39,518 nt of DNA, taken from positions 1 to 39,518 of the forward strand of contig JAAZNF010000066.1 of assembly GCA_012798435.1 (NCBI GenBank). Direction: 5' to 3'. Source of the stretch: Myxococcales bacterium (GTDB lineage Bacteria; Myxococcota; B64-G9). The position numbers and the translations under genes were made by a program. The notes below the pieces were generated by a model that saw nothing but the letters and a program-made list of their open reading frames with translations, did not search any database and had not been told where the DNA came from. Position 1 is the stretch's first letter. Each line of letters begins with the position of its first letter. Of the stretch, positions 1 through 39,518 are shown in pieces.

Positions 1-151
1 CGGCCGGCGCGGACGCGGCTGGGGCCGGGGGTGAGCCGGGGGCCGCGGCGGCCGCTGTTGCGTTCAAGACGGGCGCGGCGGTCGCCGGCGGCGGCGCGGC
101 GGGTGGCGTGGCGGTCGGGGCCGGTGAGCCGGATTTCTTGGGGTCGCTCAT
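1..151 (-). CDS. Partial gene, Pro/Ala-rich N-terminus, probably another ABC transporter component
   Basis: Only the first 50 codons lie in the window; the gene runs off the left edge. It starts with ATG three bases after the stop of the upstream permease gene, with GAGG inside the end of that gene as ribosome site, so it is translated in the same operon. The visible protein begins MSDPKKSGSP and is then almost entirely Pro, Ala, Thr and Ser, a flexible cytoplasmic leader. The permease encoded just upstream also has an SDPK motif followed by a Pro/Ala-rich leader. I infer that this is a second, paralogous permease of the same transporter, or its ATPase; nothing catalytic is visible. Confidence 0.6.
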   Translation of the reverse strand, partial: MSDPKKSGSPAPTATPPAAPPPATAAPVLNATAAAAAPGSPPAPAASAPA

Positions 152-154
152 GGC

Positions 155-1243
155 TCAGCCTCGCCCGTAGCGGTAAGGGAAGAGCTGCTTCTGGCAGAAC
201 CACAGGAAGCGGTCCAGCAAGAAGGCCACCACGGTGAGGAACAGCAAAATGAGGTACACGTGCTCGCGCGGCCCGCGCCGCTGCGCCAGCATGATGAGCT
301 TGCCCACGCCCTTGTCGGCGTCGATGGCCTCGGCCAGGATGATGTAGCCGAAGGCCAGCCCGAACATGAGCCGGATGGTGTTGAAGACGTCCGGCATGGC
401 CAGCGGGATGAGCACCTTGGTCATCACCTGCCGCCGCGAGGCCCCCAGGGTGTAGGCCGTGTCCAGGTAGTCCTTGCCCACGTTGCTCACCGCGCGGGCC
501 GAGTCGAACAGCACGAAAGCCACGCAAGCGATGAAGATGAACCCGACCTTCTGGGCCTCGCCGATACCGAACCACAACAGGGTGAGCGGCACCAGCGCCG
601 AGATGGGCACGTTGCGCCCGAAGATCGAGATGGGCGCAAAGAAGGCGTCGATGCGCTTGAAGGTGCCGCACAGGATGCCGAGCGGCACGCCGATCAGGAT
701 CGCCAGCAGAAAGCCCTCCAGCACCCGCAGTAGGCTCGCCATCAGGTGATCGAGCAGGATGAGCCGGCCGGCGTCGTCCGCCCACAGCGAGGGGAAGGAG
801 CCGAACACCTCGGCCGGAGAGCCCAGGGTGGTGCGCGACACGATGCGCTCCTCCGAGGCCCCGCCCCCGGTGACGAGCTGCCAGGCGAGGAAGATCAGCA
901 GCAGGCACAGCCCGGCCATGAGCGCCTTGCCCCAGATGGTGGGCTCGTCGCGGATGACGAAGAAGTTGCGGAAGAACCCCGCCATCATGTCGAGCAGGCG
1001 CGCAAACGGCCCCGCGGCCGCGGCGGGCGCTCGCGTCCTCTCCTTCTCCTGTTTCTTCTCCTCGGCCTCGAAGGCCGCCAGCGCCGCGGCGGCCTTGTCG
1101 GAGATGGGAGCGGTCGGCCGCGGCGAGAGCGAAGCGGCCGGGTCCGCTCCAACCGGGGCGCCGGTGCCCACGGCCTTCCCCTCGGGAGCCGGAGGGCTCG
1201 GGGACGCCGGATCCTTCGGATCACTGGGAGGGCTCTGACTCAT
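155..1243 (-). CDS. ABC transporter permease, NitT/TauT (SsuC/NrtB-like) family
   Basis: 362 aa. Inner-membrane channel subunit of an importer of the nitrate/sulfonate/taurine class. Residues 1-100 are a Pro/Ala-rich leader with a charged stretch (EEKKQEKERTR), absent from ordinary SsuC. A first membrane helix lies near residues 107-124, then the BPD_transp_1 domain with the cytoplasmic EAA loop at about 259-281 (key residues LGAS and the following IP), which contacts the ATPase. The start was chosen at MSQSPPSD because GAGGAAG precedes it; an in-frame ATG nine codons upstream has no ribosome site. It lies 104 bp after the substrate-binding protein gene and 3 bp before the next gene. Family assignment is firm; the substrate cannot be read from sequence. 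Confidence 0.88.
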   Translation of the reverse strand: MSQSPPSDPKDPASPSPPAPEGKAVGTGAPVGADPAASLSPRPTAPISDKAAAALAAFEAEEKKQEKERTRAPAAAAGPFARLLDMMAGFFRNFFVIRDEPTIWGKALMAGLCLLLIFLAWQLVTGGGASEERIVSRTTLGSPAEVFGSFPSLWADDAGRLILLDHLMASLLRVLEGFLLAILIGVPLGILCGTFKRIDAFFAPISIFGRNVPISALVPLTLLWFGIGEAQKVGFIFIACVAFVLFDSARAVSNVGKDYLDTAYTLGASRRQVMTKVLIPLAMPDVFNTIRLMFGLAFGYIILAEAIDADKGVGKLIMLAQRRGPREHVYLILLFLTVVAFLLDRFLWFCQKQLFPYRYGRG

Positions 1244-1347
1244 GGACTTCCTCGCGTGGCGTACGGCCACAACTCAACATCCCGCATCCGCGCGACCGAT
1301 CGTCTAGCCGCGTCTGGCCGCGCTCGCTCATGACGCGACCGGCGGCC

Positions 1348-3093
1348 TTACTGCACCTCCAGCGGGTACACCTTGATCTCCACCCGGCGGTTGCGCGCGT
1401 GGTTCTGCGGATCTTCCGGGTCGGCCGGCACGTCCCAGGCCATGCCGGTGGCGGAGAACTGGTTGGGCTGCAGCGACTTGAACTTTCGCAACAGCGCCTG
1501 CTTGACCGCGTTGGCGCGGTTATTGGAGAGCTCCTTCACCGCCTCGTAGGGCACCGAGCCCTTCATGGAGGCGTCGGTGTGCCCCTCGATGATGATGCGC
1601 GCCGCCCCGTATTGCCCGGCCATGCGGCCCACCTCCTCCAGCACGAAGGGCACGTTGGGGTCGTACAGCGCCTGGATCTTCTTCTCTCCCTCCTGCTTTT
1701 CGACCTTCATGTCCAGGTCGAAGGAGTTGGGGAAGAAGTGGATCACCACCGTCTTGGTGAGGATCTCGCCGGACTCGGCCTTGATGGCGGTGACGCTCTT
1801 GGGGGTGAAGGTGACGGTGTACTCGTCTCGTTGGTTCGCGTACTTCGGCTCCTTGCCGAGCTTCTGGATGACGGAGTAGTCCATCACCTGGTCGAAGGGG
1901 GTCTTCTCGGTGACCTGGCCGATGCGCTTGTACAGGTAGTAGGCGGTCTCCCAGGTGCGCTCGAAGTTGGCCGGGTTGTTGGCGTCCAGGAAGAAGGCGC
2001 GGTTCTCGGCGTAGTTGGTGCTGTGGGCGTCGCCGAGCATGTTCATGGCCTCGGTGGGCGGAATGCTGTAGCCCTCCGACATGAGCTTGGCCGCCTTCTG
2101 CTTGCCGGCGTCGGTCTTGAGCTCCTCCATGGCGTCGAAGATGCCCCGCACCAGGCCCTCGATGATGTCCGGGCGATCTCCGGCGAAGTCCGCCCGGGCG
2201 AACCACACGTCGGCGATCAGCTTGTTGGCGGTCCCGGTGGAGACGATCAGCTTGTTGCCCTTCATCTCGGAGAGCTTGTAGATGTCCGGCGCCCAGGATA
2301 CGCAGGCGGCGATGGACTTATCGGCGTTGAAGGCCGCCGCGGCCTGGAAGGCGTCCTGGGTGAACTTCCAGTTCACCTCGCCCGGCTGCACCCCGGCGTT
2401 GATGAGGGCGTTGAGCGCGAAGTAGTGCGAGGGGGAGTTCTGCGCCAGCACGATGGTCTTGCCGCGTAGCTGGCCCACGTTCTCGATGCCCCGGCCCACG
2501 ATGCCGTCACCGCCGTTGGACCAGTCCACCTGCTGGAACACCCGCGGCATCACCCGGCTGTCCTTGCGCAGCTCCTCGAGGAACAGCGGGAGCATGTCCA
2601 GGGTGGCCCAGCCGATGTGGATGTTGCCGGTGGCAAACGCGTCGCGCATGGCCACCGGGTCGTCGATCAGGGTGAGCTCCACCTTGAACTTCTTGCCGTT
2701 CGGCGCCACCCACTCCTTGCCCGGCTTCATGCCTTCGTTGGCCAGGAAGATGGGCGCCCAGCCGGCCCACACATTGATGGCGAAGCGCACCGTTTCATTC
2801 TTGAGCGGCTGGTAGTTGCTGGTGCCCTTCACCGGCGGGAGCTTGGCGGCCGGCACGAAGGTGTACTCCTTGACCGTGGTGGGAGCGTTGCTGTCGGGCG
2901 CCTCGGCGCCGCCCTTGCTGTCGCCGCCGCCCTTGATCTTGTTCAGATCGTCGGCGTTGATGTCGCCGCCGCCCTGGCCCCCACCCTTGTCCTGCGGGAA
3001 CAGGATGCCGGCCTTGTAGGCCGCGAAGGCGCCCAGGCCCAACACCACCAGCGCTACCATGATCCAGAATCCGGCTTTCGGCTTGCCACCCAT
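1348..3093 (-). CDS. Membrane-anchored ABC substrate-binding protein fused to an OmpA peptidoglycan-binding domain
   Basis: 581 aa. Residues 9-28 form one hydrophobic helix without a clear cleavage or lipobox site, so the protein is probably tethered to the inner membrane. A Gly/Asp/Lys-rich linker follows to about residue 100. Residues 100-400 resemble NMT1/SsuA/NrtA-type periplasmic binding proteins (FAINVWAGWAP, GNIHIGWATLDMLP, QLRGKTIVLAQNSP). Residues 448-578 are an OmpA C-terminal domain with GHTD at 504-507 and the NNRA and ARNRRVEI motifs that contact diaminopimelate in peptidoglycan. The protein could therefore span from inner membrane to cell wall while presenting a ligand-binding domain. 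AAGGAGG precedes the ATG. It lies 42 bp after the PspA-like gene and upstream of the permease. Fusions of binding proteins to OmpA exist, but ligand and role here are unknown. Confidence 0.85.
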   Translation of the reverse strand: MGGKPKAGFWIMVALVVLGLGAFAAYKAGILFPQDKGGGQGGGDINADDLNKIKGGGDSKGGAEAPDSNAPTTVKEYTFVPAAKLPPVKGTSNYQPLKNETVRFAINVWAGWAPIFLANEGMKPGKEWVAPNGKKFKVELTLIDDPVAMRDAFATGNIHIGWATLDMLPLFLEELRKDSRVMPRVFQQVDWSNGGDGIVGRGIENVGQLRGKTIVLAQNSPSHYFALNALINAGVQPGEVNWKFTQDAFQAAAAFNADKSIAACVSWAPDIYKLSEMKGNKLIVSTGTANKLIADVWFARADFAGDRPDIIEGLVRGIFDAMEELKTDAGKQKAAKLMSEGYSIPPTEAMNMLGDAHSTNYAENRAFFLDANNPANFERTWETAYYLYKRIGQVTEKTPFDQVMDYSVIQKLGKEPKYANQRDEYTVTFTPKSVTAIKAESGEILTKTVVIHFFPNSFDLDMKVEKQEGEKKIQALYDPNVPFVLEEVGRMAGQYGAARIIIEGHTDASMKGSVPYEAVKELSNNRANAVKQALLRKFKSLQPNQFSATGMAWDVPADPEDPQNHARNRRVEIKVYPLEVQ

Positions 3094-3135
3094 GGATCTT
3101 CCTCCTTGGATTGTCTCGCGCGAATGGACCAGCGG

Positions 3136-3906
3136 CTATTGCGTCTGCTTCTGGGTCTCGGGCTTGTCCTTCTGCTCGGTCGCCTTCTCCGGGCCGAGCT
3201 CGGCCAGCGCCGGCTCGATCTTGGCGGTTTCCGGCGCCTTGAGGCCCATCTCCACCTCGAACTTGGCGAGCATGTCCTCGGCCTGGGACTGCTCCAGGGC
3301 CTTCTCGGCCTTGATCCTGTCCAGCCCCTGCTCGGACATGTCGGCGGCCACCCGCACCTTGGCGCGGTTGAGGTCGATCTTCTCCTGGATGAGCTGCTCC
3401 ACCTGCCCGAAGTCGGTGGTCACGTCGAAGTTGAAGGTCTGGCTGAGGCGCGCCAGCTCGGCCTCGGCCTGGGACATCTTGAGGTCGGCCTGGTACTTCT
3501 GGATCTTCTCGCGCACCTTGGCCAGTTGCTTCGTCGCATACTTGATCTTCTCCACGTTGTTCTGGTAGGCCGCCTCGTGCATCGCAAGCTGGGATTGGTT
3601 CTCGGCCAGGTCGTTCTTGGCCTGCTGCAACTCCACCGCCAGTTGACCCGCGGTCTGGCGATCGCCCATCTTGAGGTAGGCCTTGATCTTGCTGGTGAGC
3701 TGCGCGACGCGCTGCTCGCCGGTGGCCACCTGCCGGCCCACCCGCTCCACCAGCGCCCGGTACTGTTCCAGGCCCTCGCGGCCCTCCTTGAGCTGGGCGG
3801 TGGCCTTGTCGTACTCGAGCTGCATGATGGCGATGGGGTCGCGCGACCAGAAGAAGTTGGCGATCTTGTTGAGCTGCGCGCGAACGGCCGTCCAGAATTT
3901 GCCCAT
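3136..3906 (-). CDS. PspA/IM30 (Vipp1) family membrane-stress protein
   Basis: 256 aa. The protein is almost wholly alpha-helical and coiled-coil, beginning MGKFWTAVRAQLNKIANFF, an amphipathic helix like those that bind stressed membranes in PspA/IM30. The body carries the family pattern (IMQLEYDKATAQL, YLKMGDRQTA, NQSQLAMHEAAYQ). The last 50 residues are a Glu/Lys/Gln-rich tail. PspA proteins polymerise on damaged inner membrane to limit proton leakage; in E. coli PspA also inhibits the sigma-54 activator PspF. No pspF, pspB or pspC is present here. The start was chosen at MGKFW because of a strong AAGGAGG; in-frame sequence farther upstream has no ribosome site. It is the first gene of an operon with the binding-protein/OmpA fusion and the permease. 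Confidence 0.85.
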   Translation of the reverse strand: MGKFWTAVRAQLNKIANFFWSRDPIAIMQLEYDKATAQLKEGREGLEQYRALVERVGRQVATGEQRVAQLTSKIKAYLKMGDRQTAGQLAVELQQAKNDLAENQSQLAMHEAAYQNNVEKIKYATKQLAKVREKIQKYQADLKMSQAEAELARLSQTFNFDVTTDFGQVEQLIQEKIDLNRAKVRVAADMSEQGLDRIKAEKALEQSQAEDMLAKFEVEMGLKAPETAKIEPALAELGPEKATEQKDKPETQKQTQ

Positions 3907-4008
3907 GGATCCCTCCTTGTCGCGCCCCGCACGTGCCCGCGCCCACCCGGACTTCAAGCAACCCGTCGGGAGCGAGGCGACTGGCGGAAGCCGATCATCA
4001 GGGGCCTG

Positions 4009-4038
4009 AAGATACCCCAGCCGCGCACGGACGGTCAA
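4009..4038 (-). promoter_or_regulatory. Sigma-70-type promoter of the pspA-ABC operon
   Basis: On the minus strand TTGACC and TATCTT are separated by 18 bp, about 100 bp upstream of the PspA-like start codon. No sigma-54 (GG/GC) element was seen here, unlike classical psp operons. Confidence 0.5.
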
Positions 4039-4090
4039 TCAAAAACAGGGAGGGAGGAGCAGGGAACGCAGGAGGGGCGCCGGGCGTCCG

Positions 4091-5323
4091 CTAGCGGCAG
4101 CGTCCGGTCAGGCAGTGGAGCCCGTTTTCGCAGTCGGCGTCGCAGGCGCAGGCTAGCGGGTCGAAGCAGAACCCGTTCTGGCACACCTCGCCCTCCGGGC
4201 ACTCGCTATCGTCGCAGCAGGCCAGGCGGCACTGCCCGTCCACGCACTGCTCGGGGGCGGGGCAGTCGCTGGTGACGCGGCACTCCGGCGGGATCTCGGT
4301 GGTGTCCTTGCAGATGCCGCAGTCGCAGAACTGACCCGGGCCGCAGGTGTCGTCGCTTCCGCACAGCACGCGGCACAGGGCGTCGACGCACAGCTGGCCC
4401 TCGGGGCAATCGGCGTCGCGCAGGCACTGGGGATCGGGCCGGGGGCGATCGACGCAGGCGAAGTCCTGACAGATCTGCGCCGGCGGGCAGTCGATGTCGC
4501 CGCGGCACAACAGGGCGCAGTGGCCGTCGAGGCACACCTGCGGCACCGGGCACTCGGCGGAGGCCTGGCAGGTGTTCTCGGGCTCCTCCACGCACACGTG
4601 ATCCTGGCACAGGAAACCGTCGGGGCAGTCGGAGTTCATGGCGCACAGCTTCACACAGTTTGCGTCCAGGCACACCAGGTTGGCGGGGCAGTCCGCGGAG
4701 GAGGCGCAGGTGAGCGGCGGCTGGTCCCCGGGCTTGCACACGCCGTGGTCGCAGGTCTCGCCCTCGGCGCAGTCGGCCTGGGAGGCGCAGCCGGCGGGCA
4801 CGCAGGAGCCGCCGCGGCAGGTCTCGCCCGCGGCGCAGTCGGCGTCGGCCTTGCACTGGACGGTGAGGCAGGCGTTGTTCACGCACAACCCCAGCGGTCC
4901 GCAGTCGGCGTCGCTCGTGCACTGCACGCCGACACAGGCGCCGTCCACGCAGATGGCGCGCTCGCCGCAGTCGGCGTTGCTGTGGCAGATCGCTTGCGGC
5001 ACGCAGATCCCGTCAATGCACTGCTCGTTGTCGTAGCAGTACACGCCGTAGCACAGGTCGTAGGTGCAGGTGTTGTTGCGGCACACCTCGCCCGGCCAGC
5101 AGTTGAAGTCGCCTTCGCAGGAGGGGTACACCGTCCAGCAGGAGTAGCAGTCGCACTCGTAGCACAGGTTGCCGTCGCAGTAGTAGTCGTAGCAATCGTC
5201 GTAGCAGGAGTCGTCGTAGCAGTCGTACTGGCACTCGTCATCGAAGCACAGCGGGCACCCCGCCAGCGCGAGCGCACAACCCAGCACGACCGAACAGCCG
5301 AGCATCCATCTCACCTTGGTCAT
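4091..5323 (-). CDS. Cys-rich tandem-repeat lipoprotein
   Basis: 410 aa. A signal peptide ends in the lipobox LAGC (Cys23), so the mature protein should be lipid-anchored and extracytoplasmic. Residues 24-75 are an unusual block of Cys, Asp and Tyr (for example DCYDDSCYDDCYDYYC). The rest holds about 12-13 copies of a 22-30 residue unit with the pattern C-x5-C-x5/6-C-x4-C (DADCPEGQLCVDALC is typical), each likely closed by disulfides. Similar Dickkopf/EGF-like arrays are common on myxobacterial surface proteins, usually in binding or adhesive roles. AAGGAGG precedes the chosen ATG; the in-frame sequence farther upstream is AT-rich non-coding. No enzyme domain is seen. A probable sigma-54 promoter lies about 60 bp upstream. 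Confidence 0.85.
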   Translation of the reverse strand: MTKVRWMLGCSVVLGCALALAGCPLCFDDECQYDCYDDSCYDDCYDYYCDGNLCYECDCYSCWTVYPSCEGDFNCWPGEVCRNNTCTYDLCYGVYCYDNEQCIDGICVPQAICHSNADCGERAICVDGACVGVQCTSDADCGPLGLCVNNACLTVQCKADADCAAGETCRGGSCVPAGCASQADCAEGETCDHGVCKPGDQPPLTCASSADCPANLVCLDANCVKLCAMNSDCPDGFLCQDHVCVEEPENTCQASAECPVPQVCLDGHCALLCRGDIDCPPAQICQDFACVDRPRPDPQCLRDADCPEGQLCVDALCRVLCGSDDTCGPGQFCDCGICKDTTEIPPECRVTSDCPAPEQCVDGQCRLACCDDSECPEGEVCQNGFCFDPLACACDADCENGLHCLTGRCR

Positions 5324-5381
5324 GACATCCTCCTTGTGGGTTCGAATAAATCGAATCGCTTTCATGTTCGCAGAAAGGCTA

Positions 5382-5397
5382 TGCAGCTTGCGTGCCA
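5382..5397 (-). promoter_or_regulatory. Probable sigma-54 (-24/-12) promoter of the Cys-rich lipoprotein gene
   Basis: The minus strand reads TGGCACG-CAAG-CTGCA, matching the RpoN consensus TGGCACG-N4-TTGCA at every fixed position but one (C for the first T), with the GG and GC doublets 12 bp apart as required. The predicted start lies about 48 nt before the ATG. The upstream DNA is AT-rich, suitable for bending by an activator complex. No activator gene is adjacent. Confidence 0.6.
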
Positions 5398-5526
5398 TGA
5401 AAAATTGCAAGATAAAAATCATATTTTTCAAGCAGTTGTAGCTGTGGCGCGGATCACCGGCTTCCGTATCCTCCGGTCTGGAAAAGAAAAATCGCGACAC
5501 GCCGATCCGACCGGCAAGGATTATTT

Positions 5527-5554
5527 TTGACGAAAACCGGTTTTTGCCTACAAT
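5527..5554 (+). promoter_or_regulatory. Sigma-70-type promoter with palindromic spacer
   Basis: TTGACG and TACAAT are spaced by 16 bp. The spacer begins with the perfect 12-bp palindrome AAAACCGGTTTT (5533-5544). A second inverted repeat, TCGGTT-N7-AACCGA (5559-5577), covers the predicted transcription start. Both share an AACCG half-site, suggesting a repressor operator. It drives the PH-like gene on the plus strand. Confidence 0.5.
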
Positions 5555-5627
5555 ATCAATCGGTTCTCGAAAAACCGAAGCTTAGGCGCCCGGTCGGAAT
5601 GTGGCATCGATTCACAGGGCGTTCCAG

Positions 5628-6131
5628 ATGGGAACACAGATGATTCCAGATTCGAACGAAAAAACCACCTCTCCCGGCCCGCTCGTGGACGTCCCGCGCA
5701 TCGGCTGGCTGCTGTGGCTGGTGCTCTTCTGCTTCCTCATCCCGCCGGCGGTGGTGGCCCTGATCGGCAGCCGCCTGGGGGGGATCCCGCACCAGAACCT
5801 GTATGTCATCCTGCTCGGCCTGCCCATCCCGCTCGGGGTGCTTTCGCTCCCGCGCCGCTACGTCCTCGACGAGGAGGAGTTCCGCATCGAGGGGCTCTTC
5901 TACAAGGTGCGGGTGCCCCGCGCGCAGATCCGGGGGCTTACGCGCGTGACGGCGGCGGTGGCCCTGCTGCACCCGGCGTCGATGTTCTGCTCCGACCCCT
6001 CGGCCGCCTACCGCTTGGAGCGGCGGGGCCGGCGCGGCCTCATCGTGTCGTTCAAGGATCCCCGTCCCTTCTTGGATGCGCTCACGCCCCAAAAAGATCC
6101 GCCGTCGGCCCCCCCGGCCGAGACCCATTGA
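5628..6131 (+). CDS. Small membrane protein with a bacterial PH-like domain
   Basis: 167 aa from the chosen ATG. A short polar N-terminus is followed by two hydrophobic helices (WLLWLVLFCFLIPPAVVAL and LYVILLGLPIPLGVLSL), then a soluble beta-rich segment of about 80 residues (YVLDEEEFRIEGLFYKV, RAQIRGLTRV, LIVSFKDPRPFLDAL) with the look of the bacterial PH domains that follow paired helices. Such proteins are usually of unknown function and sit in the inner membrane with the PH fold in the cytoplasm. The start is uncertain: GTG at 5601 and ATG at 5640 are alternatives; AGGG lies 8 nt before the ATG at 5628. The gene converges on the next one, with 6 bp between the stops. Confidence 0.65.
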   Translation: MGTQMIPDSNEKTTSPGPLVDVPRIGWLLWLVLFCFLIPPAVVALIGSRLGGIPHQNLYVILLGLPIPLGVLSLPRRYVLDEEEFRIEGLFYKVRVPRAQIRGLTRVTAAVALLHPASMFCSDPSAAYRLERRGRRGLIVSFKDPRPFLDALTPQKDPPSAPPAETH

Positions 6132-6137
6132 CGTCCG

Positions 6138-6833
6138 TCACTCGGGCAGGTTGAACTTCGCGTCATCGATCGGCGCGACCGCGTCCACCGCGGTGATCTC
6201 GCAGCGCTCGAGGTTGACGCCGTCGCGGTTGACCTCGATCACGGCCGGCACCCAGTCGCCGGTCTGGCGCGAGCCCCAGTTGATCCACAGGATCTCGACG
6301 AGCGCCTTGTCCTCCAGCAGCATCAGGCGCAGCGGCAGGTAGTTGTCCTTGTCCAGCCAGAACTGCGGCCGGTCCCGCTCCCACTCCTTGGCCCCCAGCA
6401 CCACCGCCACCCGCCCGTGGAAGCGGGCCAGGGTGTCGCGGCGCAGATCGACCTTGAGCGACTCGGCCAGCTTTTGGTAGCGGCTGGCCGCGGCCCGCCC
6501 CTCGACCAAAAACAGGAAGGGGTAGTAGCGCCAGGCCGGGGCGCGCTGTACCGCCTTGCCGGCGGCCTTGTGCGCGCACTTCTCGTGCACGCACACCAGG
6601 TACTCGTCGGGACCGGATTCGCGCCGGACCATGCCGGGCGTCTTGAGCAGCCAGCGCTCCTCGTGGGCCGGCCCCTCGCTCTGGCGGCAGGTGGCGCTCA
6701 CGCTGAGCCGGGTCATGCCCATCTTGGCGCGCCGGTCGGCCATCTTCTCGAACCAGAACGCCGCCGGCGGGATGTAGGCCAGCGCCGGGAGCGCGACCAG
6801 GCACAGCCCGAGGATGATTCGGCCCGCCCGCAT
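6138..6833 (-). CDS. Secreted protein of unknown function, possibly LolA-like
   Basis: 231 aa. It starts with a signal peptide (MRAGRIILGLCLVALPALA, then YIPP). The body has short beta-strand-like stretches, among them RLSVSATC, ARFHGRVAVVLGAKE, FWLDKDNYLPLRLML and WVPAVIEVN. The order of a strand, a turn with W-x-D-K/x-x-x-L-P-L-R and another strand recalls the half-barrel of LolA/MucB-type periplasmic lipid-binding proteins, but the match is weak and only a fold-level suggestion. Two cysteines (LVCVHEKC) are near the middle. The start lies 6 bp after the pepD stop and has only a poor ribosome site, so translation is probably coupled to pepD. It is the last gene of the lipoprotein-pepD operon. 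Confidence 0.65.
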   Translation of the reverse strand: MRAGRIILGLCLVALPALAYIPPAAFWFEKMADRRAKMGMTRLSVSATCRQSEGPAHEERWLLKTPGMVRRESGPDEYLVCVHEKCAHKAAGKAVQRAPAWRYYPFLFLVEGRAAASRYQKLAESLKVDLRRDTLARFHGRVAVVLGAKEWERDRPQFWLDKDNYLPLRLMLLEDKALVEILWINWGSRQTGDWVPAVIEVNRDGVNLERCEITAVDAVAPIDDAKFNLPE

Positions 6834-6839
6834 GCCCGC

Positions 6840-8291
6840 CTACCCGGCCAGGTCCTGGAGCAGGGCCTTGAGGAACTGGTAGAAGCGCCCCACGCTCTCG
6901 ATGTGCACCCGCTCCGAGGGCGAGTGGGGCGACTCGATCTGCGGCCCGAAGGAGATCATGTCCATGCCGCCGCACTTCTCGCCGATGATGCCGCACTCGA
7001 GGCCGGCGTGGATGGCCTTGACCGCCGGCTCCTTGCCGAAGAGCTTCTGGTGCACCGCGCGGGCGCGCGCCAGCACCGCCGAGGCCATGTTCGGCTGCCA
7101 GCCGGGGTAGCCGCCCTTGGGCTCGACCTTGGCGCCGGCCAGCTCGCCGAGGGCGACCAGCCCCTCCTGGATGCGGCGCAGCGCCGGCATGACCGAGCTG
7201 CGGCTGCTCTCGTGGAACAGCGCCGAGTCGGCACTGAGGCGCACCACCGCCAGGTTGGTGGAGGACTCCACCAGCCCCGGGATGTCCTGGCTCATGGCCA
7301 GCACGCCATGAGGCAGGGCCAGCACGAGGCGCAAGAACTCCCGGGCTGCGCGCGGCTTGAGCGCCTCGGGGTTCTGCTCGCAAGGAGCGATGTCGATGGC
7401 GGCGCCGGGGTCGCTGCGGCCGAACATGGCCGCCAGCTCGGCCCGTTCGGCGGCGAGCAGCTTCTCGGCCTTCTTGCGCGCGCCGTCGGAAAGGCGGATC
7501 ACCGCGAAGGCCTCGCGCGGGATGGCGTTGTGCTTGTTGCCGCCCTCGAAGGCGCACAGCTCGAAGCGCGCGGCCTGCGACAGGTGGAGCAGGAACTGCG
7601 CCAGCACGCGGATGGCGTTGCCGCGGCCGGCGTTGATGTCCAGCCCCGAGTGGCCGCCCTTCAGCCCGTGCACGTGCACCCGGTAGGGCTTGGCCTTGCC
7701 CGCCTGCCGGGCGACCGGCAGGGTGAGCAAGGTGTCGGCGCCGCCGGCGCAGCCGACGTACAGCGCGCCCTCCTCCTCCGAGTCGAGGTTGAGCAGGATC
7801 TTGCCCTGCACGAAGCCCGGCTTGAGGTTCTGGGCGCCAGTGAGGCCGGTCTCCTCGTCCACCGTGCACAAGATCTCGATCGGGCCGTGGGAGAGGCCCG
7901 GCTCGTCCAGGATGGCCAGCGCCGCGGCCAGCCCCACCCCGTTGTCGGCGCCGAGCGTGGTGCCCTCGGCGCCCAGCCACTCGCCGCGCCGCACCACCGG
8001 GATGGGGTCGCGGGCGAAGTCGTGCTTGGATGACGAGTCCTTCTCTCCCACCATGTCCAGGTGGCCTTGCAGCACCACCCCCGGCGCCTTCTCCTTGCCC
8101 GGCGAGGCGGGCAGGCGCACGATCACGTTGCCGGCCTCGTCCTTCTCCGCCGAAAGTTTCTTCTGCCGGGCGAATTCCAGCAGGTGGGCGGCGGTGGCGG
8201 CCTCGTTACCCGAACAGCGGGGGATGCGGGTGAGCTTCTCGAAGTGGCGCCACAACGACTCGGGCTTCAATCCGTCGAACGGGCTTCCCAT
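6840..8291 (-). CDS. pepD: Aminoacyl-histidine dipeptidase (peptidase D, M20 family)
   Basis: 483 aa, the usual length for PepD. It hydrolyses Xaa-His and other dipeptides with two metal ions in the cytoplasm. The metal-binding motifs are intact: HLDM at 77-80 (His77, catalytic Asp79), GADNG with the bridging Asp116, DEETGL with the general base and metal Glu at 146/147, NLDSEEEG, and the C-terminal HSPSERVHIES. It has no signal peptide. AAGGAG stands 6 nt before the ATG. It lies 45 bp after a small lipoprotein gene and 6 bp before the secreted unknown protein, so it is the middle gene of a three-gene unit; the functional reason for that grouping is not evident. Confidence 0.93.
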   Translation of the reverse strand: MGSPFDGLKPESLWRHFEKLTRIPRCSGNEAATAAHLLEFARQKKLSAEKDEAGNVIVRLPASPGKEKAPGVVLQGHLDMVGEKDSSSKHDFARDPIPVVRRGEWLGAEGTTLGADNGVGLAAALAILDEPGLSHGPIEILCTVDEETGLTGAQNLKPGFVQGKILLNLDSEEEGALYVGCAGGADTLLTLPVARQAGKAKPYRVHVHGLKGGHSGLDINAGRGNAIRVLAQFLLHLSQAARFELCAFEGGNKHNAIPREAFAVIRLSDGARKKAEKLLAAERAELAAMFGRSDPGAAIDIAPCEQNPEALKPRAAREFLRLVLALPHGVLAMSQDIPGLVESSTNLAVVRLSADSALFHESSRSSVMPALRRIQEGLVALGELAGAKVEPKGGYPGWQPNMASAVLARARAVHQKLFGKEPAVKAIHAGLECGIIGEKCGGMDMISFGPQIESPHSPSERVHIESVGRFYQFLKALLQDLAG

Positions 8292-8336
8292 ACGAGCTCC
8301 TTTTCTTCCGGCGCCGGGGCCGGGTGGGAACGGGGT

Positions 8337-8642
8337 TCAGTCGAGCAGGGCCGCCGCGGCGTCGTTGGCCAGGCCACAGGCGGCGTAGTCGGCGGCCAGG
8401 ATCGCCTCGCAGGTGCAACTCCCGGAGTCCAGGATGGCCTGGCAGCGGTCGTCCTCCTCGTCGGAGATGGAGGTGTTCCGGTCGGCGGCGTCCACGTTGG
8501 TGTGGCAGCGCTCCTGCCCGAGCCGCGTCGGCTGACAGTCGCAAATCTTGTTGGCCAGATCCTTGCAGGGCGAGCCGCAGCCGCCGAGGAGGCCGAACAG
8601 GGCGATGAGCGAGAGCACTATCCACAGGCGGGGCTTGTTCAT
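8337..8642 (-). CDS. Small Cys-containing lipoprotein
   Basis: 101 aa. The signal peptide ends in the lipobox LLGGC (Cys22). The mature part has seven further cysteines (GSPCKDLANKICDC, ERC, DRC, SCTCE, AAC), probably paired, and no recognised domain. There is no Shine-Dalgarno sequence. Instead a strong TTGACA-N18-TAGAGT pair ends 7 nt before the ATG, which predicts an almost leaderless mRNA. It heads the unit with pepD and the secreted unknown protein. The many acidic residues and the even cysteine count suggest a small disulfide-stabilised periplasmic or surface protein; function unknown. Confidence 0.75.
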   Translation of the reverse strand: MNKPRLWIVLSLIALFGLLGGCGSPCKDLANKICDCQPTRLGQERCHTNVDAADRNTSISDEEDDRCQAILDSGSCTCEAILAADYAACGLANDAAAALLD

Positions 8643-8649
8643 GGGCCGG

Positions 8650-8679
8650 ACTCTAGTGCCCGCATGTCGGGCCTGTCAA
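8650..8679 (-). promoter_or_regulatory. Sigma-70-type promoter, predicted leaderless start
   Basis: The minus strand has TTGACA, 18 bp, TAGAGT; the -10 element ends 7 nt before the ATG of the small lipoprotein gene, so transcription should begin at or one base before the start codon. Confidence 0.6.
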
Positions 8680-8832
8680 GCCAGGACAGGCGGGGTGTGG
8701 CGCAGCCACGTTCCCAAGGCGGACAGGCGCGACCGGACGCCTCACCAGCAACCCCTGACCACCACCCCGGTCACCCTCCTAGCCACGCGGCAATCCTGGC
8801 GTATCTTGTTGATTAATAGTTATTTCCGGGGT

Positions 8833-8887
8833 GGCTGGCACCTGTTACTGGCTGGCACCTGTTACTGGCTGTTACTGGCCTGTTACT
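8833..8887. repeat. 17-bp tandem repeat with shortened copies
   Basis: Two perfect 17-bp copies of GGCTGGCACCTGTTACT (8833-8849 and 8850-8866) are followed by two copies lacking the middle (8867-8876 and 8877-8887), each ending in TGTTACT. The sequence resembles the TGGCACC-type REP palindromes that surround RAYT transposases in some genomes, but no transposase gene is present. Confidence 0.7.
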
Positions 8888-8980
8888 GTTGCTACAAAGA
8901 AAAAAACGAGAAAAACCTCCAGAAAAACCTCCCAACAGGATAAAACCCCGGCATTTTCAAAGCTTGCAGCACTTCTGCCG

Positions 8981-9106
8981 TTGTCAGACAGCACTCTGGT
9001 GCTGATCGAAAGCACTCTGGCATTGTCCGACAGGAGTCTCATGTTGGCCGACAAGTCTTTGGTGTGGTTCGACGGCACGCTCGATGTGTCCGCCTCGTTG
9101 TCATTT
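8981..9106. repeat. Degenerate 21-bp tandem repeat array, about six units
   Basis: Units begin at 8981, 9002, 9023, 9044, 9065 and 9086. The consensus is about TTGTCCGACAGCACTCTGGTG; neighbouring units agree at 13-16 of 21 positions and the last two are most diverged. Because 21 is a multiple of three, the array reads as heptads in both directions (LSDSTLV/LIESTLA/LSDRSLM on plus; LSDNARV/LSISTRV on minus). It lies about 120 bp before the lipoprotein start. Confidence 0.7.
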
Positions 9107-9167
9107 CTATCCGGCGAGACGGTCGGACCGCCCGATGTGAAGGCGGGGAAGTTTTGCGGCAGGTGGT

Positions 9168-9197
9168 TTGACTCTCGCGCTTTGCGGGTGGTATCTG
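9168..9197 (+). promoter_or_regulatory. Sigma-70-type promoter of the lipoprotein-ABC exporter operon
   Basis: TTGACT, 18 bp, TATCTG, with a leader of about 20 nt that contains AAAGGAG before the ATG at 9224. Confidence 0.5.
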
Positions 9198-9223
9198 GGT
9201 CCGTCTTATACAAAGGAGCGGAC

Positions 9224-10837
9224 ATGCGGCGTCTCGGCCTTTTGTTGCTTGTCGTTCCCCTGGCCCTCGCCACCTCGTGCGGCACCTGCCAGAAGGGCCC
9301 CTCCAGCATCGACGAGCTCATCCCGGCGAACGTCCGCGGGGCGCTGGTGCTGCCCCGGCCCGCCGAGCTGTGCGCGGATCTCAAATCGCTCATCGACAAG
9401 TTCTCGGCCGGACCGGTGGGCATCTTCCTCTCGCAGGCGCTGATCCAGCTCAAGGGCCGCGTGGGCTTCGACCCGCTCGATCCCGAGGAGTGGAAGCGGC
9501 TGGGCCTCGACGGCGCCCGCCCGCTGGGCCTGGTGATCACCGAGTCCTCCCAGGCTCTGCTATTGCTCCCGCTCGCCGACGCCGACGTCTTCGAGAAGTC
9601 CCTGCGCGAGCGCGCCCGCCAGTGGCTGGGGGCGGACGCCGAGCAGACCTCCTCGAGCGGGGGGGTGAGCGTGCGCGAGATCGGAAACCGCGCCGGCGAG
9701 CGGTTCATCCCCGGCCTGCGCTGGGCCCGGGCGGGCAAGTTCGCCCTGCTCGCCTCCGGGCGCGTACCGCCCGAGGCGCTGGCGCGCTGCGCCGCCCTGC
9801 CCAGGCCGGAGAGCCTCGCCCAGGCGAGCTGGTTCGGCGCCCTGCGAGGTGAAATCGATCCCGAGACCGACCTGTGGCTGGCCCTGGGCGCCGCGGGCAT
9901 GGAAGCGCTCGCGCAGAACGAGCCGAAGCTCCCCAAGGTCCGCGACGGCGTGCTAATGGCCTTTCGCATGGAAGCGCGCGGGCTGGGCGGCAAGCTCTTC
10001 GTGGGGATCGAGGAGCCGCTCGCGAAGCGGCTTGCGCTCCTTTCCGAGGGCGTGGCCGACGCCAGGCTCGAGCGCCTGCTCCCCGCAAACACCCTGGTCG
10101 CCCTGAAGGCCGGCCTCAACGCCCGGCAACTCCTGGAGTGGGCGCTGGAGATGGAACCGCAGGCCCGGGCCGAGTACCAGCGCTCCCGCGAGGCCCTGAC
10201 GCAGTCGCTGGCCATCGACCCGGAGGCGCTGCTCGACAACCTCTCGGGGAGCGGCGTGCTGGGGGTGTTCGTGCGCGATCCCAAGGTGCTGGCCGAGGCG
10301 GTGCGGAGCGGACCGGCCCCGGCGGCGGCCAGCGCTATCGGGGTGATCGGGCTGCTTTCGTTGAAGAAGGGCAGCCTGCTCGCGGACGCGCTGGATCGCC
10401 TCGTCTCGTCCCAGCCACCCGAGCGCGCCGTGCTGCGCCAGATCAAGGCGGGCGATCTGTACGGGGTGGCGGCGCGCGGCCCCGACGGGCTGGAGGCGCG
10501 CCTCGCGGTGGACCAGGAGCTGGCGGGCTTCTGCCTGGGCGAGGGCTGCGAGGATGAACTCGGGAAACAGATGAAGTCGAGCGCTCCCGCGGCTGCCTCG
10601 GCCGGCCGGGGGGCGGCGTTGTGCGCGAGCGGCCAGGCGCTCTCGCTGCGTATCAGCTTCGCCGCCCTGCGCGACGCGCTCTCGCGCCTGGACGCGAGCG
10701 ACCTCGGCGGCGACGCGCTCACCCGCATGACCCTGGGCATGGTGCAGGGGGCGCTCGCGAACTTCGTCGAGGCCACGCTCTGCCTGCGCTTCCTGCCGCG
10801 CGGGGCGCTCCTGGTCGGCTGGCTGGATCTCCAATGA
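9224..10837 (+). CDS. Lipoprotein of unknown function co-encoded with an ABC exporter
   Basis: 537 aa. The signal peptide ends LALATSC, giving lipidation at Cys19. The mature protein is a long mixed alpha/beta chain (SIDELIPANVRGALVLPRPAEL, then repeated segments such as LGLVITESSQALLLLPLAD) resembling the loosely defined DUF3352-type periplasmic lipoproteins; that match is tentative. A cysteine pair lies in CLGEGCED near the C-terminus. AAAGGAG stands 6 nt before the ATG. Its stop overlaps the start of the ABC ATPase gene (ATGA), so translation is coupled and the protein may be a partner or client of that transporter. The in-frame stretch upstream of 9224 is rejected as coding. Confidence 0.78.
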   Translation: MRRLGLLLLVVPLALATSCGTCQKGPSSIDELIPANVRGALVLPRPAELCADLKSLIDKFSAGPVGIFLSQALIQLKGRVGFDPLDPEEWKRLGLDGARPLGLVITESSQALLLLPLADADVFEKSLRERARQWLGADAEQTSSSGGVSVREIGNRAGERFIPGLRWARAGKFALLASGRVPPEALARCAALPRPESLAQASWFGALRGEIDPETDLWLALGAAGMEALAQNEPKLPKVRDGVLMAFRMEARGLGGKLFVGIEEPLAKRLALLSEGVADARLERLLPANTLVALKAGLNARQLLEWALEMEPQARAEYQRSREALTQSLAIDPEALLDNLSGSGVLGVFVRDPKVLAEAVRSGPAPAAASAIGVIGLLSLKKGSLLADALDRLVSSQPPERAVLRQIKAGDLYGVAARGPDGLEARLAVDQELAGFCLGEGCEDELGKQMKSSAPAAASAGRGAALCASGQALSLRISFAALRDALSRLDASDLGGDALTRMTLGMVQGALANFVEATLCLRFLPRGALLVGWLDLQ

Positions 10838-11511
10838 TCCGTTTACGAAACCTCTCCCGCGTGTACGGCCAGGGCCCCTCGGCCACCGCGGCCCTGCGCG
10901 ACATCTGCCTGGAGATCCCGGAGGGGGCCTTCGCCACCGTGGTGGGCACCTCGGGCTCGGGAAAGACCACCCTGCTCAACATCCTGGGCGGCCTCGACAG
11001 CGGCTACCTCGGCGAAGCGCAGGTGGCCGGGCGGGAGCTGCGCGCGCTCACCGACCGCGAGCGCAGCGCCTACCGGAACGAGACGGTGGGGTTCGTATTC
11101 CAGCATTTTGCCCTGCTCGAGCACCTCACCGCGCTGCAGAACGTGGCCCTGCCCGCCTTCTTCGCCAACGCGCGCGAGCCGGCGCCGGAGAGGCGGGCGG
11201 CCGAGGTGCTGGCCCGGGTGGGGCTGGGCGAGCGGCTGCACAGCTACCCGGGGCAGCTCTCCGGCGGGCAGAAGCAGCGGGTGGCCATCGCCCGCGCGCT
11301 CTACCGCCGGCCGCGGCTGATCCTCGCCGACGAGCCCACCGGCAACCTGGACACCGCCACCGGGGCGCAGATCATCTCGCTGTTCGAGGAGCTCAACCGC
11401 GAGGACCAGATCACCGTGGTGGTGGTGACCCACGAGGACTTCTTGTTCAAGAACGTGACGTGCAAGGTGCGCCTGGAGGACGGGCGGCAGGTGGAGGGCG
11501 CGCCATGCTGA
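10834..11511 (+). CDS. ABC transporter ATP-binding protein, MacB/LolD family
   Basis: 225 aa, the size of LolD-type ATPases. All nucleotide-binding motifs are present: Walker A GTSGSGKTT (38-46), Q-loop Gln90 in FVFQHFALLEHLT, signature LSGGQ (142-146), Walker B LILADE with catalytic Glu167, D-loop GNLD and His200 of the H-loop. The FQHFALLEHLTALQNV motif is typical of the MacB/LolD/FtsE group rather than importers. It begins inside the stop codon of the lipoprotein gene (ATGA) and its last 7 bases overlap the permease start. With that permease it forms a mechanotransmission-type complex that probably moves a substrate or lipoprotein across the periplasm, not across the inner membrane. Confidence 0.93.
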   Translation: MIRLRNLSRVYGQGPSATAALRDICLEIPEGAFATVVGTSGSGKTTLLNILGGLDSGYLGEAQVAGRELRALTDRERSAYRNETVGFVFQHFALLEHLTALQNVALPAFFANAREPAPERRAAEVLARVGLGERLHSYPGQLSGGQKQRVAIARALYRRPRLILADEPTGNLDTATGAQIISLFEELNREDQITVVVVTHEDFLFKNVTCKVRLEDGRQVEGAPC

Positions 11512-12860
11512 CTTCGCACCTTGTGCGCCTGGTGGGCCAGAACCTCCGGCGCAACCGCAAGAACCTGGCCTTCGCCTCGGTGGGCATCGTGGTGGGCATC
11601 TCGAGCTTCGTGTTCTTCATCGCCCTGGGGGCGGGGGTGCAGCGGGTGGTGAGCACGCAGATCTTCCCCATGGAGGCGAACCGCCTGCAGGTGGTGCCAC
11701 GCTCGATCGAGTTCGGCTCGGCCACGGGCGGGCGCCCCATCGACGAGCAGGCGCTCTCCGACTTCGCCGCCATCCCCGGGGTGGCCGCGGTGTACCCGCG
11801 CATGCGGCTTGCGTTCCTGGCCAGCACCGCCGTGGACGGGCGCGACCTGTCCCCGGCCGCGGTCGATCTTTTGCGGCGCGTGCCCGGCGTCACCGCGCGC
11901 ATGCTGGAGGCGGTGCGCGATGTGCGGGTGTGGCTGGAGATCATGGGCGACGGCATCGACCCGCGCCTTGCGGCCGCGGACGCGGTGGCCGGGGAGTTCG
12001 CCGATCCGCCGGAGGGCGAGCCCATCCCGGTGCTGCTGTCGCGCCGCATGATCGAGATCTACAACGGCTCCTTCGCCGAGGCCCGCGGCCTGCCCAAGGT
12101 GAGTGAGATGCTGCTGCCCTTCCTGCCGCCGCTGCCGCTCACCCTCAACCACTCCTTCATCTCGCGCGAGGTGCGCGGTGCGCCCGCCCCCGCCCGCATG
12201 AAGGTGGTGGGCCTGTCGCGCCACGCCCTGATGGGCGGCATCACCATGCCGCTCGAGACCGCGCGCCGGCTGAACCGCCGCTTCGCGGGCGAGGCGGCGG
12301 CCCACACCTACTCCTCGGCGGTGCTGGAGGTGACCTCCTCGGACTGGCTGGGGCCGGTGCAGGAGCGGCTGCGCGGGCTCGGGTTCGATCTCGACATGTC
12401 CGAGAAGCGCATGGCCGAGAGCGTAGGCATGTTCATCACTCTGGTCACGCTGGGCTTTTCGCTCATCAGCCTCATCATCGTGGGCATCGCCGCGGTGAGC
12501 ATCGCCCACACCTTCTTCATGATCCTCTACGAGCGAAAGCGCGAGATCGGCCTGCTGCGCGCGCTGGGGGCGAGCAAAGGCGACGTGCGCAACCTGATCC
12601 TGGCCGAGGCCTCGGCCATCGGCCTCACCGCCGGCACGGCGGGCCTGTTGCTCGGCGCGCTGGCCTGCCTGCTCTCGGACACACTACTTGCGCGCTTTCT
12701 TCCCGACTTCCCCTTCAAGCCGGAGAGCTTCTTCGCCTTCCCGGTGTGGATCTTCCCCGGGGCGCTCGCCTTTGCCCTGATCTTCTGCTGGCTGGGGGCG
12801 CTGCTGCCGGCCCGGCGCGCCGCCGCGCTCGACCCGGCGGCCACGCTGACCGGACGGTAG
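11505..12860 (+). CDS. ABC transporter permease, MacB/LolC (FtsX-domain) type
   Basis: 451 aa. A first membrane helix (FASVGIVVGISSFVFFIALG, about 23-42) follows the short cytoplasmic NLRRNRKN segment, then comes a periplasmic domain of about 250 residues, then three C-terminal helices of the FtsX domain (ITLVTLGFSLISLIIVGIAAV; ASAIGLTAGTAGLLLGALACL; FPVWIFPGALAFALIFCWLG). The coupling loop YERKREIGLLRALGAS is characteristic. GGAGGGC precedes the ATG and the gene overlaps the ATPase gene by 7 bp. The transporter should be a homodimer of this subunit with two ATPases. The co-encoded lipoprotein suggests a role in envelope trafficking; a substrate cannot be assigned. Confidence 0.92.
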   Translation: MLTSHLVRLVGQNLRRNRKNLAFASVGIVVGISSFVFFIALGAGVQRVVSTQIFPMEANRLQVVPRSIEFGSATGGRPIDEQALSDFAAIPGVAAVYPRMRLAFLASTAVDGRDLSPAAVDLLRRVPGVTARMLEAVRDVRVWLEIMGDGIDPRLAAADAVAGEFADPPEGEPIPVLLSRRMIEIYNGSFAEARGLPKVSEMLLPFLPPLPLTLNHSFISREVRGAPAPARMKVVGLSRHALMGGITMPLETARRLNRRFAGEAAAHTYSSAVLEVTSSDWLGPVQERLRGLGFDLDMSEKRMAESVGMFITLVTLGFSLISLIIVGIAAVSIAHTFFMILYERKREIGLLRALGASKGDVRNLILAEASAIGLTAGTAGLLLGALACLLSDTLLARFLPDFPFKPESFFAFPVWIFPGALAFALIFCWLGALLPARRAAALDPAATLTGR

Positions 12861-13129
12861 CCTTCGCTCGGCTTGTGCAGTCAAGGGCTCGCGGTCGCTG
12901 GAGTTGCCGCCGCCCGACCCCTGCTGTCAATGGCCTGCGTTCGCTTCGCGACTCGCTGCGCTCGCCAGTGACAGAGGTCGGGCGGAGGCTGCCAGAAAGA
13001 CATCGCGCGCGAACGCGCCGGCTTCATGGGCCCCGCGTTCGCGCGACAGGAACCCATAGCCCTCAGGTCATAACCCAAGGAAATGTCCAGCCGTCCGGAG
13101 ACTGTCGCGCCTGCGTGTCGTGCAAGAAC
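12861..13129. other. Gene-free stretch between convergent genes, with hairpins
   Basis: 269 bp between the permease stop and the sodB stop. It contains the inverted repeat at 13006-13045 and otherwise GC-rich sequence without coding features, ribosome sites or RNA-gene structure that I can recognise. Confidence 0.5.
13006..13045. repeat. 12-bp perfect inverted repeat CGCGCGAACGCG
   Basis: CGCGCGAACGCG (13006-13017) and its exact complement (13034-13045) enclose a 16-nt loop. Each arm can also fold alone around CGAA/TTCG. It lies between convergent genes and could act as a bidirectional terminator, though no T tract follows. A related copy, with a similar TTCAT flank, lies at 13783-13800 on the other side of sodB. 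Confidence 0.65.
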
Positions 13130-13708
13130 TTAGAAATTCTCCGCGGCCTTCTTCCAGTCCACGATCTTCCAGAAGGCCTCCAGGTACTTGGCGCGGGCGT
13201 TGCGGTAGTCGATGTAGTAGGCGTGCTCCCACACGTCGCAGGTGAGGATGGGCGTCTCGCCGGCGGTGAGGGGGCAACCGGCGTTGGATGTGCTGCGAAG
13301 GTGGAGCCGGCCATCCTTATCCCTCACCAGCCAGGCCCAGCCCGAGCCGAAGGTGTTCATGGCGGTCTCGGTGAACTTCTTCTGGAACTCCTCGAAGGAG
13401 CCGAATTCCTTCTGGATGGCCGCGCCCAGCTTGCCCGCGGGCGCGCCGCCGCCCTTGGGCGAGAGACGCAAGAAGTAGAAGGTGTGGTTGTACACCTGGG
13501 CGGCGTTGTTGAAGATCGGCCCGGCCGGGGCCTTCTTCACGATCTCCTCGATCGGCAGGTCGGCGAAGGGCGTGCCCGGGATGAGCTTGTTGAGGTTGGC
13601 GACGTAGGTGGCATGGTGCTTGCCGTGGTGGAACTCCAGCGTCTCCGCGCTGAGGTGCGGGGCGAGCGCGTCTTTGGAATAGGGCAGTTCGGGCAGTTTG
13701 TGTTCCAT
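13130..13708 (-). CDS. sodB: Iron superoxide dismutase
   Basis: 192 aa, the standard length. It converts superoxide to oxygen and hydrogen peroxide in the cytoplasm. Metal ligands are His27 (EFHHGKHH), His75 (VYNHTFYF), Asp158 and His162 ([13 protein letters not shown]). Gln71 in [11 protein letters not shown] is at the position where Fe-type enzymes place the active-site glutamine in the N-terminal half, so iron is favoured over manganese. The ribosome site GGAGGTGATCC is an almost complete anti-16S match. The promoter has a perfect inverted repeat over the -10 region, suggesting repression. It stands alone, convergent with the ABC exporter genes and downstream of the PilZ gene. Confidence 0.95.
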
Positions 13709-13743
13709 GGATCACCTCCGGCGAAAAAAAGTGCGCCGTGACG

Positions 13744-13772
13744 TTTCTAAACTGGCACTTTAGAATTGTCAA
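13744..13772 (-). promoter_or_regulatory. sodB promoter with an overlapping operator-like inverted repeat
   Basis: The minus strand carries TTGACA, 17 bp, TAGAAA. The perfect inverted repeat TTCTAAA-N7-TTTAGAA (13745-13765) covers the spacer and most of the -10, an arrangement expected for a repressor such as a Fur/PerR- or Rrf2-type regulator. The regulator is not identified. Confidence 0.6.
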
Positions 13773-13782
13773 ACCGGCCCGC

Positions 13783-13800
13783 CCGCGCGCGAACGCGCGG
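13783..13800. repeat. GC hairpin upstream of the sodB promoter
   Basis: CCGCGCG-CGAA-CGCGCGG folds into a 7-bp stem with a 4-nt loop. It lies between the PilZ gene stop and the sodB -35 element and shares CGCGCGAACGCGC plus a nearby TTCAT with the inverted repeat at 13006-13045. No T run follows on the minus strand, so terminator function is only possible. Confidence 0.55.
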
Positions 13801-13832
13801 ATTCATCGGATTCTTGTCGTCCTTCTCGCCCC

Positions 13833-15095
13833 TCACAGCACGTCGCCCGGCGGCAGATCCGGTGCGGCGCCGCCCCCGTCCGGGGCCTTGGGCTCGGCCG
13901 CGGCCTCGTCGGGCAGGGACGACAGCTCGTCGGTGTGCAACAGACACTCGCGCAGAAACGACAGCAGCGCCTCGCGCACCGCCGGGGTCAGGTTCTCGAA
14001 GGCCACCCCCACGCCGCCCACCCGGCCCGGCTGCGCCGGGTCGGGCTCCACCACCCGCACCACCCGGCCGGAGAGCTTCAGCCACTGCAAGGTGACCGGG
14101 TGCACCAGGCTCACCTCCACCGGCTGGCCGACCGGCGGCGGATCGGCGGTCTGGATGAACACCCCGCCGCTGGAGAGGTCGCGCGAGAAGGTAGTGGTGA
14201 ACGAGCTCTGGGCCTGGAAGCGCAGTTTCACCTGGCACTCCAGGCGCGCGTGGCGGCGACGCTCGGGGCCGCCGGCGTCCTGCTCCCCGGCGATGCGCCC
14301 CTGCAGGTAGCGCTGCAACGCCTCGCGCCCCTCGCCGGAGAGATCCACGAAGCGCACCCCGAACCCCGCCGGGCCGGAGGCGCTGGCGGGGATGTGGCGC
14401 ACCACCTCGGCCACGGCGCGCACCGCTGGCTGAGAGCCCGGCACGTGCAGCACCAGGCGGATCTTCTCGCCCAGCGGCGGCGGATCGTCGGACTCCACCC
14501 GCAGCCCGCCCAGGCTGAGGTCCTGGGTGGACAGCTCGAAGAATCCCCGCGCCAGCACGAACTGCACCTGCAGCCGGGCGTCGATGCGGGCGAAGCGCCG
14601 CCGCTCCAGCAGGCGCTGGCGCAGGTTGTCGTCCACCAGGCCGTAGATGAGGCGCTTCTGCTCCCAGGTGAGGTCCGCGAAGCGGATGCCCATGCCGCGG
14701 CGGGCCGGGTCGTCCCCGCTGTTCACCCACACCACCTCGCCACGCACGGAGAAGGAAAAACCACGCTGGGCCAGGCCGATCTCCAGGTCCAGGCGCGTGC
14801 CCACCGGCAGCGGATCCACCGTGGCTACGAACAGACCGCCCTCGCCCAGCACCGGGATGTAGCGGTCGCGCAGCTCGTTGTGGGTCCAGTAGCGCACCGA
14901 CAGCGACACCGGCACGCGTAAAAACTCCCGGGTGTCGGCCTCGCTCCCCTGGGGCGCCGCGAACAGCGCCTGCTCGATCTCGCGCCGCAGCGACTTCCAG
15001 CGGGTCTTCTCCTCGCCGGACAGCGAGGCGGGGTCCTGGCGCTTGTGCTGGTTCAGCGCCTCGAAGGCCTCCAGCAGGCTGCCGTAGCTGTCCAT
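13833..15095 (-). CDS. Triple PilZ-domain protein, c-di-GMP receptor
   Basis: 420 aa. Three PilZ-like domains follow a short helical N-terminus, at about residues 55-155, 164-265 and 278-385, similar to the paralogous PilZ-like domain family of Myxococcus (TIGR02266). Domains 2 and 3 keep both c-di-GMP motifs: RxxxR at 166-170 and 280-284, and DxSxxG at 192-197 and 306-311. Domain 1 keeps R56/R60, but its DxSxxG has become VLGEGG (82-87), so it probably does not bind the nucleotide in the usual way. There is no membrane segment or output domain. GGAGG precedes the ATG. It lies 17 bp after the UPF0158-isochorismatase gene and is probably cotranscribed with it. Confidence 0.88.
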   Translation of the reverse strand: MDSYGSLLEAFEALNQHKRQDPASLSGEEKTRWKSLRREIEQALFAAPQGSEADTREFLRVPVSLSVRYWTHNELRDRYIPVLGEGGLFVATVDPLPVGTRLDLEIGLAQRGFSFSVRGEVVWVNSGDDPARRGMGIRFADLTWEQKRLIYGLVDDNLRQRLLERRRFARIDARLQVQFVLARGFFELSTQDLSLGGLRVESDDPPPLGEKIRLVLHVPGSQPAVRAVAEVVRHIPASASGPAGFGVRFVDLSGEGREALQRYLQGRIAGEQDAGGPERRRHARLECQVKLRFQAQSSFTTTFSRDLSSGGVFIQTADPPPVGQPVEVSLVHPVTLQWLKLSGRVVRVVEPDPAQPGRVGGVGVAFENLTPAVREALLSFLRECLLHTDELSSLPDEAAAEPKAPDGGGAAPDLPPGDVL

Positions 15096-15112
15096 CTCGC
15101 CTCCCCCGCGGC

Positions 15113-16300
15113 TCACTCCCGCGCCGCGCCGTTGTCGCCGCCGCCGCGCCCCAGCCGGGCCAACGCATCCTCGACGCTCAAGACCCGCCCGAAGCCGTAG
15201 GCGATGTTGCGGCAGGTGGCCAGGTGCAGCTCGGCGTCGGGCGCGGCGGTGCCGTCGCCCAGGAAGAACACGTTGAAGTCGTTCACGAAGGCGTCCCGGG
15301 CGGTGGTCTCGCAGCACAGGTTGGTGAGCACCCCGCCGATGACCAGGTCGCGCACCCCGAGGTTGCGCAGCACCCACAGGAGCTCGGTCCCGGCGAAGGC
15401 GCTGTAGCGGGACTTGGAAATCACGCGCTCGCCATTCACGGGCACGAAGGGCTCGCACAGCGCCGAGTCGGGATCGCGCTCCAGGATCAGGCTGTTCCAC
15501 CAGCGCGAGAGCGCCCCGCCGTCCTCCTCGGCCCGGCGGTGGACGTGGCGGGTGAACAGCACCGGCAGGCGGCGCTCGCGCCAGCGCTCCAGCAGCGCGG
15601 CCAGGCGCGGCAGCATGGGCCGCGCGAGCGGCAGGAAGTTGCGCCCCTGCTCGTGCACGAAGGTGCGCTGCATGTCGATCACCAGGAGGGCGCTGCGCTC
15701 CGGCGTGAAGACGCACTCCGGCCGGTCGAAGGGCCGCACCGCCTCGCGCCAGCCGGGCTCGTCGCCCGAGGCCGGGGCCGCCACCGGCGTCATGCCGCGC
15801 CGGGAGATGCGCGACAGCGCGGGCGGCACCGTCCGCTCGCGGGAGGCGGGATCGGGCGGCGGGTTGGCGGGCTCGATGCCGTGCTCCTGGAGCCACCCCT
15901 GGATGTAGGCGAACACCTCGGCATCCTTGAAGGCGAACCAGCGCTGGCGCAGCTCGGGGAACTCGATCAGCGCGTCCTTGAACCGGCGGAAGGCGCCCTT
16001 GCCCACCAGGGTGGCGGCCAGCTTCTCGCGGGCCAGGGGCTCCTCGACCTCGTCGAGGAAACGCTGCATGGTGCGGTAGCCCTCGCGGGAGGAGCGGGGC
16101 TGCACCGGGAGGTAGCGGCCGGCCGCGTCCGGGTCCGCCGGGAGATCGACCGACTGGGTGATGACCCGCCCGGTGTCCAGGTCGAGCCGGGCGGTGAAGT
16201 CCGGCAGCTGGTTCTCCACCGCCAGGGCCAGCTCTTCCCAGTCCACCGCGATGCGCAGCCGGGGTGTCGCGCCTTCGGGAACGTCAGCGGGATCTTCCAT
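15113..16300 (-). CDS. UPF0158-like domain fused to an isochorismatase-family cysteine hydrolase
   Basis: 395 aa from the chosen start. Residues 10-145 resemble UPF0158 proteins (RIAVDWEELALAVEN, LDLDTGRVI, the RTMQRF and FRRFKDALIEFPELRQRWFAF motifs). After a Pro/Arg-rich linker, residues 200-385 are an isochorismatase-like hydrolase with the catalytic triad Asp209 (LLVIDMQRTF), Lys296 (VISKSRYSAF) and Cys329 (GVLTNLCCETTARDAF). This superfamily cleaves isochorismate, nicotinamide, carbamoyl or related amides, so the substrate is open. The start at MEDPADV has GGAGG five bases upstream; an ATG at 16321 in the same frame lacks a ribosome site. It is upstream of the triple-PilZ gene, in the same unit. 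Confidence 0.82.
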   Translation of the reverse strand: MEDPADVPEGATPRLRIAVDWEELALAVENQLPDFTARLDLDTGRVITQSVDLPADPDAAGRYLPVQPRSSREGYRTMQRFLDEVEEPLAREKLAATLVGKGAFRRFKDALIEFPELRQRWFAFKDAEVFAYIQGWLQEHGIEPANPPPDPASRERTVPPALSRISRRGMTPVAAPASGDEPGWREAVRPFDRPECVFTPERSALLVIDMQRTFVHEQGRNFLPLARPMLPRLAALLERWRERRLPVLFTRHVHRRAEEDGGALSRWWNSLILERDPDSALCEPFVPVNGERVISKSRYSAFAGTELLWVLRNLGVRDLVIGGVLTNLCCETTARDAFVNDFNVFFLGDGTAAPDAELHLATCRNIAYGFGRVLSVEDALARLGRGGGDNGAARE

Positions 16301-16353
16301 CTCGGCCTCCATCACGCTCATCGCATCCCATGCGGGGGCTCGTTCGGGTGCGC

Positions 16354-16382
16354 ATCATAACTACACCGTACTGGTCCGGCAA
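16354..16382 (-). promoter_or_regulatory. Sigma-70-type promoter of the isochorismatase-PilZ unit
   Basis: The minus strand has TTGCCG, 17 bp, TATGAT, with a predicted start about 47 nt before the ATG at 16300. Confidence 0.55.
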
Positions 16383-16447
16383 CAGGTTTCTGCGATTGCT
16401 GTGGTGGCTGGGGGGCCGCCTGGCGCCTGCGAAGGCAGGTCGCGATT

Positions 16448-16491
16448 CGCGACTGACCGCGCTTGCTCTGGCGGCATCGCGATCAGTCGCG
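16448..16491. repeat. 9-bp inverted repeat between divergent promoters
   Basis: CGCGACTGA (16448-16456) and TCAGTCGCG (16483-16491), 26 bp apart. It could be a hairpin or a spaced regulator site upstream of the dehydrogenase promoter. Confidence 0.4.
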
Positions 16492-16582
16492 CGAGCGGAA
16501 GCGCAGCGGAGACGACACCGGGAATTCCACCGGAAACGCGACGGGCTTGTTCCGGTTGGCGTCCCGGGACGCGCTGGAAAAC

Positions 16583-16611
16583 TTGCCTCGAGATGCGCCA
16601 GCGCGTATCGT
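16583..16611 (+). promoter_or_regulatory. Sigma-70-type promoter of the alcohol dehydrogenase gene
   Basis: TTGCCT, 17 bp, TATCGT, with a predicted leader of about 28 nt that includes the GGGAGGGAG ribosome site. Confidence 0.5.
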
Positions 16612-16645
16612 AGGCCTGGCGAGCGGGGGAGGGAGCTTCTGGATC

Positions 16646-17767
16646 ATGCAGGTCTTCTCGTTCTGGATGCCCACCCGAGTGGTGTTCGGGGAGGGGTGTC
16701 TCGCCCAGCTCGACGACCTCGTCGCCCCCCTGCCGCGCCGGTGCCTGATCGTCGCCGGCCGCCGCGCCGCCCGCCTCAACGGGTGGCTCACCCAGCTCGG
16801 CGAGCGTCTCAAACAGGCCCGGGTGGAGTACGCCATCTTCGACGCGGTGGAGCCCAACCCCACCCCCCATACCGTCGCCGACGGGGCGGCGCTGGCGCGC
16901 CGGGAGAAGGCCCGCTGGATCCTGGCCATCGGCGGCGGCAGCGCCATCGACGCCGGCAAGGCCATCGCCCTGTGCGCGGTGAACCAGGGCGCGGTGCTGG
17001 ACTACGCCCGCGGCATGAAGCCCGAGCGGCCGGCGCTCCCGCTCATCGCCGTTCCCACCACCGCCGGCACCGGCTCCGAGGTCACCCCCTACGCCATCCT
17101 GAGCGACGTCGCCGCCTGCGACAAGGTGGGGCTCTCGCACCCCGACCTGTTCCCCCGGGCCGCCTTGCTCGACCCGACGTTCCTGGTGAGCTCCCCGGAG
17201 AATCTGACGGTGGACACCGGCCTGGACGCTTTGTGCCACGCCCTGGAGGCGTACCTTTCGCGGCAACGCTCGCCGTTCTCCGACATGCTCGCCGAGCGGG
17301 CGGCGTGCGCCATCGTCGAACACCTGCCGCGCGCGCGAAAGGCGCCGCAGGACATCGAGGCGCGCGGCGCATTGATGCTCGCCTCTTGCCAGGCCGGCAT
17401 GGCCATCGCCAACACCGCCACTTTGCTGCCGCACGCGCTGGGTTACCCGGTCACGGTGCGCTTCGACGTCCCGCACGGCCGGGCCACGGCCATCCTGCTG
17501 CCGGCCTTCCTGGAGCGGGAGACGGCGCATGAGCCCGAGCGGGTGCGGGCCATCGGCCGCATCCTGGGGAACGAGGCCGACCCGCCCGCCGCCCTGCGCG
17601 CCTTCATGGAGTCCTGCGGCGTGGCGCCGCGCCTGATGCCCTACGGCGTGCAGGACAAGGAAATCAGCGCCTTCGCCCGGCAGGCCCTCGGCAAACGCCA
17701 CGTCAAACTCAGCCCCGGCGAGTGGGACCAGGCCGCGCTGGAAGACCTCTACCGGCGCAGCTTGTAG
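16646..17767 (+). CDS. Iron-containing alcohol dehydrogenase (group III)
   Basis: 373 aa, cytoplasmic. It reduces an aldehyde or oxidises an alcohol with NAD(P). The N-terminal Rossmann half carries GGGSAIDAGKAIA (96-108) and PTTAGTGSEVTPYAI (137-151) for the nucleotide. The C-terminal helical half keeps all four metal ligands: Asp194 and His198 (GLDALCHALEAY), His263 (LLPHALGY) and His277 (DVPHGRA). The spacing matches FucO-type enzymes, but the substrate (lactaldehyde, ethanol, butanol, others) cannot be read. The start at MQVFSFW was chosen because this is where the family begins and GGGAGGGAG precedes it. It is a single gene convergent with the transglycosylase, with 6 bp between stops. 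Confidence 0.92.
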   Translation: MQVFSFWMPTRVVFGEGCLAQLDDLVAPLPRRCLIVAGRRAARLNGWLTQLGERLKQARVEYAIFDAVEPNPTPHTVADGAALARREKARWILAIGGGSAIDAGKAIALCAVNQGAVLDYARGMKPERPALPLIAVPTTAGTGSEVTPYAILSDVAACDKVGLSHPDLFPRAALLDPTFLVSSPENLTVDTGLDALCHALEAYLSRQRSPFSDMLAERAACAIVEHLPRARKAPQDIEARGALMLASCQAGMAIANTATLLPHALGYPVTVRFDVPHGRATAILLPAFLERETAHEPERVRAIGRILGNEADPPAALRAFMESCGVAPRLMPYGVQDKEISAFARQALGKRHVKLSPGEWDQAALEDLYRRSL

Positions 17768-17773
17768 CCGCAA

Positions 17774-19852
17774 CTACCAGTCGAGCGACTGCACCGCGGT
17801 GTCGAGGTCAGCGGGGAGCGCTGGCGGCGGCAGCCCCATGAGGTAACGGTAGCGCAGAAAGGCCTCCCACACCGTCTTCACGTAGGAGCGCGTCTCGGCG
17901 TACGGGATGTCCTCCACGAACCGCTCTAGCCGCCCCGCCCGGTGGGAGCGCACCCAGCCCAGCACGGGCGCCTCCCCCGCGTTGTAGGCCGCGGCCACCA
18001 GCGGCCACTGCCCCCGGAACGCCTCGTGCAGCGCCGAAAGCAGCCGGGCAGCGAGCCGCAGATTGGTGGGCGGGTGGTAGAGGTCGATCTCGTCCGGGTC
18101 CATCCCCAGGCGGGCCGCCACCCGCCGCCCGGTGCCCGGGGTGAGCTGCATCAACCCGCGCGCGTCGGCCCAGGAGAGCGCCGTGGCATCGAAGCCCGAC
18201 TCCGAGCGCATGATGGCGTACAGGAAGGCCGAAAGGTCGGGCCGGCCCTCCGTCTCTTGCTCGACCAGCCCGGCGAACGGCCGCGGGTAGGCCAGGCGCC
18301 ACAGCGGGGCACGCTCCCCCTGCGGCAGACCGCGCAGGAGGCCGGTGTGCTGGGCGGCGAGCCTCCAGGCGGCGTGATCGTCCCCGGCGGCCCGGTAGGC
18401 CTCGCCCAGCGACAGCACGCCGGCGAGGCCCGGGTGGCGCTTGAGGAACTCCGGCCGGCCGCGGTCGAGCCGCGCGGCGGCCAGCGCTGAGAAGCCCGCG
18501 CGCGAAAGCTCTGCGGCCTCGACGAGCGGCGGCTCTTGGAGAGGACGCGGCGGCGGCGAGGCCGGACCGGGCCCGATGGGTAAAGGCTGCCCGAGCCGCG
18601 CCAGCGCCAGGTGCCCGTACCAGCTGAGCGGGTTGTCCTCGGCCAGGCGGGCCAGGATCTGCCGCCCCCGCTCGGCCTCGCCGGCCTCCTCCAGGCTCGC
18701 GCCCAGCCAGTAGCGCTCCCGATCGGCGGACGCACCCTGGTGGCCTGCCAGCGCGCGCTGGAGCGCCGCGGCGGCGTCCTGGAACCTCTCCTCGCGGATG
18801 TGGCACAGCGCCGCGTTCCAGGCGGCGTCCCGGGCGTAGGGGCTCTTGGAGTGCTCTCGCATCACCTGCTCGAACAGGGGCTGGGCCGCCGCGCAGCGGC
18901 CGCGGTCGGCCTCGAGCCAGCCGGCGAAGAACAGCGCGTTGGCGGCGCGTTTACCCTGCGGGAAGCGGCGCGCAAGCTCCATGTGGCACAGGATGGATTC
19001 GCCGGTGCGCTGCAGCCGGGTGAGGCAACGGCAGTAGTAGAAACCGGCCTCCTCGAGGTCCGCCGGCGTCGGCGCGTGCTCGCGCGCCCCGAGGAAGAAG
19101 CGCGCTGATTCGGCCTTGCGTCCCGGCATGTCGAACAGGATGCTGCCCGCAAGGTAAGCGAGCTCGTAGGCCTCGCGCGCCGAGCGCGGCTCGGGCGCGC
19201 TGTCGAGAAACAAGAGCGCCCGCTCCCAGTCGCGCTTGCGGTAGGCGGCCCGGGCCAGCTCGAGCGCATCGCGCATGTCAAGGCGCGGCGGCAAAAACCC
19301 CTCCGGCCGCGTTCGCCACAGCGGATGATCGGCGTATTGTTTGCCGAGGTCGAGCCAGCGCTGGCTCGCCGCCTCGCGCCCGGCGCGCGCCTCCTCGTCC
19401 AGCAGGAAACGCACCCCCGGCGCACGGTCGGCGAGCCTCGACGGGGGAGCGGCCAGAGCCTGGCGGTACTCCTTGGCGGCCCGGCGCGCCTCGCCCAGGC
19501 GGGCGCTGCAATCCGCCACGCGCAAGCCCGCCAACGCGCGCACCTCGGGATCCGCGGCGACGCGGGCCAGGCGCGCGAACAGATGGCGGGCCGTCGCCGT
19601 GTCGCCGGCGTAGAAGCGGCACTGGGCGAGCAACAGATCCCGCGCCTCCGCAAGGTACGGCGATGCGGGCCGGGCCGCGGAGGCGATGGCCACGCACTCG
19701 GCGAACCGTCCCTCCCGCAGCGCCTCGCCGGCCCGGGCCAGGGCCTCGATGGGGCCCGGCGTCTCGGCCTTCTCGGCCAAAGCGGCGAGCGCGCCCGGCG
19801 GAAAGCAGAGGAGAGCGGCCAGCGCAAGGCAAGACAGGCGGGCGCGGTTCAT
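17774..19852 (-). CDS. Soluble lytic murein transglycosylase (Slt70-like)
   Basis: 692 aa. A signal peptide (MNRARLSCLALAALLCFPPGALA) sends it to the periplasm. Residues 30-540 are a long alpha-superhelix of TPR-like repeats (for example FYYCRCLTRLQRTGESIL, AWNAALCHIREERFQDA), as in the U-shaped domain of Slt70. Residues 545-670 are the lysozyme-like SLT domain with catalytic Glu551 in IMRSESGF, GLMQLTP and AYNAG (622-626). It cleaves the glycan strand of peptidoglycan to 1,6-anhydromuropeptides during wall turnover. There is no Shine-Dalgarno sequence; a TTGCGG-N17-TAGCAT promoter ends 8 nt before the ATG, again predicting a near-leaderless transcript. Confidence 0.93.
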   Translation of the reverse strand: MNRARLSCLALAALLCFPPGALAALAEKAETPGPIEALARAGEALREGRFAECVAIASAARPASPYLAEARDLLLAQCRFYAGDTATARHLFARLARVAADPEVRALAGLRVADCSARLGEARRAAKEYRQALAAPPSRLADRAPGVRFLLDEEARAGREAASQRWLDLGKQYADHPLWRTRPEGFLPPRLDMRDALELARAAYRKRDWERALLFLDSAPEPRSAREAYELAYLAGSILFDMPGRKAESARFFLGAREHAPTPADLEEAGFYYCRCLTRLQRTGESILCHMELARRFPQGKRAANALFFAGWLEADRGRCAAAQPLFEQVMREHSKSPYARDAAWNAALCHIREERFQDAAAALQRALAGHQGASADRERYWLGASLEEAGEAERGRQILARLAEDNPLSWYGHLALARLGQPLPIGPGPASPPPRPLQEPPLVEAAELSRAGFSALAAARLDRGRPEFLKRHPGLAGVLSLGEAYRAAGDDHAAWRLAAQHTGLLRGLPQGERAPLWRLAYPRPFAGLVEQETEGRPDLSAFLYAIMRSESGFDATALSWADARGLMQLTPGTGRRVAARLGMDPDEIDLYHPPTNLRLAARLLSALHEAFRGQWPLVAAAYNAGEAPVLGWVRSHRAGRLERFVEDIPYAETRSYVKTVWEAFLRYRYLMGLPPPALPADLDTAVQSLDW

Positions 19853-19860
19853 GGCGCCGC

Positions 19861-19889
19861 ATGCTAGACAAGCCGCTGCCGCCCCGCAA
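19861..19889 (-). promoter_or_regulatory. Sigma-70-type promoter, predicted leaderless start of the transglycosylase gene
   Basis: The minus strand has TTGCGG, 17 bp, TAGCAT; 8 nt separate the -10 from the ATG, so the leader would be about 2 nt. Confidence 0.5.
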
Positions 19890-20091
19890 GAGAATCCGCC
19901 CGCGCCAGAGCTGACCGAACCTCACTTTTTCCCGATAATTTTCTCTTCGGCGCGGCTGCTTAACCTAACTGCTCGCCGCAGAGCCGGCTCCGCTGCATGG
20001 AGGACCCGCCTTGCGCGCCGCGCCACGACAAGTTCAACCAGGGCTCGATCGAATTTCAGTATTGTTGGGGTACGGTCAGGCGCCAGGGCGG

Positions 20092-20120
20092 TTGATTTTT
20101 CCGGCGGCTTTTCCTACGTT
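20092..20120 (+). promoter_or_regulatory. Sigma-70-type promoter of the molybdenum hydroxylase operon
   Basis: TTGATT, 17 bp, TACGTT, with a predicted leader of about 36 nt ending in AAGGAGG before the ATG at 20163. Confidence 0.5.
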
Positions 20121-20162
20121 GGGGGCGATCGCTTTTCCGCCGGCATCGCCAAGGAGGTCCGC

Positions 20163-20771
20163 ATGGCTTCTCCCCGCCGGGCCGCGCGCCGCTCGTCGCC
20201 ACCGCGCAGGCGCCCTCGCCCCGAGCCCACCCCACCCGCCTCCGTCCCTGCAAAGATTGCCTTGCCGCCGGGGCGCAGCATCGTCTTCTCCGTGAACGGA
20301 AAGACGGTGCGCCGCACCCTGGGCTGGGACGTGCCGGCCGGGATGAAGCTCTCTGAGTTTTTGCGCGAGGAACTGGGGCTCACCGGGGTCAAGGTCGCCT
20401 GCGGCCAGGGCGCCTGCGGCGCCTGCACCGTGCTGCTCGACGGCCGGGCCGTGCTCTCGTGCATGATGCTGCTGGCCCAGGCCGACGGCCACGCCGTGGT
20501 CACCATCGAGGGCCTGCCGGCGGACGATCCGGTGATCCGGGCCTTCGCCGAACAGAGCGCGCCGGGCCACGGCACCGCCTTGCAGTGCGGCTTCTGCACC
20601 CCCGGCTTCGTGATGACCGCCAAGGCCCTGCTGGCCGAGAACCCGGCGCCCACCCTGGAGGAGGTGCGCCAGGGGCTCTCCGGCAACCTGTGCCGCTGCG
20701 GCTGCTACCAGGGCATCGCCCAGGCGGTGCTGGAGGCGGCCCGGCGCCTGCGGGAAGGAGGCGCGGCATGA
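20163..20771 (+). CDS. Molybdenum hydroxylase [2Fe-2S] small subunit (xanthine dehydrogenase family)
   Basis: 202 aa. It carries two [2Fe-2S] clusters that pass electrons from the Mo centre to the FAD subunit. The plant-ferredoxin cluster uses Cys80, Cys85, Cys88 and Cys100 (CGQGACGACTVL); the second uses Cys142, Cys145, Cys177 and Cys179 (CGFCTPGFV and GNLCRCGCY). It differs from ordinary family members by an Arg/Pro-rich N-terminal extension of about 37 residues, which is not a recognisable Tat signal (no S/T-RR-x-F-L-K). AAGGAGG precedes the ATG. The stop overlaps the start of the Mo subunit gene (ATGA). Confidence 0.94.
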   Translation: MASPRRAARRSSPPRRRPRPEPTPPASVPAKIALPPGRSIVFSVNGKTVRRTLGWDVPAGMKLSEFLREELGLTGVKVACGQGACGACTVLLDGRAVLSCMMLLAQADGHAVVTIEGLPADDPVIRAFAEQSAPGHGTALQCGFCTPGFVMTAKALLAENPAPTLEEVRQGLSGNLCRCGCYQGIAQAVLEAARRLREGGAA

Positions 20772-23128
20772 AAAAGCCCTTCACCCCACGGGTCAGGCGC
20801 AAGTTCCTGGGCCAGTACCGCCCGCGCTCCGACGGATTGGAGAAGGCCTCGGGCCGGGCGCGGTACGCCGACGATCTCACCCTGCGCCGGCGTTTCCCGG
20901 ATCTGCTCTACGCCCGGGTGCTGCGCAGCCCCTACCCCCACGCCCGCATCCTCTCCATCGACACCGCCGCGGCCGAGGCCCTGCCGGGGGTGCGCTGCGT
21001 GCTCACCTGCTTCGATCCCGAGGTGCGCGCGCTGCGTCCCACCAACGCCGGCTGGACCGACGGGGTGGACACGGTCTCCTACGAGCGCATGATGTGGCGG
21101 CGCTTCCGCGACCGGCGCGTGCTGGGCGACACCGCCCACTGGGTGGGCGACGAGGTGGGGGCGGTGGTGGCCGCCGAGAGCGAGGAGGTGGCCGAGGAGG
21201 CGCTGCGCCGGCTCAAGGTGCGCTGGCAGAAGCTCCCCTTCGTGCTCGACCCGGTGGCGGCCATGCAGCCCGGCGCCCCGGCCGTGCACCCCGACATCGC
21301 GCCGAACAACGTCCTGCCCGAGGACGAGGTGGGCGGCCCGGACGTTTTTCTGAACAAGGGCGACGTAGACGCCGCCTTCGCCGCGGCCGAGGTGGTGGTG
21401 GAGGCCGACTCGGTCCACCACAACCCCACCCAGGGCGGCCTCGACCCCTGGTGTTGCCTGTGCCACTGGACCGACGAGGGGCTCACGGTGTGGTCGAACT
21501 CCTACGAGGCGGACCAGACCCGCATGCACCTTTCGCAGATGCTCGACCTGCCGCTGCACCGGGTGCGCAGCGTGCACGAGTTCGTGGGCGGGCAGTTCGG
21601 CAGCCGCGACACCGGCGACCAGCCCTTCTTCGTCTTCACCGCCCTGCTCTCCAAACGCTGTGGCCGGCCGGTGAAGTTCCGCTATACCCGGCGCGAGTGC
21701 TTCCACGACTCGCGCCAGCCGGCCATCTACCACGCAAAGGCGGGGGCGAAGCACGACGGCACCATCACCGCCCTGGAGTTCTCCTCGCTGGGTGACGCCG
21801 GAGCCTACGCCGACCACACCATGTTCGCGCTCAAGTTCGCGCCGCTGGAGGTGGCCGAGACGACCTTCGCCCACGTCCCCAACGTGCGCTGCCGATCGCT
21901 GGCGGTGTACACCCACCGGCTGCCGGGCTGCATGATGCGCGGGGTGGGCAACTCCCAGTTCAACTTCTCCATGGGGCTCTTGTTCGACAAGCTGGCCGAG
22001 CGGCTCGGCATGGACCCGATCGAGCTGGTGCTGAAGAACTTCGGCCACGAGCACGAGGGATTGCCCAACCGCAGCCTGCGCGAGGTGTTGTCGGCCGGGG
22101 CCGAGCGCATCGGCTGGAAGGAGAAGCGCCACCCGCCCGGCCAGGGCCCGCTGCTCGAGGGGGAGCGGCGGCGCGGGGTGGGGTTCTCCTTCCACCCCGC
22201 CTGGCACGCCGAGTGGCAGGAGCTGCGCCGCGGCGAGATCCAGGTGGGGCTCACCCTCAACCCCGACGGGACGGTGCTGCTGGAGGCGCCCACGGTGGAG
22301 ACCGGCACCGGCTCCAACATGTGCAACATCCTGGGCTGCGCCGAGGCGCTGTCGTTCCTCGACATCCAGCTCGGCGACATCCGCTTCGCCAACCGGGTCG
22401 ACACCGCGCACAGCCTCAAGGACTGCGTGCAGACCGACAGCGCGGTGGCCTACCTGCAGTCCGAGGCGCTGGTGGAGGCGGCGCGGCTGCTCCAGGGCGA
22501 GATCCTGGCGCGCGCGGCGAAAAAGCTCTCGACCGACCCGGCCCGGCTCGACGTGCGCGAAGGCCGCATCGTCTTTCGCGACGACTCGCGCCCGAGCGTC
22601 CCGCTGCGCCAGCTCCTCATGCAGCCCGACATCGTGCCCATCTCGGTGCGCCTGAGCCGGCCGCCGCTCTCGCAACGCACCGGGGTGCCCTACATCGCCA
22701 CCTTCGCCGAGGTGGAGGTGGACTGCGGCACCGGCAAGGTGGAGGTGCAGAAGCTGGTGGTGGTGAACGACTGCGGCACGGTCATGTTCGCCTCCGGGGC
22801 CGAGGCCCAGCAGGTGGGCGGCCAGTGCATCGGCCTGGGCGAGGCGCTGACCGAGGAGATCGTCTACGATCGGGCCAGCGGCCAGCCGCTCAACTTCAAC
22901 TGGATCGACTACGCCATCCCCACCATGGCCGACATGCCCGACATCGAGCCGGTGCTGCTCGAGGTGTGGCGCGGCGGCGGCGCCTACGGTGCCTGCGGCA
23001 TCGGCGAGGGCACGGTCACCTGCGCCCCGCGCGCCATCCTGAACGCCATCTACAACGCCATCGGTTCGCGCGTGGACGAGCTGCCGGTCAAGCCCGAGAA
23101 GATCCTGCGCGCCCTGGGAAAGGCATGA
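20768..23128 (+). CDS. Molybdenum hydroxylase catalytic (molybdopterin) subunit
   Basis: 786 aa, typical for a separate large subunit. The N-terminal a/b hammerhead domain (about 20-160: DGLEKASGRARYADDL) is followed by the Mo-cofactor domains. GGQFGSR (274-280) is the cofactor loop, MRGVGNSQ contains the usual active-site arginine, and Glu747 in GACGIGEGTVT is the expected catalytic base. The otherwise conserved QE..LEP segment reads TQGGLDPWCCLCHW (221-234), with Asp226 in place of Glu and three cysteines, so the substrate is probably not xanthine and cannot be assigned. Aromatic acyl-CoA or N-heterocycle hydroxylases are possible. It is the second gene of the operon, 9 bp before the FAD subunit gene. 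Confidence 0.9.
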   Translation: MKKPFTPRVRRKFLGQYRPRSDGLEKASGRARYADDLTLRRRFPDLLYARVLRSPYPHARILSIDTAAAEALPGVRCVLTCFDPEVRALRPTNAGWTDGVDTVSYERMMWRRFRDRRVLGDTAHWVGDEVGAVVAAESEEVAEEALRRLKVRWQKLPFVLDPVAAMQPGAPAVHPDIAPNNVLPEDEVGGPDVFLNKGDVDAAFAAAEVVVEADSVHHNPTQGGLDPWCCLCHWTDEGLTVWSNSYEADQTRMHLSQMLDLPLHRVRSVHEFVGGQFGSRDTGDQPFFVFTALLSKRCGRPVKFRYTRRECFHDSRQPAIYHAKAGAKHDGTITALEFSSLGDAGAYADHTMFALKFAPLEVAETTFAHVPNVRCRSLAVYTHRLPGCMMRGVGNSQFNFSMGLLFDKLAERLGMDPIELVLKNFGHEHEGLPNRSLREVLSAGAERIGWKEKRHPPGQGPLLEGERRRGVGFSFHPAWHAEWQELRRGEIQVGLTLNPDGTVLLEAPTVETGTGSNMCNILGCAEALSFLDIQLGDIRFANRVDTAHSLKDCVQTDSAVAYLQSEALVEAARLLQGEILARAAKKLSTDPARLDVREGRIVFRDDSRPSVPLRQLLMQPDIVPISVRLSRPPLSQRTGVPYIATFAEVEVDCGTGKVEVQKLVVVNDCGTVMFASGAEAQQVGGQCIGLGEALTEEIVYDRASGQPLNFNWIDYAIPTMADMPDIEPVLLEVWRGGGAYGACGIGEGTVTCAPRAILNAIYNAIGSRVDELPVKPEKILRALGKA

Positions 23129-23137
23129 GGTGAGGCC

Positions 23138-25537
23138 ATGGAGCTTCGAACCTTCGAGACCATCGCCCCCGACTCCGTCCCGCAGGCGCGCGCGGCCCAC
23201 GGAAAGGACGGCGCCTACCTGGCCGGCGGCACAGACCTTTTGGGTGTGCTGACCGATCGTATCCACGCTACCTCACCGGCGCGCCTGGTGGACCTGCAGC
23301 GGCTCTCCGAGCTTCGCCGGATCCAGCCGGAGCGGGGCGGGCTGCGCATCGGCGCGCTGGTCACGCTGGCGGAGCTTGCTCGCCACCCCGCGATCGTCGG
23401 GCGCTACCCGCTGCTCTCGCAGGCGGCCCGGGCGGTGGCCTCGCCCCAGATCCGCAACGCGGGCACGCTGGGCGGCAACCTGTGCCAGGAGGTGCGCTGC
23501 TGGTACTACCGCGCGCCCGACAACGTGTTCCCCTGCATGCGCAAGGGCGGCGCCACCTGCAACGCCCTGCTCGGCGAGAACCGCTACCACTCCATCTTCG
23601 GCGCGGTCCGCCTGGGCGCGCCGGCCTGCGCCGACGGCTGTCCGGCGGGGGTGCCCATCCCGCGCTACCTGGAGCGCCTGCGAGAAGGCGACGAGCGCGC
23701 GGCCCTCGAGCTCATCCTGGAGCGAAACCCCCTGCCGGCCATCACCGGGCGGGTGTGCCCGCACTTCTGCGAGCAGGCCTGCAACCGGGGCCTGCTGGAT
23801 CAGCCGGTGGCCAGCCGGGCCATCGAGCGCCGGCTGGGAGACATGGCGCTGGCGGAGGCGGCGCGCTTCTACGCCCCGCCGCGCCGGAACCTGCGAAAGA
23901 GCGTGGCCGTGGTCGGCGCCGGGCCGGCGGGTCTGGCGGCGGCCTTCTACCTGCGGCGGACCGGCTACGCGGTCACGGTCTTCGACGATCACCCGGAGCC
24001 GGGCGGCATGCTGCGCTACGCCATCCCGGCCTACCGGCTGCCGCTTTCGGTACTGCGCCGGCAGCTCGAGGCGCTGGCGGGGATGGGCATCCGCTTCGAG
24101 TGCGGCCGGCCGGTCGGCGCCAAGGATCTAGCGCTGGCCAGCCTGCGCAAGCGCTTCGACGCGGTGTTCCTGGCCACCGGCACCTGGCGCGAGAAGCGCC
24201 TGGGCATCGCGCACGAGGAGCTGCTCACCCCGGGCCTTTCCTTCCTCTCGGCCATCCGGGCCGGGCGAAAGCCCGCGGTGGGCGAGCGGGTGCTGGTCAT
24301 CGGCGGAGGCAGCGTGGCGGTGGACGTGGCGGTATCGGCCCGGCGCCTGGGCGCCCGCGAGGTCTCGCTGGCCTGCCTGGAGGCCCGCGACGAGATGCCG
24401 GCCTTCCCCGAGGATCTCGCGCTCGCCATCGAGGAGGGGATCCGCCTGCTGCCCTCCTTCGGGCCGCAGCGGGTGCTGGCCGAGAAGGGCCGGCTGGCCG
24501 GGCTCGAGCTGGTGCGCTGCACCTCGGTGTTCGACGAGGAGCGGCGCTTTCGCCCGGCCTTCGACCCGTCCACCAGCCGCGAGGTGGCCGCCGACCAGGT
24601 GCTGGTGGCCATCGGTCAGGGGCCCGACAACCGCTACGCGGGCGCGGCCCTGGTGGATTCGCGCGGCCTGCTCTGCATCGAGCCCGAATCGGGGGCCACC
24701 GCGCTGGGCGGGGTCTTCGCCGGCGGCGACGCGGTGACGGGGGTGGGGACGGTGATCTCCGCCATCGGCGCGGGACAACGCACCGCCCGATCCATCGACG
24801 AGATGCTCTCGGGCAAGAAGCGCCGTACCGAGCCGGAGCCGACCTGCGCCGGGCAGGCCATCCGCTGCGAGCCGGAGTCGCTCCGGCCGCAGCCGCGCCT
24901 GGAGACGCAGCGCCGGCCGGCGGCGGAGCGGACCCTGGAAGACGAGGACGACGCCACCGCGCCGGCCGAGGCGGCGGCGCGAGAGGCGAAGCGCTGCGCC
25001 AACTGCGGCTGCGTGGCGGTGAGCCCCTCCGACCTGGCGCCGGCGCTCATCGCGCTCGGGGCGCGCATGGTGACCGACCGGCGGGTCATCCCGGCGGAGG
25101 AGTTCTTCGCGGTGCGGCCGCGCGCGACCACCGTGCTTGGAGACGGCGAGATCCTGCGCCAGGTGCTGCTGCCCCCGCCGCCGCGCGGCGGCCGGCAGCG
25201 CTACCAGAAGTTCCGCCTGCGCAACAGCATCGACTTCCCCATCGTGGGCGTGGCCAGCCTGGTCACGCAGCGGGCCGGCCGGGTGCGCGAGGCGCGGCTG
25301 GCGTTCTCGGCGGTGGCGCCGACGCCGATCCGCGCGCGCGCCGCCGAGCGTTTTTTGCGCGGCCGGCGCCTGACCGAGGAGGTCGCCGAGGCCGCCGCGG
25401 CCATGGCGGTGCAAGACGCCGCCCCGCTCGCGCACAACGCGTTCAAGGTGCAGGTGCTGCGAACCCTGGTGCGCCGGGCGCTGCTGGACACGGCAGGCGC
25501 GGGCGATAAGCGCGCGAAAAAGACCGTGCCCACATGA
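23138..25537 (+). CDS. Molybdenum hydroxylase FAD subunit with an inserted GltD-like Fe-S/FAD/NAD(P) oxidoreductase module
   Basis: 799 aa, more than twice the normal FAD subunit. Residues 1-155 are the first part of a molybdopterin-dehydrogenase FAD domain (YLAGGTDLL, IRNAGTLGGNLCQEVRCWYYR) with Cys116, 121, 133 and 141, recalling the [4Fe-4S] loop of 4-hydroxybenzoyl-CoA reductase. Residues 160-245 resemble the Fer4_20 domain of GltD/dihydropyrimidine dehydrogenase (Cys164, 168, 207, 211, 215). Residues 254-560 are a two-dinucleotide oxidoreductase with GAGPAGLAAAF for FAD (260-270) and VIGGGSVAVDVA for NAD(P) (387-398). A linker with CANCGC (620-625) leads back into the FAD domain (VSPSDLAPALIALGARM) and its C-terminal lobe. 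The module is thus nested in one domain, not appended. GAGGTGAGG precedes the ATG. Confidence 0.9.
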   Translation: MELRTFETIAPDSVPQARAAHGKDGAYLAGGTDLLGVLTDRIHATSPARLVDLQRLSELRRIQPERGGLRIGALVTLAELARHPAIVGRYPLLSQAARAVASPQIRNAGTLGGNLCQEVRCWYYRAPDNVFPCMRKGGATCNALLGENRYHSIFGAVRLGAPACADGCPAGVPIPRYLERLREGDERAALELILERNPLPAITGRVCPHFCEQACNRGLLDQPVASRAIERRLGDMALAEAARFYAPPRRNLRKSVAVVGAGPAGLAAAFYLRRTGYAVTVFDDHPEPGGMLRYAIPAYRLPLSVLRRQLEALAGMGIRFECGRPVGAKDLALASLRKRFDAVFLATGTWREKRLGIAHEELLTPGLSFLSAIRAGRKPAVGERVLVIGGGSVAVDVAVSARRLGAREVSLACLEARDEMPAFPEDLALAIEEGIRLLPSFGPQRVLAEKGRLAGLELVRCTSVFDEERRFRPAFDPSTSREVAADQVLVAIGQGPDNRYAGAALVDSRGLLCIEPESGATALGGVFAGGDAVTGVGTVISAIGAGQRTARSIDEMLSGKKRRTEPEPTCAGQAIRCEPESLRPQPRLETQRRPAAERTLEDEDDATAPAEAAAREAKRCANCGCVAVSPSDLAPALIALGARMVTDRRVIPAEEFFAVRPRATTVLGDGEILRQVLLPPPPRGGRQRYQKFRLRNSIDFPIVGVASLVTQRAGRVREARLAFSAVAPTPIRARAAERFLRGRRLTEEVAEAAAAMAVQDAAPLAHNAFKVQVLRTLVRRALLDTAGAGDKRAKKTVPT

Positions 25538-26943
25538 GTGAGCGCTGCTTTCGCTGCGGCGCGGAGAAACCCGCGCCCATGGTTGGCGACGAGCCGGTGT
25601 GCCCGAGCTGCGGCGCCTGGAGCGGGGCCGCATCATACCGGCCGGCGGCGAGCCTCGACCAGGAGAGCGTCAGCATCGTGCCGGAAGCCGAGCTGCCGCT
25701 GGCGGTGCAGGCCACCCTAGAGGTGGAGCCCGGCGGCTTTCGCCCGGAGAGCCACATCGAGGATCCGCGCGAGCTGCGCGCCGACTACGAGCGGCTGCGG
25801 GCGGCCTACCTGTTCCACCGCTACGCCGGCGGCGAGGACCACCCGCCGGCGCTGCTGGAGAACCTGTTGCGCCTGGCCTTCGAGCTGCTGCCGGCCGATC
25901 GCGGCGCGGTTTTACTTCGCGAGGAGGCGGGGGCGCCGCTCATCCCGGCGGCGGCGCGGGAGCGCGGCCCGGGGCGGGTGTCGCTCTCCATCCCCGAGCG
26001 CATCTTGCGCGCGGCGGTGGAGGGCCGGCGGGCGGTGCTCTCCACCGACGCCACCTCCGACGCGCGCTTCGCCGGCTCGGAGAGCATCCTGCGGGCCAAC
26101 GTGCGCTCGGCCATGTGCGTGCCGCTGGTCGGCTTTCGCGAGGTGCTGGGGGTGATCCACCTCGACACCCGCGAGCAGACCGGGGCTTTCACCGCCAAGG
26201 ACCTTTCGCTGCTATCGGTGCTGGCGTCCCAGGCGGCCCTGGCGCTGGACCGGCTATGGCTGCGGCGCCAGGTCGAGCAGGAGGCCCGCCTGCGCGAGCG
26301 GCTCAGCCGCTTCTTCCCTCCGCCGGTGCTGAGCGAGGTGATCGAGCGCGGCCTGGATCTGACGCGGGAGGGCCGTACCGGCCCGGTGAGCGTGCTGTTC
26401 TGCGACATCCGCGGCTTCACCGCACTGGCCGAGCGCCTGCCGCCGCGCGAGGTGCTGCGGTTGCTGAACGCCCACTTCGAGCGCCTGGTGGCGGTGGTGT
26501 TCCGGCACGCCGGGGTGCTGGACAAGTTCATCGGGGACGCCCTGATGGCGGTGTGGGGCGCGCCCATCCGGCGCTCGGACGACGCGCGCCGGGCCCTGTC
26601 GGCGGGGCTGGAGATGCTGGTGGCGGTGCGGGAGTTCAACCGCGCCCGGCCGCCGGAGTGGCCCGAGCTCCAGGTGGGCATCGGCATCAACTCCGGCGAG
26701 GCGGTGGTGGGAACAGTTGGATCCGCGCTGCGAATGGAGTATACCGTGATGGGCGACGCGGTGAACCTGGCGGAGCGGCTGTGCGCCATGGCCGCACCGG
26801 GGCAGCTCCTGCTCAGCAAGCAGACGCTGCTCCAGTGCGCCGCCCCGGGCCGGGCGGCGCCGCGGGTGCGCTCGCTGTCCGAGCTGCCGGTGCGCGGCCG
26901 CTCGGGCCCGGTGGAAGTGTTCGAGTGTCTGGACCTCCCATGA
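25534..26943 (+). CDS. GAF-domain class III adenylyl cyclase
   Basis: 469 aa, no membrane segment. It makes cyclic AMP from ATP. The N-terminus is a zinc-ribbon-like CxxC pair (Cys5/8 and Cys23/26). A GAF domain spans about 105-245 (SAMCVPLVGFREVLGVIHLD), then a short helical linker (RLSRFFPPPVLSEVIE) and the cyclase domain (about 280-460). The active site looks complete: metal Asp291 (FCDIRGFT) and Asp335 (FIGDALMAVWG), ATP-selecting Lys331 and Asp408, and transition-state Asn411 and Arg415 (GDAVNLAERL). The ligand of the GAF domain is unknown. The start lies within the stop of the hydroxylase FAD gene (ATGA), so both are translated from one mRNA. Confidence 0.93.
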   Translation: MSERCFRCGAEKPAPMVGDEPVCPSCGAWSGAASYRPAASLDQESVSIVPEAELPLAVQATLEVEPGGFRPESHIEDPRELRADYERLRAAYLFHRYAGGEDHPPALLENLLRLAFELLPADRGAVLLREEAGAPLIPAAARERGPGRVSLSIPERILRAAVEGRRAVLSTDATSDARFAGSESILRANVRSAMCVPLVGFREVLGVIHLDTREQTGAFTAKDLSLLSVLASQAALALDRLWLRRQVEQEARLRERLSRFFPPPVLSEVIERGLDLTREGRTGPVSVLFCDIRGFTALAERLPPREVLRLLNAHFERLVAVVFRHAGVLDKFIGDALMAVWGAPIRRSDDARRALSAGLEMLVAVREFNRARPPEWPELQVGIGINSGEAVVGTVGSALRMEYTVMGDAVNLAERLCAMAAPGQLLLSKQTLLQCAAPGRAAPRVRSLSELPVRGRSGPVEVFECLDLP

Positions 26944-26956
26944 AGGAGGAAAGGCC

Positions 26957-29071
26957 TTGCCGGTGCAGCGTTGTCCAGCCTGTGGCACCTTGCTGGACGT
27001 CGGAATCTTCGTGAGCGGCCAGAAGGTTCGCTGCGACGCCTGCAAGCTCCCCTTCGTCGTGCGCCGGGACGACTCGGTCCTGGTCGAGCCCGCGGAGATG
27101 GCCGCGCCGCGCCGCGTGGCCCCGTCACCGGGTGCTGGCGCTGCCGGGGCGGCCCGTCCCCGCCCCGAGCCGGCGCCCCCCCGGCCGGCGCTGGAGGTGC
27201 TGGCGGCCCCGGCTCCTCCGGCCCCGCCCACCCAGGCCGGAGAAACCCCGCCGCTCATCCCGGGGTTCCAGATCCACGAGGTCATCGGGCGCGGCGGCAT
27301 GGGCAAGGTGTACCGGGCGCGCCAGAACTCCTTGCAGCGGCCGGTGGCCATCAAGGTGCTCAACGAGGACCTGGCCAAGCACCAGAGCTTCATCCGCCGC
27401 TTCGAGAAGGAGGCCCAGTCGCTGGCGCTGCTGAGCCACCCCAACATCTGCGCCATCTTCGACCGGGGCATGGTGGGCTCGACCTGCTACCTGGTCATGG
27501 AGCACATCGACGGCCCCAGCCTGCGCCACCTGATGAACAAGGGCCCCATGCCGCTCGGGGACATGGCCCGGATCTTCGCCGACCTGTGCCGCGCGCTGAA
27601 CCACGCCCACAACCACAACGTGATCCACCGCGACCTCAAGCCGGAGAACGTCCTGTTCAGCCGGGAGGGCGTGCTCAAGGTGGTCGACTTCGGCCTGGCG
27701 AACATCCTGGACAAGAACTGGGAGCTCACCCGCACCCAGGTGAGCATGGGCACGGTCAACTACATGGCGCCCGAGCAGCGTCGCGACGCCAAGCACGTCG
27801 ACCACCGGGCCGACATCTTCTCGCTGGGCGTCATGTTGTACGAGATCCTGTGCGGCGAGCTGCCGCTGGGCCGCTTCGACCCGCCCTCCCGGCGGCGGCG
27901 CGAGATCGGGCCGCAGGTCGACGAGCTGGTGCTCAAGATGCTGGACACCGAGCCCGACCGCCGGCCGCAGAACGCCGGCCGGGTGGGGGCCATCCTGGAG
28001 GGGTTGCTGCGCCCCGCCGCGCGCGATCGCGGCCCCAGAGAACCCGCTCGCGCCGGCGAGGACGACGAGGAGCCGGACGGGCAAAACCTCCCGGTCGCGC
28101 CCCGCTCCCGCGAGCCGCAGAGCTCCCCGCAGCCCCCACCGCAGGTGCCGCAGGCGGCGGTCCTCGCCGAGGAGAAGCCGCTGCAGTCGCTGCTGGGCAA
28201 GCCACGGGGCCGGCGCTGGTGGTTGTGGCTGCTGCTCTCCGTGCCTCTGTTCGGGCTGGCGGCGGCGCTCACCTTCTGGGGGCTGCTCCTCCAGGACATC
28301 GGAACGGCGTCCGGCGATCTCATCTTCGAGCGCCACGGCGGCGCGCTGGTCTCGCGCCGGGCCCACCCGCGCAGCCAGAGCCTCATCTCCCCCGCCGAAG
28401 CCCGAGTGGCACACGGGCGCCGGCTGCTCCGGTTCGACTTCAAGCGTTCCAGCCTGGCCCCGGTGCCGATCACCTTCGTGGGCGGCAACTGGGAAAACCG
28501 GGGCAAGCTGGTGCAGGACACCTCGCGGCAGGCACTCACCGTGAACCTGGACCCGGCGTTGGCCCTGTGGGGCGAGCAACCCGCGCCCCCGGAAGGCCTC
28601 TCGTTGAAGATCAGCTTCGCCGTTCAGCCCTCTCACCCGGTGGCAGGCTCCGCGGACTCCCTTCCGCTGCCCACGCTGCCCGACCCGGCGGATTGGATGC
28701 CGAGCACCACGCAGCAGCTCCTCCACCAGCCGATGAAACTCAACACCGAAAGCCGCATCGGCGCCGGCTTCGTGGACGGCGAGGGTCGCGGTCTGCTCGT
28801 GCTGCTCCCCCTGGCGCGCCAGGATCGGCTGGTCATCTTGCGCAACGGGCCCGGCATGGAGCAGGGCCGGTCGGAGGTTCCCCTCCCCTCGATCGCCGCC
28901 CAGGGGACCCTCTCCCTGGAATTCGCCGAGGGAAGGGTGCGAGCCACGCTGGAGGACAAGCTTTTGGTGGACGAGCTGGCGGGATTCCCGCTGGGATTCG
29001 CCGGCCACGCGGCGGTCGCCTGCCAGAACGCCCGCTGCTCCTTCAGCGAGGTAGCCATCGCCTCCCCCTGA
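26957..29071 (+). CDS. Membrane Ser/Thr protein kinase with a zinc-ribbon N-terminus and an extracytoplasmic lectin-like domain
   Basis: 704 aa. Residues 6-29 carry Cys6/9 and Cys26/29 (CPACG, CDACK) like a zinc ribbon, then a Pro/Ala linker. The kinase domain (about 103-350) is complete: GRGGMG loop 111-116, Lys133, HRDLKPEN (224-231, Asp226), DFG 244-246 and APEQ 271-274, so it should be active. A Pro/Glu-rich linker leads to one membrane helix at 421-445. The outer 250 residues form a beta-rich domain ([39 protein letters not shown]) resembling concanavalin-like/DUF1080 folds, a guess at fold level. It starts at TTG with GGAGG upstream; GTG at 26963 is an alternative. It is 13 bp after the cyclase gene, the last of the operon. 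Confidence 0.9.
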
Positions 29072-29117
29072 CGACCTGCCCGAAATGCGCGGCGGGTCTG
29101 GCGAGGCCTCGATGGGC

Positions 29118-30521
29118 TCAATGGATCCGGATGCGCAACGTGCCCTGGTTCTCCCCGGGGGCGGCGGCGGCGCCGATGCCGGCGGCCACGCCCACCACCA
29201 CCACCCCCACCGCGGTCCAGAACCACCACTTGTCCCGAAGATAAGCAAAGCTGTACCAGGGCGCGGGCGGTGGCGGTGTCTCTACACGCCGGGCGATTCC
29301 AGGATCCGCCGCCTTGTCGGAGCCCGCTCCCGTGCCATTCTCTCCGACCGCGATCCCTCCCGCCGCAGCGACCCCGCCCGGAGCGCCGCCTTCCTCGCCA
29401 CCGGCACCGTCCAGCACCAAGCCATCGGCCTCGTTGGCTTCGCCGCCGCTCGCGCCCGCGGCCACCGCGGCCTCGTCCGCGGACAGGAGATCGGCGATCA
29501 GCTCTCGGGCCCGGGCGGACAGATCGGCGGCCGGGACGTTCGCCGCCTCGCGCTGCTCGACCCGGGGCGGCGAACCCGGCTCGACGGCGAAGGCGCGCAG
29601 CCGAAGCGCGCTCGTTTCGCCATCCAGGGTGAGCAGCACGAGGAGCCGGGCGCCGAGGAACTCGGCCAGCGCGGCGCTTCCCGTCCCGGGTCCCTTGCCG
29701 AAGGCCTCCCGGGCCATGCCGGCGAAACGATCCGAGAAGGCCTTCTGATCCCGCGCGGGTTTCAGCGCCACGCGGAAGACGCGCGCCCGCCCCGCCTCCA
29801 CCGTGAGCACCGCGCCGAAGCGGCGAAAGCCGTCCTTGCGCGCCACCAGCACGTGGGGGCCAGGACGCAGCCCGTCCACCTGCAGCGGCGCGCCGCCCCG
29901 GTAGGCGAAGTCCACCCACACCTCCGCGCCCAGCGGCTCGATGGACACCGACAGCGCGCCGCGGGAGGGCTCCGCCGATTGCTTCCGCGCCCGCTCGAAC
30001 ACCTCCTGGATGTCCGGGGGAAAGACGTCGCGATCGATCCCGGAATCGCTCCCGAGGTCCAGCGCGCGGGAGAAGTACTCGATCCCGCGCTCCACCTCGC
30101 CCGACAAGACCCAGCTGGCGCCGAGGTACACCAGGCACTCTCGTAGCACGGCGGGCTCGGCCAGCCAGGCGGCCAGCGACTCCAAACGTTCCCGGGCCAG
30201 GTCGAGCTTCTGTTGGGCCAGCTCCAGATCGACCTCTTCGTAGGCGGCCTTTCCGGCCTGCAACAAGGCCCGGGCTTCTTCCAGGAGCGGCCGGTGCGCG
30301 GTGGAGCCTTCATCGTCGAGCCGCTCCTCCAAATCCTGGAGCGCAAGATCCTTTCGTCCCGAGATCACCTGACGGAGTTCGCGTTGCAGATCCACCGCCA
30401 GCTTGGCCGCCGCCCCCCCTCGCCCCAGGGCAAAACCCACCGCCGGCCGGGCCGTATCGTCGGCGGCCGCGGGCGCACCCAGCCACCCGACAATCAGGAT
30501 CAACGCGGCGACGTGGCGCAC
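29118..30521 (-). CDS. PEGA-domain secreted/membrane protein with a TPR-like N-terminal region
   Basis: 467 aa from a GTG start with AGGAGG just upstream; no better ATG exists. Residues 1-20 are a signal peptide (HVAALILIVGWLGAPAAA). Residues 25-185 are alpha-helical (LQRELRQVISGRKDLALQD, ESLAAWLAEPAVLRECLVYL, GEVERGIEYFSRALDLG), resembling TPR helices. A PEGA domain follows (GALSVSIEPLGAEVWVDF, YRGGAPLQVDGLRPGPHVL). A variable region then leads to a C-terminal membrane helix (WFWTAVGVVVVGVAAGIG) and a short tail. PEGA proteins of this kind are common in myxobacteria, typically as surface or periplasmic proteins of unknown role. It lies 10 bp after the Kelch lipoprotein gene and is cotranscribed with it. 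It converges on the kinase gene. Confidence 0.82.
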   Translation of the reverse strand: MRHVAALILIVGWLGAPAAADDTARPAVGFALGRGGAAAKLAVDLQRELRQVISGRKDLALQDLEERLDDEGSTAHRPLLEEARALLQAGKAAYEEVDLELAQQKLDLARERLESLAAWLAEPAVLRECLVYLGASWVLSGEVERGIEYFSRALDLGSDSGIDRDVFPPDIQEVFERARKQSAEPSRGALSVSIEPLGAEVWVDFAYRGGAPLQVDGLRPGPHVLVARKDGFRRFGAVLTVEAGRARVFRVALKPARDQKAFSDRFAGMAREAFGKGPGTGSAALAEFLGARLLVLLTLDGETSALRLRAFAVEPGSPPRVEQREAANVPAADLSARARELIADLLSADEAAVAAGASGGEANEADGLVLDGAGGEEGGAPGGVAAAGGIAVGENGTGAGSDKAADPGIARRVETPPPPAPWYSFAYLRDKWWFWTAVGVVVVGVAAGIGAAAAPGENQGTLRIRIH

Positions 30522-30531
30522 AAGCACCTCC

Positions 30532-32082
30532 TCAGGGGACGTCCCACGGCCGCCCGGCAATGACCTCGCCGGAGGCCAGCGGCTCTCCCTCGCCCAAACC
30601 CCCGAGCAGCACCGCTCGTCCGAGGACCGGAACCGCCGCGGCGCCCGCGCGCGCCGCGCCCAGGGATACGGCCTTGCCGCCATCCTCGAGCGGCGAGAGC
30701 GAATCGGCGGTGGGATCGAAGATCAGGATCCCGGCGAGCGGCGCAACATCGTCGCCCGCGAGCCCACCGGCCAGCACCAGGCGTCGATCGGAGAGCGGCA
30801 GCACCGCCGGGAGCCACCTCCCGGCGGGCATGGCCGGGCCTACCTTGGCCTCGGCGCGGCCGATGGAGAGCACGCGCACGTTCTCGGCCGCCGGCGCCGC
30901 CAGCCCCGCGCCGTCCCACAGGCCTCCGCCCGCGAGCAAGATCTCGTCGGCGCGGCCCGGGATGGGCGCCGCCTCGAAGAAGAACAGGTTGGCGTCCGCG
31001 CCGGAGAAGTTCAGATCGACGAAGGGATCGCCGCTGCGCGCCGGATCGAAGACCTCGGCCGCGGGTGTGCCGGCGGCGCCGCCCACGAAGAGCACCCGAT
31101 TCGATGAGATGGGAACCGCGCGGTGAGAGAGCCGGGCCGCGTGCAGCGGGTACTGGAACGGCCGCACGTCGCCGGCCGATTCGATGCTGGGGTCGTACAC
31201 CAGCGTCTCGACGGTGGCCTGCGCGGGCTCTGTCCCGCCGCCGGCGATGAGCACCCGGCCGTCGGAGAGCAAAGTCGCGCTGTGGAACACCCGGCCGGAA
31301 GGCAGCGGCTTCTCGATCCAGCGGTCCTCGGCAAAAAGGTATACCTCGAAGCTCGGCACCAGGTCGGCCGGGTCCACCCGCAGGGGCCAGAGCCCCGGTT
31401 CGAGGCGCAAGCGCGAGGTCCCGCCGATCACCAGCAGGTTCCCATTGGCGAGCGGCGTCGCGCTGGCCAGAAGCCGCGGCTGATGCAGGCGCGCAGTCGG
31501 GTAGATCGATCCCGTGCCCGGCTCGAAGATGTCGGCCGCGGCGCTGGCGGCAAGCTCGAGGCAACCGGCACAACCGGGGACGGCGAAGACTCGATCGGCG
31601 CCGCCGGCGACCACCACTCGGCCGTCGAGGAGCAATTCGCCTGCGGCGAAGGCGCGCCCGCTGGACAGGGGCCGCGCGGCGCAACCGACACTCGAGACCG
31701 GCGTAAAGAACAGATCCACCTGCGCCGGCCGGCCGGCGTCGAGGTCGATACCGCCGGCGTGGGCCAGATGCGTCTCCGCGCCCCCCACCACGCCCACCGC
31801 TTGAAGAATCAAGTTCTCACCCGGGGAGGCCTTCCATTCCACCACCTCGCCCGGACCGAGCCGAAGGTCGGCCCGCTCGTGCAACTTTCCGTCCGCTCTC
31901 CACAGGGAGAGCCGCAGGCGTTCCAGGCTCGGCGGCGGGGCGGGGGTGGTGGCCGTCTCGGGACACGGCCCGTCGAGCGAAGATTGCGCGAAGGCCAGGC
32001 GCAGATCGCCCGCGGCGCCGTGCGGCTCGGGAGCACAGGCCGCCAGCAACAGGAGGCAAACGGCCAACCATGACATCTTCAT
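30532..32082 (-). CDS. Kelch-repeat (beta-propeller) lipoprotein
   Basis: 516 aa. The signal peptide ends LLLLAAC (Cys16), so it is lipid-anchored. About residues 150-510 hold Kelch-type blades, each with a G-(R/N)-V/L-L-x-x-G-G strand pair: LDGRVVVAGGADR, LANGNLLVIGGTS, SDGRVLIAGGGTEP, SNRVLFVGGAAG, ADEILLAGGGLW, SDRRLVLAGGLAG and VLLGGLGEGE. That is enough for a 6- or 7-bladed propeller. Before it is a beta-sandwich-like region (LRLSLWRADGKLHERADLRLG) without assignment. There is no ribosome site; a TTGCGC-N17-TATCAT promoter ends 8 nt before the ATG. The role is probably protein or glycan binding at the cell surface. The PEGA gene follows 10 bp downstream. Confidence 0.85.
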   Translation of the reverse strand: MKMSWLAVCLLLLAACAPEPHGAAGDLRLAFAQSSLDGPCPETATTPAPPPSLERLRLSLWRADGKLHERADLRLGPGEVVEWKASPGENLILQAVGVVGGAETHLAHAGGIDLDAGRPAQVDLFFTPVSSVGCAARPLSSGRAFAAGELLLDGRVVVAGGADRVFAVPGCAGCLELAASAAADIFEPGTGSIYPTARLHQPRLLASATPLANGNLLVIGGTSRLRLEPGLWPLRVDPADLVPSFEVYLFAEDRWIEKPLPSGRVFHSATLLSDGRVLIAGGGTEPAQATVETLVYDPSIESAGDVRPFQYPLHAARLSHRAVPISSNRVLFVGGAAGTPAAEVFDPARSGDPFVDLNFSGADANLFFFEAAPIPGRADEILLAGGGLWDGAGLAAPAAENVRVLSIGRAEAKVGPAMPAGRWLPAVLPLSDRRLVLAGGLAGDDVAPLAGILIFDPTADSLSPLEDGGKAVSLGAARAGAAAVPVLGRAVLLGGLGEGEPLASGEVIAGRPWDVP

Positions 32083-32090
32083 GAGTTCGC

Positions 32091-32119
32091 ATGATAGCAA
32101 TCCATCCGTCCGGGCGCAA
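32091..32119 (-). promoter_or_regulatory. Sigma-70-type promoter, predicted leaderless start of the Kelch lipoprotein gene
   Basis: The minus strand has TTGCGC, 17 bp, TATCAT, then 8 nt to the ATG at 32082, with no Shine-Dalgarno sequence between. Confidence 0.55.
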
Positions 32120-32126
32120 ACCTCGC

Positions 32127-32155
32127 TTGACACTTCGCCCGGCCGCTGGTAGCTG
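32127..32155 (+). promoter_or_regulatory. Promoter of tRNA-Gln
   Basis: A perfect -35 TTGACA with a 17-bp spacer to TAGCTG; the predicted start is about 22 nt before the tRNA. It lies back-to-back with the Kelch gene promoter. Confidence 0.5.
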
Positions 32156-32183
32156 TAAGCGGCCTGCGGGGGATGATAAAGGT

Positions 32184-32254
32184 TGAGGCGTCGTCCAATG
32201 GCAGGACAACGGACTTTGGATCCGTCTATGGAGGTTCGAATCCTCCCGCCTCAG
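32184..32254 (+). tRNA. tRNA-Gln (anticodon UUG)
   Basis: 71 nt fold into a standard cloverleaf: acceptor TGAGGCG/CGCCTCA, D-stem GTCC/GGAC, anticodon stem ACGGA/TCCGT with loop CTTTGGA (anticodon TTG), 4-nt variable loop, and T-arm GGAGG-TTCGAAT-CCTCC. The discriminator is G. The 3' CCA is not encoded and must be added after transcription. TTG reads CAA and, by wobble, CAG. Confidence 0.96.
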
Positions 32255-32309
32255 TGACGCCAATCGCCCGCCTCGCGCCGCGGCCCTGGTGGGAATGGAA
32301 GGAGAGACC

Positions 32310-33176
32310 ATGAGAGCGATCCTGTGTACCATCCTGGCTGGATTACTTGCTGCCGCCAGCCTGCCCGTCGTGGCCCAGGACGGCGGGGGAGGAGAAGAGA
32401 AGAAGAGCGACGTGTTCACGCCGCCGGACGCCGCCAAGAACCCGCCGCCCGAGAGCACCCCGCCGCCCGTGGTGGTGGTGCCCACCGGCTACCCGGTGTC
32501 CGAGGTGGAGCGGCCGCTGGTGCTCCCGCGCATGACGCTGGAGCCCGACGCGGCCTTCTTCATCAACTTCATCAGCGGGCAGGGTGACAACATCATCGGC
32601 CTTTTGCTCGGCGCCAGCATGGGCATCGTGGACAAGCTCGAGGCGGGGTTCCACATGCCGCTGGCCATGAGCCCGGAGTTCAAGGCCGGCGAGCTGGTGT
32701 TCCACGGCGCCTACGACCTCACCTCGCTGGTGAATGTCCCCAACCTGATGTTGGCCGGACGGGCCAACCTGGCGGTGGCCACCAGCGACCACTTCCGCGG
32801 CATGGGGTCGGGGGCCTTCGGCACGGACTTCGGATTGCTGTTCCAGGGGCTCACCAAGTACAAGTTCGCACAGATGTTCGCCATGTTCGCGACGGTCGGC
32901 CTGGGGTTTACCGGCGGGCCTGGCGGTTTCGCCTTCGAGCTCGATCTCGGCCCCATCGTCAACCCCATGGAGGCGCTGGCCATCGAGCTGCACTTCGGCA
33001 TCCGCAAGCTGGCCAAGGATGGCTTCCCCACGCTCATCCCCCTGTACGTTCAGGCGCAGTACACCATCGGCCGCGATCTGGACGCCTTCGTTCGGTTCGG
33101 CTTCCCCGATCTCAACCACGCCGGCTCCGACAGCATCATCCTGATGGTGGGGGCCGCCTACCGTATCTCGCTGTAG
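32310..33176 (+). CDS. Outer-membrane beta-barrel-like secreted protein
   Basis: 288 aa. The signal peptide (MRAILCTILAGLLAAASLPVVAQ) is followed by a Gly/Glu/Pro-rich linker to about residue 65, then alternating hydrophobic/polar strands with Gly turns (IIGLLLGASMGIVDKLEAGF, NLMLAGRANLAVA, GFAFELDLGP, FVRFGFPDL, IILMVGAAYRISL). The last residue pattern, ending in hydrophobics at alternate positions, fits the barrel-assembly signal. The strand count would give a small barrel of about 12 strands, by rough estimate. AAGGAGAG precedes the ATG; an earlier in-frame ATG at 32295 is less well placed. It lies 55 bp downstream of tRNA-Gln and may be read from its promoter. Ligand or transport function unknown. 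Confidence 0.78.
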   Translation: MRAILCTILAGLLAAASLPVVAQDGGGGEEKKSDVFTPPDAAKNPPPESTPPPVVVVPTGYPVSEVERPLVLPRMTLEPDAAFFINFISGQGDNIIGLLLGASMGIVDKLEAGFHMPLAMSPEFKAGELVFHGAYDLTSLVNVPNLMLAGRANLAVATSDHFRGMGSGAFGTDFGLLFQGLTKYKFAQMFAMFATVGLGFTGGPGGFAFELDLGPIVNPMEALAIELHFGIRKLAKDGFPTLIPLYVQAQYTIGRDLDAFVRFGFPDLNHAGSDSIILMVGAAYRISL

Positions 33177-33238
33177 CTCCAATCCCATCCGAGAGTTGGT
33201 CCGCGACCATATCAACCTGAAATCACTGCATAAAACTT

Positions 33239-33395
33239 GGGGACAGGCCCCGAGTTTTCCCGAGTGTTCCCGAGTGCAGTCGACCCCGGGAATATACCGC
33301 TAACCATTTGATAATATTACATAAAAAATTGGCAAACAGTGGGGACAGGCCCTGAGTTTCCCTGAGTTTCCTGGGTTTCTGCTGATTTTCTGGGC
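33239..33395. repeat. Pair of GGGGACAGGCCC-type REP-like elements
   Basis: GGGGACAGGCCCC at 33239-33251 and GGGGACAGGCCCT at 33341-33353 are each followed by GAGTTTTCCCGAGTGTTCC-like or GAGTTTCCCTGAGTTTCC-like short direct repeats. The remainder of the 256-bp gap to the OmpA gene is AT-rich. The palindromic GGGGACAG-CCCC core resembles REP sequences mobilised by RAYT transposases; related cores occur at 39104-39140. No transposase gene is present. Confidence 0.6.
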
Positions 33396-33432
33396 TTTGA
33401 AGGAATGATGGAGAGTCTGGCGGGCGAGGCTT

Positions 33433-34668
33433 CTAACGGAACAGGAAGATCACCTCCACGCGCCGGTTCTTGGAGCGGCCCTCGGCGGTGGAGTTGTCGG
33501 CCACGGGGTTGGAGGAGCCATAGCCCGAGGCCTTGACCCGGTTGAAGTCGAGCTTGCGGATCTGCACCAGGTAGTCCAGCACCGCCTGGGCACGGCCCTG
33601 CGAGAGCGCCAGGTTGGCAGCGTCCGAGCCCACCGAGTCGGTGTAACCCTCGACCACCAACGGATAGGCCGAGTACCGCTGGGCGATCTCGGCCACCTGA
33701 TCCAACAAGGAATAGCGCTCGGGCAGGATGATGTTCTTCCCCGGCGCGAAAAGGTCGTACAGACTCACCACCACTCCGCGCCCCTCCTGGCGCACCAGGG
33801 TGGGCAGGCGGTAGGCCTCCTCGAACAGCGCCTTGCGCTCGGAAAGGAGCTTCATCTTCTCCTGCTTCCTCGCGTATTGCTCCTGGGAGGCGGCGATGGC
33901 GGCGTCGGCCTTCTGCGAGGCGTTCTGGGCCAGGGTCTGAGCGTCCTCGAAGCGCTTCTGCTGGGCCGCGGCCCGCGCTTGCTCGAGGAAGTTCTTGGCG
34001 ATGCCGAAGTTGTTGGGGTCGAAGGTGGCGGCCTCCAGCGACTCGGCCGTCTGGAGCTTGGAGGCCGCGGCGGCCAGGGCCTCCTGGGTGGCCTTGTCGC
34101 GCCTCGCCTCCTCCAGGGCCTTCTGCTCCGCGGCCAGACGCTCGGCGGCGGCCTTCTGCTCGGCGGCCAGACGCGCCTCGGCCTCGGCGCGGGCCTTCTC
34201 CAGCTCGGCGGCGATGCGGGCCTTCTCGGCCTTCGACTTCTCCTGCTCCTCGGCCAGCTTGGCCCGCAGCGCCTGGATCTGTTCGAGCCGCATGACCCGG
34301 TCCTCGGCCTCGCGGCGGCGTTGCTCCTGCTGGGCCAGTTTCTTCTTGGCGGCGGCCAGTTTCTCCTCGGCCTTGGCGCGCCGCTCCTCGGCCTGCAACC
34401 TACGCGAGTGCTCCAGGGCGGTGCTGAACTTGACGGCCGCCAGCAACGAGTGCGACACGCACGACTCCATGCGGCGGGCGTTGTAATCCTCCTGGGCCAG
34501 CTTGTAGTAACGCTGGGCCAGGGTGAACACCGCGGGTGCGGCCCGCTGGGCCGACTGCGCGGCGACCTGGTCCGAGAACATCCCGGAAGCGCTGTTGAGC
34601 TCCGCCGGGCGCGGCGGGGGGGCGCAACCACACAGCACACACACGGCGATCCCGATGAGCTTGCGCAT
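33433..34668 (-). CDS. OmpA-family lipoprotein with DUF4398-like and coiled-coil regions
   Basis: 411 aa. The lipobox VLCGC gives lipidation near residue 15. Residues 20-95 resemble DUF4398 (RAAPAVFTLAQRYYKLAQED, SHSLLAAVKFSTAL). About 95-270 form a long charged Ala/Glu/Lys coiled coil (ERRAKAEEKLAAAKKKLA), which could span the periplasm. The C-terminus (about 300-411) is an OmpA peptidoglycan-binding domain with GYTDSVG, NLALSQGRAQAVLDYL and NRRVEVIFLF. It therefore probably links the outer membrane or its lipoprotein layer to the wall. GGAGG precedes the ATG. It lies 11 bp after the small upstream gene of similar composition and is cotranscribed with it. Confidence 0.88.
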   Translation of the reverse strand: MRKLIGIAVCVLCGCAPPPRPAELNSASGMFSDQVAAQSAQRAAPAVFTLAQRYYKLAQEDYNARRMESCVSHSLLAAVKFSTALEHSRRLQAEERRAKAEEKLAAAKKKLAQQEQRRREAEDRVMRLEQIQALRAKLAEEQEKSKAEKARIAAELEKARAEAEARLAAEQKAAAERLAAEQKALEEARRDKATQEALAAAASKLQTAESLEAATFDPNNFGIAKNFLEQARAAAQQKRFEDAQTLAQNASQKADAAIAASQEQYARKQEKMKLLSERKALFEEAYRLPTLVRQEGRGVVVSLYDLFAPGKNIILPERYSLLDQVAEIAQRYSAYPLVVEGYTDSVGSDAANLALSQGRAQAVLDYLVQIRKLDFNRVKASGYGSSNPVADNSTAEGRSKNRRVEVIFLFR

Positions 34669-34679
34669 GGCGTCCTCCC

Positions 34680-35102
34680 TCAGGGGCCCCGGGACTCGAG
34701 TTCCCGGACCCGCTCCTCGGCGGCCTGGGCCGCGGCGGCCACCTGCTCGGCCTGCTTCTCCATGGCGACGGCCTGGTCCTCGCTCTCCTGAGCGGCGTTC
34801 TCGGCCGCGATGCGATCGAGCTTCACCCGCAGGTACTCGACCTGCGCCTCGACGCGCAAGAGCAGCGGATCGATGGCCGACGCCTTGTCCTGGGCCAGGA
34901 AGGCCTGCCCCTGGGTGATCCAGGTGCGGATGAGCTCGATGTCCGCGCTCAGGCTGCCGTCGGTGTCGGCGTTCTTGAGCTCGGCGATGGCGCGGCTCCA
35001 CTGCTCGAACTGCTTCTGGTAAAAGGCCGCGTCGCGATCCTTGGCCTGGATGAGCCCACCCAGCAGGCCCACGCCCAGCACCACCAGCAACATGCGTTTC
35101 AT
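34680..35102 (-). CDS. Small secreted coiled-coil protein, partner of the OmpA lipoprotein
   Basis: 140 aa. A signal peptide (MKRMLLVVLGVGLLGGLIQA) precedes an almost purely helical mature protein (RDAAFYQKQFEQWSRAIAEL, IELIRTWITQGQAFLAQDK, AAAAQAAEERVRELESRGP) with no cysteines and no known domain. Composition and helix style match the coiled-coil part of the following OmpA lipoprotein, so a physical partnership is plausible but unproven. GGAGG stands 5 nt before the ATG; the in-frame sequence upstream is rejected because of its non-coding composition. It is the first gene of the two-gene unit. Confidence 0.75.
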   Translation of the reverse strand: MKRMLLVVLGVGLLGGLIQAKDRDAAFYQKQFEQWSRAIAELKNADTDGSLSADIELIRTWITQGQAFLAQDKASAIDPLLLRVEAQVEYLRVKLDRIAAENAAQESEDQAVAMEKQAEQVAAAAQAAEERVRELESRGP

Positions 35103-35374
35103 GCCGACCTCCAATCCCCGGGAAAGAGGGAAACGCCTGGTGCGACAAGGGGTCGCCACCAGAACACGCGGCCGCTCGCGCCAAGGCAAGACCGGTCGCA
35201 AATTGCGTCGACCGCGCCTGCTCTGATGGCCCCGCGGTCAGGCGCTTCAATATCCCAAGCACCCCTGGTGGCTCTCGCCAGTGGGCCCCACGGTCGCTCT
35301 CGCAAAGAAATGACTACGCGGTGTTCGCGCATGTCACCGATAAAGAATCCCTTCTCCGAGAGCGAGAGGCTCGC

Positions 35375-36325
35375 TCACCGGGCCAGGGCCTTCTGGACCT
35401 CGGGCAACTTCCCGGCCGAGCCGAGCTTCTCGTTCTTGTGGGCGATGAACTTGGCGTACTCCTTCATGAACACCTTGCCTGGGTCGCGCAGGTCGAACTT
35501 CTCCGGCGTGTCGCGGAAGAACTCGCGGTGCACCCGCGTCCACACCAGCCGGCCGTCGGTGTCGATGTTGACCTTGGTCACGCCCAGGGTGGCGGCCTTG
35601 GCGAACTCGTTCTCGTTGACGCCCTTGGTGTCCTTGAGCTTGCCGCCGGCGGCGTTGATGCGGTCCACCTCCTCCTTGGGCACCGAGGAGGAACCGTGCA
35701 TCACCAGCGGGAACTTGGGCAGGCGCTTCTGGATCTCGGCCAGCACGTCCATGCGCAGCGCCTGGGCGCCCTTGAACTTGTAGGCCCCGTGCGAGGTGCC
35801 GATGGCCACCGCCAGCGAGTCGCAGCCGGACTTCTCGACGAACTCCTTGGCCTGTTTGGGATCGGTGAGGTGGGCGTTCTTCTCGTCCACCGAGACGTGT
35901 TCCTCCACGCCGCCGAGCTGGCCCAGCTCGGCCTCCACCACGATGCCCTTCTTGTGGGCGGCATCGACGATCTGGCGCGTGATGCGGATGTTCTCCTCGA
36001 AGGGCTTGTCCGAGGCGTCGATCATGACGCTGGAGTAGAAGCCGCTCTGGATGCAGTCCATGCAGGCCTCGACATCGCCGTGGTCCAGGTGCACCGCGAA
36101 GATGGCCTGCGGGAAGACCTGGTCCGCGGCGCGGATGATGGCCTCCAGCATTCGCTTGTCGGTGTAAGTGCGCGCTCCCTTGGAGATCTGGATGATGAAG
36201 GGGGCCTGGGAGTCGAGGTTGCCGCGGAACAGGCCCATGGCCTGCTCGAGGTTGTTGATGTTGTAGGCGCCGATGGCGTAGCGGCCGTAGGCGAGCTCGA
36301 ACAGTTTCTTGGTGGTCACGATCAT
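35375..36325 (-). CDS. fba: Class II fructose-bisphosphate aldolase
   Basis: 316 aa. This cytoplasmic enzyme cleaves fructose 1,6-bisphosphate to dihydroxyacetone phosphate and glyceraldehyde 3-phosphate, or the reverse in gluconeogenesis. It has the class II metal-site pattern: HLDHGD with base Asp81 and zinc His82, EAELGQLGG with Glu133, IGTSHGAYKF with His179 and VMHGSSSVP with His210, then KVNIDTDGRL for phosphate binding. There is no sign of a truncated or shifted frame. AAGGAG precedes the ATG at MIVTTK; an in-frame ATG farther up lacks a ribosome site. A promoter with TTGACC and TAGTCA is upstream. It is monocistronic as far as can be seen. Confidence 0.93.
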   Translation of the reverse strand: MIVTTKKLFELAYGRYAIGAYNINNLEQAMGLFRGNLDSQAPFIIQISKGARTYTDKRMLEAIIRAADQVFPQAIFAVHLDHGDVEACMDCIQSGFYSSVMIDASDKPFEENIRITRQIVDAAHKKGIVVEAELGQLGGVEEHVSVDEKNAHLTDPKQAKEFVEKSGCDSLAVAIGTSHGAYKFKGAQALRMDVLAEIQKRLPKFPLVMHGSSSVPKEEVDRINAAGGKLKDTKGVNENEFAKAATLGVTKVNIDTDGRLVWTRVHREFFRDTPEKFDLRDPGKVFMKEYAKFIAHKNEKLGSAGKLPEVQKALAR

Positions 36326-36363
36326 GGTTTTCTCCTTTGCAAAATCCGACGTCAGGGGACTGA

Positions 36364-36392
36364 TGACTAGCATGGACGGTGGGCCAGGTCAA
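36364..36392 (-). promoter_or_regulatory. Sigma-70-type promoter of fba
   Basis: The minus strand has TTGACC, 17 bp, TAGTCA, with a leader of about 32 nt ending in AAGGAG. Confidence 0.5.
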
Positions 36393-36442
36393 TCGGAGAG
36401 CGGCAGAACCGCGAGGCACGCGGCCGGGCAGACGTAAAGCTT

Positions 36443-36471
36443 TTGCATCGACCGACCGAATCTCACAATAT
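36443..36471 (+). promoter_or_regulatory. Sigma-70-type promoter of the frameshifted lipoprotein gene
   Basis: TTGCAT, 17 bp, CAATAT, with a predicted leader of about 24 nt holding AAGGAGG before the ATG at 36502. Confidence 0.45.
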
Positions 36472-36501
36472 CGGCCGCTCGAAACTCAAGGAGGAATGAC
36501 G

Positions 36502-37148
36502 ATGAATCATGTGTGGACAACGTGCGCTTCGGCCTGGCTGTCGCTTTCCCTGGGCGCCTGCGCCTTCGGGGGGTCGACCCCTGTGCGAACGTTCGCTGCG
36601 GCAGCGTGGGCACATGCGTAGAAGAAGACGGTGCGGCGCGCTGCGAGTGCCCGGCCGGGTACCAGGCCAGCGGCACGGAGTGCGTGCGTGAGCTTCCCAA
36701 GGCCTCTACGCTGGCCACGGCGCTGGAGAGTCCGCCCAACCACCAGAATTACCTGAATTTTCGCACCATGACCGTGGAAAACAACTCCACGGACTACGAC
36801 CTGCGCGCCTTCGAGGACCCGGCCGCGGGAGGCATGGCGCTCGCGCTCGGGCCAGGAGTCGCCGAAGTGAACCTGGGCTCCTTACGGTCCTTCCACGAGG
36901 TAGAGCGTGCTCCGGCCGACGGCTACCAGACCGACGCGCCGGCGCAAAACAACTACGTGATCGGCAACGGTTTCGCCACCGGTGGCAACTACGAGCAGGG
37001 ATACACCATGAGCTGGAAGGTCTACGTGCTCAAGCTCTCGGACGGCACCTACGCCAAGCTCCAGGTACAGAGCGCGCTCCGAGGGGTGATGCAGATCTGG
37101 GCCTTCCGCCAGGCCGCCGGGGGCGACGATATCGCCACGCGGCCTTGA
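36502..37148 (+). CDS. EGF-like / HmuY-like lipoprotein interrupted by a -1 frameshift in a six-G tract
   Basis: The N-terminus reads from 36502: AAGGAGG, ATG, and a signal peptide ending LSLGAC (Cys20), then AFGGS. At the six-G tract near 36568-36573 the frame changes; the continuation in the next frame has CANVRCGSVGTC and CECPAGYQASGTEC, an EGF-like module, then a region (YDLRAFEDPAAGG, GYTMSWKVYVLKLSDGTYAK) resembling HmuY-type haem-binding lipoproteins. One extra G, or -1 slippage at the tract, restores an intact 215-aa lipoprotein. The second frame has no ribosome site of its own (first GTG at 36513). It could be phase variation, programmed frameshifting, a recent mutation or a sequence error. 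The HmuY match is moderate and haem binding is not shown. Confidence 0.7.
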
Positions 37149-37172
37149 AGGCGCCGGCCCGATCGTTTCAGA

Positions 37173-39020
37173 TCAGAAGTCGAACTCGCGCGGCGGCTTG
37201 GCGGCGGGGCAGGTGCAGATGCACTCGTTCCAGGAGAATGGCCCTCCGGACGCGGCGGCCTCGGGCAACGGGAAGGATTGACGCAAGAGCTCCCGCGAAG
37301 CCTCGTCTCCGACGGCGTCGGCGCGCAGCATGAGGTTCATGGCCGCTCGGGTGCGGGCCTCCTCGTCCTGGATGGCGCGAACCTGCTCGATGGCGCTCCT
37401 GGGATCGCGCTCGAAGGTGATGTCCGAGAGCGCCTCCCGCGCCTTGTCCTGGGTGGCGCCGCCCGGAAGATTCACCACCCAGGCGGTGACCTCCTCGAGC
37501 GACTGGTCGGCCCAGCCGCCGACCACCGCGCCCACCACCTCGTCCGTGACCTTGCCGGGGAAACGCCCCAGGTACTCGGCGGCCTTCTTCGGGTCCTGGT
37601 AGCCCAGGCCCACCAACAGCTGGATGGCGGCCTGGTCCCGTTCCTCGCCGGGGGGCAGACGCTCTACGAAGTCGGCGGCGGCGCCGGGATCGCTGCCCGT
37701 CCACCCACCCACCATGTCCGCCAGGATCTGGGTCCGCGCCTCGGACGGCGGAAGCTGGAAGATGTGGCGGGCCGCCTCCTGGGGATCCTGTAGTGCCCAC
37801 TCGCGCACCGAGTCGCGCAGCAACATCTCGCGCGTCTCCTGATCTCCGACCTCCTGGGCCAGCTGGAAGGCCCGGCGCGGATCGTCCCCGGCCACGTTCG
37901 AGCCGATGCTCCGCAGCGCCTGGTCGCGAATGTTCCCGGGCGACAAACGCTCGGCCCACGCCAGCGCCGCCTCGGGATCCTGGGAGGCCCAGGTCGAGGC
38001 CAACGAGGAAGCCAGCATGCCGGTGTCGGGGTGATCGGTGTGTGCGGCAAGACGCGTCATGGCGGCCTCGGGATCTCGCTCAGCCTCTGCCAGGATCACT
38101 GCGGCCCAGGCCGTTTCGCGTTGCGTCCCTGCGGGGAGTGATTCGACCCAGGCCAGCGCCGCCTCGGCATCCTGTTCACCCCACGTCGTAGCCACCGCCC
38201 GCAAGGCCTGCTGGCGTTCGTTGTCGTTGGAAAGAGAAAGGGCCTTCTGGGAGGCCGCGGCGGGATCCTTGTTGGCCCAGCTCATGAACATCGGCCCCAG
38301 CATGTATTCGCCTTCCGGAATGTTCGAGCCGCCCGCGCGCGCCTGGGTGTAGAGCTCGAAGGCTCGCGCGGGATCGGTGTAGCTGAGCTCGGCGAGGCTG
38401 GAGCTGAGCAACCGCTGGCGCTCCACCCCCTGGGGTCGCGAGAGCAGCCAGGACACGGCAGCATCAGGAGCGTAGGACTGCCACCGGCGAAGCACCACGT
38501 CCAGGGCCTCGGAGCGCTGACGGCGGAGCGGGATGTTCTCGGCGTAGGCCAGGGCGGCCGGGGCGTCCTCGGCAGCCCAGCGCCCGAGAAGGTCGATGAC
38601 GAAGTTCTCGCGATGGCGGGTGCCGGGGATGCGCTCCGCCCAGCCGATGACGTCCGGGATCATCTCTGGCGCGACCTCGAGCGCGATCTTCGCAAGAAGC
38701 TCGGCCCGCGTGTCTGCCCTTCGGCTCGCCAGCGCCTCTTCGAACAGTTGGCGGGCCTCGTCAAGCGTCAGATCGGGCAGCTCTTCTTCTTCGGGCAACG
38801 GCTCGGCTTTCGCCGGACCGAGGGAAGACAAGGCATCGATGAACGAGCGAACGCCCTCGGCTCGTAAGCGCAAGAGTTCATCCTTTCCGCCCTCCTCTGT
38901 TGCGGTGCCGCAGGCAGCCACGCCGTCCACCGTGGTGGGTTGGCCTTGCAGATGGCTCTCGAGCAGCATCCCGCCACCGAACGAACAAGCGAGCGTAGTA
39001 GCCAAAAGGATTGTTTTCAC
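37173..39020 (-). CDS. Secreted alpha-helical DP-AA repeat protein
   Basis: 615 aa from a GTG start with AGAGGTG just upstream. The N-terminus (KTILLATTLACSFGGGMLL) is a signal peptide or anchor; the TLAC is a poor lipobox. From about residue 80 to 585 run roughly 14 repeats of 30-36 residues, each a helical pair centred on W-A-x-x-D-P-x-A-A-x-x-x-A-x-x-L-P-x-G-x-x-R (WASQDPEAALAWAERLSPG, WGEQDAEAALAWVESLPAG, WTGSDPGAAADFVERLPPG). This makes a HEAT/TPR-like solenoid, known from secreted proteins of other phyla. The C-terminus ends with four cysteine-bearing residues' worth of tail (NECICTCPAAKPP). A scaffold or binding role is likely. It converges on the frameshifted lipoprotein gene. Confidence 0.8.
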   Translation of the reverse strand: MKTILLATTLACSFGGGMLLESHLQGQPTTVDGVAACGTATEEGGKDELLRLRAEGVRSFIDALSSLGPAKAEPLPEEEELPDLTLDEARQLFEEALASRRADTRAELLAKIALEVAPEMIPDVIGWAERIPGTRHRENFVIDLLGRWAAEDAPAALAYAENIPLRRQRSEALDVVLRRWQSYAPDAAVSWLLSRPQGVERQRLLSSSLAELSYTDPARAFELYTQARAGGSNIPEGEYMLGPMFMSWANKDPAAASQKALSLSNDNERQQALRAVATTWGEQDAEAALAWVESLPAGTQRETAWAAVILAEAERDPEAAMTRLAAHTDHPDTGMLASSLASTWASQDPEAALAWAERLSPGNIRDQALRSIGSNVAGDDPRRAFQLAQEVGDQETREMLLRDSVREWALQDPQEAARHIFQLPPSEARTQILADMVGGWTGSDPGAAADFVERLPPGEERDQAAIQLLVGLGYQDPKKAAEYLGRFPGKVTDEVVGAVVGGWADQSLEEVTAWVVNLPGGATQDKAREALSDITFERDPRSAIEQVRAIQDEEARTRAAMNLMLRADAVGDEASRELLRQSFPLPEAAASGGPFSWNECICTCPAAKPPREFDF

Positions 39021-39394
39021 CTGGCACCTCTCTGATTCGAAAAATCCGGCGCGCTCAATGTCTTGAGACGGACAAGACCGAAATAAAGTTTCGTTGCAGC
39101 AGAAGGGACAGCCCCCTTGGACCACATCGGGGACAGCCCCCTGGGTTTTGTTTTTACTGGGGAATCCGGCGGTGGTGGTTGAACGCCGCCGTTTAGCCGA
39201 AAGCCGGCCGGCCTTTCGCTGCTTTTTCTTCTTCGGTTCTTGTCTGGTCTTTTTGCTTCTTGCCGCGGATGAACTCGTACTGACCCGGATCTGGCCGCCT
39301 GCCTCTTTTACTCCTGCGCTTTCATTCCGCCAATGGCAGATCCCCCCTCGCCCCCGCCCCGCCGCTCGTTTTTTTGCCTGCCTCGCCCCGCCCG
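39021..39394. other. Gene-free stretch with REP-like elements
   Basis: 374 bp between the solenoid gene and the last gene, both on the minus strand. It contains GGGACAGCCCCC near 39104-39116 and GGGGACAGCCCC at 39129-39140, then Lys/Arg-codon-like, T-rich sequence without a start or ribosome site. The minus frame is open through it, but composition and lack of a start make coding unlikely. Confidence 0.5.
39104..39140. repeat. GGGGACAGCCCC-type REP-like pair
   Basis: Two copies of the core (39104-39116, 39129-39140) about 25 bp apart, the second followed by CTGGGTTTT. They share the core GGGGACAG-CCCC with the elements at 33239 and 33341 in the same orientation. Confidence 0.6.
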
Positions 39395-39518
39395 CTACCC
39401 CGGCGCTACCCGCCGCCGCCAGAACCCTCCCGCCACCATCTTCTCCTCCACCCACCACCGCTCCCCGATGTAGTACCAGCTCGTCATCTCACCCATCCGT
39501 ACCCGCCCACCATCCACC
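39395..39518 (-). CDS. C-terminal end of a gene, possibly DUF6504-like
   Basis: The last 40 codons of a gene that begins beyond the right edge, ending at TAG (39395-39397). The visible tail, rich in Trp, Arg and Glu (VRMGEMTSWYYIGERWWVEE, then FWRRRVAPG), recalls the C-terminus of DUF6504 proteins, which often accompany translesion polymerase genes. The match is weak because only a short piece can be seen. Coding is supported by GC-rich third positions and by the contrast with the non-coding sequence beyond the stop. Confidence 0.45.
   Translation of the reverse strand, partial: VDGGRVRMGEMTSWYYIGERWWVEEKMVAGGFWRRRVAPG

Follow-up and report, generated by a model that had tools for sequence, protein, structure and literature searches.

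The window analysed here, a stretch of 39,518 nucleotides from a Myxococcales bacterium, carries three genes arranged head to tail that together encode the [2Fe-2S], molybdopterin (Mo) and FAD subunits of a molybdenum hydroxylase of the xanthine-oxidase family, with nine bases between the stop codon of the Mo subunit gene and the start codon of the third gene. The FAD subunit encoded by this third gene is divided in two by a GltD-like oxidoreductase, and we refer to it and its homologues as nested proteins. The features of the locus are as follows:

20163..20771, forward strand: small subunit with two [2Fe-2S] clusters (Fer2, Fer2_2); start at 20163 chosen within a mechanical open reading frame that runs from 19686
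20768..23128, forward strand: molybdopterin (catalytic) subunit, 786 aa (MoCoBD_1, MoCoBD_2, Ald_Xan_dh_C)
23138..25537, forward strand: nested flavoprotein subunit, 799 aa, ATG start (Pfam domains and full-length homologues)
23138..23602, forward strand: N-terminal half of the FAD domain, residues 1-155, with AGGTDL at 29 and GTLGGN at 109 (FAD_binding_5, motifs, alignment to un-nested relatives)
23498..23560, forward strand: stretch with C121, C133 and C141, presumed ligands 1-3 of a PaoB-type [4Fe-4S] cluster (invariance; same pattern in un-nested kin, 5g5g_B and 5y6q_B)
23603..25009, forward strand: GltD-like insert, residues 156-624 (Fer4_20 and Pyr_redox_2)
23618..23854, forward strand: Fer4_20 domain with C164, C168, C207, C211, C215 and the candidate non-cysteine ligand E230
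23900..24775, forward strand: FAD/NAD(P) domain, residues 255-546 (Pyr_redox_2 in Pfam, motifs)
24374..24382, forward strand: C413-L414-E415 where NADP-type GltD has YRR, predicting NAD(H) preference (motif alignment)
24995..25012, forward strand: CANCGC, with C620 and C623 as predicted GltD-cluster ligands and C625 as predicted fourth PaoB-type ligand
25010..25534, forward strand: C-terminal half of the FAD domain, residues 625-799, with CO_deh_flav_C at 689-784 (Pfam, alignment)

Positions 23138-25537 form a single uninterrupted ATG open reading frame in which the Pfam domains follow one another in the order FAD_binding_5 (6-118), Fer4_20 (161-239), Pyr_redox_2 (255-546) and CO_deh_flav_C (689-784). 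The GC fraction at third positions is 0.85-0.99 in every 80-codon block, so the middle and the ends of the chain share one frame and there is no sign of a frameshift or of merged genes. The original prediction held that the FAD domain breaks off after the segment GENRYHSIFGA and resumes some 470 residues on, with an Fer4_20-like domain, complete FAD and NAD(P) motifs and CANCGC in between, and the domain and motif assignments bear this out: the break falls at residue 156, the FAD domain resumes at about residues 625-628, CANCGC lies at 620, and the dinucleotide motifs of the insert are complete (GAGPAG at 260, GGGSVA at 389 and GGDAVTG at 529). The insert is about 35-42% identical to separate GltD-like proteins and has the makeup of a GltD-like module, with Fer4_20, an FAD/NAD(P) domain and candidate ligands for two [4Fe-4S] clusters (seven cysteines plus E230).

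Among NCBIfam models, the small subunit matches the gamma type of xanthine dehydrogenase (XDH) and glyceraldehyde dehydrogenase with scores under the cut-offs, and the model nearest to the Mo subunit is XdhA (391 bits against a cut-off of 780). No NCBIfam model with a match to any of these three subunits reached its cut-off, nor does any such model span the nested chain end to end; the 4-hydroxybenzoyl-CoA reductase models fell short (TIGR03193, 134 of 257.8 bits; TIGR03194, 337 of 994.55; TIGR03195, 156 of 404.55), as did the YgfK model TIGR03315 (241 bits against 835.3), to which the GltD part alone was matched. Downstream, a gene with GAF and nucleotide-cyclase domains (25534-26943) overlaps the end of the nested subunit gene by 4 bases, and next comes a Ser/Thr-kinase-like gene (26957-29071) whose product begins with a zinc-ribbon-like segment; in a related genome (L054, after 11683) a kinase-like gene likewise lies downstream of the nested subunit. 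The nested reading frame is the only full-length match in its own genome, another contig of which (C3; L070, 3353-10941) carries an un-nested hydroxylase set of FAD subunit, XdhC-like and Mo subunit genes beside a complete dihydropyrimidine-dehydrogenase-like gene with GltD, DHO_dh and ferredoxin domains.

The nested layout recurs, each time as a single reading frame, in Hungatella, Dehalococcoidales, Actinomycetota, Spirochaetota, Syntrophaceae and others, and we aligned 26 nested proteins, the window's included, from at least six phyla, with identity to the window protein falling as low as 37%. A full-length homologue with 59% identity is present in another genome of the window's family, and a genome scan matched an Actinomycetota MAG, the complete chromosome of Hungatella hathewayi DSM 13479, H. 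effluvii, a Spirochaetes MAG, a Dehalococcoidales MAG and other MAGs. Sampled searches of single phyla or classes, counting full-length nested genes at E <= 1e-115 and including the genome on which each search was centred, found the gene in 2 of 195 genomes of the window's phylum, 4 of 391 of the class of Hungatella, 1 of 301 of the phylum to which the Dehalococcoidales genome belongs, 5 of 296 from the Spirochaetes phylum (a sixth match, G938, covers the GltD part only), 2 of 296 in Actinomycetota (four genes) and 7 of 247 of the phylum of the Syntrophaceae genome (where the copy in G1568 is broken by a frame change), which indicates that the layout is rare but widespread. Because the architecture was found repeatedly and at full length in many independent genomes, it lies far beyond chance. 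One genome (G1372) holds three nested paralogues (L063, L064, L065); two paralogues there with sister FAD and Mo subunits (L051, L053) differ in cassette type, CLE against YRR at the site of C413-L414-E415. At L058 (8470-11370) the small subunit ahead of the nested one has seemingly lost its second [2Fe-2S] motif, a fumarate-reductase-like flavoprotein lies upstream, and no Mo subunit gene was found at the locus. For one nested homologue, L041, the search of the locus gave no Mo subunit gene, so the nested subunit may sometimes act without one.

The position of the insert is defined by comparison with un-nested relatives of the FAD subunit (L027-L034), which carry the same loop with four cysteines (RCWYxR...C.RKGG..C.A..GdnRYHsIfGG..CfAv.PSD). 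PaoB (5g5g_B) and the aldehyde oxidase medium subunit (5y6q_B) share this FAD domain and four-cysteine loop but have no insert, and little sequence lies between their third and fourth cysteines. These two are 468-543 residues apart in the complete nested proteins, so the insert splits the cluster-binding loop itself: it sits inside the PaoB-type [4Fe-4S] loop, between the putative ligands 3 (C141) and 4 (C625). The original prediction had likened the insertion point to the [4Fe-4S] loop of 4-hydroxybenzoyl-CoA reductase, and the place and the tie to the loop stand, since the FAD (beta) subunit of that enzyme (1rm6_B) has its extra loop at the same site; its loop sequence is different, however, it lacks a GltD module, and the loop-bearing FAD domain matches the aldehyde oxidase medium subunit (164 bits) and PaoB (131 bits) more closely than the reductase (119 bits). 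The exact site is now narrowed to the interval between ligands 3 and 4. In the flanks of L027-L034 that were examined, no GltD-like gene was found among the matches.

Every one of the 26 nested proteins has C121, C133, C141, C164, C168, C207, C211, C215 and E230, and C620, C623 and C625 are kept in each of the 25 that reach the C-terminal junction, the other protein, L016, stopping at a contig end before it. A chance motif match is ruled out by this invariance. We infer the cluster assignments from alignment to known proteins. C164, C168, C207, C211 and C215 align with five of the seven cysteines of the N-terminal two-cluster region of dihydropyrimidine dehydrogenase. The remaining two GltD ligands, located upstream in that enzyme, would come from C620 and C623, as is suggested by the RCxxCG that the StnC and NfnA families have in the equivalent position; the GltD module aligns to these families over residues 162-626, their C-terminal RCxxCG included. 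Plausibly, then, the first two cysteines of CANCGC complete a GltD cluster and the third completes the PaoB-type cluster, and the adjacency of these ligands, with C625 two residues past C623, is the strongest hint that a direct wire may join the two flavin domains. By alignment, E230 coincides with the Glu ligand known from NfnL and glutamate synthase, which in NfnL binds the proximal cluster (PMC9503767), is likewise a cluster ligand in the non-bifurcating glutamate synthase (PMC8097209) and is replaced by Lys in StnC (PMC10482914). R300, the Arg of YRLP that corresponds to StnC R239 and NfnB R201, is also invariant among the nested proteins, yet both R300 and E230 are common to non-bifurcating relatives.

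Structure prediction of the 799-aa chain alone with AlphaFold2 gave a pLDDT of 82.3 and a pTM of 0.75 from 20 nested sequences, and a pLDDT of 89.2 and a pTM of 0.86 once the alignment was widened to include un-nested FAD subunits along with separate GltD proteins. The weaker parts are the cluster loop at about 121-150, which improved with the deeper alignment, and the linker at 561-580. Such a high whole-chain pTM is what we would expect if both modules fold in a fixed arrangement, and the model offers no refutation of the nested reading. The best 50 Foldseek matches to the first model were all GltD-type, headed by Nfn/Stn and GltD proteins.

The nested proteins fall into two types by the residues after the second nucleotide motif, where NADP-type GltD modules carry YRR. 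CLE or a close form (ALE, SLE) is present in the window protein and 16 relatives, and also in the truncated L016, whereas YRR is found in the other eight (L017, L053 and six Thermodesulfobacteriota proteins within L074-L080). A basic pair at this position usually serves to bind the 2'-phosphate of NADP, and since an acidic residue replaces it in the CLE set, NAD(H) use is predicted for these proteins and is the most likely for the window enzyme, a prediction from one motif. The separate GltD protein L010 also carries CLE, so this change may have arisen more than once.

We consider it likely that the three subunits form an NAD(P)-coupled molybdenum hydroxylase, a member of the xanthine-oxidase family whose FAD subunit has taken up a GltD-like NAD(P)H:Fe-S oxidoreductase within its [4Fe-4S] loop. 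Its predicted cofactors would be Mo, two [2Fe-2S] clusters, a first flavin (FAD1), three [4Fe-4S] clusters, a second flavin (FAD2) and NAD(P). In the order that we infer, electrons from a substrate oxidised at Mo would pass through the two [2Fe-2S] clusters to FAD1, then to the PaoB-type cluster (C121, C133, C141, C625), the distal GltD cluster (C164, C215, C620, C623), the proximal cluster (C168, C207, C211, E230), FAD2 and finally NAD(P)+, and the same chain could run in reverse for a reductive reaction. In 4-hydroxybenzoyl-CoA reductase the external partner of the [4Fe-4S] cluster is ferredoxin, and the insert would convert a cluster that serves an external partner in relatives into a built-in NAD(P) port. 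GltD-like modules are known to hand NAD(P)H electrons to another domain through low-potential [4Fe-4S] clusters (PMC8097209), and the simplest reading of the GltD flavin is as a plain NAD(P) port rather than as a bifurcating one. Two expectations of the original prediction are supported, a subunit with two flavin sites and several Fe-S centres and, as its likely role, direct coupling to NAD(P). Gene neighbours showed no set consistent between the genomes compared that would identify the substrate. Upstream of a nested operon in Spirochaetota (L059, 453-5711) are genes for a carbon-nitrogen hydrolase (amidase), RidA-like and ATC-hydrolase-like proteins, an AraC-type regulator and a serine-dehydratase-alpha/cysteine-desulfidase-like protein, which may point to an N- or S-heterocycle, and in another genome (L057) corrinoid methyltransferase genes neighbour the nested copy.

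A different direction of flow is possible but rather unlikely, namely that electrons from NAD(P)H travel along the same wire to strip a ring hydroxyl group at Mo, in the manner of 4-hydroxybenzoyl-CoA reductase or E. coli XdhD-YgfM. The extra [4Fe-4S] cluster reportedly accompanies inverted electron flow in 4-hydroxybenzoyl-CoA reductase, and many nested copies come from anaerobic lineages. XdhD-YgfM, moreover, has been proposed to reduce uric acid using NAD(P)H (PMC12507026). Against this, the aldehyde-oxidising PaoB enzyme has the same loop, the Mo subunit scores higher with XdhA than with the 4-hydroxybenzoyl-CoA reductase alpha subunit (391 versus 337 bits, both below cut-off), and no CoA-ester or aromatic-pathway genes adjoin the window copy.

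The original prediction also raised the splitting of electrons, and we regard as improbable a bifurcating or confurcating enzyme in which an NfnL-like GltD flavin would divide pairs between the Mo branch and an acceptor such as ferredoxin. Two flavins would be present, E230, at the position of the proximal-cluster Glu, is invariant together with R300, and among solved structures the insert is closest to Nfn-type proteins. However, glutamate synthase, which does not bifurcate, also has the Glu ligand (PMC8097209), and in StnC, where the role of the Arg near flavin N5 has been discussed, that residue is present but the flavin is non-bifurcating (PMC10482914). A single linear chain of centres leads from the GltD flavin, and beside the window operon there is no gene for an NfnS-like protein, for a StnAB/HydBC-like partner or for a second acceptor; with no second outlet encoded nearby, bifurcation is not supported. 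Very improbable is a structural or vestigial insert, with FAD1 itself reacting with NAD+: the FAD domain of xanthine dehydrogenase does reduce NAD+ directly and needs no GltD module to do so, but all Fe-S ligands and both dinucleotide motifs are kept in the 26 nested proteins despite their divergence. Finally, although the source is a draft assembly of 129 contigs, a merger of two genes by frameshift, assembly join or binning error has almost no probability left and is refuted by the full-length nested homologues, in a related genome and in a finished chromosome, as well as by the even codon signal.

Returning to the NAD(P)-coupled hydroxylase, the histories of insert and host conflict. The GltD tree unites the 17 CLE-type modules (100/100) and leaves the YRR-type outside, whereas L017, a YRR protein, joins the window group (nine rows) in the FAD-domain tree (99/96) and the Mo-subunit tree (100/99), and L051 and L053, which differ in cassette type, are paired in both (100/93 and 100/100). 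Both arrangements are rejected by the GltD data (L017 in the window group, p-AU 1.5e-6; L051 paired with L053, p-AU 4.7e-13), and the CLE rows as one clade are rejected by the FAD data (1.6e-4) and the Mo data (8e-6), in tests for which some groups were picked after the trees were seen and which include several long branches and thin taxon sampling. A single origin of the nested form is rejected by the Mo data (nested rows as one clade, p-AU 5e-5), although neither the FAD data alone (p 0.23) nor the GltD data alone (p 0.13) reject it; in the Mo tree the un-nested L029-L032 fall inside the group that holds the nested L075 and L079 (100/99). As the FAD and Mo trees agree and the GltD tree conflicts with them strongly, the cassette appears to have been exchanged, or to have come and gone more than once, at a single site; the most economical interpretation is that lineages traded GltD cassettes there, with loss or repeated gain besides. 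We lean, with some reserve, toward the broader view that the [4Fe-4S] loop is a plug-in site at which GltD cassettes of about 470 residues, differing in NAD/NADP preference, have been repeatedly inserted, lost and exchanged while the host remained intact. A possible source of the cassette is found at L020 (4839-9206), where an apparent 2-oxoacid:ferredoxin oxidoreductase operon encodes a stand-alone GltD-like protein joined to a ferredoxin domain; the GltD tree places this protein with the YRR-type nested modules.

Both component families are well known; what is new here is that one is nested in the other, that their clusters draw on a common ligand stretch, as predicted, and that cassettes have apparently been exchanged. 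GltD, the small subunit of glutamate synthase, and dihydropyrimidine dehydrogenase likewise combine two [4Fe-4S] clusters, FAD and an NAD(P)H site and pass electrons to a second domain, but they do so as a separate subunit or an end-to-end fusion, and the two cluster cysteines that lie on their N-terminal side would here come from the C-terminal end of the insert. In StnC and NfnA (8oh5_C, 9n5u_A, 9bov_A) a GltD-like module with C-terminal RCxxCG is fused into a larger redox subunit, although the host is NuoG/FdhF-like rather than a molybdenum hydroxylase and StnC has Lys at the E230 position. In E. coli, the molybdenum hydroxylase XdhD-YgfM stands beside the GltD-containing Fe-S flavoprotein YgfK in anaerobic purine breakdown (PMC12507026), but YgfK acts as an independent enzyme, has a substrate site of its own and is no part of the FAD subunit. 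In a genomic survey of domain fusions among molybdoproteins from 2018, GltD appears with the DMSO-reductase family and not with the xanthine-oxidase family (PMC6147048), and we found no published description of a GltD/molybdenum-hydroxylase fusion in the open-licence literature.

Our findings suggest that the nested module probably wires a molybdenum enzyme straight to the NAD(P)H pool, by a coupling route distinct from those of xanthine dehydrogenase, which uses NAD at FAD1, and 4-hydroxybenzoyl-CoA reductase, which uses ferredoxin. Nested proteins occur in gut and environmental anaerobes, and together with their un-nested relatives and two cofactor types they constitute a natural experiment on redox-module insertion and carrier switching. 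If the plug-in reading is true, exchange at this loop would re-wire the same catalytic core to different electron carriers.
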